Shown piece by piece: positions 1 to 52,947 of a stretch of 52,947 nucleotides of DNA (position 1 is the first letter of the stretch; each line of letters opens with the position of its first letter). The notes under the pieces were generated by a model. That model made no database searches. It was not told the DNA's origin and saw only the letters and a program-made list of their open reading frames with translations. The stretch spans positions 1-52,947 of the IMG/VR virus record IMGVR_UViG_3300025759_000132; one strand, written 5' to 3'. The position numbers and the translations under genes are program-made. The DNA is from a virus.

Positions 1-3000
1 TGCCTTGATACTCAGCTTCTTGTATTTCTGATTCTAAAAGATTTTCTTCAGAACACCAACAACCCCAATCGTCTTCTTCACAAGTTTGACCTGGAGTATC
101 GTCTTGATATTTCTTCTTCAGTTTAGTAGTACCTTCTTCACCAGCACCACCAGCTTCAGTGACTGATGGATGATAAGCAAATGAACCTTGTACTTGATTC
201 TGAGCAAACTCAGTAGCAAACATTGTGTCAGAAATACCTGCAGTAAATCCCTCGGTTAGTGATTCGGAAACTGTGTTAGCAGTTGGGCATTGACCACAAC
301 AATCCGGTGTACCACAGTTTTCATGTTCATCTTCTAAAAAAATTTCAAATGATTCGTTGATTCCTCTTTTTTTCTTCTCCTGTTCAATCCATTTCTTTGC
401 TTTTGGATTTATGATTGATTTTTTTGCAAACTTGCTCATCATTTTAAAAGCAGATTGAATTTCGATTTTAAAATTAGAATCAATGGAGTTATCAACAATC
501 TGGAAGTTTTGACCGAAGAATCGTTGGAACTTACCCATATTCTTTTGTACGTCTTTCCACATCTTTTCTACTGTATCATCAGGCAATGTTCTTTCTCTTT
601 GACGATTTCTTTCAAGAGCAGTTTCCATGTTTGTGTTGACAAAAATCATTCCAACATCATAACCAATGTCTTTAAGAATTTGCGCTTGCTTTTGAATCTT
701 ATCGTAGTCACGCCCTGTGCCGTCAACAACAACACCAAGTCTGCCCTTGAGAACAGTTTCTTGTCTCTTTGCAGTAAGTGTCTTTGCACCGCCACGAATT
801 TCTTGACCTTGTACAGAGAATATATCTTCTGGTGTTGTAGAAAGACCAGCCTTCTTCAATGCTCTTTCAAATGCGTCATCAGAGTTAATAACGACAAATC
901 CCATCGAAGCAAGACCTGTTTTTTTCACTACGAATGATTTACCAGAACCTGGTCCACCAGCAAGAAACACTGCTTTGAAAATAGCAGGGTCATTAACACC
1001 CTCTTCTAAAACTTCTTCATATTGAATTATTTTATCCGGAGATTTGAAATCTTTCTTACGCATAATTGTTTTATTAACAACTTCAAACTTACCGTTTTTG
1101 TAATTAATAACGACGGGTAGATTAAGATTGGTAGTCAAGTCTTTCAATACTACTTCTGTATCAGCATTTTGTTTGATGCTTTTACCCTTCTTGCGTTCAA
1201 TCTTCTTAAAAAACTTCTGAAGTTCAGCGACTTTTATTTCAGGATTGTTTCGTGGGTCATTGAGTCTATCTACAAAATGTTTTGTAAACTCAATATCGAT
1301 ATCATACTTTTGTAGGATACGGTCAGCAAATTTTTCTAATTGATCAATCTGTGTCTGATTGACCTTTTCTACTAAAAAACTTTCAAACGTCTTGTCAATC
1401 GATTCTTTTCTCATTGACTGTCTGTTCTTTGTTTGTGTATCGCGAGTACGAGCCATATCTAACATACGATCATGCTTTGCTTTATCGGCTTCTTTCTCTC
1501 TTGCGATACGAGCCTTTGCTGCTTTTTCAGCTTGTTGTTCTTTAACCTCTGGTTTCTTCTTTTCATTATCTTTGAAGATTGGTTTCTTACCAACCGCAGC
1601 ACGAGTCTTATCAAAATCTTTTAGTCTCTGTAATGGAGACTTTGCTTCGTTTGTTTCAACTTCTTCTTTTGGCACACAGTTAGGAACCGTCTTGCCGTTT
1701 TTCTTTTTGGTACCGACAGCAGTATATCCTGCCCAACAAGCATCTTTGAGTTTACCTGTTGGTTCTTTTACCTTTTCTGCTAGATCAGAATCAAGTTCCC
1801 ATGCCTTACCACCATTGATAAATGAGTTGACACGATTGAATCCAAGATCAGGATTATCCTCTCTTTCAAACACTTCAAGAATAACATCAAGAGGAATACC
1901 TGTCATATCAGATTTCTTTTTGAGACTCGTAAATGCCTTGAAAGACTCGTTGGTTTCTTTCTCATCAGCCTGCGACATGCGACGAAGTTTATCCCGCATC
2001 TTAGCAAACATAGATGGATCATCTTGTGTCGCATCAAGAAGACGATTCAATAGTTTAAGAATAAATGGTCGTAGTTTTGGATTCTGAAGTGACTTAGACC
2101 CACCCTTCAATGCACGAATGACAAGCATACGTTCTACAGGATCACGGAATGCTTGACGCAACATTGTAACGAGTTTGCTATTTGTACCTTCGTCCTCCTC
2201 TTCTTCCCAAATCCTTTGAATCGGTGCTTGTGTAGACTCAGAAAGCATAGATTCAAACCGAGCATCAATCGATTCTTTTTGTGGACCACTCCTTGCTTTC
2301 TTCAATCTTTCCATCTCAGCTTTACGAATCTTTGGCAACAGTCTCTTACTAATCTTTCCAACCATTGCCATTTTCTTTTGAATGATACGATCAACCGACA
2401 TTTTAGCGCCAGGAGATAAAGAAGCGTAGTTCTGACCTTGCTTTCCAGCAAACCGTTTGCGTAGAAGTTTAATCGCTGCTTTTCTCGATCTCTTCTCAAG
2501 ACGTGGTTTATCAGCCATTCTTTTCTTACGAATCTCTCTTTGACGTTTCATCCGTGGAGCAAGTCTCTTCATACGCCGACCAATAGCCATACGTTGAGAG
2601 ATATTCAATGGTCCTCTTTCATCTAACTGATCGAATACTTCTTCAAACTCTTCATTGATATCGATATCTTCATCAAGAGATTCTAAGTCTGTCATTTGAA
2701 TAAATGCGTCGAGTTCCTGATCTGTAAACTCAAATTCTTCATCATCGATTTCAATTGATTCTGATACACCCATAACTTTTCGTATCCTATTGTAAATGAT
2801 TGTCTTATCTCTTTTACTTAGTGTCCCCGGCAATCCACCTTCAAATGCAGACTGTTCTCCAGCCTGTGCTGCTGCTCTCATCTTTGATGCAGACATACCA
2901 GAAACATCATCCGAATCCGGATCCCTGTCGCCCGCTGAGACGACATCGATTTTATCGAATGTAAATTCTTTACCGTTGTATTTGTTGAGGAGAGTCTTGA

Positions 3001-3307
3001 ACTCTTGAACACGATCTGAACCGACTACAAGCACAACTTCAGAGTGCTTCATAGTCTCAAGTTCTTTCATCACTTCAATGATTGTACGTGCTGTAGATTT
3101 AGTAACACTTGGTCCGAATGCTTTTCGAGCATAACGAATTTTTGTGTTATAATCGAGAGGATTCTTTTTGGCGTCTTGCGAATGCGAAAGATAGACATGT
3201 GGTGTTGCACCACGTTTCTTCGCTTCTGCTTTGACCTTGTCAACCAACTTTTGGTGACCGATTGTGAGGGGATTCAATCTTCCCCACGTAACGACTGCTT
3301 TTGTCAT
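1..3307 (-). CDS. Multidomain nucleotidyltransferase/P-loop kinase protein, possible head-packaged polyprotein (3' end outside window)
   Basis: Open for 1,102 codons from ATG at 3307 to the window edge without a stop. Residues 1-170 look like a NadM/cytidylyltransferase-type domain: GRLNPLTIGH (9-18) holds the (T/H)xGH motif and GMSASKMR (137-144) resembles the ISTSxxR motif. Residues 230-340 are very rich in Lys/Arg. A CWAGY...VPNCVP block lies at 524-546. Residues 769-960 form a P-loop kinase domain with Walker A GGPGSGKS (784-791) and VDGTGRDYDK (861-870), similar to polynucleotide-kinase/AAA_33 proteins. Near-repeats KESIDARFESMLSE (344-357) and KESIDKTFESFLVE (634-647), plus a weaker NESFEIFLEDE (984-994), sit between domains and match the T4 prohead-protease rule [L/I]-x-E. 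A TATAAATA box lies 42 bases upstream. The domains are seen; head packaging and cleavage are inferred. Confidence 0.82.
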   Translation of the reverse strand, partial: MTKAVVTWGRLNPLTIGHQKLVDKVKAEAKKRGATPHVYLSHSQDAKKNPLDYNTKIRYARKAFGPSVTKSTARTIIEVMKELETMKHSEVVLVVGSDRVQEFKTLLNKYNGKEFTFDKIDVVSAGDRDPDSDDVSGMSASKMRAAAQAGEQSAFEGGLPGTLSKRDKTIIYNRIRKVMGVSESIEIDDEEFEFTDQELDAFIQMTDLESLDEDIDINEEFEEVFDQLDERGPLNISQRMAIGRRMKRLAPRMKRQREIRKKRMADKPRLEKRSRKAAIKLLRKRFAGKQGQNYASLSPGAKMSVDRIIQKKMAMVGKISKRLLPKIRKAEMERLKKARSGPQKESIDARFESMLSESTQAPIQRIWEEEEDEGTNSKLVTMLRQAFRDPVERMLVIRALKGGSKSLQNPKLRPFILKLLNRLLDATQDDPSMFAKMRDKLRRMSQADEKETNESFKAFTSLKKKSDMTGIPLDVILEVFEREDNPDLGFNRVNSFINGGKAWELDSDLAEKVKEPTGKLKDACWAGYTAVGTKKKNGKTVPNCVPKEEVETNEAKSPLQRLKDFDKTRAAVGKKPIFKDNEKKKPEVKEQQAEKAAKARIAREKEADKAKHDRMLDMARTRDTQTKNRQSMRKESIDKTFESFLVEKVNQTQIDQLEKFADRILQKYDIDIEFTKHFVDRLNDPRNNPEIKVAELQKFFKKIERKKGKSIKQNADTEVVLKDLTTNLNLPVVINYKNGKFEVVNKTIMRKKDFKSPDKIIQYEEVLEEGVNDPAIFKAVFLAGGPGSGKSFVVKKTGLASMGFVVINSDDAFERALKKAGLSTTPEDIFSVQGQEIRGGAKTLTAKRQETVLKGRLGVVVDGTGRDYDKIQKQAQILKDIGYDVGMIFVNTNMETALERNRQRERTLPDDTVEKMWKDVQKNMGKFQRFFGQNFQIVDNSIDSNFKIEIQSAFKMMSKFAKKSIINPKAKKWIEQEKKKRGINESFEIFLEDEHENCGTPDCCGQCPTANTVSESLTEGFTAGISDTMFATEFAQNQVQGSFAYHPSVTEAGGAGEEGTTKLKKKYQDDTPGQTCEEDDWGCWCSEENLLESEIQEAEYQG

Positions 3308-3348
3308 ACCGTGTTTTCCTTGGACTTAACGGATTGAACTATTTTTAT

Positions 3349-3356
3349 TATTTATA
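3349..3356 (-). promoter_or_regulatory. T4-late-type promoter TATAAATA
   Basis: Exact TATAAATA on the minus strand, 42 bases upstream of the 3307 start, in the short gap after the 409-residue gene. It is read by gp55-type late sigma factors in T4-like phages and implies late expression of the long polyprotein-like gene. Confidence 0.75.
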
Positions 3357-3363
3357 AAAAACT

Positions 3364-4593
3364 TTATTTTTGCCAACCTTTGATAATTTCTGGACTGAAG
3401 TTAGCGCGACTGAACTCAAGACGGTCAACCAACTTAACTGCACCACCTGCTAACTTATCTATTGCAACGAAACCTTCCTGGCGTGTAACCTGGAATCCCT
3501 TTGCTGTTCTTAGCAACGTATCGATCTCTTGTGTCTTATCAAACTGAGCGATTACCATACCCTTGAGTTCAACAAGAATCTTCATAAGACCAAACATTGC
3601 CTCTAACTGATCCTTATGCATAGCAACTTTATTGACCATATCATTACGCTTGGTAGTCCATTCGGCTTTGCCCTTTTCGGATTTTTTCTTATCGATTTCT
3701 TTTTGATACCAATCGTTGAGATACATCACAAGTTCTTTTGCCATCTTATCAGATGCAGGAAACTGCTTGCTTCCACGAACATAGGTATTGACAAACGTCA
3801 TTACTTTTTGGCGTAGGTCTGTGTCTCCAGTGATTGCACGGAATGCATCACCATCCATCTTTTGAAATAGTTTACCAGCACCTGATAACATCGTATCAAA
3901 CTGGTCTGACTCTTTCGGTGAGAATAGAGCCTTACCAGAGATATCACGATATGTAGCATCATCCATCCAGATTGTAGGAGACTTCTTAAACTTACCGACA
4001 ATACCCTTACCAAACGAAGCAGACATGTTCTGAATCGTTTTGCCTGTATATGTCGTATGCCAGACAACACCAATCTTCGCTTTTGCAATCTGTTTACCAA
4101 GAGCTGTATTGACAGGAATCGCATAAACGATTGTGTTGGGTTGGAACGTGTAATACTTCTGCCCCTGAATCGTCTCAACCTTCACGTCACCCTTCGTGAA
4201 CATCATATCGCCTTGATACACACCAGATTTGATACCGAGTTTAGAGAACTCAGCAAGAGCGATTGTAAACTTCTTAGCAAGTTCACCAGATAGTTCTGCT
4301 TTGATATCAGCATTCGTCTTATACATCTTAGGCGTCTTGGCAAACAAACCTTTCTTTGCAACAAAGAACTTACCGTCTGCAGGATCAACACCAGCGAAGA
4401 TAGCAGGAGCACCATCCCACTTGACTGTAATATCAACAGCAGAAGTGGCATTGCCCTTGAGCATGTCACGAAGGTCACGCAGAAAGTTAATCGCTTGACG
4501 TGTACCATCGACACCACCAAGGAACATTAATTCTTCCACATGCTGCATGTGGGTGTTCTTTTCTTCGACGATGAATGATTTGAGAGTTATCAT
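3364..4593 (-). CDS. KxDG nucleotidyltransferase (ligase-like) protein with capsid-targeting-like N-terminus
   Basis: 409 residues. KWDG (58-61) followed by FVAKKG resembles motif I (KxDG) of covalent nucleotidyltransferases (ATP-dependent DNA/RNA ligases, capping enzymes), where the Lys takes the AMP. GDMMFTKGD (128-136), FQPNTIVYAIP (150-160) and KIGVVWHTTYTG (173-184) are candidate motifs III, IIIa and IV. The N-terminus MITLKSFIVE resembles the T4 internal-protein capsid-targeting sequence (MKTYQEFI-x-E) and ends in an I-V-E prohead-protease site. The start ATG overlaps the stop of the upstream nuclease-like gene by one base (TAATG), so the two are probably translationally coupled and share the late promoter at 5676. 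The ligase-like role is inferred from motifs only; it may be a diverged relative with another acceptor. Confidence 0.75.
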   Translation of the reverse strand: MITLKSFIVEEKNTHMQHVEELMFLGGVDGTRQAINFLRDLRDMLKGNATSAVDITVKWDGAPAIFAGVDPADGKFFVAKKGLFAKTPKMYKTNADIKAELSGELAKKFTIALAEFSKLGIKSGVYQGDMMFTKGDVKVETIQGQKYYTFQPNTIVYAIPVNTALGKQIAKAKIGVVWHTTYTGKTIQNMSASFGKGIVGKFKKSPTIWMDDATYRDISGKALFSPKESDQFDTMLSGAGKLFQKMDGDAFRAITGDTDLRQKVMTFVNTYVRGSKQFPASDKMAKELVMYLNDWYQKEIDKKKSEKGKAEWTTKRNDMVNKVAMHKDQLEAMFGLMKILVELKGMVIAQFDKTQEIDTLLRTAKGFQVTRQEGFVAIDKLAGGAVKLVDRLEFSRANFSPEIIKGWQK

Positions 4594-5648
4594 TATTTAA
4601 ATTTTTCTGCTAATAATGTTGTTGCCATTTTACCTTTTTCTACATAATTTCTTACTGTAAGACCTATTTTTTGCCCTTTACTGTTGACTCGATTCCCCTC
4701 TAACTTTACTCTTAATTCTAATAAAGCATTTTTTTTATTTGACGTAGTTTCTATTATTTGTATTTTTGGTATTTTTGCACCAGAAATAACATTCGTAGAA
4801 CCTTCAGTATATACTGTTCCTAATTTCACCCCAGTTAATTTATTCTTTATATTTTCAAACTTATATATAGTGCTTTCGCTTTTGTTAAGTTGTACTAATG
4901 CAACATCTGGTTCATTTCTTGTAGCATGATACTTCATAAAATTAGCAATATTTTTTTTTAAAGTTTCTTGCGGCAAAGACGATATTTGTTTGTTTGCTTC
5001 TTTATAAGCAACAATTAATGCGCCAGCTACGTTTTTTTCTTCGCTTAATAACTTATTATATTTTGTCTCAATATTATTTGAAAATTTTACACCTAATGGT
5101 TCAAAAAGAGATTTCATAGAAGCAAAAGAACTTCCACCCACTTGGCCAAATTGTTTCACGTCCTGAGCTTTTAAACTAATTCCAACACCTGCTTGTTTCC
5201 CATCAATTATAAGATACAAATCAACTTTTGTTCCAGTTTGGTCTAAAAGACCTTCTGATTTAATTTCTATAACATTTTTTTGATTGTTGTTGTACATCAT
5301 ATCTGCCCATTCCATAACATTTACGCTATTTGAATATGCAATAGATGCATTAACTAGTTCTACAACATCTCTTTGAGAGTAAATTGAAGTATCTAAGAAT
5401 GCTCGGATATTAACTTCTGCTAAATTTACTTTACATATAACCGTATCTAATATTTTTGGATTTGCGTTTGGCGAATCAAACTCAGTTAAAGAAGTTAACC
5501 CACTGGTTTCTTTGACCGGCGGTTTTAATTTTTTAACAACATTAATTACATCATTAAACTGTATTCTTTTTGTTTTTGATAAAAATCTAGCAGTCATTGC
5601 CGCTGCTAAAATGCCTTCAGAAACATCGCCTCTATTAAATTTGGCCAT
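4593..5648 (-). CDS. PD-(D/E)XK-like nuclease candidate
   Basis: 351 residues, more AT-rich than its neighbours with many TTT/AAA/ATT codons, suggesting more recent acquisition. Near the N-terminus, RGDVSEGILAAAMTARF (6-22) looks like the helix carrying a conserved Glu in restriction-endonuclease-fold proteins. KVDLYLIIDG...GISLKAQDV (141-164) supplies an Asp (143) and a Ser-Leu-Lys (158-160) spaced like the D...(E/S)xK catalytic core, followed by QFGQVGG. A TATAAATA box lies just upstream, and the gene overlaps the next by one base. The nuclease fold is an inference from motif spacing and there is no direct sign of its substrate. I cannot exclude a non-catalytic relative. Confidence 0.7.
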   Translation of the reverse strand: MAKFNRGDVSEGILAAAMTARFLSKTKRIQFNDVINVVKKLKPPVKETSGLTSLTEFDSPNANPKILDTVICKVNLAEVNIRAFLDTSIYSQRDVVELVNASIAYSNSVNVMEWADMMYNNNQKNVIEIKSEGLLDQTGTKVDLYLIIDGKQAGVGISLKAQDVKQFGQVGGSSFASMKSLFEPLGVKFSNNIETKYNKLLSEEKNVAGALIVAYKEANKQISSLPQETLKKNIANFMKYHATRNEPDVALVQLNKSESTIYKFENIKNKLTGVKLGTVYTEGSTNVISGAKIPKIQIIETTSNKKNALLELRVKLEGNRVNSKGQKIGLTVRNYVEKGKMATTLLAEKFK

Positions 5649-5668
5649 TAGAATTCCCCATCTCCGCT

Positions 5669-6088
5669 TTACATATATTTATAATCTCCATCGTCTGTTG
5701 TGTAAACCACTTTTTCAATACCGAATGTAGCGATAGCACGAGCACAACCAGGGCATGGTTTAGAAAGACCATATATCCATTTTTTCGTCTCCACATGCAT
5801 TTTTGCACGAGCGATATACAACGTAGAACGAGCTATGTCATCTTGACTGACTCGCTTCAGTGCGTTCTTAATAGCATCGGTCTCGGCATGAAGGTATATC
5901 GCATCCTCGTTCTTAGCAAACTCTGCTTGAAACGGATGCGACTTCATCTGACTGAAACCAAATCCAATAATATTATTTTTTAAAACAAGACAAGCCGCAA
6001 GTCTCGAAGACTTGATCGGCTCTATGTCTTGAGCTAAACGAAACAGATTATTAATGATACGACGGTCGCGGTGATACGTCAAAGCCAT
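5669..6088 (-). CDS. Deoxycytidylate/cytidine deaminase family protein
   Basis: 139 residues. The zinc-dependent deaminase signature is complete: HAE (67-69; His is a zinc ligand, Glu the proton shuttle) and PCPGC (111-115; two Cys ligands). The length and spacing fit the dCMP deaminase branch, which makes dUMP for thymidylate synthesis from host dCMP. T4 gene cd does the same job, but this protein is shorter than T4 Cd (about 190 residues) and lacks an obvious dCTP-binding insert, so another cytidine-type substrate is possible. It belongs to the early cluster read from 7353 towards 5669. Its 5' end overlaps the 53-residue gene upstream. Confidence 0.85.
   Translation of the reverse strand: MALTYHRDRRIINNLFRLAQDIEPIKSSRLAACLVLKNNIIGFGFSQMKSHPFQAEFAKNEDAIYLHAETDAIKNALKRVSQDDIARSTLYIARAKMHVETKKWIYGLSKPCPGCARAIATFGIEKVVYTTDDGDYKYM
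5676..5683 (-). promoter_or_regulatory. T4-late-type promoter TATAAATA
   Basis: Exact TATAAATA 28 bases upstream of the 5648 start, inside the last codons of the dCMP deaminase gene. It would switch the nuclease-like and ligase-like pair on late, while the upstream small genes use the early promoter at 7325-7353. Confidence 0.7.
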
Positions 6089-6212
6089 TTATACCCTCAA
6101 AATACCATGCCCAAAAATTCTCTATGATCTCTTGCTCAGTCTTAGGAGCAAAGGTATTGTCACCCCACCACAGTAAGGCACGTTCACGGATTGCTTCTTC
6201 AAACTCGGTCAT
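6051..6212 (-). CDS. Small hypothetical protein (53 aa)
   Basis: ATG at 6212, stop at 6051. It overlaps the SprT-like gene upstream by 14 bases and the deaminase gene downstream by 38 bases. The product is acidic and aromatic (begins MTEFEEAIRERALLWWGDN and contains ENFWAWYFEG). It fills what would otherwise be the only untranslated stretch in a tightly overlapping early operon. I do not recognise it; it could be a structural spacer peptide or a spurious frame. Confidence 0.5.
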   Translation of the reverse strand: MTEFEEAIRERALLWWGDNTFAPKTEQEIIENFWAWYFEGINGFDVSPRPSYH

Positions 6213-6642
6213 TTTCAATAAACTCCTTTGCTAGTTTCCATGAGTCACGATAGGCTTCTACTTCCCAAGGTTTAGATTCATAGGGAAGACCATCATACGC
6301 ACGATACTTACCATCGCGGCATAACCACTTATGACGATATGGATCGAACTGATCGATTAGCTCTCGGCGAACGATCTGCTTACAGTGTATCATCTCATGA
6401 CAGATCGTGTCAATCAAATCGTCAGTTTTTTTGCTCCTGAGCATCTTACGGTTGAGTGAGATATAGATATCATGGTCGTCCTCACCCTCGTGGCAATTGC
6501 CCCAATCAGGCATTTTCTCAAACTCAACCCAGATGTTGATAGTACGATGGCGAGGAAGCATCTTCTTTAGACAGAACTCAATCACTCGTTCTGTCAGATC
6601 ACGATACTTCTTCGGTCCATTCTCAATATAGATTTCGTTCAT
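6199..6642 (-). CDS. SprT-like zinc metalloprotease
   Basis: 147 residues from the ATG at 6642, chosen because GGAGG lies 5 bases before it; an in-frame ATG four codons upstream overlaps that Shine-Dalgarno. HEMIH (82-86), followed by CKQ, is the HExxH zinc/catalytic motif of SprT/Spartan-type minimal metalloproteases, which cleave proteins on DNA in bacteria and eukaryotes. The flanking EDDHDIYISLN strand and the C-terminal WEVEAYRDSW segment fit the fold. It sits in the early cluster before the dCMP deaminase gene. The protease fold is well supported by the motif; the biological target is unknown. Confidence 0.75.
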   Translation of the reverse strand: MNEIYIENGPKKYRDLTERVIEFCLKKMLPRHRTINIWVEFEKMPDWGNCHEGEDDHDIYISLNRKMLRSKKTDDLIDTICHEMIHCKQIVRRELIDQFDPYRHKWLCRDGKYRAYDGLPYESKPWEVEAYRDSWKLAKEFIENDRV

Positions 6643-6682
6643 CCTAACCTCCAATCTGTCCGATGTGTTTCAGTGCTTTCAT

Positions 6683-6760
6683 TTAGAACATCAGCAATGC
6701 GAAGTAGCCAGCGGCGAACATGGAAAGCAAGGAAAAGAATTCTATTACACGAGTCATCAT
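6683..6760 (-). CDS. Putative 25-aa membrane microprotein
   Basis: Begins MMTRVIEFFSLLSMFAAG and is hydrophobic almost throughout, enough for a single membrane span. Its ATG overlaps the stop codon of the gene upstream (TAATG), a common coupling arrangement, and no other frame covers these bases. Very short, so it may be a chance frame. T4-like phages often encode such peptides. Confidence 0.35.
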   Translation of the reverse strand: MMTRVIEFFSLLSMFAAGYFALLMF

Positions 6761-7011
6761 TATTCGTCATCCCAATCATAGAGTCCAGAGTCTAAAAGAT
6801 GTTTAGTCATCTTCTTAGTTAGTAGAGAATAATCTACGCTATCGATACCCCAGTATCCAGCGTCTATATGACCACATCGCCATGATTCATTCATCATCGT
6901 GCCAGAACGATACGGCGATTTTGACCCGGTACCATGATCACACAACATATCATAGACACCTTTTGAATATGCAGTACGCAGTCTAACACTCATCGCGATT
7001 TCATCTCTCAT
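6760..7011 (-). CDS. Hypothetical protein (83 aa)
   Basis: The frame is open well upstream, but the ATG at 7011 is preferred: GGAG lies 9 bases before it and the previous gene stops at 7016, giving a tidy 4-base gap. The product begins MRDEIAMSVRLRTAYSKGVY and contains a Gly/Ser-rich HGTGSKSPYRSG stretch, a Trp/Cys/His segment (SWRCGHIDAGYWG) and an acidic end. No family recognised. It is the second gene of the early transcript from 7325-7353. Confidence 0.6.
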   Translation of the reverse strand: MRDEIAMSVRLRTAYSKGVYDMLCDHGTGSKSPYRSGTMMNESWRCGHIDAGYWGIDSVDYSLLTKKMTKHLLDSGLYDWDDE

Positions 7012-7015
7012 TATC

Positions 7016-7294
7016 TTACGCTCCAATCGTTTCATAGTAACCAGGAGACGAAACCGCAGCACGATTTCCTTGAATGTACTCAACGGTGAGAGGAGCACCA
7101 GTGAAGAAGATACATGCTTCGTTGTGAACATCCAGTTCATCCAATTTGACGATAGCAGTAATCGGCATCTTCCAGTTCGAAGGATCGGCGATAGTATCAA
7201 AAGCATCGCTCAACTGCTTGCGGGTATAACCCTGAGTGGAAACCACCATGTCATCCATGTCCAGGATCTCCGCTACTGAAACTTCTTTAGTCAT
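7016..7294 (-). CDS. Hypothetical early protein (92 aa)
   Basis: Start at 7294 chosen over an in-frame ATG pair at 7318/7315 because AAGGAG lies 6 bases upstream. It begins MTKEVSVAEILDMDDMVVST and contains KQLSDAFDTIADPSNWKMP. The protein is acidic with no transmembrane segment or known motif. First gene behind a strong sigma70 promoter (leader about 24 nt), so an immediate-early role such as host takeover is plausible but not shown. Confidence 0.65.
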   Translation of the reverse strand: MTKEVSVAEILDMDDMVVSTQGYTRKQLSDAFDTIADPSNWKMPITAIVKLDELDVHNEACIFFTGAPLTVEYIQGNRAAVSSPGYYETIGA

Positions 7295-7324
7295 CTCAAT
7301 CTCCTTATCAATCATCATAAGTAT

Positions 7325-7353
7325 ATAATAACTTATTTTGATAAATAAGTCAA
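7325..7353 (-). promoter_or_regulatory. Sigma70-type early promoter
   Basis: Minus strand: TTGACT (7353-7348), 17-bp spacer, TATTAT (7330-7325). Expected start near 7318, ahead of the 92-residue gene. The promoter shares the TTGACTTATTT context with the one at 15791-15819. Confidence 0.75.
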
Positions 7354-7394
7354 CAAAAAAACAACATTTTTTTCAAAAAAAGTTTTGTTTGATA

Positions 7395-7592
7395 TCAATA
7401 ACTTACGTCAAAATTGATACCATACCCTTCTCGGTCGAGCATAAAAGAAGGAATTTCACCCTCAAATCCTGCGTTTTGGAGATTGTAAAGAATCTCCTCT
7501 GCTCGTAGACTGTTTCTCGTATAACCTACATACCGTTTTGTATTTCGGTCATAGATGCGGAACTGTTTACCTGCTTTGCGAATCTCGTACAT
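7395..7592 (-). CDS. Small hypothetical protein (65 aa)
   Basis: Starts MYEIRKAGKQFRIYDRNTKR, a short basic beta-rich N-terminus, then a helix (SLRAEEILYNLQNAGFEG) and an acidic tail. It follows the gp41 gene with an 11-base gap, so it is probably the last gene of the gp43-uvsX-gp41 transcript. A run of A/T without genes (7354-7394) separates it from the next promoter. No family assigned. Confidence 0.6.
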   Translation of the reverse strand: MYEIRKAGKQFRIYDRNTKRYVGYTRNSLRAEEILYNLQNAGFEGEIPSFMLDREGYGINFDVSY

Positions 7593-7603
7593 TATATCGT
7601 CTC

Positions 7604-9016
7604 CTATGTAAATAACTTGTCAAAATCGCGCCGACCAGCCTTTTTGGTCATCCATTTCATCTTCTCTTCCTCATCATGGCGTTCACCGTATGTGGTGTTG
7701 TCCATAACAGGTTTGTCATCCATAATACCATCTTGAGCATCTTGCTCTGTATTATACAGACGCATCTTAGCACGATCAACGCCAATCACAAATCTACGAT
7801 ATTGTGTTGGGTCATTGTAACGATTTTTCAACTGCTTTACCATAATCTGACTACGTGCTTCTAAGTCTTCAGATGATACAAGAGCAATCATGAAGTCTAC
7901 GGTTGCAGGTAGAGCAAATGACTCAGATGTATCTTCAAGACCAGGATCAGAGTTGGAAAACCCAGTACGAGTTGTTTGAGTTGCGCTTACGATAGGAATA
8001 TTTTTTTCAACAGCAAGACCACGAAGTTCTTCAGCAACAGCCTTAATATATGAATAACTGTTTACATTTGCGCCAAACTTTAATCGGCTAGATGTACACA
8101 GATTGATATAATCGATATACACGATATCTGCTTTGAAGTTTTTCTTCTGATACAGTTCACGAATCAGATGGCGGAAATGATTTGACCCGACAGTAGCAGT
8201 AGGATATTCCTTGATGATTAACTTGCCACTCGTCTTCATCTTCAGGCGATTGATCTTATCATCATATAGTTTCTTCGGAAATCCTACGATCTCCTCAAGA
8301 GGTATATTCAGTAGATTCGAATCGATACGTTCAGCGATTCTTTCTTCTGCCATCTCAAGAGTGATATACAAAACGTTCTTACCATCAAGAAGATTTGCTG
8401 CTGCCATATGACACATTGCAAGAGATTTTCCGACACCAGTGCCAGCAAGAATCACGTTGAGAGTCTTCTTCGGTAATCCACCCTTTGTAATCTTATTCAT
8501 ATAATCAAGATCAAAAGGAATCTTATCTTCTTTCTTATTATAAAACTCATATCGCTCTTCAAAGTTTTCTAAGAAATCATGCCCGATATATGAGTCAAAC
8601 GATACAGCAAGTGCATCTGAAAGTAGTTGAGGTATTGAACCAAGATCATTCTTTGACTTACCATCAATGATCTGAATAGAATCCATGATAGCATTGTAGA
8701 CGGCACGATCAGAACAGAACTTCTCAGTATTATCAAGCAACCATTGAGGTTCTTTCTTTTCAAAAAGAATACCATCAACATACTCAACGATATCAGCATA
8801 TACCTTTTCGGGTATATGTGTTCTCTTATCAAGTTCGATAAGTAGAGTTTCTTTGGTCGGTAGATTATTATATTTGTTTAGAAACTCTTGAATTTCGGTA
8901 AACAGATACTTTTCTGTCTGATCTTCAAAATACTCAGTCTTTAGAAACGGAATTACTTGTCTTGTGTAATCCTCGTTGTAGATCAGATTTGTCAGTATCG
9001 TTTGTTCGATTCTCAT
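7604..9016 (-). CDS. 41: DnaB-type replicative helicase gp41
   Basis: 470 residues (T4 gp41: 475). Walker A GTGVGKS at 192-198; the Walker B strand KADIVYIDYINLC and the sensor-like VSATQTTRTGFS follow as in the DnaB/gp41 RecA-like core. The N-terminal about 150 residues form the helical domain. Unwinds DNA 5' to 3' on the lagging strand in the phage replisome with gp43, gp44/62, gp45 and primase gp61 (not in this window). The 3' end of the preceding 117-residue gene overlaps its first 83 bases, so translation is likely coupled. Confidence 0.93.
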   Translation of the reverse strand: MRIEQTILTNLIYNEDYTRQVIPFLKTEYFEDQTEKYLFTEIQEFLNKYNNLPTKETLLIELDKRTHIPEKVYADIVEYVDGILFEKKEPQWLLDNTEKFCSDRAVYNAIMDSIQIIDGKSKNDLGSIPQLLSDALAVSFDSYIGHDFLENFEERYEFYNKKEDKIPFDLDYMNKITKGGLPKKTLNVILAGTGVGKSLAMCHMAAANLLDGKNVLYITLEMAEERIAERIDSNLLNIPLEEIVGFPKKLYDDKINRLKMKTSGKLIIKEYPTATVGSNHFRHLIRELYQKKNFKADIVYIDYINLCTSSRLKFGANVNSYSYIKAVAEELRGLAVEKNIPIVSATQTTRTGFSNSDPGLEDTSESFALPATVDFMIALVSSEDLEARSQIMVKQLKNRYNDPTQYRRFVIGVDRAKMRLYNTEQDAQDGIMDDKPVMDNTTYGERHDEEEKMKWMTKKAGRRDFDKLFT

Positions 9017-9287
9017 TATAGTCAGCAGCCTCCGTAATCAATTCAGTAAGAATGTCGCCAAGAGTATTTTCAAAATCTTTTTGATCTTGTTCAGATAAAT
9101 TATCAGTATCTAATCCACCAGGAGTTTCTACAATATCATAATCAAATTGTAGAATAGCATCATCGCCATCGTCTTCAAGAAAACGAACAGCGCCATACTT
9201 ATAGATTATATCTTTAAACTTACCTTTTGTCAATCTAATTTTGGCAACTTCACTAGTATTACCTTCATCGAATAGAACTTCATACAT
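8934..9287 (-). CDS. Hypothetical protein between UvsX and gp41 (117 aa)
   Basis: Start at 9287 has CAGG 9 bases upstream; ATG 9296 is an alternative, and the frame overlaps the uvsX stop by 8 bases. Begins MYEVLFDEGNTSEVAKIRL, then a highly acidic middle (FLEDDGDDAIL). The C-terminal third overlaps gp41. It sits where T4 gene 40 lies, but the sequence lacks the membrane character of gp40. Marine T4-like phages have an unnamed conserved gene here. Function unknown. Confidence 0.65.
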   Translation of the reverse strand: MYEVLFDEGNTSEVAKIRLTKGKFKDIIYKYGAVRFLEDDGDDAILQFDYDIVETPGGLDTDNLSEQDQKDFENTLGDILTELITEAADYNENRTNDTDKSDLQRGLHKTSNSVSKD

Positions 9288-10326
9288 CTTGTTCATCCTG
9301 TAAGATTGAACCATTTGCCATACTATACTTTTGATGGATATGATCTTGAAGGTTTGTTTTTTCAAACATCATCATCCAGAAATCTTTATTGTCTATGATC
9401 TCTTTTGCTCTATACATTTTTTCAGATAGAACTTCACCAGTTTCTGGATCAACTGCTTCATACCAACCCATTTTAGGTTTACGAACATATCCACCCTGTT
9501 CTGCTACATCAAGTAGACCAGACCATTTACTGATACCACCTTCAAATGTGACAGTGATTGGAATCTTGGACTTCTCACGAACATGGCGAGACTTTTCAAT
9601 ATTGATTACGAAGTGATAACCTTTAATCTCTTGCCCGTCTTTTTCTTGTTGACGACCAACGATCCAAATAGCATCACTGGAATAATATGCGCCTGTACCA
9701 CCAGACACAATATCTTTTGGAAACATACCAATCTCTTTATATGTATGATTGACAACAACCATAGGAATGTCCTTGAGATTGAGATGTGGTGTTACGATAC
9801 GGAACAGAGACTTCATCTGTTTCGCACGAGACATATCAGCGACCGATTTCTCATTCAAAGCATCTTCAACTTCTTTCTTTGAAGCAAGATTACCAACAGA
9901 GTCGATAACGATACAAACGTGGTCGCCTTTCTCAAGTTCTTTTAACTGATTAGTGATATCAAACTTGAGTTCTTCAATATCAGTAATCGGTGTATGAATA
10001 ACACGTTCCATATCGATGCCAAATGACTCGAAGTATTCTTGAGGAGTACCGAACTCAGAGTCATAGAACAGAATTACAGCATCTTCATATTTCTTTTGAT
10101 AGGCTGCTGCCATGAGTAGAGCAAATGCTGACTTGAAATGTTTTGATGGACCAGCAAGCATAAGCATTCCTGGAACTAATCCACCATCAATGCGACCAGA
10201 CAATGCCACATTAATCATTGGCACAGGAGTTGGTGCCATATCTTTTTTACCGAACACTTTTGATTCAGTAATCACATCGGTCATTTTAATTGTAGAATTC
10301 TTTTTCAATTTCTCAAGTACAGACAT
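9280..10326 (-). CDS. uvsX: RecA-like recombinase UvsX
   Basis: 348 residues (T4 UvsX: 391). Walker A-like GPSKHFKS (59-66) corresponds to T4 GPSKSFKS; CIVIDSVGNLASKKE is Walker B and the following loop; VVNHTYKEIG is the L2-preceding strand. Catalyses strand exchange with UvsY (33154-33591) for recombination-dependent replication and repair. GAGGTG lies 7 bases before the ATG. It is probably transcribed from the sigma70 promoter at 10518-10546 together with the short membrane-protein frame. Confidence 0.94.
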   Translation of the reverse strand: MSVLEKLKKNSTIKMTDVITESKVFGKKDMAPTPVPMINVALSGRIDGGLVPGMLMLAGPSKHFKSAFALLMAAAYQKKYEDAVILFYDSEFGTPQEYFESFGIDMERVIHTPITDIEELKFDITNQLKELEKGDHVCIVIDSVGNLASKKEVEDALNEKSVADMSRAKQMKSLFRIVTPHLNLKDIPMVVVNHTYKEIGMFPKDIVSGGTGAYYSSDAIWIVGRQQEKDGQEIKGYHFVINIEKSRHVREKSKIPITVTFEGGISKWSGLLDVAEQGGYVRKPKMGWYEAVDPETGEVLSEKMYRAKEIIDNKDFWMMMFEKTNLQDHIHQKYSMANGSILQDEQDV

Positions 10327-10339
10327 ATATTCACCTCAG

Positions 10340-10510
10340 TTAAAAAATAAAAGCAATACCAATATACAAAGACACAATGAATATCATCATTGTTATTTTT
10401 GATCTTTTAATCATACCAACAATCCAAAATAAACCATATATAAAAATTGGTATACAGAAGATAAGTATAATACCGAGAACAGACCCGATAATTGTATGAA
10501 TATCTAACAT
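10340..10510 (-). CDS. Putative two-span membrane protein (56 aa)
   Basis: ATG 10510 to TAA 10340. Begins MLDIHTIIGSVLGIILIFCI; two hydrophobic segments (about 7-31 and 41-56) are separated by a basic turn (MIKRSKI). The -10 box of a strong promoter ends 7 bases before the ATG, so the mRNA would start at or next to the A of ATG (leaderless); there is no Shine-Dalgarno. T4 gene 40, a membrane-linked head assembly factor, lies near uvsX, but no similarity is evident. Confidence 0.5.
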   Translation of the reverse strand: MLDIHTIIGSVLGIILIFCIPIFIYGLFWIVGMIKRSKITMMIFIVSLYIGIAFIF

Positions 10511-10517
10511 AGAAATT

Positions 10518-10546
10518 ATTATACTTCAAATCCATTCAAATGTAAA
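10518..10546 (-). promoter_or_regulatory. Sigma70-type promoter upstream of uvsX
   Basis: Minus strand: TTTACA (10546-10541), 17-bp spacer, TATAAT (10523-10518). Expected start about 10511, one base before the ATG of the small membrane-protein gene. Drives uvsX and gp41. Confidence 0.7.
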
Positions 10547-10553
10547 TAGATTT

Positions 10554-11480
10554 TTACGTATTTTTCCTATAACGACGACCTTCTGGACCGCCGCTGTTTT
10601 TTAGTTTATCGATGATCTCAACAGTATTTTCTGGCTGTTGAACTATCTCATCTGGAATCTCAAATGTAAATTCTTCTTTCTCTTCTACAAAAACATCGTT
10701 CCAGTTATCATCGACGTTGACTGCTTTCTGTAAAGGTTTTGGTTTATGTAGTCCGATATTAGCGGCAATAAGAAGGAGCACGGCAAGAGGATCAAATACG
10801 AACACGATGGTAATAATTACCCATCTCACCGCATCTTCTAAAATTGTTTTTGGATCATCTACGAACAGAGCAGCGATATATTTAATTGGCCCAACTTCCG
10901 CTTCAAATGCTAGTTGGATTTTTTCCAATCTAACTTTTTCCATTCTGAATTTGGATATATTCTCTGATGATGTATCAATGATTCCTCGTAGTTCATCTCG
11001 TTCAACTTTTTGCGACTTTCGTACGGCAATTGCTCCATCTTCTCCACGGATACGGTCATACTCTGTAAGCGTTTGGACCGCCGTATCGAGTTGCGAGATA
11101 ACTTTGTTGGCATCATCTATTACCCTTTGTTCTCTTTGAATACGAGATTCGATAATTGAAATTTCCAAGGAGTTGTCGCCTGTGACAACCATTTGATCGA
11201 TATGTGCCTTTGATAAGAATCCATAGATTCCCATCGATGTAATGAACATCAATACAATAACTGATGCTGTAAGATAACCACTAAGTATTTTGGGTGCTGT
11301 TCGCCAGTTACGATATAACCAAGATGCGGTAACAAGTTTTCCTATTTCAAGAACACCACCCATAATAGCAATCGATACTGCTGCTGCAGAAAAGATTGCC
11401 ATCAATCCAACGATGCTGTACCAAGCAGCAACACCAGATATTGCAAGAGCAACTATAAGAGTAAGAATCGAAAAGAACAT
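10554..11480 (-). CDS. Membrane protein with central coiled coil
   Basis: 308 residues. Hydrophobic spans at about 3-19, 23-45 and 67-90, then a long charged helical region (about 103-190, with repeated Arg/Glu/Lys heptad-like spacing), then a fourth span (about 216-245, IITIVFVFDPLAVLLLIAA), and a Pro/Glu-rich cytoplasmic tail ending GRRYRKNT. The layout suggests an inner-membrane anchor with a coiled-coil domain. The conserved DP in the last span is unusual. It lies in the gp43 operon, so early or middle expression is likely. Superinfection exclusion or replisome tethering is conceivable; function unknown. Confidence 0.75.
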   Translation of the reverse strand: MFFSILTLIVALAISGVAAWYSIVGLMAIFSAAAVSIAIMGGVLEIGKLVTASWLYRNWRTAPKILSGYLTASVIVLMFITSMGIYGFLSKAHIDQMVVTGDNSLEISIIESRIQREQRVIDDANKVISQLDTAVQTLTEYDRIRGEDGAIAVRKSQKVERDELRGIIDTSSENISKFRMEKVRLEKIQLAFEAEVGPIKYIAALFVDDPKTILEDAVRWVIITIVFVFDPLAVLLLIAANIGLHKPKPLQKAVNVDDNWNDVFVEEKEEFTFEIPDEIVQQPENTVEIIDKLKNSGGPEGRRYRKNT

Positions 11481-11482
11481 TG

Positions 11483-11881
11483 TTATGCTCGTGTGATAGC
11501 CAAAACTTTATCAATCGTTGACTGCACTTGTGTTTGACGGTTTGGCCAATAGATATATTCTTTCTCAGCCGTCTTCAATAAGTTTACAAGCAATGGCATA
11601 ACAAGTTTTTCTAACTCAGTTACTTTACCGCGCACCTCTTCTTGTGCTTGTGCGATAGCATATTGAACGTCATCAGATTCCTCGACTTGTTTTCTTTGTA
11701 AAACTAAATCGAGTTTGTCTTCGAGTGGAACAAGAGCGTTAAGTACAACTCTTGTTAGATCGTTTTCGTCGATAGCAGGTGGTGTGCTTTCAGCAGTATC
11801 TTGATTCGCAAGAAATGTTGCTTCATCTACAGCACTAAATCCGTAATCTATCGATGCGTATTCTGCAGGTATCTCAGCCAA
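11483..11881 (-). CDS. Conserved phage hypothetical protein downstream of gp43 (132 aa)
   Basis: Begins MAEIPAEYASIDYGFSAVDE, has a helical acidic middle and ends with KEYIYWPNRQTQVQSTIDK, a pattern typical of a conserved T4-like protein of unknown function from marine phages. Its start overlaps the gp43 stop by 8 bases and it is followed two bases later by the membrane protein, so the three are co-translated. No catalytic motif. Confidence 0.7.
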   Translation of the reverse strand: MAEIPAEYASIDYGFSAVDEATFLANQDTAESTPPAIDENDLTRVVLNALVPLEDKLDLVLQRKQVEESDDVQYAIAQAQEEVRGKVTELEKLVMPLLVNLLKTAEKEYIYWPNRQTQVQSTIDKVLAITRA

Positions 11882-14375
11882 AGAAGGACTCCAATGTATT
11901 CTGTTTCTCTACGTTCCAACCAATCGCCTCAAGAATATTTTTCATCGGTTCAACATATGATTTATCGAACTGCATATCGTAATCTATATATCTTTTCAAA
12001 TCCAACTCAGGAGGTAAAATATCAGGAAACGCAAAAACATTTTCCTTGATTGGATTTGGCATTTTCAAATAGGAGAACTTGATCTTATCACCGTCTCCTA
12101 TCTGGCGATATCTTTCTAGTTTATTATTTATTATAGTTTGATTATAAAGAATCGATGCTCGGACGTGAATCGGTGTACCCTTAGCATATCCACCATCTTC
12201 AGCGTATTTTGATATATCAGAAACACCACGAGGAAATGCAACGTCTTCAGGTGGTAAATTGCAAAACGCATTCCGAGCATCGGCAATAAACTTTTGAACT
12301 GCTGCTTCGTCTTGATTGATAATCACATCAAGTGTTTTCTCAATCAACTTACGACAAACCTGTGGAGTAGATGAACGAACCGACTCGATGCCAGTAATCT
12401 TCATCTTTGGCTTTGCGTACTGAACACCTTCACTGTTGAGCACATTCGCAATGTATCGTTTCTTACCAGTGATAATCATTTTACTGGCAATAATCTCTCG
12501 CTTCATAAACATACGCTGTTCAAACGCATTTGTATACTTACGCAGTTCTTCATATGATTTTTCAAGCAACGGTTCAATCTTTGTTGCTGCGACTTTATCT
12601 AAGAAAGAACATATCTTGTTGTTATCACCATCAACGACTTTTTTTACAAACGGTCCAAGATTAACATAGATACTGTCGGTATCAATCATCAGAATGTAGT
12701 CGTCTTTTGTTTTCATAAGATTTTGAATATATTGATTGACTGTTCGTTCCGCCCAGCGAATAGAGAGTTGACCAGATATCGTAATGGCTTCAGCAATACG
12801 AATATCATAGTAGCGGAAGTGTTTATTTGACAGTGCACCGTAAAGAGAGTTCATAAGAATCTTGATTGCCATCTGTTCGTTATCAGCCTGAACGATTTGT
12901 TTCTCTAACTGATACTTAGCAAACTTATCTGACTTATCGCTATCTTCAAGTTGCTGTTTTAACGCCAGCATATTTTTCTTTGTCTTGGCACGACCAGCAT
13001 ACATCTCATGAACGATGCGTGGAAACAATCCTTGTTTCTGATTTGAGAACACTTGACCAGTTGGAGTTACACAACAACCATTCGGGATATCTAGTTTAGA
13101 TTTTCTAAGCATGCTATCAACATTTGCACCAGGGACAACATGATTGACGATTGTCTCAGGCGACATATTATATTGCATAATCAAATGAGGATACAGAGAG
13201 TTGAGGTCAAACGAAACAACCCAGTCATTCATGCCCTTCTTAGGTTCTTTTACATATGCGCCTTCAATGCTTCTATCATTCACAACAGGTTTCTGTGGTG
13301 TAAGAACGATATTATCTTTGACAAGAAGATTGTAGATAAACGTATCCCAAATCTGTGTTGAACCGAATGCTACCTCATAGTTAACATTTGCTTTATGCGC
13401 CAGAGTCATACAAAGAGAAATCAAACCCAACTTATCGTCTAGACGTTCAACGAGTTGTGTATCTTTGATATTGTAGTCAATAAACTTCTGGTGATCTTTT
13501 TCATACAAGTCAAACAGAGAAGAATATTCAGAGTAGTCGAGTTTCTTCTCACCAAGAATCACATTCGCAATATGATTCAATGAATATGACTCTTGACTTA
13601 CATACGTAAACTTCTTGAACAATCGCATGTAATCGAGATGAGACATACCAGCAATCTCAAAAAAGATTTGATTGGTATACTTATCTGTTCTCATACTTGG
13701 TGTAAGACGATGAATAGAAAAACGTTTCGTATCTTCTTCGCCGAATAATCTTGTAACACGATTGATTAGATATGGAATATCGAATCCTTCAGAGTTCCAA
13801 CCTGTAATGATATCAGGATAGTTCTTCTGCCAGTATGTAAGAAACTTATGTAGCAGATTATGCTCGTCTTTACACTGAACGTAATCTACCTTGATATCAT
13901 CTACAATACACTTAGACGAATCATATTCGCCTGTACCCCAAGTATGATAAATATCGTCTACATTATTCTTGAGTGTGATTGCTGTGACAGGATAATGTGC
14001 GTCTTCAGGTTTTGGGAATCCCTGATCAGATTGAACTTCGATATCAATGAATGTAACATTGAGTGCATCACGATCAAACTCACACCCATTCGGAAACATC
14101 TGATTGATAAACTGTGCTACGTAGTTCGTGTTGCCATACACCTGAAAGTTATCAGCCTTGTTACGTTCGATATATTTTTTACATTCAGACATCGTGCCAG
14201 GATTTACTGGCGACATGTTGAGACCATCCAGAGTTTTGTATGGTGACTCCTCGCGCACGGGCACGAACAGAGTTGGTTCGAACTTATTTGATGTTACGAC
14301 ACGTCTACCGTTCTCATATCCAACATAGAGGATAGAGTTACCATAACGCATTACGTTTGTATAAAATGAAGTCAT
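11874..14375 (-). CDS. 43: Family B DNA polymerase gp43
   Basis: 833 residues, shorter than T4 gp43 (898) as in marine relatives. Exonuclease motif I FIDIEVQSD near residue 110; exo II GWNSEGFDIPYL; exo III YNIKDTQL. Polymerase motif A FDLNSLYPHL (about 390), motif B KILMNSLYG (about 525) and motif C DTDS (about 575). Replicates the phage genome with clamp gp45 and loader gp44/62. There is no Shine-Dalgarno, and a TATAAT box ends 6 bases before the ATG, so a leaderless transcript is expected unless a promoter further upstream is used. Confidence 0.96.
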   Translation of the reverse strand: MTSFYTNVMRYGNSILYVGYENGRRVVTSNKFEPTLFVPVREESPYKTLDGLNMSPVNPGTMSECKKYIERNKADNFQVYGNTNYVAQFINQMFPNGCEFDRDALNVTFIDIEVQSDQGFPKPEDAHYPVTAITLKNNVDDIYHTWGTGEYDSSKCIVDDIKVDYVQCKDEHNLLHKFLTYWQKNYPDIITGWNSEGFDIPYLINRVTRLFGEEDTKRFSIHRLTPSMRTDKYTNQIFFEIAGMSHLDYMRLFKKFTYVSQESYSLNHIANVILGEKKLDYSEYSSLFDLYEKDHQKFIDYNIKDTQLVERLDDKLGLISLCMTLAHKANVNYEVAFGSTQIWDTFIYNLLVKDNIVLTPQKPVVNDRSIEGAYVKEPKKGMNDWVVSFDLNSLYPHLIMQYNMSPETIVNHVVPGANVDSMLRKSKLDIPNGCCVTPTGQVFSNQKQGLFPRIVHEMYAGRAKTKKNMLALKQQLEDSDKSDKFAKYQLEKQIVQADNEQMAIKILMNSLYGALSNKHFRYYDIRIAEAITISGQLSIRWAERTVNQYIQNLMKTKDDYILMIDTDSIYVNLGPFVKKVVDGDNNKICSFLDKVAATKIEPLLEKSYEELRKYTNAFEQRMFMKREIIASKMIITGKKRYIANVLNSEGVQYAKPKMKITGIESVRSSTPQVCRKLIEKTLDVIINQDEAAVQKFIADARNAFCNLPPEDVAFPRGVSDISKYAEDGGYAKGTPIHVRASILYNQTIINNKLERYRQIGDGDKIKFSYLKMPNPIKENVFAFPDILPPELDLKRYIDYDMQFDKSYVEPMKNILEAIGWNVEKQNTLESFFG

Positions 14376-14380
14376 ACTGT

Positions 14381-14409
14381 ATTATATATTCGCCAATGAT
14401 AAAAGTCAA
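14381..14409 (-). promoter_or_regulatory. Sigma70-type promoter of gp43
   Basis: Minus strand: TTGACT (14409-14404), 17-bp spacer, TATAAT (14386-14381). Lies immediately after the hsp20 terminator. Predicted start at about 14375-14373, on the gp43 ATG. Confidence 0.72.
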
Positions 14410-14412
14410 TAG

Positions 14413-14440
14413 AAAAAAAGGGGAGACCGAAGTCTCCCCT
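14413..14440 (-). terminator. Intrinsic terminator after hsp20
   Basis: Nine-base stem AGGGGAGAC/GTCTCCCCT with a C(UUCG)G loop on the minus strand, followed by a T7 tract. Insulates the gp43 promoter from hsp20 transcription. Same design as the terminators at 35194 and 50885. Confidence 0.88.
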
Positions 14441-14451
14441 CTCAAGTTTAC

Positions 14452-14931
14452 CTACTCGGTTAGGAGTTGGGGTTCTTTGTGGTCAATGAGTGTACCTCCG
14501 GTCGTAACCTCAATTTTCTTAGGCTTCTTGTGATCGGGGACGACGTTCTTGAGTGCGATTGTGAGCATGCCGTGTTCGAGGTTTGCCCCAGCGATTTCAA
14601 TAGTGTCCGCAAGGGTGAACTCTCTTTTGAACGAGCGGTTAGCAATTCCTTTATGAAGGATTTTCCTATCATCTGTTTCCTGTTCGATGTTACCTACTAC
14701 TGTGAGTTTTCCATCTTCTAGTGTCAGGTCAAGATCCTTTTCAGTGAACCCAGCCACAGCCATTTCAACCGTGTAATGTTCATCATCAATCTTACAGATA
14801 TTATAGGGTGGGTAATTTGTTACTGGCGTTTCAGCCATACGATGAAGATCATCAATATGCCTCCATAGACGATCTGCGCCTACAAAGAATGGATCAAATT
14901 TACGGATGTCGGATGTATTAAAAGTAACCAT
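14452..14931 (-). CDS. hsp20: Small heat shock protein Hsp20 (IbpA-like)
   Basis: 159 residues with a full alpha-crystallin domain (about 43-145). It starts with YNICKIDDEHYTVEMAVAGF and carries the hallmark GANLEHGMLTIAL (G-x-L) near its end; the N-terminal arm and C-terminal tail are short. Holds unfolding proteins in oligomers and hands them to chaperones; T4-like marine phages often carry one and it may help capsid folding. AAAGGAG precedes the start. A TATAAATA box at 14993-15000 gives late expression, together with the virion genes. Ends at a strong terminator. Confidence 0.92.
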   Translation of the reverse strand: MVTFNTSDIRKFDPFFVGADRLWRHIDDLHRMAETPVTNYPPYNICKIDDEHYTVEMAVAGFTEKDLDLTLEDGKLTVVGNIEQETDDRKILHKGIANRSFKREFTLADTIEIAGANLEHGMLTIALKNVVPDHKKPKKIEVTTGGTLIDHKEPQLLTE

Positions 14932-14992
14932 TGTTAACTCCTTTAAAGCAAGTTAAGATTTTAAAGAGAACCCATTATGGCATTCTCATTTT

Positions 14993-15000
14993 TATTTATA
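14993..15000 (-). promoter_or_regulatory. T4-late-type promoter of hsp20
   Basis: Exact TATAAATA, 62 bases before the hsp20 ATG, just after the hairpin that ends the upstream transcript. Confidence 0.75.
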
Positions 15001-15025
15001 ATCCTTACATCATTTTCAATAGAAA

Positions 15026-15081
15026 AAAATGGGGCAGGGAAAGGAGATGTAAGGAGAATGATGAAAACCCTGCCCCATTTT
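15026..15081 (-). terminator. Long-loop hairpin, probable terminator of the tRNA/HTH transcript
   Basis: 14-bp perfect stem (15026-15039 with 15068-15081; core AATGGGGCAGGG/CCCTGCCCCATT) with a 28-base loop, followed on the minus strand by a T run. It lies directly after the stop of the HTH gene. The loop is purine-rich on the plus strand and holds two AAGGAG/AAGGAGA motifs. Confidence 0.7.
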
Positions 15082-15084
15082 ATC

Positions 15085-15330
15085 TTAGGCGGCTGCTAGA
15101 GCACGATAACCAGCAGCAACCACAGCACGAGAGGGACTACCGAGACGATAGAAGTTTCGAGTCTCACCCTTGCTGTTCGTCGAAGGATTAGTATAGATTG
15201 CATAACCCTGCATACGAAGAGCAGATACGGTCGCACGAGCATTACCAACGCCAAAACGAGCCTGAATCTGCTTACTAGTTAGTTCCTCGCCATTCTTAAA
15301 GGCTTCGAGGAGTCGTTCAGTCTTAGTCAT
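15085..15330 (-). CDS. Winged-helix/HTH-type small protein (81 aa)
   Basis: ATG at 15330 has AAGGTG 9 bases upstream; an in-frame GTG four codons earlier overlaps it. Residues 1-45 (MTKTERLLEAFKNGEELTSK and then an IQARFGVGNARATVSALRMQ segment) form a helix-turn-helix with a following wing (YAIYTN...GETRNFYRLG). The arrangement resembles small DNA-binding proteins common in T4-like marine phages near the tRNAs. It ends in an Ala-rich tail. It probably shares the promoter at 15586-15614 with the tRNAs. DNA binding is inferred; the target is unknown. Confidence 0.75.
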   Translation of the reverse strand: MTKTERLLEAFKNGEELTSKQIQARFGVGNARATVSALRMQGYAIYTNPSTNSKGETRNFYRLGSPSRAVVAAGYRALAAA

Positions 15331-15392
15331 AGTATATTTCACCTTAGTTGTTTAAACATTGAACCTTTTGAAATCATGTTCAGGATATCTGG

Positions 15393-15465
15393 TGCCGAAA
15401 GAAGGACTTGAACCCTCAACCTATCGATTACAAATCGATTGCTCTACCAATTGAGCTATTTCGGC
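15393..15465 (-). tRNA. tRNA-Thr (UGU)
   Basis: Minus-strand cloverleaf with acceptor GCCGAAA/TTTCGGC, D-arm AGCTCAATTGGTAGAGC, anticodon stem ATCGA/TCGAT with loop TTTGTAA (anticodon UGU), and T-arm GAGGGTTCAAGTCCTTC-like. Discriminator A, and CCA is encoded directly after it (15392-15390). Second in the tandem pair. Confidence 0.95.
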
Positions 15466-15474
15466 ATAAATTGG

Positions 15475-15546
15475 CTCCTCAGGATGGATTCGAACCACCG
15501 ACCGGACGGTTAACAGCCGTCAGCTCTACCGCTGAGCTACTGAGGA
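15475..15546 (-). tRNA. tRNA-Asn (GUU)
   Basis: Minus-strand cloverleaf with acceptor TCCTCAG/CTGAGGA, anticodon stem GACGG/CCGTC with loop CTGTTAA (anticodon GUU) and a T-loop GGTTCGAATCC. CCA is encoded (15474-15472). Separated from tRNA-Thr by six bases and co-transcribed from 15586-15614. Confidence 0.95.
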
Positions 15547-15585
15547 TTAAACTCGTTAACAAAACTCTTTAATCACTATATTTAC

Positions 15586-15614
15586 ATTCTAACCTATTTT
15601 GATAAAAAAGTCAA
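15586..15614 (-). promoter_or_regulatory. Sigma70-type promoter of the tRNA pair
   Basis: Minus strand: TTGACT (15614-15609), 17-bp spacer, TAGAAT (15591-15586). Expected start near 15579, 33 bases before tRNA-Asn. Confidence 0.72.
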
Positions 15615-15632
15615 GTGTTTTTTTAAGTTTGT

Positions 15633-15758
15633 TTATTTTTCCTTTAACTTCTCAAACAACGAAATAGGCATAACACTAAGACCAAAGTCTTTTCGAGACT
15701 TGACGTACTCCTTGTACGTCTCGTACTCTCGGGCTTCTTTTAGATCAGTCCATTTCAT
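15633..15758 (-). CDS. Small early protein (41 aa)
   Basis: ATG 15758, TAA 15633. Begins MKWTDLKEAREYETYKEYVK, strongly charged and helical, with a basic C-terminus. AGGAG lies 8 bases before the ATG and a near-perfect sigma70 promoter (15791-15819) sits upstream, so strong early expression is expected despite its size. No homology recognised; the amphipathic helix suggests a protein-binding role such as an inhibitor of a host enzyme (speculative). Confidence 0.65.
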   Translation of the reverse strand: MKWTDLKEAREYETYKEYVKSRKDFGLSVMPISLFEKLKEK

Positions 15759-15790
15759 TATTCAATCTCCTTATTTCTCATCATATATAG

Positions 15791-15819
15791 ATTATAACCT
15801 ACAATGAGAAATAAGTCAA
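15791..15819 (-). promoter_or_regulatory. Near-consensus sigma70 promoter
   Basis: Minus strand: TTGACT (15819-15814), 17-bp spacer, TATAAT (15796-15791). Predicted start near 15784, 26 bases before the 41-residue gene. The strongest early promoter by sequence in this window. Confidence 0.8.
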
Positions 15820-15868
15820 CTGTTTTTTTTTAAAAAAATGAAAAAAAGATTTGTTTGAAATCAATAGG

Positions 15869-16279
15869 TTAGGAGATCGGTGTTCTTTTTTTACCGATAT
15901 TGTATTTGGCAACCAGTTCCCACTCGTCTTTTTCCTTGAAGGGAAGCACCTTAATCTGACTGATAGGTGATACTGGATTGCTAGTCTGTTCTTTATTGAG
16001 AATCTCAACGAGATCCCATTCAGCTAACAGATTTGTAATGGTATTGCGCCTTGCAACATCTGTATCAGACATGTTAGATGGTTTACCATCTAATGCGAAG
16101 AGTTCTTTGAAATGGACAATATAGTAACGACCTTGTTTGTGAAGGATGTGGCACGATTGATAGAGAGTGTGTTCTTTTTTGGATGCTACACCGATACGTG
16201 TTAAGGTTTCTCGTACTTTGAGGAAGTCATCATCTTGCTTTAACCTTACTTCCACTAATGTATTAATATCAAAACTCAT
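15869..16279 (-). CDS. regA: RegA translational repressor
   Basis: 136 residues (T4 RegA: 122). DDFLKVRETLTRIGVA and LYQSCHILHKQGRYYIVHFK match T4 RegA closely, as does the C-terminal WELVAKYNIGK. RegA binds initiation regions of early mRNAs (including 44, 45, 62 and regA itself in T4) and blocks ribosomes. Its start overlaps the gp62 stop by four bases, as in T4 where regA follows 62. A candidate regulated site is the hairpin before gp44 (18788-18831). Confidence 0.94.
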   Translation of the reverse strand: MSFDINTLVEVRLKQDDDFLKVRETLTRIGVASKKEHTLYQSCHILHKQGRYYIVHFKELFALDGKPSNMSDTDVARRNTITNLLAEWDLVEILNKEQTSNPVSPISQIKVLPFKEKDEWELVAKYNIGKKRTPIS

Positions 16280-16665
16280 TTTCTTCCACCTTTTTCTATT
16301 CTGCTTTTTATTGTTTTCAAGTCTTCTTCAGACAGAATATTCATGACCATATTTGCTTTTTCATAACTATAATCAAAATATTGTACGACTGCCTCCAGGT
16401 CATCGGAATGCTCGGTCTTAGACCACTTGGTAAATCTCTTTCGTGGTCTAATAATATTTATAAAAAAATCAAACTGAAGACGATTATCCAAATGAGCATA
16501 TTGGTTCATCACGTTCGCTGCTTGAACCGTATCCTGGAAGTATGAGAACTGCCGATTAGTGATATATGGATTGTATCCTTTCTCAGCTAGTTCATCATTA
16601 TCAGTCCCTGACATAATATTCTTGCCAGAGTTTATCGCATTTACATAATCAAAAATATTTGACAT
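16276..16665 (-). CDS. 62: Clamp loader small subunit gp62
   Basis: 129 residues, shorter than T4 gp62 (187) but of the length seen in marine T4-like phages. It lies between gp44 and regA as in T4, and DYVNAINSGKNIM with the RQFSYFQDTVQAANVMNQYA segment fits the family. One gp62 joins four gp44 to load gp45 at primer ends. One base is shared with the upstream stop. Assigned by position and residual similarity. Confidence 0.85.
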   Translation of the reverse strand: MSNIFDYVNAINSGKNIMSGTDNDELAEKGYNPYITNRQFSYFQDTVQAANVMNQYAHLDNRLQFDFFINIIRPRKRFTKWSKTEHSDDLEAVVQYFDYSYEKANMVMNILSEEDLKTIKSRIEKGGRK

Positions 16666-16961
16666 TATTCGTCTTCAGATTTTTTTTGTTGTGGTGGAAG
16701 TTTTCCATACACATGAACATAGAAATCGTTATTCCATTGAGCAACCATGTTTCTTAGTTCAATGTATCTTTTCTTTAAATCAACGTGATTGTCTTGTAAC
16801 TCTTTATGGTCTTGACGAAACATTGCAAGGTTTTTCTGCATGTTTTTTAATGAGTTGATTGCAGCATCAACAAACATGAGTTCATCATCCCAGTTACCTG
16901 TATTGTGACCAAGTTCTTTAGTCACAAAATCTTTTAGTTTATCCATTGGTTCTTCAGACAT
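16665..16961 (-). CDS. Hypothetical coiled-coil protein (98 aa)
   Basis: Begins MSEEPMDKLKDFVTKELGHN. The middle (about 33-70, LKNMQKNLAMFRQDHKELQD) is a probable coiled coil, ending with VHVYGKLPPQQKKSEDE. It sits between gp62 and the gp44-tail copy in the clamp-loader cluster. No family recognised. Confidence 0.6.
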   Translation of the reverse strand: MSEEPMDKLKDFVTKELGHNTGNWDDELMFVDAAINSLKNMQKNLAMFRQDHKELQDNHVDLKKRYIELRNMVAQWNNDFYVHVYGKLPPQQKKSEDE

Positions 16962-16970
16962 ATTATTCTC

Positions 16971-17153
16971 CTACTTAAATTCACAGTCTGTCATAATTTC
17001 AGTCAGACATGCATCTATTTCATTTTTAGTCAATAATCCTATATTGACAATTCTACCATATAATTCTTGTTTTGTCAATCTTTCCCAATCAGTAAGATGA
17101 TGTACAAAATCCTCATTATTCTCAAAGGTCTTTCCACACTCAGGACATATCAT
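16971..17153 (-). CDS. CxxC/HH mini-protein ending in a copy of the gp44 tail (60 aa)
   Basis: The N-terminus (MICPECGKTFENNEDFVHHL) has CPEC and HH as possible zinc ligands. The last 14 residues, ACLTEIMTDCEFK plus stop context, equal the C-terminus of gp44 (17841-18779) at protein level. The DNA copies differ at 7 of 42 bases, all synonymous, with a central 20-base identical block. The gene lies directly after the HNH gene and overlaps it by 14 bases; AAAGG sits 8 bases upstream. Probably made by the homing insertion: a foreign head joined to the displaced ancestral gp44 tail. Confidence 0.65.
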   Translation of the reverse strand: MICPECGKTFENNEDFVHHLTDWERLTKQELYGRIVNIGLLTKNEIDACLTEIMTDCEFK

Positions 17154-17781
17154 TTTTCTTACCTTTAGAAAGATTATCTCTCCAGAACAACATCTGTAGA
17201 TTTTCCTTTGAACCTATGACCTCTGGGGGTATATTATTTTCCCAACCATAATAGCATGATATTTTATGATCTAACTGATACCCATCATTTCCAGCTACTA
17301 CACGTTCATAGTTTTCTGAATTAATTTCTTCCTTATATTTTTTGTAGTTTCTTTCAGTTATCACCCTAACTCTTTGTCTATATCTTTGATACTCTGGAGT
17401 ATCCTCTCTCCAACTATGGTGTTTTTGCCCTTTAGAATAATTTCCTGTTCTGATTTGTCCCTTTTGTTTCACACTTGCTTTTTTTATGCTTGAATGTGAT
17501 TGAGCAGTTTTACCTTTATTCCAAGGATCTTTGCCAGTATTGTCAATATGATCCATTCCTCTTTCTTTTGCTTTCAGAGACATCTTTGATAATGTTTCTT
17601 CACTATAGACATCTGACTTTCCTTTATTCCAAGGCTCCTTTCCTTTAAGCTTATCAGATATCTTTTTCCTCGTCTCATTGCTTGTTGGTTTTCTCGAGAA
17701 AGGTAATCTACCAGAAACCCATTCTTCACCAGGACATGTATTTGCTCTTTTGTTAATCTTGCCGTTGTTCCAGAATCTCAT
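17140..17781 (-). CDS. HNH homing endonuclease with NUMOD3-type repeats
   Basis: 213 residues. N-terminal WNNGKINKRAN...GEEWVSGR, then NUMOD3-like DNA-binding repeats (NETRKKISDKLKGKEPWNKG and SEETLSKMSLKAKERG). The C-terminal HNH-type core has LDHKISCYYGWENN and IGSKENLQMLFWRDN. Such enzymes cut intronless alleles and copy themselves into the site. Inserted between gp44 and its duplicated tail, with AAGGAGG at the start and its own TATAAATA box (17805-17812) in an otherwise early cluster. A free-standing, not intron-borne, endonuclease is the best reading. Confidence 0.85.
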   Translation of the reverse strand: MRFWNNGKINKRANTCPGEEWVSGRLPFSRKPTSNETRKKISDKLKGKEPWNKGKSDVYSEETLSKMSLKAKERGMDHIDNTGKDPWNKGKTAQSHSSIKKASVKQKGQIRTGNYSKGQKHHSWREDTPEYQRYRQRVRVITERNYKKYKEEINSENYERVVAGNDGYQLDHKISCYYGWENNIPPEVIGSKENLQMLFWRDNLSKGKKNDMS

Positions 17782-17804
17782 ATCAAATGCCTCCTTGTTT
17801 TATC

Positions 17805-17812
17805 TATTTATA
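17805..17812 (-). promoter_or_regulatory. T4-late-type promoter of the HNH gene
   Basis: Exact TATAAATA 24 bases before the HNH ATG, in the gap after gp44 (17782-17840). Gives late expression to a gene lodged in an early replication cluster. Confidence 0.75.
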
Positions 17813-17840
17813 CAAGATTGCATTTGTCGCAGATATTTTT

Positions 17841-18779
17841 TTATTTAAACTCACAGTCTGTCATAATTTCTGTTAAACAGGCTACTAGATTGATCTCAGC
17901 GTCGCTGACGAAAGCAGACTTGTATGAATAGTCAGCAATATATAGTACAAGTCTCGGAACCGAACTACCTACTAGATATTCGCTGGCTGTATCATATAAC
18001 CGACGATAAAGAGCAGTAGGTTCAGTGTCGCCATTTGAACCAACCCACTTTCGCATTTCTTTGAAGTTACGCTCTTTTAGATAATTTATAAGAACACGAA
18101 AGTTATCTTCATTCATATTGACAAGAATACCAGAGTCGATAACACCAGATGATGCATATCGTTGTAACTCATTCAACACTCGCCGCCAATCAGGAAAGTG
18201 TTTCATAATTAACTCACCAACAACTTTGATATCGTATTCTACATTCTCTTGTTTGAGAATATTTTTTACACGAACCATAAATTGTTTGGCAAGTTCTGGT
18301 TTCTGTTTGTTTGGAATATTGAACTCAATTACCGAGCATCGAGAATGTAGTGGTTCAATGATACGATTCTTGAAGTTACAAGTCAGAACAAATCCACAGT
18401 TCTTTGAGTACTCTTCCATAAAGTTACGAAGAGCAGGTTGAGTCGATTGTGGATTGAGATAGTCTGCTTCGTCAAGGATTACGTACTTACGATTACCTGT
18501 CAATGAAACAGTTGAAGCAAAGTTCTTAATCTCAACTCGAAGTGTGTCGATGTTACCATTCAACGAACCGTTGATTACGATATAATCAAACCCACACTCC
18601 TCTAGCATAGCCCTGGCGACAGTAGTTTTACCGACGCCAGGACCACCAGCTAACAAAAGATTAGGAACGTAGTTTTTCTCTACCATAGCAGAGAACGTAG
18701 TTTTCAAATCAGATGGAAGAATACAATCTTCAATCTTACTTGGTCGATGGGATTCGACCCATAATAAATTATCACTCAT
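17841..18779 (-). CDS. 44: Clamp loader ATPase gp44
   Basis: 312 residues (T4: 319). Walker A GGPGVGKT (45-52), Walker B/DEAD (103-106) and the SRC arginine-finger motif (146-148) identify a clamp-loader AAA+ ATPase. It loads gp45 with gp62. The Shine-Dalgarno GGAAGG lies 10 bases before the ATG inside a hairpin stem (18788-18831), a likely control point. The C-terminal 14 residues are duplicated at 16971-17018. The 3' end faces an HNH insertion. Confidence 0.95.
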   Translation of the reverse strand: MSDNLLWVESHRPSKIEDCILPSDLKTTFSAMVEKNYVPNLLLAGGPGVGKTTVARAMLEECGFDYIVINGSLNGNIDTLRVEIKNFASTVSLTGNRKYVILDEADYLNPQSTQPALRNFMEEYSKNCGFVLTCNFKNRIIEPLHSRCSVIEFNIPNKQKPELAKQFMVRVKNILKQENVEYDIKVVGELIMKHFPDWRRVLNELQRYASSGVIDSGILVNMNEDNFRVLINYLKERNFKEMRKWVGSNGDTEPTALYRRLYDTASEYLVGSSVPRLVLYIADYSYKSAFVSDAEINLVACLTEIMTDCEFK

Positions 18780-18787
18780 GATAAAGT

Positions 18788-18831
18788 AACCTTCCTGTTA
18801 CGTTAAACCAATATAAAGTAATACGAAGGTT
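18788..18831 (-). promoter_or_regulatory. Hairpin covering the gp44 Shine-Dalgarno
   Basis: On the minus strand AACCTTC (18831-18825) pairs with GAAGGTT (18794-18788), burying the GGAAGG ribosome site of gp44. It lies in the 55-base gap between gp45 and gp44. A plausible RegA or autoregulatory site; only base pairing is seen. Confidence 0.45.
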
Positions 18832-18834
18832 GCG

Positions 18835-19485
18835 TTATTTGCTCTCCGTTGCAATGTAGTACTGTAACTTACCTTCATTAGCAGAGAAGTGACTGATACC
18901 CTTCGAAGAAATGCGAACAGTATAATCTGCTGGCATGAAGCGAAGATTTTCAATCTTGAACGATAGATCAAACTCTTTATCAGTCTCACCAACAACATAA
19001 CGGAATACGTTACCACTAGCATTCTTGATATCACCAACAACGATAGTGATCTGACCATCAGCACCTACAACCGACCAGTTTGGCAGTTGAAGAACATTCG
19101 CAGCCTGTGTTGTTTTTTGTAGAACACTCTGAGTAAGTTCAAACTCGACAACAACGTCGGGTAGATCAATAGACTTTTCAGGTGGTTGAATAATCATACT
19201 CGGATCAGCGAATCGATATTCAACATGTGAAACACCATTCTTAATCGTAACACTCTGATCTGTAAATTCAAAATCTGGTTTCTCAAAAAGACTCACAGTG
19301 CCGAGAAATTGATTTAGATCATAGATACCAAAAGAAGATTCAAAAGAATCATCGATCTCAGCCATCGCTAAGATTGTCTTTTGTGGTGAGATAGTTCTAA
19401 CTGTATTACCAGACTTCACATAGATGCTGGGATTGATAGTAGTAAAACTCTTGAGAACACCAAGAGTATTTTCTGTAATTTGCAT
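18835..19485 (-). CDS. 45: Sliding clamp gp45
   Basis: 216 residues (T4: 228). The start MQITENTLGVLKSFTTINPS and the FGIYDLNQFLGTVSLF stretch are typical of gp45. It is a homotrimeric ring that tethers gp43 and, in T4, also activates late transcription through gp33/gp55. A sigma70 promoter with an about 50-base leader lies upstream (19543-19571). It is followed by gp44 with a 55-base gap holding a hairpin. Confidence 0.93.
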   Translation of the reverse strand: MQITENTLGVLKSFTTINPSIYVKSGNTVRTISPQKTILAMAEIDDSFESSFGIYDLNQFLGTVSLFEKPDFEFTDQSVTIKNGVSHVEYRFADPSMIIQPPEKSIDLPDVVVEFELTQSVLQKTTQAANVLQLPNWSVVGADGQITIVVGDIKNASGNVFRYVVGETDKEFDLSFKIENLRFMPADYTVRISSKGISHFSANEGKLQYYIATESK

Positions 19486-19542
19486 AATACACTAACCTTT
19501 CAAAAGTATCGAAAAACGTTTCTTAACTCAACAATAATATCT

Positions 19543-19571
19543 AATATACTATATTTCACTCCTTATGTCAA
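19543..19571 (-). promoter_or_regulatory. Sigma70-type promoter of gp45
   Basis: Minus strand: TTGACA (19571-19566), 17-bp spacer, TATATT (19548-19543). Expected start near 19536; drives gp45, gp44, gp62, regA. Confidence 0.75.
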
Positions 19572-19577
19572 TAAAAA

Positions 19578-20420
19578 TTACTTCAATCTTTCTGTTGGAT
19601 CTGCGGTGCCAGAAACACCAGCGGCTGCTAACGCTTCAAGACTACCACCAAATACATATGATCCCATATGAGTTAGGCGCATCCATGGGCACAACCAAAC
19701 TTTGATTCCTGCTTTTCTTGCCCACTGACAGAACATATAATCTTCAGAAAGATATCGTTTAGATTCAGGATCGATCACACAATCAAAGTATGCCATAATT
19801 TCACGAGAACCATCAAATTCTTTCGTTCGAATATGATCAGGTAAATATTTAAATTCAGGATATGCTTCTTCGTATTTCTCAAATGCTTTACGCTGAATCA
19901 TCATAAATCCAGTGCCGCCTTCAAGCACTTCAACTGGTTTATCTAATTCAATCTCATTTGCTCCATCGGCTGGATTGAAAACATAATCGCCAACAAATTC
20001 ATTCAATGCATTAGGATTTTCATCAGCAAATCCTTTATCAACTGCTCGTTTAATTTTTTCCCAAGCAATCGTTTTCTTAGGATATGGACCACAAACAATG
20101 TCTTTATCAGAATCTGGATCAGCAATTGCTGCAAGAGCCAAAACATCGTTTGGATCAAATCCAATATCTGAATCAATAAACATTAAATGTGTAAAATGTT
20201 CATTACGAAGAAACTCATCTACACAATAATTTCTTGCACGAGTAATTAACGACTCATTAAACAGATAATAGAAATCGACATTAACACCATACTGTGTTGA
20301 CAGTTTACAAAGATCAGCTGTTGATTTAGTATAGTATCCAGTACAATTACCACCATACATTGGTGTTGCAACAAGAATGTTTCTTTTTCTTAGATCATCA
20401 ATATCAATTTCAATTTGCAT
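19578..20420 (-). CDS. GT-A-type glycosyltransferase (family-2-like)
   Basis: 280 residues. Opens with an ILVATPMYGGNC strand-loop and carries FIDSDIGF (81-88), the DxD metal/nucleotide-sugar motif of GT-A enzymes, plus SEDYMFCQWARKAG, an acceptor-side ED motif. The C-terminus is Ala/Gly-rich. Cyanophages and related marine T4-like phages carry a similar protein next to gp45. The sugar and acceptor are unknown (virion protein, DNA or lipopolysaccharide). It overlaps no neighbour and ends seven bases before the gp45 promoter. Confidence 0.75.
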   Translation of the reverse strand: MQIEIDIDDLRKRNILVATPMYGGNCTGYYTKSTADLCKLSTQYGVNVDFYYLFNESLITRARNYCVDEFLRNEHFTHLMFIDSDIGFDPNDVLALAAIADPDSDKDIVCGPYPKKTIAWEKIKRAVDKGFADENPNALNEFVGDYVFNPADGANEIELDKPVEVLEGGTGFMMIQRKAFEKYEEAYPEFKYLPDHIRTKEFDGSREIMAYFDCVIDPESKRYLSEDYMFCQWARKAGIKVWLCPWMRLTHMGSYVFGGSLEALAAAGVSGTADPTERLK

Positions 20421-20699
20421 TTATTCTTTTTCTCCATGTTGTAGATCATGGTTATACATCGCAATGATTGCATAATGAATGATCTTCATAAGGTCTGCAC
20501 GATTATACCCATTCTTCTTGCCATATCGTTGAGCATACTTCATAATGTTACCAATACAAAATCCCTCACCATGACCGCCGTCAATGATGAATTCTGTTGC
20601 TTGATAGTTGTTTGTGGAATAATGCTCACCGTAAGTTCCATTAATATAATCTTGCACTTGCTGAAGGATTTCACCTTCATTGTATTTATACTCTGTCAT
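20421..20699 (-). CDS. DUF3310-family protein
   Basis: 92 residues. The GNIMKYAQRYGKKNGYNRAD core followed by LMKIIHYAIIAMYNH matches the pattern of DUF3310, a small helical phage protein often beside nucleotide-metabolism or DNA-modification genes and sometimes called a nucleotide kinase, without firm evidence. It abuts the glycosyltransferase start (20420) and overlaps the next gene upstream by 4 bases. Confidence 0.75.
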   Translation of the reverse strand: MTEYKYNEGEILQQVQDYINGTYGEHYSTNNYQATEFIIDGGHGEGFCIGNIMKYAQRYGKKNGYNRADLMKIIHYAIIAMYNHDLQHGEKE

Positions 20700-21607
20700 T
20701 TAGGATCTTCCCAATTCGTAATCAATTTCATTCCATAATTATTCACACCTTTTGGTATTTCAATATCAGATTTATATATCAAAGCATTTTTCTTAAATGG
20801 CAAATAATCAACGTAATGATGCCATCTACCATAACGCCATACAACACGAGCAACATCAGGATGCATCTTCGCTAACATCTCAGATTTGTTTACAGTGCCA
20901 AGAGCATTGTAATTCATATCTTCTACTTTGTCAAGCACTTTATCACCAATTTCTTTATGATAAAATTCTTCTGTGTTACCACCCTTTACAGTTTGAGTTG
21001 CTGCTTTGCCTTGAAGAAAGGCATTGAATTGAATCGTACAGTCACCATCTTTCAGGACACGGAGAGACAAATCAGTATCTTCATTATATCGACCACGCCA
21101 ACGATGTTTACAATTGTTATCAATCAACAAACAAGAATAGATTCGAGTGTTCGTTACAAATGGTGGATAGTGTTGATCCGGTGCAATAAAGAACCGATAC
21201 TGAAAACCAGATACTGGCACATTTTCAAAACGATCTATAAAATCTTCTGCTGCTTTAAAGATAGCACCACTACCAACACGAATACGTTTGTTCTTATGAA
21301 GGCGATAGAAGTCTGAAATGTTATCGTCCATTACCCAGTGCTTTTCAGCACCAATAGAGATTGAGTGGTCCCAACACCAGTTTCTTGCACGACCAGGACC
21401 ATCACCATGATTAGAGAATGGAGCAACAAGAAGAGTTACCCACTCACGAATATTAAATTCATCAAGTGCTTTTTCATAATTATCTAGGTCTTGTGGCTCA
21501 ATCGCAATGTAATGAGGCACACCGATCTTACTTAAAGACCTAGATGTAATCATAGAGTCGTGTCGACCCTTTGAAACAATATATACTGGTTGATTTGGAT
21601 TAGTCAT
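20696..21607 (-). CDS. TAGT-like glycosyltransferase (TET-associated type)
   Basis: 303 residues. PVYIVSKGRHDSMITSRSL (7-25) starts the fold, WVMDDNI (91-97) is the metal-binding acidic motif, and NEDTDLSLRVL (175-185) is the second acidic motif. This combination is that of phage glycosyltransferases predicted to glucosylate hypermodified DNA bases (TAGT group). A related protein lies directly upstream. No TET/JBP or hydroxymethylase gene is seen within this window, so the acceptor is open. Assignment from motifs, not from a search. Confidence 0.65.
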   Translation of the reverse strand: MTNPNQPVYIVSKGRHDSMITSRSLSKIGVPHYIAIEPQDLDNYEKALDEFNIREWVTLLVAPFSNHGDGPGRARNWCWDHSISIGAEKHWVMDDNISDFYRLHKNKRIRVGSGAIFKAAEDFIDRFENVPVSGFQYRFFIAPDQHYPPFVTNTRIYSCLLIDNNCKHRWRGRYNEDTDLSLRVLKDGDCTIQFNAFLQGKAATQTVKGGNTEEFYHKEIGDKVLDKVEDMNYNALGTVNKSEMLAKMHPDVARVVWRYGRWHHYVDYLPFKKNALIYKSDIEIPKGVNNYGMKLITNWEDPK

Positions 21608-22463
21608 TAAAAAAGTTCTCCAAGGTATTATCGAAATATTTGTACGCTTTGCTCCATTTTATAATACTCTTACCTTGATTTCTATATCCACCTTCTTGTC
21701 GTGTATTACCACCACTTTTTTGATATAATATATTATATATGCCAGGAAACATTCTTGCAAGTGTTTTATGATCTTTTTGTGTCTGTTCTATTCGTTGACT
21801 ATCCCAAAGAACAGAGTTGAAAGTTTTACTAGCAACACTTTGATTGGCTATAACGTATTCATTTGAAACTCTATTACCAAAACCATTCACTAGCAACGAT
21901 AATAGAAAGCAAACATCTTCACCCACTCGAACTGATGTTAAATCAAGCATAGGCAACAAATCTTTAAAGTCAGATCCGTTTATCCAATACGTTGAAGTCA
22001 GAGAAGAGTTGTTAGTATAAAGTGTTGGAAAAGGAGGATTTTGAACTTGAGCACACCCGCAAACAGTTACTTCTGATTCATCTAACCATTCATCGAATAA
22101 TTTAAACATGTCTTCGACTTCAGAATGAGAAGCTACTTTTTTTGATTTTTCCATATTAGAATCTTCACCAAAATACTTTGTGTTTCTTTTATAGAAAGTA
22201 ATATCATCGTCTAATATAGAATACTTTATCTCTTTACCAGCCTCATAAATGAGTTTTCGAGTTTTAGGAAGACAATAATAATCCAAGTAATGATACTCGG
22301 AAGTGTCTGGTAATACTAAGTACTCACAATCATATTTGTATTCTGGTCTTTCCCATGCTTGCACGACCATAACAACTCGCTCTCTCAATGATGGAGAAAG
22401 ATTCTCATATGTGATTTGATTGTCAACTCTTTTTACGGTAGGTATAAAAATCTTTTCAATCAT
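21600..22463 (-). CDS. Second TAGT-like glycosyltransferase
   Basis: 287 residues from ATG 22463, chosen because it overlaps the upstream stop as ATGA; an in-frame ATG four codons earlier lies inside that gene. Begins MIEKIFIPTVKRVDN. ILDDDITF (83-90) and GEDVCFLLSLLVNG (181-194) align in order and spacing with WVMDDNI and NEDTDLSLRVL of the next gene, so the two are probably diverged copies of one fold. The mature segment is Ser/Asn-rich with several Cys. Substrate unknown. Confidence 0.6.
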   Translation of the reverse strand: MIEKIFIPTVKRVDNQITYENLSPSLRERVVMVVQAWERPEYKYDCEYLVLPDTSEYHYLDYYCLPKTRKLIYEAGKEIKYSILDDDITFYKRNTKYFGEDSNMEKSKKVASHSEVEDMFKLFDEWLDESEVTVCGCAQVQNPPFPTLYTNNSSLTSTYWINGSDFKDLLPMLDLTSVRVGEDVCFLLSLLVNGFGNRVSNEYVIANQSVASKTFNSVLWDSQRIEQTQKDHKTLARMFPGIYNILYQKSGGNTRQEGGYRNQGKSIIKWSKAYKYFDNTLENFFND

Positions 22464-22813
22464 TCTTCGATCCAACGTAATAAAGAATTCGCTGTACGAT
22501 CTAATTTAGGATGCCAGATTGCTGGATTGTTTTTAGATTTAGAAGAAGGAAACTGTCCAATCATTTCACAGAATTCGTTATAATCTTCTTCTGTCCGAAA
22601 ATGAACATATATTGTTTTAAATTTAGCATCTGTATTATTTTCGTTTTTAAATTCTGGCATACCTTGCCAATGTTTCTTCCAGTAATTTGGATGAGAAGAT
22701 TCTACATCAGGTATTTTACCTAAAAAGTCTTCGAGTGTATTATGTTTAGACTCGTCACTCTCATTCATTTCTTTCATAAAGTTGTCATATTTACCACTTT
22801 CTTCAACACTCAT
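22460..22813 (-). CDS. Hypothetical protein with FKTIYVHF...DY module (117 aa)
   Basis: Begins MSVEESGKYDNFMKEMNESD, with an acidic disordered N-terminal half. The C-terminal half, KTIYVHFRTEEDYNEFCEMI followed by IWHP, resembles a short domain found beside ParB-like and other phage DNA-processing genes. It ends coupled (ATGA) to the glycosyltransferase and shares one base with the exonuclease gene upstream. Function unknown. Confidence 0.6.
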   Translation of the reverse strand: MSVEESGKYDNFMKEMNESDESKHNTLEDFLGKIPDVESSHPNYWKKHWQGMPEFKNENNTDAKFKTIYVHFRTEEDYNEFCEMIGQFPSSKSKNNPAIWHPKLDRTANSLLRWIEE

Positions 22814-23433
22814 TATTCATTCTCCGCAATAATTAATTTTTGTAATCGCATAACATCGATGGCAACATCATGAATAGAATTATGCGTTTCAAACTTTTCT
22901 TGCCATTCTTCTAAAATGAAACTGGTCATCTTAGGAGCAAAGTTGAATTTAGCATCAATATATGTCCGAGTATCTCTCACATTCCAATGCTTCAGTCGAT
23001 TTGATAACTCGTCCATTCTATTCACATCAGTTGCCATTCTATATAGGATAATTGGATCGAAGGTATTAGACCTTGACCACCAATATTGTGCATTTGGATT
23101 AGAATATAAGAGTTTCATTACATTGTCAATGAATTCTTCAACAGAAATATCACGCTTACTAGGCTTGACAATTTCGTTTACTAGTTTTGGATCTTGACTC
23201 TTCCACCACGCAAGAGTATTTGGATCAATCTTGTATCCAAAATCTTCTACCTGAGGAGCAACTTTTAATTTGTCTTTGACGATGACAGATTCTACCAACT
23301 CTTCAAATGTATAGGGGTCAGTAAGAAATCTGTCAGCATCAAAGATACCATAAGAGCATTCGAGCACTGGGAATCCTTTTAGAATGTTAACTCCCAGTGT
23401 CTCGAAATCTAGTATGAAGTGTTTACCTTTCAT
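22813..23433 (-). CDS. dexA: DexA-like 3'-5' exonuclease
   Basis: 206 residues (T4 DexA: 227). DFETLG (9-14) is the DEDD motif I; WWKSQDP and NTFDPIILYRM match the T4 FWKNQSP and SFDFPILVDL segments; HNSIHDVAIDVMRL (184-197) gives the conserved H...D and matches T4 HDSIHDCAKDI. Degrades single-stranded or damaged DNA ends. It overlaps the upstream ParB-like gene by four bases. Good match in motif order and length; substrate preference unknown. Confidence 0.82.
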   Translation of the reverse strand: MKGKHFILDFETLGVNILKGFPVLECSYGIFDADRFLTDPYTFEELVESVIVKDKLKVAPQVEDFGYKIDPNTLAWWKSQDPKLVNEIVKPSKRDISVEEFIDNVMKLLYSNPNAQYWWSRSNTFDPIILYRMATDVNRMDELSNRLKHWNVRDTRTYIDAKFNFAPKMTSFILEEWQEKFETHNSIHDVAIDVMRLQKLIIAENE

Positions 23434-24722
23434 AGAAAGTCCGATGAATTAGCAAATGTTATTTGAGGCTTACCTTTTTGACCTTCGTAAATATCTCCAG
23501 CAATGAATGTGTATTTGCTTGGATCATTAAAGTACTTTTTGAACCAAGATGAAAGTGATAGTGTAAATGATCCACTGTCAGTTTTCCAATCATCTTTACT
23601 CAATTCAGTCAACATTGCAAATATCTTTTTTGCATTGGCATCATAAACAACAAGTAAGAAATCGTGCTCATTGATTTCAACATTTCCTTTGCCGCCATAA
23701 AAGTAAGTTTGAGCACAAGTGTCTCCATATTGTGCAGCTTTTACTTCTATGAATTCTTTTTCAAATCCTTTTTTGCAAAGATCAGGAAATTGAACATCAG
23801 GATGTCCCATGTGATGTCTGGGAGTACGAGAATATATGCCAGAATCATTAAACGACTTTGCAGTGGCAGACATAAAAAAGTTAGATATCATTCCTGTAAA
23901 ATGATTCTGCTCTATTCCGAATTGAGAATCTAATATGGGATTGATACCGCCATAGTTTATCTCTACTGTCTGTTTGGTCCAATTCATTGCCAGATTCATT
24001 ATCTGCTTTTTAATTTCTGGTTTCTTTTCCATATAATCGTAGAAATTAAATCTGTTTGGATCTGGCTTATACTCTGGCTGCTTTTGCATAACCTTTCTAT
24101 ATGCGTTTTGTAAAGTAATTTCTCCTGCAGAAACTTTCTTTAATAACTCTTTGTCACGAGCATAGATATTAAGAGCCTTATTAAGGCTATTAACATCAAT
24201 TCGCCTATCAAAAGCAAATTGCTTCTTTATTTTAGGAGGTATGTTTTTTCCAAACTCTTCAAAATATGCTTCATTGTTAACTGTGTAAGCTCTTGCCGCC
24301 GTATAAAGATCAGACTCGTTCCTCTTGCCATCTAAATTGTATTTTTCAAGTGTTTTAATTTCAACAAATTTGCTAGTCGATGGATCATATTGAGTTGAAG
24401 ACACCGTAGCATACAAAAACGTCTGACCGTTTTCTAGTGCCGCATAATATCGTGTGTTACCAGAATATATAATACCGGTGTATTTACATACAACGATTGG
24501 CTGATGATTTGGCACACCAGTTTCGCTTTCATGCTCTTTTAAATACTTAGCTAATTCAGTTATGTTATGAGCATATTCTGCTTTAGGATAAAGTTCTTCG
24601 TTTAGTGGATGAACTTTCAAGTCTTTGAGATAAACTACATTAATCTCATTACCTTGATTATCGTTCACTGTATGAAAAAGATTAGTGAGTGGCTTGTCAG
24701 TATTGAGAACAGTCATAGACAT
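23430..24722 (-). CDS. ParB-like N-terminus fused to PD-(D/E)XK nuclease-like C-terminus
   Basis: 430 residues. Start at 24722 has GGAG 6 bases upstream; an in-frame ATG at 24740 lacks it. Residues about 30-105 resemble the ParB/Srx nucleotide-binding domain (VVYLKDLKVHPLN, HQPIVVCK, SGNTRYYAAL at 87-96). The C-terminal half has PDVQFPD (308-314) and FIEVKAA (325-331), a PD...(E)xK array typical of restriction-like nucleases. The fusion could be a CTPase-regulated nuclease. First gene behind the 24757-24785 promoter, so early. The catalytic role is inferred. Confidence 0.65.
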   Translation of the reverse strand: MSMTVLNTDKPLTNLFHTVNDNQGNEINVVYLKDLKVHPLNEELYPKAEYAHNITELAKYLKEHESETGVPNHQPIVVCKYTGIIYSGNTRYYAALENGQTFLYATVSSTQYDPSTSKFVEIKTLEKYNLDGKRNESDLYTAARAYTVNNEAYFEEFGKNIPPKIKKQFAFDRRIDVNSLNKALNIYARDKELLKKVSAGEITLQNAYRKVMQKQPEYKPDPNRFNFYDYMEKKPEIKKQIMNLAMNWTKQTVEINYGGINPILDSQFGIEQNHFTGMISNFFMSATAKSFNDSGIYSRTPRHHMGHPDVQFPDLCKKGFEKEFIEVKAAQYGDTCAQTYFYGGKGNVEINEHDFLLVVYDANAKKIFAMLTELSKDDWKTDSGSFTLSLSSWFKKYFNDPSKYTFIAGDIYEGQKGKPQITFANSSDFL

Positions 24723-24756
24723 CGTTTTCTCCGTTTTCATAATAAATTAGATTCAC

Positions 24757-24785
24757 AATCTAACATACGATTCGTATCAAGTCAA
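24757..24785 (-). promoter_or_regulatory. Sigma70-type promoter
   Basis: Minus strand: TTGACT (24785-24780), 17-bp spacer, TAGATT (24762-24757). The -35 overlaps the end of the 176-residue gene; expected start near 24750, before the ParB-like gene. The spacer holds GATACGAATCGTATG, an inverted repeat (ATACGATTCGTAT) that could bind a dimeric repressor. Confidence 0.68.
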
Positions 24786-25307
24786 CCTATTTTCAAAACT
24801 TTCTTTGAAACAATCATATTCTTTTGAGAACCAATCTTGAACTTCTTCCCAAAAATTAGGGCGATCATCGCCACCATCGTTGAACTCTTCAGATACTTCA
24901 TCATATGGAAGCATACCGAGAGTATCTTCGTAGTACTCTTCATCGAGATGTTCTTCGTAATTTGTATCTTTACCAAGACCATATACGCCAATAAAGTTAG
25001 GCATTTCGTCTTCGTAAGTTACCCAAACTACAGCATCTGGTGAATTGAGTTCGACAAGTTTTTCGTAAAGTTTATCATAAAACTGAACAGGCGGTGACCA
25101 AGCAGATGTGCATGAGATATTGGCAGAATCAATATCATCAAAGGTCAACCACTTTGCACCGACATTATCAATATACCAATCATAAGTATCATCATAATCT
25201 GAATAGAGTTCTTGAAGAAAAGTTTCCTCATTCATGTTTTCTAGAAATTCTTCTGCTTCGTCGGATAAATTTTCAAACGTAATATAAGAAGTTACATGAT
25301 TAGCCAT
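24777..25307 (-). CDS. Api92/YubB-like ferredoxin-fold protein
   Basis: 176 residues, acidic. MANHVTSYITFENLSDEAEE, AKWLTFDDIDSANISCTSAW and SPPVQFYDKLYEKL with VWVTYEDEMPNFIGVYG follow the layout of the Api92-like family, a phage and plasmid protein of unknown function with a ferredoxin-like fold. Starts 8 bases inside the MazG-like gene end. No catalytic motif. Confidence 0.6.
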   Translation of the reverse strand: MANHVTSYITFENLSDEAEEFLENMNEETFLQELYSDYDDTYDWYIDNVGAKWLTFDDIDSANISCTSAWSPPVQFYDKLYEKLVELNSPDAVVWVTYEDEMPNFIGVYGLGKDTNYEEHLDEEYYEDTLGMLPYDEVSEEFNDGGDDRPNFWEEVQDWFSKEYDCFKESFENRLT

Positions 25308-25671
25308 TATATAATACCTTTTTCAAGTTAGGAGACCAGTAATTGGGACCTTTCAATACTTTCCCATCTTCACGGTGAATTGGTTTACCATCTTCACCAA
25401 GTTTACTCATGTTGCTATTATGCACCTCTTCAAAGCATTTGTCAAGATTAATTCCGAAAGAATGCCCTGCTCCATAGACAACATATAACAAATCAGTAAG
25501 AGCATCGGCAACTTCAATTAGATTGCGTTCATTCAATGCTTCACGAAGTTCATTCAGTTCTTCATCAATTAGATTATAACGAAGTTCAGATACAGAAGTC
25601 CACTGTGGTTCAGTCTCTACGTCTTGACCGAAGGAATTCATGAACTCTGCCACTTTTTCAAAATTTGTCAT
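25300..25671 (-). CDS. MazG/PRA-PH-like NTP pyrophosphohydrolase
   Basis: 123 residues. The helical core has EELNELREAL and ADALTDLLYVVYGAG, the acidic metal-binding motifs of all-alpha NTP-PPases. Hydrolyses NTP/dNTP or (p)ppGpp-like substrates; marine phage MazG proteins are thought to tune host nucleotide pools. The C-terminal extension (ENGKPI...NYWSPNLKKVL) is typical of the phage PRA-PH-like group. It overlaps the deformylase start by four bases. Confidence 0.78.
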   Translation of the reverse strand: MTNFEKVAEFMNSFGQDVETEPQWTSVSELRYNLIDEELNELREALNERNLIEVADALTDLLYVVYGAGHSFGINLDKCFEEVHNSNMSKLGEDGKPIHREDGKVLKGPNYWSPNLKKVLYNG

Positions 25672-26180
25672 GCTACTTTTTTCTTCAACCTTTGAATTTT
25701 CTTTTGATGGCGTTTAGCTTGCTCAAGATGATAACGCGTAGCTTTACGCGTAAATACAATACCTGAAAGGTGATCATATTCATGTTGAATAACACGAGCA
25801 GTGAATCCTGTATATTTCGTAGTCGTCGTTTCACCGTTGACATCTGTAAACCTCAATCGTATTTGTTGTGGTCGTTTTACTTTTACAAATAAACCAGGAT
25901 AAGTCAAACAACCTTCTTCATAATAAACATCTTCACCCATCGTGTCAATAATTTTTGGATTAAAAAATGCCATGATGGATTCTTTGTTGCTAGGATCTCC
26001 AACAACAAAAACGGAGTAAGGAATACCAACCTGTGGTGCAGCAAGACCTACACCATTCTTTTCGATCATTTTATTTGCCAAATCTTCGGCAAGTTTTCCT
26101 GGATCTCGATGAGGATTTTCAAAGTCGAATGGAATAGTTTGTGATTTAAGTATTGGATCATTTGGTTTAATCAGTTCCAT
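25668..26180 (-). CDS. def: Peptide deformylase
   Basis: 170 residues. All three signature motifs are intact: GVGLAAPQVG (43-52), EGCLTYP (89-95, Cys metal ligand) and QHEYDH (132-137, HExxH). Removes the formyl group from nascent proteins; marine T4-like phages often carry one, in some cyanophages to speed D1 protein production, but no photosynthesis gene is seen here. The C-terminus is Lys/Arg-rich (KRHQKKIQRLKKK). Confidence 0.93.
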   Translation of the reverse strand: MELIKPNDPILKSQTIPFDFENPHRDPGKLAEDLANKMIEKNGVGLAAPQVGIPYSVFVVGDPSNKESIMAFFNPKIIDTMGEDVYYEEGCLTYPGLFVKVKRPQQIRLRFTDVNGETTTTKYTGFTARVIQHEYDHLSGIVFTRKATRYHLEQAKRHQKKIQRLKKKVA

Positions 26181-26377
26181 GTATACTCCTCAATTTTGTA
26201 ATTGGTAAATTTCGCTTGTTTTGCATATTCATCTGCAAGTTCTTCAGTTTCAAATAATCTTGGTGCTGCGTTTTCATAATATACACCTGGGTCAAAATGT
26301 ATTACCCAAAAATAGTGTTGTGCTTCATCAGTTTTGTATGTTTTTTCAAATGATACTTTAATTCCATATTTTTTCAT
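26171..26377 (-). CDS. Small hypothetical protein (68 aa)
   Basis: Begins MKKYGIKVSFEKTYKTDEAQ and reads as one compact alternating strand/helix domain (HYFWVIHFDPGVYYEN, RLFETEELADEYAKQAKF). Overlaps gp46 by four bases and the deformylase gene by ten. Not recognised. Confidence 0.6.
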   Translation of the reverse strand: MKKYGIKVSFEKTYKTDEAQHYFWVIHFDPGVYYENAAPRLFETEELADEYAKQAKFTNYKIEEYTWN

Positions 26378-28089
26378 GCTGCAATCCTTGAAAAATTCTT
26401 TACCTTCTCAAATCGAATTACTGATCTAAATTTATCTTGCAATACGTCGCCACGATGACTAATGATGAATAGATTGGTACCATCATTAAACTCATGGAAG
26501 ATTTTAGTCAATGACTCAACGCCTACTTCATCAAGCGAACTATCAAATACCTCATCGAGTATAAGTAAGTTAGTGTGAACAGAGTTTTTCATTTTTGCGA
26601 TTGCCCGCCAAGTCAGAAGAAGAGCAATATTCAATCTTGCTTTCTCACCTTCGCTGAATGATGCGTAACTAAACTCATCACGATGGCGAGACTTGATTAC
26701 TTCTTCAAAATTTTCGTTCAATTCGAAGTTAACAAAGAACTCCATTGATGCAAGATATTTATTGATCAAAGTGTTCATTACTGGAATATATTGACGAACA
26801 ATTTGTGTTTTAATACCTTTATCCTTTAGTAATTCTGCAGCTACATCAAGGATTGATTTTTCGTTTATAAGTTCTTCTCTTTTCTTTCCATGACTCTCAA
26901 TTAATTTTTTCAGTTCACGAATCTTTTTATTCTCTTCTTTGAGATTGCCAGACTCGTTATCCTCAATCTGTAAATCTGAATTAAGTTTTTGAATGTATCG
27001 ATTAATAGAAGATACCTGATTGTTCTTATCGGTAACTGCTTCATTGATTGTATTGATGTGTCTATTGACTTCAAATATATCTAAGAGTCGTTCATTGTAC
27101 TTACGGAGTTCACTGTCAAGTTTCTCCATTGCATTTTCAATTTCAGTAATTTTAGATTTATCTTTATCAACGTTTTTACATTTATGATCTTCAGTGATTA
27201 CCTGTTCACATGTTGGGCAACTATCGTTGTTCTCATAAAATTCAATAGACTTTTTAAACTTTCGAATCTTATCTTCAAATGTTGATTCTATTCTTTTAAT
27301 CTCATTGAGTTTAACCTTAACATCGCCTTCGTCAGTGATTGTTGATTCTAACTCTTTGATCTTGGTATTATGTTTTTGAATCATTTCACTCAAATCAGAA
27401 ATAGACTTCTCAGATTTTTCAATCTCAGATTTTAAAGATTTGAGCCTTTCTTTATTCTTAGATTTAATCTCTTCAATGTACTGTAGATGGACTCCAAGTT
27501 TCTCTTCATCAACATCCATACTATTCTTACAGTCACGAATATCAATTTTGTTTTGTTGAACTTTCTCTTTTAAAAGAAGATTCATAACAGTAAAGATTTT
27601 AATATCAAGAAGGTCTTCAATGATTTCACGCCGTTGATGAGCTGGTAACTGCATAAACGGAACAAATGTCGATGAACCAAGAATCACAATCTGTGTAAAT
27701 GAAGTATAGTTAAGTTTGAGAATATTCTTTTCTAGATGTTCTTGATAGTCTTTTACCGATGCTGTTTGATCGATCAATTGATCATTAATATAGATTTCAA
27801 ACTTATGTGGTTTCAATCCACGAATCACTTTGTATGAAAGTTTTCCAATCGAGAACTCAATCTCAACCAGAGCACCTTTCTCGTTTACAGAGTTGATCAG
27901 TTGTGGTTTATTAATCTTGCGAAATGGTTTACCGAATAGACAAAAACACAGAGCATCAAGCACCGTGGATTTACCTGCTCCATTCTCACCAATGATAAGT
28001 GTATTTGGACTTCGATTTAAATCGATCTCAGTCCATACATTACCTGTTGATAAGAAGTTTTGCCATTTTACTTTATGAAACTGAATCAA
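26374..28089 (-). CDS. 46: Recombination endonuclease subunit gp46 (SbcC/Rad50-like)
   Basis: 571 residues if TTG 28089 is the start. This gives IQFHKVKWQNFLSTGN at the N-terminus, as in relatives, with GAGG 9 bases upstream; ATG at 28146 would add a non-conserved leader. Walker A GENGAGKS (34-41), a long coiled coil with the zinc hook CPTC, signature FSEGEKARLNIAL and Walker B LLILDEVFDSSLD. Partner of gp47: ATP-dependent end resection in recombination-dependent replication. The TTG start is an inference. Confidence 0.9.
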   Translation of the reverse strand: MIQFHKVKWQNFLSTGNVWTEIDLNRSPNTLIIGENGAGKSTVLDALCFCLFGKPFRKINKPQLINSVNEKGALVEIEFSIGKLSYKVIRGLKPHKFEIYINDQLIDQTASVKDYQEHLEKNILKLNYTSFTQIVILGSSTFVPFMQLPAHQRREIIEDLLDIKIFTVMNLLLKEKVQQNKIDIRDCKNSMDVDEEKLGVHLQYIEEIKSKNKERLKSLKSEIEKSEKSISDLSEMIQKHNTKIKELESTITDEGDVKVKLNEIKRIESTFEDKIRKFKKSIEFYENNDSCPTCEQVITEDHKCKNVDKDKSKITEIENAMEKLDSELRKYNERLLDIFEVNRHINTINEAVTDKNNQVSSINRYIQKLNSDLQIEDNESGNLKEENKKIRELKKLIESHGKKREELINEKSILDVAAELLKDKGIKTQIVRQYIPVMNTLINKYLASMEFFVNFELNENFEEVIKSRHRDEFSYASFSEGEKARLNIALLLTWRAIAKMKNSVHTNLLILDEVFDSSLDEVGVESLTKIFHEFNDGTNLFIISHRGDVLQDKFRSVIRFEKVKNFSRIAA

Positions 28090-29147
28090 ATGTCTGAGCC
28101 TCAATATACAGATTAGAGAATAATGAATTAAGTTTTTTCTTATCAATATCTGTATTCATAGTATTAACATAATTCTGTAGAGTCGTTAGCGTATCCTCTA
28201 CTTCACTAATAATATCTTCTTCTTGTAATGCATCCATGTGTTTATTATCTTCAACGATGGACACATTAGCAGGATTCTCTTTATAGAGATTATCCATCAT
28301 AATATCAAACCAATATGGATTTGTCTTATTCTGAACAATTACTTTTACATAACAGTCATTATATACCGAGAAATCATATTTGTCAAGCATTTTTTCTAAA
28401 GTAGTATCAACATCATCATACCAAACTTTGTGAAACATACGATACGGATTTTGAATAAAATCTAATTCTCTCGTTTCCGAATCAAAGATATGAAATCCTC
28501 GATTATCATTATAATCATTCCAAGTAAGCTCATAGGGATTACCCAGATAATGAATGTTACCATTGCTAGACTTATGGTGAAAATGACCAGAACATACCAT
28601 ATCAAACTTATTAAAAATTCCAGGATCCATACCATCATGTGATTCCAATCCTCGATACATCGCAAATCCTGCAAGTTCAAGATGACCAAACAAGATTTGT
28701 GATTTTGTTTTCTTTACAAACTCCATTGAACTCGTATAGTTTTCATTATTAATCCATGGTAGCATAACAATACTAACACCATCAAACTCAACATCTTTCG
28801 GATCTGCATACGTAATGATATTAGGCGAACGAAACAACTCCATCATTGCGTTAATAGAGTTTGTATTCCTGTAGGGAATGTCATGGTTTCCGACGATGAC
28901 ATGCATCGTAATTCCAAGTTCTTCCAATCGATTGATAAAGATGTTCTTGAAGCGGTGCAAGGTAACGTAGTTAATAAACTTACGACGATCAACAATGTCG
29001 CCAAGATGAAAAATGGTCGTGATGCCTTCTTCAACCAACTTTGGAAAAAATACATTGTTATAAAACTTTTCAAAAAAATCTAAGAACTGCTTGCTATCAC
29101 CACGAACGCCGAAAGTGTGTGTCGGTCAAAATAGCTGCTTTAGTCAT
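28073..29147 (-). CDS. 47: Recombination endonuclease subunit gp47 (Mre11/SbcD-like), frameshifted near its start
   Basis: The ATG at 29147 opens the expected N-terminus MTKAAILTDTHF, then the frame ends at a TGA after 16 codons. A +1 shift at TTT-C-GG (29114-29112 region) restores GVRGDSKQFLDFFEKF and joins the 321-residue frame ending at 28073. That frame has HLGDIVDRRK, GNHD, SGHFHH, all Mre11 metal motifs. Without the shift the first motif (DTHFG) is lost. Either a one-base sequencing/assembly error, a mutation, or programmed +1 frameshifting on a slippery TTT_C before a rare CGG. Together with gp46. Confidence 0.8.
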
Positions 29148-29319
29148 TTACCGAATCTCCTTTCCTTAAAAAATTAAACTCGTAAATATCAATACTACCT
29201 GTATTATATGCTCTTTGGATCAACGAATCAATAGATTTTTGATCTAATTTTTCTATATCTTCATCAATAGATTTACAAAAAAATCTAAACGACATCATTG
29301 CTTTTTGGTACTGGTCCAT
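29140..29319 (-). CDS. Small hypothetical protein between HNH and gp47 (59 aa)
   Basis: Begins MDQYQKAMMSFRFFCKSIDE; ATG 29319 has a weak GGTAAG upstream, and ATGATG at 29298/29295 are alternatives. Charged and helical, with the SIDSLIQRAYNTGSIDIYEF stretch. The 5' part overlaps the HNH gene end by 35 bases, so the homing insertion may have replaced its natural start. It overlaps the gp47 start by 8 bases, as an operon gene should. Unknown. Confidence 0.5.
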   Translation of the reverse strand: MDQYQKAMMSFRFFCKSIDEDIEKLDQKSIDSLIQRAYNTGSIDIYEFNFLRKGDSVND

Positions 29320-29995
29320 TCTTACCAATCCTTGATTCTGGGTCAATACCATTCAAGTAGTATTTTTTATATAAACCTTTTGATACACCAGTGGCTTTTT
29401 GTAATTCACTCCATCCAATATAAACAGCGCCTTTGTATTCTAATCTTTTGGAATGTTTTAACTTGAATGCTTGACCGCCTTTACTTGCTCTCTTTATTTG
29501 TTCATCATAATACTTATTTGGGTCTTCTTTTTTTCTTTTTGATTGAGATTCACTAAAGATTTTACTTGTTTTTTTTCTACGTTCATCGTTATCTTCCCAA
29601 TGCCCAGTAACAATATCGCTTAATTTTTGCCGATATTTTAAATCTTTATTTCTTTCTGGATGGAACACGTTTTTAAGAAACTTTGAGTGTTTTTTTCTAT
29701 TATGTTCATACGCTCTTGAAGTTGAAGTTCTACTAAACACCATACGATGTAATGCCCAAGACATTTTAATCAAATCATTTTTTGATTGTACCATTTTTGT
29801 TAAAAGAAGGTGGACAATATAATGTTCCTTTGAGGTTAACAATACAAGGTTTTCAACATCATTAGATCCACCCAAACTTTTAGGTATGATATGGTGTGAT
29901 TCAAAGTATCCATCTTTTTTACTACGATTTAATTTTTTTGCATTTTCTATAATAGCATAGTACCAATTGGTATACTTGTTTTTCTTATAAGTCAT
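29285..29995 (-). CDS. HNH homing endonuclease between gp55 and gp47
   Basis: 236 residues. HHIIPKSLGGSND, ENLVLLTSKEHYIVH and LLLTKM form a classical HNH motif (H...N...H). The middle (about 100-190) is Lys/Arg-rich. The C-terminal YKGAVYIGWSELQKATGVSK segment is a likely NUMOD1-like DNA-binding helix-turn-helix. GGAG lies 7 bases before the ATG and an exact TATAAATA precedes it. Free-standing mobile gene in the gp55-gp47 gap, distinct in sequence from the gp44 copy. Confidence 0.85.
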   Translation of the reverse strand: MTYKKNKYTNWYYAIIENAKKLNRSKKDGYFESHHIIPKSLGGSNDVENLVLLTSKEHYIVHLLLTKMVQSKNDLIKMSWALHRMVFSRTSTSRAYEHNRKKHSKFLKNVFHPERNKDLKYRQKLSDIVTGHWEDNDERRKKTSKIFSESQSKRKKEDPNKYYDEQIKRASKGGQAFKLKHSKRLEYKGAVYIGWSELQKATGVSKGLYKKYYLNGIDPESRIGKNGPVPKSNDVV

Positions 29996-30027
29996 TACTT
30001 ACTCCAATGTTACTTTGGTCTCAGTAT

Positions 30028-30035
30028 TATTTATA
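30028..30035 (-). promoter_or_regulatory. T4-late-type promoter of the second HNH gene
   Basis: Exact TATAAATA 33 bases before the HNH start at 29995, in the 65-base gap after gp55. Confidence 0.75.
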
Positions 30036-30060
30036 AGAAATGGGTTTTACATCGCTGCTT

Positions 30061-30615
30061 TCATTTAATTTCTTCCATAAAAACATCTACTGGTTTAATA
30101 CCAATCTTTTTCTGTTTTAGTTTTTCTTCAAAGTCTTCAATAAAGGTATCAATGTGATCTCTTGACCATTCGTTAGATTTAGAATTTTTAATAGGCGGTG
30201 AGTCATGGTTTTGTATATCAAATCCTCCTTCACCTACCAATAAATGATCACCATATTTGTACTTAGTGTATAGATGCTTCTTCTCTTTCGCAATCCTACG
30301 TAAATATGCGTAGTAAATAATCTGTGTAAAATATGCAAATGGATTTTGTGACTTCTCTGGATTAAAATTATGCATATATGTCAAACTATTTTCAATACCA
30401 TCCGAAATCATTTCTTCTTTAAATGGATAGTTAATAAAGTTTGGTTTATGTGATAGATTAACAGCAATCTTCATAATACACTCACCAATATAAATTGACA
30501 CTTGTGGTTTTTCTTTTCCTTCTTTCTCAGCCTGTTCATATTGTTTTTTATATTCACACATTGCTTCAAAAAAATCTTTATTATTCACATAGTGTTTACT
30601 TTTTTTCTTTGCCAT
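30061..30615 (-). CDS. 55: Late sigma factor gp55
   Basis: 184 residues (T4: 185). SHKPNFINYPFKEEMISDGI and ENSLTYMHNFNPEKSQNPFA followed by YFTQIIYYAYLRRI match the sigma region-2-like core of gp55. Binds host RNA polymerase and, with gp45 and gp33, reads TATAAATA late promoters, of which 16 exact copies are listed here. An internal sigma70 promoter at 30951-30979 may supply it early. Confidence 0.93.
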   Translation of the reverse strand: MAKKKSKHYVNNKDFFEAMCEYKKQYEQAEKEGKEKPQVSIYIGECIMKIAVNLSHKPNFINYPFKEEMISDGIENSLTYMHNFNPEKSQNPFAYFTQIIYYAYLRRIAKEKKHLYTKYKYGDHLLVGEGGFDIQNHDSPPIKNSKSNEWSRDHIDTFIEDFEEKLKQKKIGIKPVDVFMEEIK

Positions 30616-30618
30616 ATT

Positions 30619-30972
30619 TTAATGCACCTTTATAGAATTATTCGCATATTTTTCATACATCGCATCAATCACTTTGTGGTTTTCTTCATTATCACCATGA
30701 TAATCTTTGAGTGATTCTGTTGCCTCGATATAGTAATCAATAACATCCTGTTCAACTTCACAAGACAAAAGAACAGTACTCATATCAATTATAAAATCTT
30801 CTTTTTGAGTATATGGAATCCACTTTGCAAGTTTGATACTCGCACCTTTATATGTGTTGTAAATAAAAATTTGCATTGGATCGCTGAGAATCAAACTTTC
30901 CATATTATTCTCAACATAGGAAATAATATTATCACCATTAACTAATTTTAAGTATAATACATTGTTATTCAT
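30619..30972 (-). CDS. Lsm-like conserved phage protein (117 aa)
   Basis: Begins MNNNVLYLKLVNGDNIISYV, followed by short beta strands (SLILSDPMQIFIYN, ASIKLAKWIPYT) as in the Sm/Lsm-type conserved proteins of T4-like marine phages between uvsW and gp55. The C-terminal half is helical and acidic. An RNA-binding role is a guess from fold resemblance. Stops 3 bases before the gp55 ATG. Confidence 0.6.
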   Translation of the reverse strand: MNNNVLYLKLVNGDNIISYVENNMESLILSDPMQIFIYNTYKGASIKLAKWIPYTQKEDFIIDMSTVLLSCEVEQDVIDYYIEATESLKDYHGDNEENHKVIDAMYEKYANNSIKVH

Positions 30973-30979
30973 TTGTCAA
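30951..30979 (-). promoter_or_regulatory. Sigma70-type promoter straddling the Lsm-like gene start
   Basis: Minus strand: TTGACA (30979-30974), 17-bp spacer, TATACT (30956-30951). The start (about 30944) would fall inside the Lsm-like gene, so it would serve gp55 rather than that gene. Could be chance, given the AT-rich context. Confidence 0.45.
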
Positions 30980-30985
30980 TACTTT

Positions 30986-32473
30986 TTATAGTTTTATATT
31001 GTACAGTTTATATTCAAACTCTTCTTCATTATATATTTTAACTCTTTCACTGAAATGAGTCAATGTATAATTCACTTTTGTTTTGTATCGGAGATCGTCG
31101 GCGATGTCGAAGAGAGTCGCCCTATCTTTTGCATCACCCTTACGTAGCCCTCTACCAATAGACTGCAGATTACGTATACGAGACTTAGAGGGAGAAGCAA
31201 AAATAATATTATGAAGATTGCGTATATTAATCCCAGTACTGAAGGTACCGTACGACGCAATGATAATGGCGTTGCTTTCATTCTCAGTAATTTCCCTGAT
31301 TTTTTCGCGAGTCGATGCATCGGTTCCTCCATAAACGAAAAAAACCTTTCTATCATCTTCAACTGCTTTTGAAATAGATTCATATAATATTTTCCCATGT
31401 TTTTCTACAAATTGAAATAACAAAAGAGTATTACCATTAAGTGATAATGTAAGATTTTGAATGAACTTATTACGTTTTGGATTGCTTACGATGAAGTCCA
31501 TCTCATCCTGATACTTCATCTTACTTACAAGTTTCTTATCTTCATCAGAGTGTTTCAGTACAAGGCACTTGATTCTAAAGTTAGCAAGATGGTCCTGCTC
31601 AATCAACTCTTTTGTTTTGACAAACTGTTTAACCTTACCAAACAATCCTTCAAGAACTAACTTGTGAGTTTGTGTACCATCAAGTGTACCAGTAAATCCA
31701 AATCGATACTTACATCCAATCAATTTTGTCATAATAGAAGTAAGTGACTTTGCTTTAAATAGATGGCACTCATCACCAATGACAACTTCATATTGAGCAA
31801 AATAATCTTTGCGAAGTTTATACAGTGACTGCCATGTAGAAATAACAATCGGACAATCTGATTGTTTTTCTTGACCAGACATAACAATGTGAATATCATC
31901 TTCGTGCATTCCGTATTCAATAAAATCAGAACGCATTTGATAGACAAGTGATGTAGTTGGTACAATGATTAGAGTTTTTGATTTATAGTATTGAACAAGA
32001 AGCCAGATAATAAATGACTTACCAGAAGCCGTAGGTGATACAAGTAGACCACGATTATTACGAACGAGATGAGTGAAACTATCAACCTGATAATCTCTTG
32101 CCTCAAACTTTGTATTGAGACTATCGATGAATTCATTTGCTTCTTTTAAAGAAAAACTATTCTGTACTTCTACATTTTCAGCAAGTTCAATTTCATAGTC
32201 ACGTTCATTTGCAAAATGTTCAACATAAGGTAATAGACCAAGATATAGTTCTTTTTTACCAGAGTCGAATAAATATATTTTGCCTGACCACATACGATTA
32301 CGATACGTTGGCATAAACTTATAACCAGGTACGTAAAATGAAAAGAATTCCGATAATTCCTGACGAATGGAATTATCAGATTCAATTTTCATATAGACTT
32401 CGTTCACTTTAGTAATAATCAATTTATCCGACTCTATATTATTTTCTGGCAGAAACTGTGGTGGGAATGTCAT
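30986..32473 (-). CDS. uvsW: UvsW helicase
   Basis: 495 residues (T4: 503). Superfamily 2 motifs: P-loop SPTASGKS (146-153), DECH box, GFTGTLDG (motif III), YGTFSTGINIRNL (motif V) and QSIGRGLRK (motif VI). Unwinds R-loops and branched DNA, ending origin-based initiation in T4. The first 17 residues are not shared with relatives; LIITKVNEVYMKIE (18-31) is where the family starts. The homing gene end (32439) overlaps the N-terminal codons, so the ATG start was probably reshaped by insertion. A TTG start at 32422 is possible. Confidence 0.93.
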   Translation of the reverse strand: MTFPPQFLPENNIESDKLIITKVNEVYMKIESDNSIRQELSEFFSFYVPGYKFMPTYRNRMWSGKIYLFDSGKKELYLGLLPYVEHFANERDYEIELAENVEVQNSFSLKEANEFIDSLNTKFEARDYQVDSFTHLVRNNRGLLVSPTASGKSFIIWLLVQYYKSKTLIIVPTTSLVYQMRSDFIEYGMHEDDIHIVMSGQEKQSDCPIVISTWQSLYKLRKDYFAQYEVVIGDECHLFKAKSLTSIMTKLIGCKYRFGFTGTLDGTQTHKLVLEGLFGKVKQFVKTKELIEQDHLANFRIKCLVLKHSDEDKKLVSKMKYQDEMDFIVSNPKRNKFIQNLTLSLNGNTLLLFQFVEKHGKILYESISKAVEDDRKVFFVYGGTDASTREKIREITENESNAIIIASYGTFSTGINIRNLHNIIFASPSKSRIRNLQSIGRGLRKGDAKDRATLFDIADDLRYKTKVNYTLTHFSERVKIYNEEEFEYKLYNIKL

Positions 32474-32990
32474 TTTTTCTCATTCTTGTTCTTCCCCATC
32501 CTCTATCACTACTCAACCAAGGCTTTACTCGTTTAACTCTCTCTGATCTATTTTTCGAATCTCGTAAAGCTGCTTGACGTATTTTTTCTTTCACTTCAGG
32601 GCGTTTTGTTGGATTCTTATCACCTAGCATGCCTCCTCCGGCATGATTTCTATGATCCATCCTACCTTCATCCCAAGCCTTTTTTATTGCTAGTCCTCTT
32701 TTTTCACGATCAGCTCTGGAACCAAACTCTTTTTGTTTTTCTGGATCATTAAAAACACAATTACTTCTACCTTTCCTCCATCCTTCTGGTATTGGATCTT
32801 CTCTTTCGACAAATCTATTTATTTCGCCATTTGTGATCCATTTTTTTGGACCAGCATTGTGGACCGGAGCAATTCCTGGTACTCCGATTTGGATATTCTC
32901 GGATAATTTTTGATCGGAAATTTCTGGAATGCGACATTCTTCTAAGTCGAATATACGTTCCATATTCTCTTGTAATATATAAGTATACAT
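32439..32990 (-). CDS. NUMOD-type homing endonuclease relative without a visible HNH core
   Basis: 183 residues. WITNGEINRFVEREDPIPEG plus WRKGR resembles the N-terminal DNA-binding motif of the first HNH protein (WNNGKINKR...GEEWVSGR). GDKNPTKRPEVKEKIRQAAL is almost the same as DNPAKRPEVREKLRQAAL of the plus-strand HNH protein. No H..N..H catalytic array is present. GGAGG lies 7 bases before the ATG, and a TATAAATA box precedes. A degenerate or specificity-only mobile element inserted at the uvsW start. Confidence 0.7.
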   Translation of the reverse strand: MYTYILQENMERIFDLEECRIPEISDQKLSENIQIGVPGIAPVHNAGPKKWITNGEINRFVEREDPIPEGWRKGRSNCVFNDPEKQKEFGSRADREKRGLAIKKAWDEGRMDHRNHAGGGMLGDKNPTKRPEVKEKIRQAALRDSKNRSERVKRVKPWLSSDRGWGRTRMRKNDIPTTVSARK

Positions 32991-33005
32991 GCTGATACCT
33001 CCGTA

Positions 33006-33164
33006 TTAGGTGTTAGAGTCAGTGGATGCGCCAACATCGCGACTGACATTATTATTTATAATGTCCTGAACTTTACGATGAATAATATTTTCATCATAAA
33101 TTCCATGAGAAGATAATATCTCCTTTACTGTTTCATATATTTCCCAATAACGTTTATTGTCCAT
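33006..33164 (-). CDS. Small hypothetical protein between UvsY and UvsW (52 aa)
   Basis: Begins MDNKRYWEIYETVKEILSSH, helical and charged, ending VGASTDSNT. The 3' half holds the TATAAATA box of the next gene. Start overlaps the uvsY stop by 11 bases. Not recognised. Confidence 0.5.
   Translation of the reverse strand: MDNKRYWEIYETVKEILSSHGIYDENIIHRKVQDIINNNVSRDVGASTDSNT
33053..33060 (-). promoter_or_regulatory. T4-late-type promoter of the NUMOD gene
   Basis: Exact TATAAATA, 63 bases before ATG 32990, embedded in the coding end of the 52-residue gene. Confidence 0.65.
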
Positions 33165-33591
33165 TCGTAAACTGTAAAAATTTTATAGAATTTGAAATCA
33201 CAAACCCACGAGTGTTAATACTTTTTAGAATCTCTTCAAGCACATCTACCATTTCTTGTTGATATGCTATCTTTGTATTTATTTGTACCATATCCTCGTC
33301 ACTTTCAACGTAATATGATACCTCTTGTTTTAATCTTTTATGGGGATATGGTTCACGACCAATCTCTGCTAAATCTTCAGGATTGTTTAGATCACCACGA
33401 TAGTAATCCATTAGCCGTTGATGCAAATGTTTCTGCTTCATCTTCAAAGCACGGAGTTTTAATCTCTCTTCTGAGAAATATCGTAAATACTTACTATGAA
33501 GAAGTGGAATGTTTAAACTTTCACGAGATAGTTCAGTTTCATCAATCTTACTATCTTCTTGCCACATAGATATAATACCATCAATCTTCAT
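33154..33591 (-). CDS. uvsY: Recombination mediator UvsY
   Basis: 145 residues from ATG 33591 (AAAGG 7 bases upstream; in-frame ATG 33624 lacks it). T4 UvsY is 137. The C-terminal SINTRGFVISNSIKFLQF matches T4 SRGFAIKHIQDMRAF, and the middle is Lys/Arg-rich. Loads UvsX on gp32-covered single-stranded DNA. A sigma70 promoter with a 16-bp spacer precedes it. Confidence 0.87.
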   Translation of the reverse strand: MKIDGIISMWQEDSKIDETELSRESLNIPLLHSKYLRYFSEERLKLRALKMKQKHLHQRLMDYYRGDLNNPEDLAEIGREPYPHKRLKQEVSYYVESDEDMVQINTKIAYQQEMVDVLEEILKSINTRGFVISNSIKFLQFTNGQ

Positions 33592-33642
33592 TAATATACC
33601 TTTCAAATGATTAAAACTATTCATAAAAGCGCTACAAGCACT

Positions 33643-33670
33643 ATTATAACGTAGTTTTTAAAAATGTCAA
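33643..33670 (-). promoter_or_regulatory. Sigma70-type promoter of uvsY
   Basis: Minus strand: TTGACA (33670-33665), 16-bp spacer, TATAAT (33648-33643). Expected start near 33636, 45 bases before the uvsY ATG. Confidence 0.72.
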
Positions 33671-33676
33671 TAGATT

Positions 33677-34213
33677 TTATAGATTTTCTACAGTGAACTG
33701 ACGATATCGGAAAACCACTTCGGCTTCTAGATATTCAACATCAGATTGTGTAACATCAAACGAAAGTGGTGATAATGATAGAGGGAACATATCTTCAAAA
33801 GCGATACGAATCTTTGGATTGTTATTAGAAGAAAGAATCAAAATCGATCCATCAGAATAAACACCAGTACCCTGTTTTAGATCACGATATTGTTTTAGAT
33901 CGTTTGGATGACCAATACCAACAAGCCAGTCATGAATCTCAAGATAGTTAGTCATATTCTCATCAACACGAAATCTTAACATAAATGGTTCGTATGTGAT
34001 TCTATCACCTGGTCGTGGAATCTGTGCTAATGGATTTGGTTGTAAAATCTCTTGAACAGAGATAGTTGGCAGTGTAGCAGACTGACAAAAGTATTCTACA
34101 TTAGGAGCACGATTTAACTGAAATCGAAATCCTAATGGTGATAAGAAATTGATATTCTGTGTAAGAGGTGACTCTTCTAAAATATTCACACCAGTTTTTG
34201 GAATCAATGCCAT
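33677..34213 (-). CDS. Tail-tube-fold structural protein (gp19/gp54-like)
   Basis: 178 residues. Beginning MALIPKTGVNILEESPLTQN, then NFLSPLGFRFQLNRAPNVEY with CQSATLPTISVQEILQPN. The sequence follows the layout of T4-type tube and baseplate-tube-initiator proteins (gp19, gp54); compare the gp19 segment NPF...KFRFMCRAAQIPATSI (50928-51479). Located beside gp23 in the late block. Could be gp54-like or a baseplate plug; identity not settled. Confidence 0.55.
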   Translation of the reverse strand: MALIPKTGVNILEESPLTQNINFLSPLGFRFQLNRAPNVEYFCQSATLPTISVQEILQPNPLAQIPRPGDRITYEPFMLRFRVDENMTNYLEIHDWLVGIGHPNDLKQYRDLKQGTGVYSDGSILILSSNNNPKIRIAFEDMFPLSLSPLSFDVTQSDVEYLEAEVVFRYRQFTVENL

Positions 34214-34452
34214 GTCGTATCCTTTATCAAATCTGCAAATCTATAATCATTCTTCTCGCCATAACTTACATTAACTTCTTTGATTACTGCTTCAATATTA
34301 TTTTTCCAATAATTTAAAAAGTTATGAACCTTTGGCAACTCAGGCGTAATATCTTTCGTCTGCCAAACGAACTCCTGAATGATGTCAGAATAATCTGGCA
34401 TGTAATATAATACATCAACGGTGACTATGTGTTTACGTATCCATATTCCCAT
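34204..34452 (-). CDS. Conserved hypothetical protein (82 aa)
   Basis: Begins MGIWIRKHIVTVDVLYYMPD and contains IIQEFVWQTKDITPELPKVH followed by NFLNYWKNNIE. Small acidic protein seen beside gp23 in marine T4-like phages. Overlaps the tube-like gene by 10 bases; TATAAATA lies 6 bases before its ATG, too close for a leader, so it may start lower down or be read from another promoter. Confidence 0.6.
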   Translation of the reverse strand: MGIWIRKHIVTVDVLYYMPDYSDIIQEFVWQTKDITPELPKVHNFLNYWKNNIEAVIKEVNVSYGEKNDYRFADLIKDTTWH

Positions 34453-34457
34453 AACAT

Positions 34458-34465
34458 TATTTATA
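34458..34465 (-). promoter_or_regulatory. T4-late-type promoter before the 82-aa gene
   Basis: Exact TATAAATA. The distance to ATG 34452 is 6 bases, so the message would start near or on the ATG, as for gp43. Confidence 0.6.
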
Positions 34466-34581
34466 AAACTTCATGTAATGACTGATAAGATTAGTCATCA
34501 AACCACTACAAAGACATTTATAAGAGTATTTCTAAAAACGACTAATCTTCGCCAAAAAAAATCAAAAAAACTGTCTGTTAT

Positions 34582-34589
34582 TATAAATA
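34582..34589 (+). promoter_or_regulatory. T4-late-type promoter (plus strand) of the HNH gene
   Basis: Exact TATAAATA on the plus strand, the only one assigned here, 70 bases before ATG 34659. The 120 bases between it and 34465 hold no gene and form a divergent promoter region. Confidence 0.7.
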
Positions 34590-34658
34590 AAAGTGTCGGT
34601 CACGAGATGTGGCGTCTCTACCGACTCTAAGGAATAAAAACAGGGAGTATCCTCAGCT

Positions 34659-35219
34659 ATGGATATTTATTTACACAAACATCATATAGTTCCACGTCAT
34701 GCAGGTGGAACAGATGAACCAGAAAATCTCGTAGAACTTACTATTCTTGACCATGCAATTGCTCACCGTGCATTATGGAAGATGTATGGTCGATGGCAGG
34801 ATAAGATTGCTTGGCAGATGCTGAGTGGTCAAATTGATAACTATGAAGCACAACAAGAAGCAAGACGGTTGGCTAACTTGGGTAAAAAACTTTCCGAAGA
34901 ACACAAACAAAAAATTAGTAAAAGTAAGAAGAACCCAACAAAAAAAACTCGTGAAAAAATGAGCAAATCGAAAATGGGAAATCAACACCGTGTTGGACAT
35001 AAACATTCATATGAAACTAAAGAAATATGTCGACAAGCTGCGTTAAACCAGACTAATCATAATAGTGGTGGTTATACATTATCTGATGAATTTAAAGATA
35101 AATGTCGTCAAAGAATGCTGACAGATAATCCTGCCAAGAGACCTGAAGTGCGTGAAAAACTTCGTCAGGCAGCATTACGCAGAGAACAAAAAAAGAGGGG
35201 AGCCGAAGCTCCCCTCTAA
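34659..35219 (+). CDS. HNH homing endonuclease, opposite strand to gp23
   Basis: 186 residues, the only plus-strand gene. HHIVPRHAGGTDEPENLVEL and ILDHAIAHRALW form the HNH core. NUMOD3-like repeats follow: LSEEHKQKISKSKKNPTKKT, YETKEICRQAAL, RPEVREKLRQAALRRE. The last codons (GAEAPL and stop) are the gp23 terminator hairpin read in reverse. Converges on gp23, so transcription may collide or give antisense RNA. It lies between gp23 and the 82-aa gene; its late promoter is at 34582. Confidence 0.85.
   Translation: MDIYLHKHHIVPRHAGGTDEPENLVELTILDHAIAHRALWKMYGRWQDKIAWQMLSGQIDNYEAQQEARRLANLGKKLSEEHKQKISKSKKNPTKKTREKMSKSKMGNQHRVGHKHSYETKEICRQAALNQTNHNSGGYTLSDEFKDKCRQRMLTDNPAKRPEVREKLRQAALRREQKKRGAEAPL
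35194..35217 (-). terminator. Terminator of gp23 overlapping the HNH gene end
   Basis: 10-bp stem AGAGGGGAGC/GCTCCCCTCT with C(UUCG)G loop on the minus strand, then T7. Lies 26 bases after the gp23 stop and inside the last HNH codons on the other strand. Confidence 0.9.
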
Positions 35220-35242
35220 GTCTAACAACTTTATTGTTATTC

Positions 35243-36616
35243 TTACATTAAGTTGTCGATTTTGATTAGACGATAATATATATTTTTCTTAGCGAAAGCA
35301 ATCGCACCGTCTGCAGCAGTTGTAGCGAATGGGTTAGCAACCATCCCATAACGCGTCTTAAATCCGATTTTGGGTTGGAAGGTATTCTCACCAACTGCAC
35401 GAACCATCTGTAGTGGAACGTATGGGCAATAGAAGAGACCGGCGTCAAATGCGCTTGAACCCTTATAACCCATTGTGGCATACTGTGAACCAGAACCACT
35501 GGCGAAGTATGGATCAACATAAACCTTGATGCGACCATTCATGACACCAGCGAAGGTGTTGCCTGTATCGTCAACGTTTAGGTTGTTGCTGAGAGCAGGT
35601 GTGTAATCTAGAACACCAGCCATCTGAAGTGCGGAAGCAACATCAGAGGAAGTGATTAGAACGTTACCCTTGCCGCGACGAGTTGCTTTGGCAATGGCGT
35701 TTGCTTCACGCTCTAGTTGGAAGATTAGACCCTTGAAGCGTTCAACACTCCAACGACCGTTGGCGTCAACGTCTAGGTCGAAGGTACCGGAAACAGCAGT
35801 GTTTTCTGTTGCACCAGCGGTAGCAGTGTAGTTGATTGTACGAACAACTTCGCGGTTGATTTCAGCAAGAATCTCAGCGGAGAGAATATTGCTGAGTTCT
35901 GTTTCAGCGTCAAGACCATGGATTGCTTTAAGGTCTTGTGCTAGTTCCATTGTGTACTCAGCTTTGAGTGCACGTGACTTAGCAGTAACAGAAACCTTCT
36001 CGATTGAGAAAGCCATTTCTGAGAAGCTGTTGTTATCGGTATCACCAAGAGCTTCAGCAGTGCTTGTTGACATACCCTGGGAAACTGTATAACCAGAACC
36101 AGAAGCACGAGCAGTTGGATCAGCACCAGCTGTTGGTACACCAGCAGAATCAACACCAGTTGAAGCAACACCACCAACAGAGTTGTTAGCAGTTGCTGAG
36201 AAGCTGGATACTGCTTCGTTGTATAGAGCTTCGTCGCCACCCTGTGTAGCGTACTGAGGACGCATCGCAAAGATGAGACCAGTTGGACCAGTCATTGGCT
36301 GGACGCCGGCAACATCATAAGCGATTAGGTTTGGCATGGAACGACGGACGAGAGAGATAAGGACTGGATCGAAGATTTCGATTGGACCTGTACCCTGTGA
36401 GTCAGAAGCGCCAAATGCGTTTGTTGGAGCAGCTTCGCCGAGTAGGCTTGGCGCTTGATAACCACCAGAACCGTAAGCAGCTTCACGTGAAGCCTTCTCT
36501 TGGTTTTCTAGTAGAGTTGCTGTGACGGCACGACGATGAGGATCCTTAATACCTTCTAGGTCTGGATGCTCAAGGACTGGCTGCCACTTCTTGTTTAGTT
36601 CTTCAGATAGAAACAT
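35243..36616 (-). CDS. 23: Major capsid protein gp23
   Basis: 457 residues. MFLSEELNKKWQPVLEHPDL starts as in the family; the SPTGLIFAMR region and the C-terminal KNIYYRLIKIDNLM support it. QAPSLLGE (54-61) holds an L-G-E prohead-protease site; cleavage after E61 removes the propeptide, like E65 in T4. Forms hexamers of the prolate head. TATAAATA (36656-36663) and the terminator at 35194 frame a single-gene late unit. Confidence 0.95.
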   Translation of the reverse strand: MFLSEELNKKWQPVLEHPDLEGIKDPHRRAVTATLLENQEKASREAAYGSGGYQAPSLLGEAAPTNAFGASDSQGTGPIEIFDPVLISLVRRSMPNLIAYDVAGVQPMTGPTGLIFAMRPQYATQGGDEALYNEAVSSFSATANNSVGGVASTGVDSAGVPTAGADPTARASGSGYTVSQGMSTSTAEALGDTDNNSFSEMAFSIEKVSVTAKSRALKAEYTMELAQDLKAIHGLDAETELSNILSAEILAEINREVVRTINYTATAGATENTAVSGTFDLDVDANGRWSVERFKGLIFQLEREANAIAKATRRGKGNVLITSSDVASALQMAGVLDYTPALSNNLNVDDTGNTFAGVMNGRIKVYVDPYFASGSGSQYATMGYKGSSAFDAGLFYCPYVPLQMVRAVGENTFQPKIGFKTRYGMVANPFATTAADGAIAFAKKNIYYRLIKIDNLM

Positions 36617-36655
36617 TTGAGTTTTCTCCTTACTGTAAAATATCAGCCTTCATAT

Positions 36656-36663
36656 TATTTATA
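36656..36663 (-). promoter_or_regulatory. T4-late-type promoter of gp23
   Basis: Exact TATAAATA 40 bases before the gp23 ATG. Confidence 0.8.
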
Positions 36664-36669
36664 ATAATG

Positions 36670-37803
36670 TTACTTTTTAGCAGACTTTGAAATGGCATTC
36701 ATGTATACTGCCATAGCACCTGTTGGACCCGAAACCTCTTCTTCAAGAGAAATAGGATCGTTCTCATCATCGACAACAACCGAAACGGTTTCTTCATCAA
36801 TATCAAAATATTGCGACTTTAACATATCAATTTTCTTTGAAAAGTCTTCTTCGGAAACGAAGTCGATGCCTTCAGCAAGGCCACGAAGTTTTTCAACTTG
36901 TGTATCTGAAAGATCGCCTGTCTTTTCTGCGAAGACAGTTTCTTTTTCAAAATCTTTAACTTTGCCGAGTAGTTCAACGTTCTTGTCAGTCTCTTCATTG
37001 AGTTTACCTTCAAGTTCGTCAACTTTGGCGATTAGTTCTTCAACTACGTCAACTTTTTCTTCTGGGATGTCAACATAGTGCTCTTCGAATAGACCCTTCA
37101 TACCTTTGAGGAAGGACTCAACCATATCGGCTTTAACACCGTTTTCGATGGCGAGTTTGTTTTCTTGGACCCATTCTTGAACAACGTAATCGAGATACTC
37201 ATCAACCTTTTCTGTAAGTTCTTCTGTTAATTGTGTAGAAGTAACTTCTAGATCAGATTCGCTTTCGATAGCAAATTTCTCGACAATTTCGTTAACTTTT
37301 GAAACAACTGCAGCTTCAAAAACTGTTTGAATCTTTTCTTGTGCTTCTTCAGTTAGATCGGCACCCTTGAACATTGCTGTCATATCTTCTGAAAGATCAA
37401 TGTCTTCTGCAGAAATTTTAGCAAGTGGTTTGTACTCGATGGCATCTTCTTCGATGACTTCATCATCAAACTCAACTTCTTCACCATGCATCTTTTTGTA
37501 CATAGCTTGAAGATCAGTTTTTTTCATCTTAGCCATCTCGCCATACATTGCATTGATCATACCAGCTTTTGTTTTCATTTCTGCTGGTTTTGGTTGCTTG
37601 CGTTTAACAGCAGTTGTAGCACTGTCTTCTACATCATGACCAGCTTTGGCACCTTTAGTAACTGCACCTTTGCCAGATTTTGCAACAGGCTCTGGAACTT
37701 CAGAAGGATCACCCATTGAAGCCTTGAACTCTAAAAGATCCTCATCTTCAGGAGTCTCAATGACATCAACGTCCTCCATTACTTCTAAGTCTTGTTCGGA
37801 CAT
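36670..37803 (-). CDS. 22: Prohead core scaffold gp22
   Basis: 377 residues, longer than T4 gp22 (269). Strongly acidic with long helical coiled-coil runs (VVEELIAKVDELEGKLNEET). Ends GPTGAMAVYMNAISKSAKK, the pattern of the gp22 C-terminus that binds the shell. Sits between gp21 and gp23 as in T4. Acts as the internal scaffold and is degraded by gp21. Confidence 0.9.
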   Translation of the reverse strand: MSEQDLEVMEDVDVIETPEDEDLLEFKASMGDPSEVPEPVAKSGKGAVTKGAKAGHDVEDSATTAVKRKQPKPAEMKTKAGMINAMYGEMAKMKKTDLQAMYKKMHGEEVEFDDEVIEEDAIEYKPLAKISAEDIDLSEDMTAMFKGADLTEEAQEKIQTVFEAAVVSKVNEIVEKFAIESESDLEVTSTQLTEELTEKVDEYLDYVVQEWVQENKLAIENGVKADMVESFLKGMKGLFEEHYVDIPEEKVDVVEELIAKVDELEGKLNEETDKNVELLGKVKDFEKETVFAEKTGDLSDTQVEKLRGLAEGIDFVSEEDFSKKIDMLKSQYFDIDEETVSVVVDDENDPISLEEEVSGPTGAMAVYMNAISKSAKK

Positions 37804-37843
37804 CTGTTTTTCTCCTTATTAAAAAACATTCAGTTTCTATTAT

Positions 37844-37851
37844 TATTTATA
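37844..37851 (-). promoter_or_regulatory. T4-late-type promoter of gp22
   Basis: Exact TATAAATA 41 bases before the gp22 ATG. Confidence 0.8.
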
Positions 37852-37864
37852 AAATCATAATCTT

Positions 37865-38524
37865 TTAGAGTTGTTTCAAGAACTTCAAGAAAGCATTTAC
37901 CTTTGCTTCTTCAAGTTCAGTTTTTGAAACTTTTCGAATCTCTTTTTGAGTTTCTTCGATATACTGAGAAACCCAATTTCCATTAATATCTTGAATCCAG
38001 TCCACACCTTCCATCACACCCTCAACGAAAGCATTAGGAGCAGATGGATCTGCCACAATATCGGCAGCAGTTGCTAACTGAAAATCTGATTGAACTAAAT
38101 TGACACCCTTCTTATCTTTTTTGAGTGTGCCCATGCCACGGGAAGATACACCAAGTTTAGCACCTTCATCCATAAGATTTTTAACGATCTTACCATATGG
38201 AGTTTCGGTCATAATCTTAGCTTTACCCATAATATTATCACCATTACGATTTAATTCTTTAATCATGTGTGATACACGCTCAAGATTAATCGTGGGACCT
38301 TGGGGATGACCTAACTCACCATATGCACGGTTCTGTTCAACGTATTCTTTATTATAACGATTGACTTCTTTTTCTAATGTTTCCATAGGATACATCCGAC
38401 CATTACGGTTCTTGACGTTACCCTGCATGAAAATACCTTCAATGAAATAATTCTTACCACCGTCTTCTTTTGCTTCGGTGACAAATTCTACATCAGATTC
38501 TACCATTTCGGTGATAAGTTTCAT
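37865..38524 (-). CDS. 21: Prohead protease gp21
   Basis: 219 residues. Catalytic His in GELGHP (H73) and Ser in LGVSSRG (S127/S128) as in the herpes-assemblin-like phage proteases. N-terminus MKLITEMVES carries L-I-T-E and M-V-E, possible self-cleavage sites. Cuts prohead proteins at [L/I]-x-E. It is the presumed processor of the polyprotein-like 1-3307 gene and the 409-residue ligase-like protein. Confidence 0.93.
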   Translation of the reverse strand: MKLITEMVESDVEFVTEAKEDGGKNYFIEGIFMQGNVKNRNGRMYPMETLEKEVNRYNKEYVEQNRAYGELGHPQGPTINLERVSHMIKELNRNGDNIMGKAKIMTETPYGKIVKNLMDEGAKLGVSSRGMGTLKKDKKGVNLVQSDFQLATAADIVADPSAPNAFVEGVMEGVDWIQDINGNWVSQYIEETQKEIRKVSKTELEEAKVNAFLKFLKQL

Positions 38525-38527
38525 CGA

Positions 38528-38917
38528 TTATTCTCCAGAATTCTTATGCATTTTAAGAATGATATTACCCGCGCCACCAGCAAGAGTAAATACTACATTA
38601 GCAGAAGCAGATGTGTTTGGCGCTTCAAGACGCATTTGGTTTGCTTGGAAATCGTGATAACCACTAAGACCATGTGTGACCCAAACAGTATTTGCGCCAA
38701 CACCATTACCACGAGATAATGTCCAAGTAGCACCAGACACACAGTTCCAGGCTACTTCAGCGATATGCATTGTACTGATTGTTTCACCAGCTGTGTTTGC
38801 TTTACTTACTCCAACAACACCGTTTGAACTTAGAAACCCTGTTGCATCTGAACGAACGACGACAACACCTGTTCCTCTACTGCCTTTATTTTGATTGACT
38901 GTGATTACTTGTGCCAT
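38528..38917 (-). CDS. Virion-associated hypothetical protein (129 aa)
   Basis: Begins MAQVITVNQNKGSRGTGVVV, Gly/Ala/Ser/Asn-rich with no charged helices, all-beta in look (WTLSRGNGVGANTVWVTHGL). Sits next to gp21 in the head operon. Likely a small capsid-surface or decoration protein; not recognised. Confidence 0.55.
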   Translation of the reverse strand: MAQVITVNQNKGSRGTGVVVVRSDATGFLSSNGVVGVSKANTAGETISTMHIAEVAWNCVSGATWTLSRGNGVGANTVWVTHGLSGYHDFQANQMRLEAPNTSASANVVFTLAGGAGNIILKMHKNSGE

Positions 38918-38927
38918 GATTTACCCC

Positions 38928-39494
38928 TCAAACACTCTTAGCGAATTTTACCATCGCTTCAAAAGACTGCTTGTCTTTCATTGCTTCGGCTTCCATTCGT
39001 TTTTTATTAGAAGGATTTAGTTGATCGAAAGCATCATTCAATGCACGAGCATCTGATTCATTTACTTTTACTGTTTCACCAGACTTGAGTTTTAATGAAC
39101 CTTTTTTGAACGCTTCATCAACAAACTCAACTTCTTCTTTAATCTTTGGCATTTTAGTGTCGCCATCAGACTTATCAGCAGCACGTTTAGATGAACCACC
39201 ATAACCACCCATCTTCATAAACTTAGCGTATGTCTTATCGACTTTCTGCCCTGCTTTTTCATGACCGTCATGGTCTTCGCCAGAGTCACTCTTTGGACCT
39301 TTGCGGTCGCCAGTGTGTTGATGTGGTTCAGCAACGGGATGTTCTTTCTTATCGACTGTATGAGAATTAGCGAAATCTTCTTCGCCTTTTGAACGAGGTT
39401 TATACCCCTTCACTTCTTTCTCATCGTCTTTCTTTTGTTTCTGGTCGCTAGCAGGAGAGCCAACAGACTCAACTAAGTTTTTAAACCTCTTCAT
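38928..39494 (-). CDS. Prohead core/internal protein with capsid-targeting-like N-terminus
   Basis: 188 residues, highly charged and probably disordered (KQKKDDEKEVKGYKPRSKGE and a His/Asp/Lys-rich middle). N-terminus MKRFKNLVES has the L-V-E protease site and resembles the T4 internal-protein targeting sequence. A second IKEEVEFVDEAF lies later. Located between gp21 and the gp67/68-position gene, as T4 core proteins are. Expected to be packaged and trimmed by gp21. Confidence 0.6.
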   Translation of the reverse strand: MKRFKNLVESVGSPASDQKQKKDDEKEVKGYKPRSKGEEDFANSHTVDKKEHPVAEPHQHTGDRKGPKSDSGEDHDGHEKAGQKVDKTYAKFMKMGGYGGSSKRAADKSDGDTKMPKIKEEVEFVDEAFKKGSLKLKSGETVKVNESDARALNDAFDQLNPSNKKRMEAEAMKDKQSFEAMVKFAKSV

Positions 39495-39708
39495 CGGCTA
39501 CTTCCTCTGGTTCTAAATCAAAATCTTCTTCTGGAGTAACTTCAATCTCTGGTTCGGCAAAAACAGATTGACCTGCACCAATTTTTTGAACTTCAATAGC
39601 ATCCATTGCTTTATTCATTAATACAGAATTAATCGCATCTTTGAAAGAGTGTGATTCACCATTCTGTAGATTAGTAATAGCATCTCTAATTGTATCAGTA
39701 TCTGACAT
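39481..39708 (-). CDS. Small prohead core protein (gp67/gp68 position, 75 aa)
   Basis: Begins MSDTDTIRDAITNLQNGESH, with FKDAINSVLMNKAMDAIEVQ and a strongly acidic C-terminus. It lies where T4 has gp67/gp68 prohead core genes and is under its own late promoter. Overlaps the next gene by 14 bases. Role assigned from position and acidity. Confidence 0.55.
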   Translation of the reverse strand: MSDTDTIRDAITNLQNGESHSFKDAINSVLMNKAMDAIEVQKIGAGQSVFAEPEIEVTPEEDFDLEPEEVADEEV

Positions 39709-39735
39709 AATATATCCTCCAATATTTATTTCTAT

Positions 39736-39743
39736 TATTTATA
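39736..39743 (-). promoter_or_regulatory. T4-late-type promoter
   Basis: Exact TATAAATA 28 bases before ATG 39708. Confidence 0.78.
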
Positions 39744-39754
39744 AAATTAAATTC

Positions 39755-40396
39755 TTACGAAAAAGCGATATCTTGAGTTTTTGTTGCAATCTTTTTGAGT
39801 TTATCACCAGCGGATTGATTTCTACTTGTATCAATAATATATTGCCAAACATCTTGTGGTACATTAATTAGCCTTGAAGATGCTGCTGTGCCTGACAATT
39901 CTTCCGACCATACACTGTTTACGATTTGATCAATAGCAGCAGGACCAAGAGCAATAGCAGCGGTTTCAACCAAGGTAGACGTATTTAAGTTAATCGTGAT
40001 TGCCCACTTATCTACAGGTGAAACAAAAATAGGACTACCTTCACGAGTGAAGATGTTTCCCGTAACGGTAATAGTATGGTCGCCTTCCCAGGGTCTCATC
40101 CGCCAACCATTTTCTAGGAAGAACGTAGTACCAAGAGTTCTATCGCCAGGAAGAGGGTCACCACCAACTCCTGATATTGCTTCTGGCCATTTAGCATTAG
40201 TTTGATTTGGATCTTGTACCCATTCTTTCCATGCAGAATAAACATCAACCTCAAAATTTAATTCAGTCACCCCTTCATTTACAAGAATTAACTTTTCTTC
40301 ACCCCAAAAAGTTACTTTCTGTTGACCAAAATATAATGGTGGCGCATAGTTTTCCCAAAATTGCCAGTTATTATAATTGAAGAGTAGATTAGGCAT
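39755..40396 (-). CDS. Virion structural protein (213 aa)
   Basis: Start at 40396 follows the upstream stop as TAAGATG; longer in-frame starts overlap it. Begins MPNLLFNYNNWQFWENYAPP, Trp-rich, with EAISGVGGDPLPGDRTLGTT and a beta-rich HTITVTGNIFTREGSPIFVS region found in tail and fibre-associated proteins of many phages. Helical C-terminus. Precise role unknown. Confidence 0.6.
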   Translation of the reverse strand: MPNLLFNYNNWQFWENYAPPLYFGQQKVTFWGEEKLILVNEGVTELNFEVDVYSAWKEWVQDPNQTNAKWPEAISGVGGDPLPGDRTLGTTFFLENGWRMRPWEGDHTITVTGNIFTREGSPIFVSPVDKWAITINLNTSTLVETAAIALGPAAIDQIVNSVWSEELSGTAASSRLINVPQDVWQYIIDTSRNQSAGDKLKKIATKTQDIAFS

Positions 40397-40397
40397 C

Positions 40398-42920
40398 TTA
40401 CTGTGTTCTTTCTCTCCAAACCACAGTAGTACGAACATTAACGTTATTCAGAGCAGGTCCAGCATCACCATCATCATCAGGAACGGTATTTGTAAGATTT
40501 CTTGCCATAAATGTCCATGCTTGTCTTGGAGGTGGATTTCCATATAATGCTAGATTTGGACTTGTAAGAATTTCATCAACAGTAAATCCAAGGTCTGAAG
40601 ATTTAAGAGCTAACAACGATGTCCAATAGTCTCTTGTAACTCCAGTATCTAAAGCAACAACAGAAACGTTACCAACACCTGCACCACCTGTTGTTGTATC
40701 AAAGTTTCCAGTAGTGCCTACATCAATAGAAGAACTACCAGGACCACCTTCATCTCTTGCTATAATCCATATTTCTGTTGTTCCAACAATTTTTGCCACA
40801 ATACCGGTAGCACCATTTTGAGAACCACTTGTCATTGTAAGTGTATCACCTAAAGCAGTAGTACCAACTGCGGAAACAGTAAGTTTACGAATTGTACGAT
40901 CATCGTCAATATCTGCTTGTGAACTATATAACCATGCTTCATCTCTATCAATAAGTGATAGATAATACCACAGTGTTTCATTTCCTGAAGTGATATAATC
41001 TACAGAAGCGTAACCGCTTGGTGCTGATGTTTTCAATGTATTACTACCAGCAAAGATTCCAGCAAAATTAAAACCACCGGTACCATTACTAATTACAACT
41101 GGTTGTCTGTCATCAAAATAATGAATACTACTACCAAATAATGGATGAGCTCCAATTTTTATTTTTACTCTATCATAACCCAATGTATACTTATCCGCAT
41201 CTGTGTCAAGTTCTGCAATCGATTGAAAATCGCGAGAAAAGGGTTGGTCAGATAAGTTACGAACCGTATTATACTGAAATGCATTAGTAGAAGAACTGAA
41301 TGAGATTTCTTTGTCACCATCCACAATAAAACGAGCAATCTCTGGACCATGTGCAAGATGGTCTCCAGAATCATCAACATCTACTGTTGGCGCACTTACT
41401 CCACCAGAACTCCAATCGACACCACGCATTATACATTTTGCAAAAACTCTTAATTCAACTGGTCGAGCTGAACCAGTTGTCACATCATAACTACTAACAT
41501 AAAATGTTAATGGTTGATAGACGCTGTGGTTTTCTCTCGTTGATCCTGTATATAATTGTTTTGGAGAAATTGAAAATAAGTATTGTGTCGATGTTTGACT
41601 GGAAAATGCACTATTTGCAGCTGCAATGGCTGGAGTAGTTCCATTACTATAGTAAGTTTTCCAGAATGGTTGTTTTTGAGGTTCTGCCCAAACTTTTCTT
41701 GTAACTTGTTCAGAATACTGTTGCGCTGTAACCAATGGATCTGATTCAGCCTCTGACCAAACTGAACCACCTAATGCCCAAAATTCAGATACGCTACCAG
41801 GATTAGTTCCTTGTGTTGCTTGTGCCCAACACATTGGTCTGTTTGGATTTCTCAATCCATTTGTGTTTGAAATATTTCCACTACCATTTTCACTATCAAT
41901 TTCATGACAAGCAATTCTTTGCCCTTTATAATAAACACCATATCGTGTTCTGCCACCAGCAACGAACTGATAATCAATCCAGTAGATATTAGATTTGGTA
42001 ACATCTAGATTCATACCAGATGGATTAGATTCACCACCGGTACCATCTAATGTATCTAAATTCCAGTCAGATTGGTCAACGCCGTGGTTCACTGTTGGAT
42101 TACCTTCTAGTGTATATCTATGAACAACTCTCAGAGTCGTTCCATTCATTTGAAAGAAATAACCATCAGTAGCATCAAATGCGCCCCAAAGACGAACAAC
42201 ATTTGCTTTACCAGCATCCCCTAGACGAGCACCCAGAACGAATAAATTACCACCACCAATTGTGTGTGCATGGAATAGATTTGATGTGTGTGTTACACGA
42301 GTATTTGTAACATCTGGGCAATACAAACGAACTTGACCATCATCTTCTTGCCATTCTAACAAAACACCATCGCCTTCACGAGAATTTGCAAATTGAGGTT
42401 TTAGTTCACTATGAGTAAAATCATAATTTGCTAGTAGTCTTGGTGCGGAACTACGCAGATTACCAAAAGATGTTACTTCAGGAGGACCGTCTTGGAAAGT
42501 AACTTGTGCTGAACCAAATCGGTCAACGTTTAAACCATAAGATGAGTTATCATATCCAACAATATTATATGCTGGTGTGTATAAATCTTGTGCGTTTGTA
42601 TTTACTGTAGCGATTGTTTCTAAAATATCGTCGTTGTTAGTATCATATTGAATTGATTGATTATCAGAAGCAATATATCCTTCTTCTATTGCTTGGTCAT
42701 TATAACGCCCATATAAAACACCAGTAGTAGAATTTGTTTCATATACACTATGAAGGTTAAATTTAAATGTATTTCCACCGTTACCAGTAATTGTATATTC
42801 TTCATTAATTTGCCAGGTGTGAGATATCTTAGCATCATAGAATATAATAGCATTAGGTACTACTTGTATTCTATCACCAGTACTTTCTGGTGGAATGCGA
42901 GTATAATTTCTAGTTGACAT
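40398..42920 (-). CDS. Large virion structural protein, fibre or neck type (840 aa)
   Basis: Beginning MSTRNYTRIPPESTGDRIQV, then a long all-beta sequence rich in Ser/Asn/Gly/Thr. Lacks obvious enzyme motifs. Includes ARLGDAGKANVVRLWGAFDA and NPNRPMCWAQATQGTNPG. Late promoter at 42952-42959. Probably a tail fibre, whisker or baseplate-edge protein; host-recognition genes in this class diverge quickly, so no name is given. Confidence 0.7.
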   Translation of the reverse strand: MSTRNYTRIPPESTGDRIQVVPNAIIFYDAKISHTWQINEEYTITGNGGNTFKFNLHSVYETNSTTGVLYGRYNDQAIEEGYIASDNQSIQYDTNNDDILETIATVNTNAQDLYTPAYNIVGYDNSSYGLNVDRFGSAQVTFQDGPPEVTSFGNLRSSAPRLLANYDFTHSELKPQFANSREGDGVLLEWQEDDGQVRLYCPDVTNTRVTHTSNLFHAHTIGGGNLFVLGARLGDAGKANVVRLWGAFDATDGYFFQMNGTTLRVVHRYTLEGNPTVNHGVDQSDWNLDTLDGTGGESNPSGMNLDVTKSNIYWIDYQFVAGGRTRYGVYYKGQRIACHEIDSENGSGNISNTNGLRNPNRPMCWAQATQGTNPGSVSEFWALGGSVWSEAESDPLVTAQQYSEQVTRKVWAEPQKQPFWKTYYSNGTTPAIAAANSAFSSQTSTQYLFSISPKQLYTGSTRENHSVYQPLTFYVSSYDVTTGSARPVELRVFAKCIMRGVDWSSGGVSAPTVDVDDSGDHLAHGPEIARFIVDGDKEISFSSSTNAFQYNTVRNLSDQPFSRDFQSIAELDTDADKYTLGYDRVKIKIGAHPLFGSSIHYFDDRQPVVISNGTGGFNFAGIFAGSNTLKTSAPSGYASVDYITSGNETLWYYLSLIDRDEAWLYSSQADIDDDRTIRKLTVSAVGTTALGDTLTMTSGSQNGATGIVAKIVGTTEIWIIARDEGGPGSSSIDVGTTGNFDTTTGGAGVGNVSVVALDTGVTRDYWTSLLALKSSDLGFTVDEILTSPNLALYGNPPPRQAWTFMARNLTNTVPDDDGDAGPALNNVNVRTTVVWRERTQ

Positions 42921-42951
42921 TAATTGCTCCTAAATGCTTTTTTATTTCATA

Positions 42952-42959
42952 TATTTATA
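42952..42959 (-). promoter_or_regulatory. T4-late-type promoter of the 840-aa gene
   Basis: Exact TATAAATA 32 bases before ATG 42920. Confidence 0.78.
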
Positions 42960-42960
42960 A

Positions 42961-44652
42961 TTATGGATTCGAATACACACGATCAATTGACTGATCAACA
43001 CGTCTTGATGCTCCAGCTGTGCCAGAATTAATGATAAATCTTTCAAGATTGTATTCTACTTTTAATACTTTAACCAAGAAATCATTACTTGGTGAAACAC
43101 TAAATGTAACTGAACCACGATCAAGAGATACGTTGTTTGCTGACAACTCAACACCACCGCCAATCTCAGCGCCAATAGATCCACCTGTAAAATCATACAT
43201 TCTAACTTCACTGTTTACTAACACGTTTTCAATCGTAACGTTTACAGTTGCTGTAATTTCTGTATCAGCACCTGTTCCGTTACGAACTGTTGGTACTGTA
43301 CCGCCTGTAATATTTAATGTAATTGCACGTTCTGAATTATTGAATAATGTAGAATCATTATTGTTATTTGCAGTGCTGTAACCAGAAAATGTGTTATCTG
43401 TAAATGTAAAGTTATTTGTAGAAGCTGTAAATCCTTTTAATGAAGTAATCTCTATTGCATGACCATTTGAGAAAGTAAATGTACTAGATGAAATTTCTGT
43501 TGGTGTCACTGTTTTTACAAACGCTTGATTATCTCTTGTATTGGCATTAACAACACCAATTTTTAACAGTCTTGCTTCATTACCTGTATTGATATGATAT
43601 GATGTATTTGAACTCTGAACTAATTCAGTACAATCAAGAAACGTTGTGGATACAACTTCTGAATTATTATTTGCATTATTAAATGTGATTAAATCACCAT
43701 GGCTAAATGAACTACCATAATGCAAAACAGTGGAAAGATTGTTGTTGGCATTTAAACTCCATCTATAAGCATCAGGTGCCGCTTGAATAGTCCATCCCTG
43801 AGAACCTGTATCATCTGCTGCAGTTGCCCCTGCAGTTTTTATACCTGCTGTAACCGTTAATGAAGAACCGGACACATTAATATGATCAAATTTATATGAA
43901 GTTGTGTTTGCTTTTGGTTGATCATCCCAAAGAAGTGTTCTATTAGTATCTGTAAAAGTATGTGTACTGCTTGTTGTTGTGTTTCCAAATTGAATTGGTG
44001 TAGACAACACAATAGAACCACCAGGACCAGGAATACAGGTAGCAATTTGATTTGTTGAAGTATAACTTAAAACATCATCCCATGTATAAGGAGATCCAGC
44101 GTTTTCTCCTTCGATGATGATACCAGGACTTGTATATGGACGGCGATATATAGCATCAATCCAGTGATTATCTGCTTTTGCCATAGCACCAATCTCTGAA
44201 ACATAACCAACTCTTTGAATTGCTGTAGTTGCAGGTGGAGTACCACCAGTTCTTGTTGGCGTACCTTCAATATCGACGACAAATTGATACCAACCCTTAC
44301 CAGCAGATGTTGCTGGCCAATCAGCATTACCAGTAGCAACTTGAAATTCTATAAAGTCAGTTGCAGTAGCACCAGTGAATCTAAATGCAAGCGCATTATT
44401 AGTTAACTGCCCGATGACACCAACTTGCATTAAAAAATAAAATTCGTTATTTGACCAATCTTGTGTTGTAACCGCATCATAAAAAACAAACGCTTCAGCG
44501 TTTTGTATAGGAGAAGTGATACTGTTTGTTCCTTGATAAACAGTAGCAGAATCTAATGATATGCCACCAAAACCACCACCGCCACCAGAAGTACCCCAGT
44601 TCGTCAATGCTTCAGCGGCGTCTACTAATATTCTACCGTCTTTAATTGCCAT
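42961..44652 (-). CDS. Virion structural protein with lectin-like N-terminus (563 aa)
   Basis: Gly-rich N-terminus (NWGTSGGGGGFGG), then a beta-sandwich-like segment (EAFVFYDAV, FYFLMQVGVIG, AFRFTGATATDFIEFQVATG) of laminin-G/lectin type, then a repetitive Asn/Thr/Ser-rich region consistent with a beta-helix (SSTFTFSNGHAIEITSLKGF). Ends DRVYSNP, a tail shared with the 903-residue protein (LERNYSNPV). Host-contact or fibre-attachment role likely. Confidence 0.65.
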   Translation of the reverse strand: MAIKDGRILVDAAEALTNWGTSGGGGGFGGISLDSATVYQGTNSITSPIQNAEAFVFYDAVTTQDWSNNEFYFLMQVGVIGQLTNNALAFRFTGATATDFIEFQVATGNADWPATSAGKGWYQFVVDIEGTPTRTGGTPPATTAIQRVGYVSEIGAMAKADNHWIDAIYRRPYTSPGIIIEGENAGSPYTWDDVLSYTSTNQIATCIPGPGGSIVLSTPIQFGNTTTSSTHTFTDTNRTLLWDDQPKANTTSYKFDHINVSGSSLTVTAGIKTAGATAADDTGSQGWTIQAAPDAYRWSLNANNNLSTVLHYGSSFSHGDLITFNNANNNSEVVSTTFLDCTELVQSSNTSYHINTGNEARLLKIGVVNANTRDNQAFVKTVTPTEISSSTFTFSNGHAIEITSLKGFTASTNNFTFTDNTFSGYSTANNNNDSTLFNNSERAITLNITGGTVPTVRNGTGADTEITATVNVTIENVLVNSEVRMYDFTGGSIGAEIGGGVELSANNVSLDRGSVTFSVSPSNDFLVKVLKVEYNLERFIINSGTAGASRRVDQSIDRVYSNP

Positions 44653-45076
44653 TTTTTGTTACTCTATCATAAAGAACAATACCAGCAGAAGTCCATGAAA
44701 ACAATTCTCCTACTGTGTCAATATAAATTTTATTTTGTATTGTAGTATCGGTATCAATCTGTAAAAAACCATCGTTATTACCAAAACAATAACAACAATC
44801 ATTCGGGTGTGTATATGTGGAAAGAGAAGTTTCACCTGGCAAATATTTTGCTTCTTTTGGTGATACAACAATTAAAGGTTCTAAAATTTTAGAATAAGAA
44901 GAAATAAATTCAAGTGTTTTATTTTTTACGGCAAAATGTAATGCCCATTCATTACTTTCTGGATATATGTTTTCTCCAATAAAATATATTTTATCAATTG
45001 ACCAATTGTTAAAAATATAATTCCATTGAAGTCGATACTCAGATTGGTTTGAGTATGGAATACACACCGAAAGCAT
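44642..45076 (-). CDS. Possible SPOUT/TrmH-like RNA methyltransferase remnant (144 aa)
   Basis: THPNDCCYCFGNNDGFLQID followed by IYIDTVGELFSWTSAGIVLY resembles the C-terminal SAM-binding knot of SpoU-type methyltransferases (H-P-x-N...VFG-x-x-x-G...I-P-x-x-G...N-x-x-x-A-x-x-i-x-L-Y), but the usual Asn-Leu before Ala is Phe-Ser-Trp here. AT-rich relative to its neighbours and inserted among virion genes. GGAG sits 6 bases before the ATG. Could be inactive; function guess only. Confidence 0.4.
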   Translation of the reverse strand: MLSVCIPYSNQSEYRLQWNYIFNNWSIDKIYFIGENIYPESNEWALHFAVKNKTLEFISSYSKILEPLIVVSPKEAKYLPGETSLSTYTHPNDCCYCFGNNDGFLQIDTDTTIQNKIYIDTVGELFSWTSAGIVLYDRVTKNGN

Positions 45077-45082
45077 TATGAA

Positions 45083-45286
45083 TTACTCCGCTAAGAATTG
45101 TTTCTCTTCTTGAAGAGATTCCTCCTCCAAAGTTTTCTTTAAAGTTAAAACATCTTCGAGTTGAAAAGTCCAAACGAGGGTGTCTTGGTCCACCCCCGCT
45201 TGGATACGATTCAATTGTACAAGAAACATCAACTCATCTGAAGTTTTACCAAGAACTTCTGCGGCTTGTGCTAATGATATATTCAT
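45083..45286 (-). CDS. Small HTH-like hypothetical protein (67 aa)
   Basis: Begins MNISLAQAAEVLGKTSDELM, an HTH-like helix pair, followed by a Gln/Glu-rich helical C-terminus (LEDVLTLKKTLEEESLQEEK). Short gaps on both sides place it in the virion operon; AAAGG precedes the start. Chaperone or adaptor for the large neighbouring proteins is possible. Confidence 0.55.
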   Translation of the reverse strand: MNISLAQAAEVLGKTSDELMFLVQLNRIQAGVDQDTLVWTFQLEDVLTLKKTLEEESLQEEKQFLAE

Positions 45287-45301
45287 AATTTACCTTTTTT
45301 A

Positions 45302-48013
45302 TTATACTGGGTTAGAGTAGTTACGTTCTAGACCGGCAACAACAGAGATTGGTGTTGCTTGGTTTGTGATTGTTGCGGCAACTTCCACAAACTGTCCACT
45401 ATCAAACCCAATTGCTCGAACAACAACGTCAGCGTTACCATCGCCAGCGTCACGAGCACCCTGAGCGTTAGTATCATAAGCGTAGTTGAATGTGACTTCA
45501 CTTGGTGATGCGTTTGGAATATTTCCAGTAACATCGGTGTTACTATCATCCTGAACCAATAGAGCACTTGGCGTGTCGATTGGTTGTTGATCAACGTTAA
45601 CTGTTGCACCAGCAGATTCGTTAACTGGTGGCAAGCCGTCAACCTTGACAACCTGTAAGTTAGCAGGAGCACTTCCATTACCAGTAATACGATAAATACC
45701 GTTATTTTCTGGATTGGTAAATCCAGAAACTCTGAGGTATTCACCAACGTTATAATCATCACCAGCTTCTAGAGTAAACCCACTACCGCTGTCTGCGATA
45801 GTGATGTTTCTTCCACTAACACCACTGGTTGATATAGTTGTTGCTGTACGTCTAACTGTTCTATCATAGAACATCCAGTACTTAGCATCGTTGGTAGCAG
45901 CATCTGCAATCAAGTTATCGTTAAAGGTTAGTGTTACAAGAACTGATAGTGGGAATCTTCGTTCTGTTCCAGCATTATCAACAGCACGAATATCGTTCAC
46001 GTCAGATGTTTGATAACCAACGATAAACACACCGGATCCACCACCTTCTGGGTTTGTAATGTTTCCAGCTACAGCTGAACCAGCAGTGATAACGTCACCA
46101 GTGAAGCTCAACAACTCATCAGCAGTAGAACCTGTTACTGTGTTACCAGAAGGAACCTTGTTGATGTTTGCATCTTGCCGTAATTGATATTGAATTGCAG
46201 CGTAGACGTTTTCAATTGTTGTTCCTTCTTTAGGATTACCGGCGACGATTGGAATAGAGTTTGCAGTATTGTTTGCAGAACTTCTTTCTAGTGAGAACGA
46301 TAACCCTGTTTCTCCACCAGAACCTCCAAGATTTGAAGTTAGATTAATGGTAGATCCAGAAATACTAGCAACAGTATATTTTTTACTGTCAGACGGTGTA
46401 GTAGATGTATCTACATACACATTAGCATTTTGACCGTTGTAGATAGAGAGTTTACCTCCTTCGAAACCACCAGGAATTGTTACACCCGCATTAAATGTGG
46501 CTGTACCGCCTGTAGCAGATCCTTTAACACCAGAGAATGTACCAGCGTCAACAACAATACCATATTCACGTGGGAATGCGCTACTAGCACTATCGATACG
46601 AACTTTGAATGGAACATCAAAGTATTTAATATTGATAACATCACGACTATCGCCGTCCCATGGTGCTTGTGTGATATCACCATCAGTTTCAAATGGAGCA
46701 CCAGCGCCAGTAATTTTAACATCTGGTGAGTTTGTTAGTGGGAAACGATACACCTGGTTAGCAAGGTTGGTAACACCAATGTCTCCTAATGTAACTTTAC
46801 CGTATGATTTAGACTGAGCAATAGTACTGTTTGCACGAAGGAAGATGTTCAAGACATTTCTGTTGTCCCATGCAGCACTAAAGTCTGTGTCAGTAGCAGT
46901 ATTAGCAATGAATGGATCAGTTGTAACTTCAAGATTAGTAGTGGTTATAGTTTCAATTGTATATGTACCAATTGGTTGTGATACTTCAGAAGAAACAACT
47001 TCAATTTTACCGCCTACTTGATATCCATCTGTTATCCAAGAACCTGTTGTTCTAGCAATTGTATTTGAGTGTGGATAATTAACTGGACCATAATGACCAC
47101 CAGTTGTTGCTGTGTTTGCATAGTATTTAAATGTTAAGACACCTTCATTCACAGCGTCTGTGAATGTGAAGTTTTCACGAGCAGCTGTGTCTGTTGGGTC
47201 ATTGCCCTGCTGATAATAAGCAAGGTCGTTTGTATTATCGAATGTACCAAGTGAGATAACACCAGCATATTGTTCTTGAAGTTGACCAGTAGCATCAAAC
47301 TCTGACCATCCTCCAGTACGAATTAGTTCACGTGAATAACGGCTATCAAGAGCTACAAGACTACCAGCTGTATAATTATATTCATTGTCAATAGGAATCG
47401 GAAGATCGTAGAATCTCCAACCTGCAGCGGTACCTGACCCAATTTCGAACTGTTCTGGCGTAATAGCAGTGAATGGGAAGTCGAACTGAATTAGATATGG
47501 ATCATACTTCCACTGTTCCTTAGTGAACGAATAAATTGTTTGTAATGTAACACCATCATCATCCAAGTTACCTTGACGAATAAGCCAAATTTTCTTGTTG
47601 AATGTATCATAGTAAACTGATTTAGCGGTAGCAGTTAAAACTTGTGAACCTGTTTTAACTGCGCCTGCAATCGTATTCGAACCAAGAATTTTAATCGTTG
47701 TATCACCACCGACAGTAGTATTTGCAAGACTGCCTTGTGAACCGGCTACTTTCTTCACTGTGTATGATGTAGGGCTTGCTACTGCTGTAATCTGATATAA
47801 ACCAACGTTGTTTGCAATATTGGATGCGCCTGTTGTGTTAGCGGTCCGAATTTCAAAGTAATCATACTGTTGGAATGCTGGACCAGAAGTATAAGTCATC
47901 GTTGCGGTATTTGGATTAGCACCAATAACCTTTAACCTTGTAGTTGTCGCTGAAACAGGAAAAGAAACTGTGTTTCCCTGCTTCAGATAATCGGGATCTG
48001 TAATTAGAGCCAT
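45302..48013 (-). CDS. Large virion structural protein, fibre or baseplate type (903 aa)
   Basis: Begins MALITDPDYLKQGNTVSFPV; nearly all beta-strand with Thr/Gly/Asn/Ser-rich segments throughout. Contains alternating strand/turn modules (for example SNTIAGAVKTGSQVLTATAK) and a Gly-rich middle. Ends LERNYSNPV, like the 563-residue protein. A long leader-like run of A's precedes the ATG, and the late promoter is at 48069-48076. No enzyme motif. Probably part of the tail-fibre network. Confidence 0.7.
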   Translation of the reverse strand: MALITDPDYLKQGNTVSFPVSATTTRLKVIGANPNTATMTYTSGPAFQQYDYFEIRTANTTGASNIANNVGLYQITAVASPTSYTVKKVAGSQGSLANTTVGGDTTIKILGSNTIAGAVKTGSQVLTATAKSVYYDTFNKKIWLIRQGNLDDDGVTLQTIYSFTKEQWKYDPYLIQFDFPFTAITPEQFEIGSGTAAGWRFYDLPIPIDNEYNYTAGSLVALDSRYSRELIRTGGWSEFDATGQLQEQYAGVISLGTFDNTNDLAYYQQGNDPTDTAARENFTFTDAVNEGVLTFKYYANTATTGGHYGPVNYPHSNTIARTTGSWITDGYQVGGKIEVVSSEVSQPIGTYTIETITTTNLEVTTDPFIANTATDTDFSAAWDNRNVLNIFLRANSTIAQSKSYGKVTLGDIGVTNLANQVYRFPLTNSPDVKITGAGAPFETDGDITQAPWDGDSRDVINIKYFDVPFKVRIDSASSAFPREYGIVVDAGTFSGVKGSATGGTATFNAGVTIPGGFEGGKLSIYNGQNANVYVDTSTTPSDSKKYTVASISGSTINLTSNLGGSGGETGLSFSLERSSANNTANSIPIVAGNPKEGTTIENVYAAIQYQLRQDANINKVPSGNTVTGSTADELLSFTGDVITAGSAVAGNITNPEGGGSGVFIVGYQTSDVNDIRAVDNAGTERRFPLSVLVTLTFNDNLIADAATNDAKYWMFYDRTVRRTATTISTSGVSGRNITIADSGSGFTLEAGDDYNVGEYLRVSGFTNPENNGIYRITGNGSAPANLQVVKVDGLPPVNESAGATVNVDQQPIDTPSALLVQDDSNTDVTGNIPNASPSEVTFNYAYDTNAQGARDAGDGNADVVVRAIGFDSGQFVEVAATITNQATPISVVAGLERNYSNPV

Positions 48014-48068
48014 TTTTTTTTAATTCCTTTTGCTAGCTTAGAATTAACGAAATCTTCAATTCTTTGAT

Positions 48069-48076
48069 TATTTATA
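48069..48076 (-). promoter_or_regulatory. T4-late-type promoter of the 903-aa gene
   Basis: Exact TATAAATA 56 bases before ATG 48013. Confidence 0.75.
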
Positions 48077-48086
48077 AAAAATAGAA

Positions 48087-49181
48087 TTACACATCATATA
48101 TGTATGTGTTTCTAGAATCCCAAATTTTATCAAACGATTCTGTGTCGTTTGCCCAAAGAATTGTAGTAACAGTATTACCACTTTGTTCATTAACTCTTTT
48201 AATTCTCCAAGATGCTGTGTTAGCATATGATCCTGGATTTGCTTCACCAACATAAGTATATGTGTTTGCGCCAACTACTACTTCATCTACTAATCTATCG
48301 TATTGCACTTCTAGTTGAACCCTTACTGTATTAATAACATCAACAATATTCATTGATGTAAATTTTGAAATTCTTTTATCAAAAATTAAGATATCATTAT
48401 TAGCCAATTGAGATGGTCTATTAAAGACAACATCATCATTATCTAGAATACGAGTTGAACCACCTCCACCAAGACTAGCTAACTGTTGATTCAATCTCGC
48501 TTTATATGTGTTAAAGTCTTTTTCAAACTTTGTTAAACTCTTTGTAACATCAGCATCAGATCCATCTTTACCATCACGACCATCTTTACCATCTTTACCA
48601 GAATCACCCTTATCGCCTTTTGGACCCTTTGGACCTCTGTCGCCTTTTGGACCACGAGAACCTTTATCGCCTTTTAAACCTTTTGGACCTGCTTTACCCT
48701 GCTTGCCTTCTTTTCCAATATCACCCTTTGAACCCTGTGCACCAATTGGACCTTGTTCGCCTTTTAAACCTTGAGGTCCACTATCACCCCTCTCTCCTTG
48801 TTCTCCTCGTTCACCTTTAAATCCTTGCGGTCCTCGTATTCCTGGGCTGCCTTTTTCACCTTTAGGACCTGTATCTCCCTTTTCTCCTTGCGGTCCTTGT
48901 TGACCAACTGGACCGGGCTCACCGGAGTTACCTTTATCACCTTTGTCTCCCTTCTCACCAAGTTCACCTTGTATACCTTGTGGACCCTGTGGACCGATTG
49001 GACCTTGTTCGCCAATCAATCCAGGTTCGCCACGATCACCTTTCTCACCTTGCGGACCAGTAACAGTCTCAATCGAAGCAAGAATTTCTTCTGTCAACTC
49101 CTCTTTAATGTCAATACCTTGCTTTTTAATTACAGCAAGTATCGTACTGAGGAGTTTCGCATTCTCAATACTTTGTTTCAT
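48087..49181 (-). CDS. Collagen-like virion protein (364 aa)
   Basis: Helical N-terminal segment (1-41), then 56 uninterrupted Gly-X-Y triplets (42-209), many of them [12 protein letters not shown], then a helical and beta-rich C-terminal domain. It is located between gp20 and the large fibre proteins. AAGGA precedes the ATG. Collagen-like phage proteins form rod-shaped triple helices, often fibres or whiskers; the flanking domains would trimerise or attach. High certainty for the repeat, low for the exact place in the particle. Confidence 0.88.
48555..49058 (-). repeat. Collagen-type Gly-X-Y tract, 56 triplets
   Basis: Encodes residues 42-209 of the collagen-like protein without a single break in the Gly register. 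Nucleotide copies are diverse, so this is old, codon-diversified repetition and not a recent tandem duplication. Confidence 0.9.
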
Positions 49182-49184
49182 AAT

Positions 49185-50825
49185 CTATTCCTTTTCAGGA
49201 ACCATAGAATCCATAAATTTAGTCATACTCTCTACGAGTTTCTTTTCTTCGTCAGATAACTCTTTGTTTGGAACAAACTCTTCTTCAGGTTGAGATTGAG
49301 GTGGTTGTTCTGATTGTTGTGGTCCTTGATCTTGATCATCATCTTCCATATCTTCGTCAGAACCTTCTTTCTTAATCTGCTTTTCGATATCTTGAATATC
49401 TTCTTCAGACATACGAAGAACATTCTTACGAATCCATTCTTCAGAGAAATACTTACCGACATATTGATCAACATCACCCAGAATACGAAGACGCTCAGTC
49501 ATCATCTCTGATTCTTTAAGTTCTGTAAAGTGATTGTCTTCCATAAAGTTATAATATATATGTTCTTTCATTTCTTTCCACTCTTTACGAGTAGTAATAC
49601 CCTTGAGTGCTAAATGAATCTCAAGTAACTCATCAAAAAGAATAGAAAATCTTACACGAAGTCTTTCAACGAACTTATGAAACTTTAGTTCGTCGCGAGT
49701 GATTTCAGAAGCACGACCAAGATTGAACTGAGACTCAGCCTCCATACGAGTGATGGGAACATTTAATGACTTGTAAAGTTTACGACGAAAATAATCAACA
49801 TCTTCCATTTCGCCAAGATTTTGACCACCAGGAAGTGTTGTGATTTCTGTACCACGACCACCTTCACGTCTTGGAAGCCAGAAGTCTTCAAGCATCGTCA
49901 TAAACTTACGATCATCCCGTACTTCACCTGTACTTGCATCATAGACAAGTTTATTCTTATGCTTTGCCATCATATCACGAAGATATTGTTCAGCTTTCAT
50001 TTTAGGAAGGTTACCAACGTCGATATAAAAGATACGACGTTCAGGCGCACGAGCAAGACGGTAAATGACTACAGCATCTTCAAGCATACGAAGTTGATTG
50101 AGTGGTTTGATTGCTTTATGAAGATGTGAATAAACCATTCCGTTGTTTGGGCTTAACAAACCTGAATGAACGTAACAGATAGAATCTTTTGCAATCTTAA
50201 TACCTTGTGCTTGATTTGTAGCTGACTGTGCACCAACACCAGTTGGACTATAAAGATAGTATTCGTTCATACCTTTATAAAGAGTCGCGCCTGTTCTCTT
50301 ATCTTTTTCTTTAATCGGTTCTTTGATTTTACGAATCTTACGTGGATCGATGTATCGTAAATCTTTAATGCCCTGCCGAGGATTCTTTTCATCGATTACA
50401 ATATTATAATACAACCGACCATCAACATACCACTTGCGGAAAATATCATAACCATTATTATGCATATCAAGCATTCGAATAATGTCTTCAAAACCAGATC
50501 GAATTTTTTTCTTTAAAGATTCTGGATATTTCACTTTGTCAAGATTAATCTCTACTGGACCTTCATGATTATCGATAATAATCGCTTCGTTCACAATATC
50601 TTGAACAGCAGCATCACATTCAGGTTGAGTTGAGATTTCGCGGTACTTAGAAACAAGTTGACCCTCGTTCTTTGCTTTACCTTCTAAATCAACATAAGTT
50701 CCATACGCACCACCTGGAGCAAGTTCGATAGAACCATCTTCTGAAGTAGGAGCAACGATAGAAGGAATCTGTTCTTGATCCTTCTTTTCTTGTTGACGAG
50801 CGATAGTAAATCCAAAAAGTTCCAT
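49185..50825 (-). CDS. 20: Portal protein gp20
   Basis: 546 residues (T4: 524). [18 protein letters not shown] and [17 protein letters not shown] match the portal core; [20 protein letters not shown] and [20 protein letters not shown] are strongly conserved in T4-like portals. The C-terminus is acidic and Gln/Pro-rich, ending DSMVPEKE. Twelve copies make the vertex where head assembly starts and DNA enters. Late promoter at 50860-50867. Confidence 0.94.
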
Positions 50826-50859
50826 ATTAATTTTTATCCTATGTCTAAGTGATTTTGAT

Positions 50860-50867
50860 TATTTATA
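50860..50867 (-). promoter_or_regulatory. T4-late-type promoter of gp20
   Basis: Exact TATAAATA 35 bases before the gp20 ATG, between that gene and the gp19 terminator. Confidence 0.8.
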
Positions 50868-50884
50868 ATAACACATGACACAAA

Positions 50885-50908
50885 AAAAGGGAGCCGAAGC
50901 TCCCTTTT
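50885..50908 (-). terminator. Terminator of gp19
   Basis: 10-bp stem AAAAGGGAGC/GCTCCCTTTT with C(UUCG)G loop, T-rich 3' end, 20 bases after the gp19 stop. Third member of the terminator family. Confidence 0.9.
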
Positions 50909-50927
50909 CTCGATAGAATAACTATTA

Positions 50928-51479
50928 TTATAGATTGATAGCAGCGCCGAAAGAACTTGCAACATCAACTGTGAAATAATCATAAGTTAGTGTTACTTGA
51001 TATTCTTCGATAGCGTCTGTATTTGACCAATCAAGATCAATAGCAGCAATATTTGTTGGGAATAGTCCAACAAACTTATACTCTCGTAAGATGTTACCTT
51101 GTTTACCATAGTGAATGACCTGAGCCTGAGACTTATAGGCTTCAGGATTTGCACCAGTTAAACGTAGGTTTCCTTGAGTACTATTGATGTTCTGTGCCCA
51201 CTCTTCCATACCTGAACGAATTGAAAAGTCTTCATCGTTAATGATGGTGACTGTCCAATCTTCATATGTGCGGTTGCCAGCAAACTTAACTGGGCGACCA
51301 AAGTATGGAACTGCAATCGAAGCAATTGAAGTTGCAGGAATCTGAGCCGCTCGGCACATAAACCTGAACTTTTCATCAGCAGCACTATTAAAAGGATTGG
51401 TCATCGTAACTTCAAAGAGTGAAGGGCGAGCGCCGCCGCCTGTCATCGCTCCTTGAAATTCATTGATATTAAATGCCAT
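50928..51479 (-). CDS. 19: Tail tube protein gp19
   Basis: 183 residues (T4: 163). NINEFQGAMTGGGARPSLFE and EKFRFMCRAAQIPATSIASI with FEDWTVTIINDEDF-like order fit the T4 tube family; it lies directly after gp18. Monomers stack as hexameric rings to form the inner tube. Late promoter immediately before it (51505-51512) and a terminator after it make a single-gene unit. Confidence 0.9.
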   Translation of the reverse strand: MAFNINEFQGAMTGGGARPSLFEVTMTNPFNSAADEKFRFMCRAAQIPATSIASIAVPYFGRPVKFAGNRTYEDWTVTIINDEDFSIRSGMEEWAQNINSTQGNLRLTGANPEAYKSQAQVIHYGKQGNILREYKFVGLFPTNIAAIDLDWSNTDAIEEYQVTLTYDYFTVDVASSFGAAINL

Positions 51480-51504
51480 TTTATTCTCCTAATATCCTTT
51501 TATT

Positions 51505-51512
51505 TATTTATA
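51505..51512 (-). promoter_or_regulatory. T4-late-type promoter of gp19
   Basis: Exact TATAAATA 26 bases before the gp19 ATG, right at the end of gp18. Confidence 0.78.
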
Positions 51513-52947
51513 TTAGAACTGACCGATTACTTCTTCGAAATCGACACCAGTACGAACTGCAACGAAGTTCAACTGAATGAAGTTAATCGAACGAGCAGGT
51601 TTAATGTAGATATCGCCAATAAACTCATTGCGGTCAATAACTTCTCCTGTATTGTTTGTTTCGTCGCAAACAACACGGAAGTCATAGATACCACGACGAC
51701 CCTGGACATCTCTTAGGAATGGTTCAACTAGATTACGGAACTGTGACCGAGTGAACGCATCGTTAAACTCGAACAGACTAAACTTAGCAGCGGTAGAAAT
51801 CGCTTTTTCAAGAACGATGAACAACCGACGAACATTGATACGATCAAATGCGCTTGGTTTAGCAAGTAGAGTTTTGTCGCCGAAGAGAACAGTACCTTGA
51901 CCTGGGAAAGAAACAACTGGGTTGATACCATTCTTATAGAGTTGATCACGATCTGCTTTCTTAGGATTATAAGAAAGTTTTACAACGTTCTTAATGTTAC
52001 CACGATTGAAACCAGCAGGTGAGAACCATGGATCACGAGTCGTATCTGTGCGAACCATGAGACCAGCAACATCACCGTTCATTGGAACATAACGATAAAC
52101 ATCGTTATACTTATCATATTGATACTTCCATGAACCATCAAGGGTAGCATAAGAAGTTGATGGTAGTGTGTTACGATATGCGATTGCATCTTCTGCTTCT
52201 TTACCAGCGTATGAAGAGTTGTTTACAACATCAGCAGACTCTGGTGAAATAACAGCGATACAGTCAAGACGTGTTTCGCAGATGTTATTGATGAGGTGTG
52301 TAGCAATCGTTTGATTTGCATCAGCACCTAGAATGAAGGAAACATCAACATCTTCAGCGGATTGGAATAGATTGTAACCATCAATCAACTGAGCATTAGT
52401 TGGTGTTGTACCATCATCACCACCAGATAGTGAAGCAGTTGTTGGTTTATCATCAGTATTATTAAATGTCGATGATAGAGCACCACCAGCAGATGCCATG
52501 TTATCTACATGAGAAGCCCACCACAACCAAGAAGATTGATTGTTAATGACTTCTTTGTAGTAGTTAGAAGCACCGTCTGTGGTACGAGCACCAACAGCAC
52601 GTGATAGACCAGACCAACGTTCTACAACTTGACCCTTGACGCCTGTGACATCGCCGTCTTCATCGACAACAGCGATATGAAGTTCGTCACCAGAACCACC
52701 AACACGAGTAGCGTCAGCAGATGTACCTGGAGCTGAATCAAATAGATTGTAGTATTCCCAACGACGCTCGGCTGATTTTACTTCTGTATTAGCAAAAGCG
52801 TATGTGGTATTATCTGTTGTGCCGAGTTGTGTTTGTGTTGGAGCAGTAGCAAGAGTAATTGATGTTCCATTTACAGAAGCAACTTTAATACCATCACCTA
52901 AATTTACACCAGATGACTGAAGGAATAGAACGTCGCCAGGAACAACA
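51513..52947 (-). CDS. 18: Tail sheath protein gp18 (5' end outside window)
   Basis: At least 478 C-terminal codons, open to the window edge. DFEEVIGQF at the C-terminus, INRRL-like LFIVLEKAISTAAKFSLFEF and FNDAFTRSQFRNLVEPFLRD (the invariant sheath domain) fit gp18. AERRWEYYNLFDSAPG and WSGLSRAVGARTTDG belong to the outer domains. Contractile outer sheath driving tube injection. The reading frame continues past 52947. Confidence 0.9.
   Translation of the reverse strand, partial: VVPGDVLFLQSSGVNLGDGIKVASVNGTSITLATAPTQTQLGTTDNTTYAFANTEVKSAERRWEYYNLFDSAPGTSADATRVGGSGDELHIAVVDEDGDVTGVKGQVVERWSGLSRAVGARTTDGASNYYKEVINNQSSWLWWASHVDNMASAGGALSSTFNNTDDKPTTASLSGGDDGTTPTNAQLIDGYNLFQSAEDVDVSFILGADANQTIATHLINNICETRLDCIAVISPESADVVNNSSYAGKEAEDAIAYRNTLPSTSYATLDGSWKYQYDKYNDVYRYVPMNGDVAGLMVRTDTTRDPWFSPAGFNRGNIKNVVKLSYNPKKADRDQLYKNGINPVVSFPGQGTVLFGDKTLLAKPSAFDRINVRRLFIVLEKAISTAAKFSLFEFNDAFTRSQFRNLVEPFLRDVQGRRGIYDFRVVCDETNNTGEVIDRNEFIGDIYIKPARSINFIQLNFVAVRTGVDFEEVIGQF

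Follow-up and report, generated by a model that had tools for sequence, protein, structure and literature searches.

What becomes of a protein that joins several enzyme modules in one chain of more than a thousand residues, in a phage that also encodes a T4-type head protease? The question is raised by one end of a 52,947-base IMG/VR fragment (the whole of which we call the window), for which an earlier note, made from the sequence, had proposed a head-packaged, self-separating enzyme cargo.

The giant reading frame and its modules

As that note had stated, a minus-strand frame of at least 1,102 codons is open without a stop from 3307 to 2, continuing past the contig end. Full-length relatives measure 1,265 aa (L003) and 1,304 aa (L004 and L005), and the EAEYQG module forms the C-terminal end of these complete proteins. 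Scans against Pfam and PHROGs detected a HIGH-type nucleotidyltransferase at the start of the giant ORF and a zeta-toxin/AAA_33 P-loop kinase near its end; the basic helical module, M3, D5824, CWAGY...VPNCVP and M6 were recognised with profiles built in this analysis. The frame and its modules are:

2..3307 (-), giant multidomain ORF of at least 1,102 aa, open from 3307 to 2 and running off the contig end
2759..3307 (-), HIGH-superfamily nucleotidyltransferase module, aa 1-183 (Pfam/PHROGs); its S-SM1 homologue (T4-GC190) is a detected virion protein (PMC3037559)
2300..2608 (-), basic helical module, aa 234-336 (profile); many relatives have it as a free gene
1664..2194 (-), small modules M3 (aa 372-451), D5824 (aa 462-512) and CWAGY...VPNCVP (aa 522-548) (profiles)
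1043..1363 (-), module M6 (FTxHFxDRxND...KTIMRKKxF), which matches no known family and is encoded as a free gene by some relatives
374..1000 (-), P-loop kinase module, aa 770-978; nearest solved folds are C. thermocellum polynucleotide kinase and T4 PNK

The first domain matches CTP_transf_like and the PHROG 'cytidyltransferase' at 21 bits, which is the cut-off. The earlier reading of it as a nucleotidyltransferase was therefore kept, but its label 'NadM-like' was dropped, because the evidence reaches superfamily membership and nothing beyond. In RaK2 the homologue of this module stands alone as a gene of 178 aa, which appears to lie outside the structural clusters reported there. An H..R pattern had made M6 a candidate RelE/BECR-type RNase, which was rejected: no match was found, and the structure model is poor there (pLDDT about 50). 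PDB sequence searches with M6, the nucleotidyltransferase and the neighbouring DUF6267 protein (see below) returned nothing significant.

In an AlphaFold2 model of the giant protein, the nucleotidyltransferase, basic, D5824 and kinase modules are confident and the linkers are of low confidence. The best Foldseek matches of the kinase module are 4gp6/4gp7 (TMt 0.70-0.71) and T4 PNK (1ly1, TMt 0.66), followed by adenylate kinases. The nearest solved fold is thus that of the C. thermocellum polynucleotide kinase (TMt 0.70), the sequence profile match being weaker, and the module, with a P-loop fold closest to PNK, is predicted to be a polynucleotide-kinase-like enzyme.

Candidate late promoter, neighbouring genes and head protease

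The surroundings of the giant ORF, and the head genes that bear on its possible processing, are:

3349..3356 (-), TATAAATA, candidate for a late promoter of the T4 type, 42 bases ahead of the start codon of the giant ORF
3364..4593 (-), DUF6267 gene, in one operon with the giant ORF and bearing the N-terminal capsid-targeting peptide (CTS) MITLKSFIVE/E, disordered in the model; its motifs KWDGAPA, EGFVAID and KLVDR are ligase-superfamily-like
4593..5648 (-), neighbouring gene, PHROG 3560, function unassigned, with no CTS here; TATAAATA lies upstream at 5676-5683
36434..36442 (-), gp23 cleavage-type site LGE/A, residues 59-61 (sequence)
37865..38524 (-), gp21 head maturation protease (Peptidase_S77; PF03420, E=1e-36), presumed processing enzyme

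Here and below, a slash separates the two sides of a site or border. The copy of TATAAATA ahead of the start codon agrees with the late promoter previously claimed for this gene; the octamer occurs 17 times in the window versus 4.5 expected, a count reached in 0 of 100 shuffles. The gp21 gene and the L-G-E site of gp23, on which the proposal of cleavage had leaned, were likewise recovered, the latter as SLLGE/AAPTN at residues 57-66 of the gp23 protein (35243-36616, PF07068).

In the DUF6267 family, K57-W-D-G60, E372-G373 and K386/R390 are invariant across 17-18 sequences, and the invariant KWDGAPA, EG and K..R residues resemble ligase motifs I (KxDG), IV (EG...) and V (K...). Foldseek listed DNA and RNA ligases first for the DUF6267 model, only at E>=0.15, which is not significant. 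Judged from its motifs, the protein is a candidate member of the ligase/capping nucleotidyltransferase superfamily.

Cleavage-type sites between the modules

The [L/I]-x-E motifs of the giant protein end at E230, E357, E647 and E769, all between modules. Together with a fifth candidate, the sites are:

2618..2647 (-), predicted gp21-type site FEEVFDQLDE/R, E230; weak in the window, where relatives have FEEYLEE, FEMFLEE or FEDMLIE
2237..2278 (-), internal CTS-like site KESIDARFESMLSE/S, E357; the low-confidence stretch 357-374 begins here
1367..1408 (-), internal CTS-like site KESIDKTFESFLVE/K, E647; within the low-confidence stretch 641-650
1001..1030 (-), internal CTS-like site IIQYEEVLEE/GVNDP, E769; adjoining the low-confidence stretch 745-767, with a border motif kept in all kinases examined
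326..358 (-), NESFEIFLEDE, aa 984-994; CTS-like, with D at the position of the cleavage E

Two linkers, KESIDARFESMLSE at 344-357 and KESIDKTFESFLVE at 634-647, lie exactly where the earlier note had placed them. Its third motif, NESFEIFLEDE (984-994), reads L-E-D-E and is thus no [L/I]-x-E site; we rejected it as a gp21 site because D replaces the cleavage E. To the earlier pair we add E769, which immediately precedes the kinase, and E230, which in the context FEEVFDQLDE/RGPL immediately precedes the basic module. In the AlphaFold2 model E357 and E647 fall within stretches of pLDDT<50, and E769 lies just past one that ends at 767.

A core of the type F-E-x-[FYMLV]-[LIM]-x-E matches three times in the window protein versus 0.06 expected from block shuffles (0 of 500 reached three), and none of the three matches falls inside a module. 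The proteins of the window, L003, L004 and L007 each have 3-4 core motifs versus about 0.1 expected, none within modules; the shuffles used throughout control for composition, though not for every property of acidic linkers.

The giant ORF does not open with a targeting decapeptide, which would have hydrophobic residues at positions 4 and 7, I/L at 8 and E at 10. Its N-terminus is MTKAVVTWGRLN, and near-copies of the decapeptide are internal, at E357, E647 and E769. Both the window protein and L003 open directly with the enzyme (MTKAVVTWGR and MSKAVITWGR). Since the window protein lacks an N-terminal CTS, targeting would have to act from the internal copies, and we found no precedent for an internally working CTS in the open-access literature.

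Free and fused modules in relatives

The 240 loci that we collected gave 353 non-redundant module ORFs, in which ten modules occur in about 40 architectures, single-module genes being the commonest. The modules are interchangeable, being found in relatives both as separate genes and fused, so that single polypeptides of the family hold several distinct domains, shuffled in a mosaic fashion. Many free modules start with a T4-like capsid-targeting decapeptide. The kinase of Pelagibacter phage HTVC008M is a free gene starting MIPFILKEG/LYDPGIFK, and the basic module of Methylophilales phage Melnitz is a free gene starting MKKFSELTSELIERKAV; the borders that match these two starts read YEEVLEEGVNDPAIFK and FDQLDERGPLNISQR in the window. 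Melnitz also has a fused ORF of 650 aa with the order nucleotidyltransferase-CWAGY-D5824-EAEYQG. The strict CTS was not found in this operon of HTVC008M.

Free kinases from 79 viral contigs start with MLSFKTYLEE/GVNDP, MFTFLEYLEE/GINDP, MIRFKKFISE/GVNDP and others, and the internal kinase borders of the L003 and L004 giant ORFs read ...AFESYLEE/GINDP and ...AFESYLKE/GVNDP. The segment ending in the AFESYL-type motif precedes M6 in the window and the kinase in L003 and L004. As read from these sequences, the putative gp21-type site moves with its segment, yet still ends at a module start. The kinase tree needs nine changes between free and internal states, of which at least three are forced by well-supported (starred) branches.

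Motifs at module borders

For a border test over the 240 loci, we counted [LIMVF]-x-E within -10 to +4 of each module start, and compared the observed numbers with shuffled sequences:

Kinase, free: 68/68 observed, 32.6 shuffled
Kinase, internal: 21/21 observed, 6.9 shuffled
D5824, internal: 46/49 observed, 14.9 shuffled
M6, internal: 31/40 observed, 10.5 shuffled
Basic module, internal: 27/29 observed, 13.3 shuffled
CWAGY, internal: 16/24 observed, 3.3 shuffled

The EAEYQG module showed no enrichment of the border motif. The earlier note had named absence of the motif from homologues as one of the results that would speak against its proposal; the motif is present in homologues, at module borders and far above shuffles. 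A PSSM built from free-module N-termini, including positions 2-3, gave a modest internal enrichment (10 versus 3.3 at score 8). It was set aside in favour of the T4 geometry and the border tests, because positions 2-3 mirror the protein start; random windows are, moreover, a poor null for internal sites.

The constancy of the kinase border might have another cause, namely that [hydrophobic]-x-E-G belongs to the kinase fold itself, as a part of its N-terminus (with like elements in the other modules), and is unrelated to gp21. Every kinase examined, whether free or fused, does retain the stretch. However, there is no constraint apparent on its middle position (E, D, N, T, K, S, M, Q, A or G), unrelated modules are preceded by a like pattern, and a cut would leave GVNDPAIFK ahead of the first strand of the P-loop fold, so that we regard this explanation as very improbable.

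The full T4 geometry is found at a minority of internal borders, though above shuffles (kinase 3/21, M6 5/40, CWAGY 3/24, basic module 8/29, D5824 6/49), and complete internal decapeptides are common only in the clade of the window protein. These figures bear on a second alternative, in which the protein is packaged uncut and its internal [L/I]-x-E motifs are left over from the N-terminal targeting peptides that the modules had before gene fusion. The decay of full decapeptides at most internal positions agrees with it, as do the several fusion and fission events in the kinase tree, and fused genes of relatives may keep a single N-terminal CTS (e.g., MKKFSEIIE in Melnitz). However, nearly all borders retain the minimal L-x-E half, even where the targeting half has decayed, which is expected if selection acts on cleavage rather than on targeting; and proteins of the window clade have several complete motifs, none of them N-terminal. 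We therefore consider packaging without cleavage unlikely, although it is the strongest of the alternatives.

The targeting pattern and virion proteins

In T4, CTS genetics has assigned positions 4 and 7 to targeting and positions 8 and 10 to processing (PMC9026906). From these published data we fixed the pattern M..[FYLIM]..[FYLIMHV][LIM].E. In T4 itself it selects four of 632 ORF segments, which by their sequences are IPII, IPIII, gp24 and one unassigned 69-aa ORF; gp24 has a 10-residue N-terminal peptide that is cut off by gp21 (PMC9958956). Among 815 segments of Synechococcus phage S-SM1 the one match is the free-standing cytidyltransferase MKKFSAFLNEAERSF (gene T4-GC190), which Sullivan et al. 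found by mass spectrometry in purified S-SM1 virions (PMC3037559); this detection covers the free-standing nucleotidyltransferase homologue, and no fused form. A cut behind its MKKFSAFLNE would leave AERSFAAK as the predicted mature N-terminus. Melnitz has two matches in 639, one being the first gene of this operon. In the window the pattern selects the DUF6267 gene next to the giant ORF (MITLKSFIVE) as well as a short ORF that is doubtful. Over all loci it matches at the first residue of 201 of 2,282 ORFs, versus 14 of 12,105 internal methionines.

A third alternative is that the giant protein is an ordinary late intracellular multifunctional enzyme of nucleotide, NAD or RNA metabolism that stays outside the virion, its motifs being acidic linker sequence. 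LxE is a short motif, we found no virion detection of any fused form in the literature, and the RaK2 homologue, a bare 178-aa gene apparently outside the structural clusters, would fit such a role. On the other hand, the border positions are not reproduced when sequences are shuffled with their composition preserved, the free-module N-terminal decapeptides obey the T4 geometry, and the homologue that bears such a decapeptide is virion-borne. An intracellular role thus appears improbable, more so than packaging without cleavage.

A predicted precursor of ejected enzymes

The reading that we favour, and hold to be probable, is that the giant ORF encodes a late-expressed, capsid-targeted precursor of several enzymes, which is split by gp21 and ejected with the DNA. 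The sequences themselves display the frame, its modules, their free and fused versions in relatives, the above-chance border motifs, the promoter and gp21; packaging, cleavage and ejection of the fused protein are what we infer. The giant ORF would be transcribed late from the T4-type promoter, and the single precursor would join the prohead core through a T4-like CTS, here internal (around E357, E647 and E769). In the modules of relatives the CTS is often N-terminal. During head maturation gp21 would act at the module borders, cutting behind the E of [L/I/M/V]-x-E. The predicted products are the nucleotidyltransferase (1-230, 25.9 kDa), a very basic helical protein (231-357, 14.8 kDa, pI 11.9), a fragment 358-647 (33.2 kDa), M6 (648-769, 14.5 kDa) and a polynucleotide-kinase-like enzyme (770-end); the new N-termini would be R231, S358, K648 and G770. 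The released enzymes would stay in the head until they are ejected with the DNA, and the separately encoded, CTS-bearing DUF6267 ligase-like protein would be ejected alongside.

The proposal of a head-packaged cargo in the earlier note accordingly gains from the border motifs far above shuffles, the free modules with T4-type peptides and the virion-borne free homologue of S-SM1. Its term 'self-separating' does not hold, since scanning the available 1,102 aa against Pfam and PHROGs revealed no peptidase family; the cut would instead be made in trans by gp21.

A wider form of the favoured reading, which we put forward tentatively and with considerable doubt, is that marine T4-like phages make polyproteins of capsid-targeted enzymes, that gp21 splits these at CTS-like linkers, and that the resulting kit is ejected together with DUF6267 and repairs nuclease-cut nucleic acids before phage gene expression. 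A role of the cargo in mending nucleic-acid ends that host defences have cut is speculative, a guess in view of the fold matches and the non-significant ligase likeness. We found no description of an enzyme polyprotein cut by gp21 in the open-access literature.

Relation to known systems

The giant protein is best read as a variant of the T4 internal-protein system that is close in logic to the polyvalent proteins. With T4 IPI, IPII, IPIII and Alt it shares a decapeptide with hydrophobic residues at 4, 7 and 8 and E at 10, late expression and gp21, and the free-standing S-SM1 homologue is, like the T4 internal proteins, virion-borne. After injection, T4 IPs 1-3 inhibit restriction enzymes of type IV (PMC12373910). 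However, the T4 cargo consists of single ORFs with an N-terminal CTS, whereas in the window several enzyme modules from a modular repertoire are fused, with the CTS-like sites inside.

Polyvalent proteins such as P1 DdrB are likewise large, modular, multi-enzyme and mosaic, are thought to be injected with the DNA, and have been likened to viral polyproteins (Iyer et al. 2017, PMC5512222). Those with processing have their own embedded peptidase; none was found in the giant protein, for which the predicted cutter is a T4-type prohead protease acting at targeting-peptide-like sites. Multiple gp21 cuts in one prohead-core polypeptide are also a feature of the T4 scaffold proteins gp22, gp67 and gp68, but these are cut mostly into small peptides, which then leave the head, whereas the products predicted here are folded enzyme domains. 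The head ejection proteins of phiKZ and SPN3US are similarly packaged in the head, cut after E by a gp21-related protease and ejected. In the open-access accounts of these phages, propeptides are removed from single proteins, and we did not find described a string of enzymes with sites between catalytic modules.

If the favoured reading is true, the T4 head protease would process a polyprotein into a kit of enzymes that is injected. Such a strategy is otherwise known among RNA viruses and, where a peptidase is part of the protein itself, among phage polyvalent proteins. Since the CTS pattern picked out IPII, IPIII and gp24 in T4 as well as one S-SM1 protein supported by mass spectrometry, it may be used as a sequence predictor of head-packaged proteins among the 'hypothetical' genes of marine T4-like phages. 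A set of unassigned genes common in ocean viruses would thereby become a list, open to testing, of proteins active during the first minutes of infection.

Late-promoter-like sites and neighbouring genes in the window

The window carries 17 TATAAATA late-promoter-like sites versus 4.5 expected, a strong excess, and 16 of the 17 lie on the minus (coding) strand, as do the following features:

287-316, minus strand: Cys-rich knot of the CGTPDCCGQC type
4593-5648, minus strand: gene belonging to PHROG 3560 and containing E...D...SLK
38928-39494, minus strand: ORF starting MKRFKNLVES, a short distance upstream of gp21

The knot, which could bind metal, is common to several cargo ORFs and also occurs in loci L062 and L018 of related viral contigs, close to the kinase ORF start. 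From its E...D...SLK arrangement, the PHROG 3560 gene might encode a PD-(D/E)XK nuclease; the equivalent position in L003 holds an unrelated ORF with MKTFKAYLEE. The ORF near gp21 is highly charged and is possibly a gp67/gp68-like core protein.

Linkers, annotations and further decapeptide-bearing ORFs in relatives

Many relatives repeat the linker TKPSKHTKKFKxMFGE in front of several modules (for example, L083:6363-8315), with variants ending in MYGE or MYDE. In S-MbCM100 (L082:4755-7449), the cytidyltransferase gene and the adjoining gene are both labelled NrdB, and other records list the former as a ribonucleotide reductase; these labels are apparent annotation errors.

The strict T4-type decapeptide also starts non-module ORFs in the same neighbourhoods as the module ORFs:

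L168:389-928
L240:4351-4776
L231:1923-2528
L062:1781-3715
L222:415-1710

Such ORFs include a PARP-like protein (a weak match, E=0.16), a ParB-like protein and a HAD-phosphatase-like protein, the rest being several proteins of unknown kind. They are candidates for additional head cargo.
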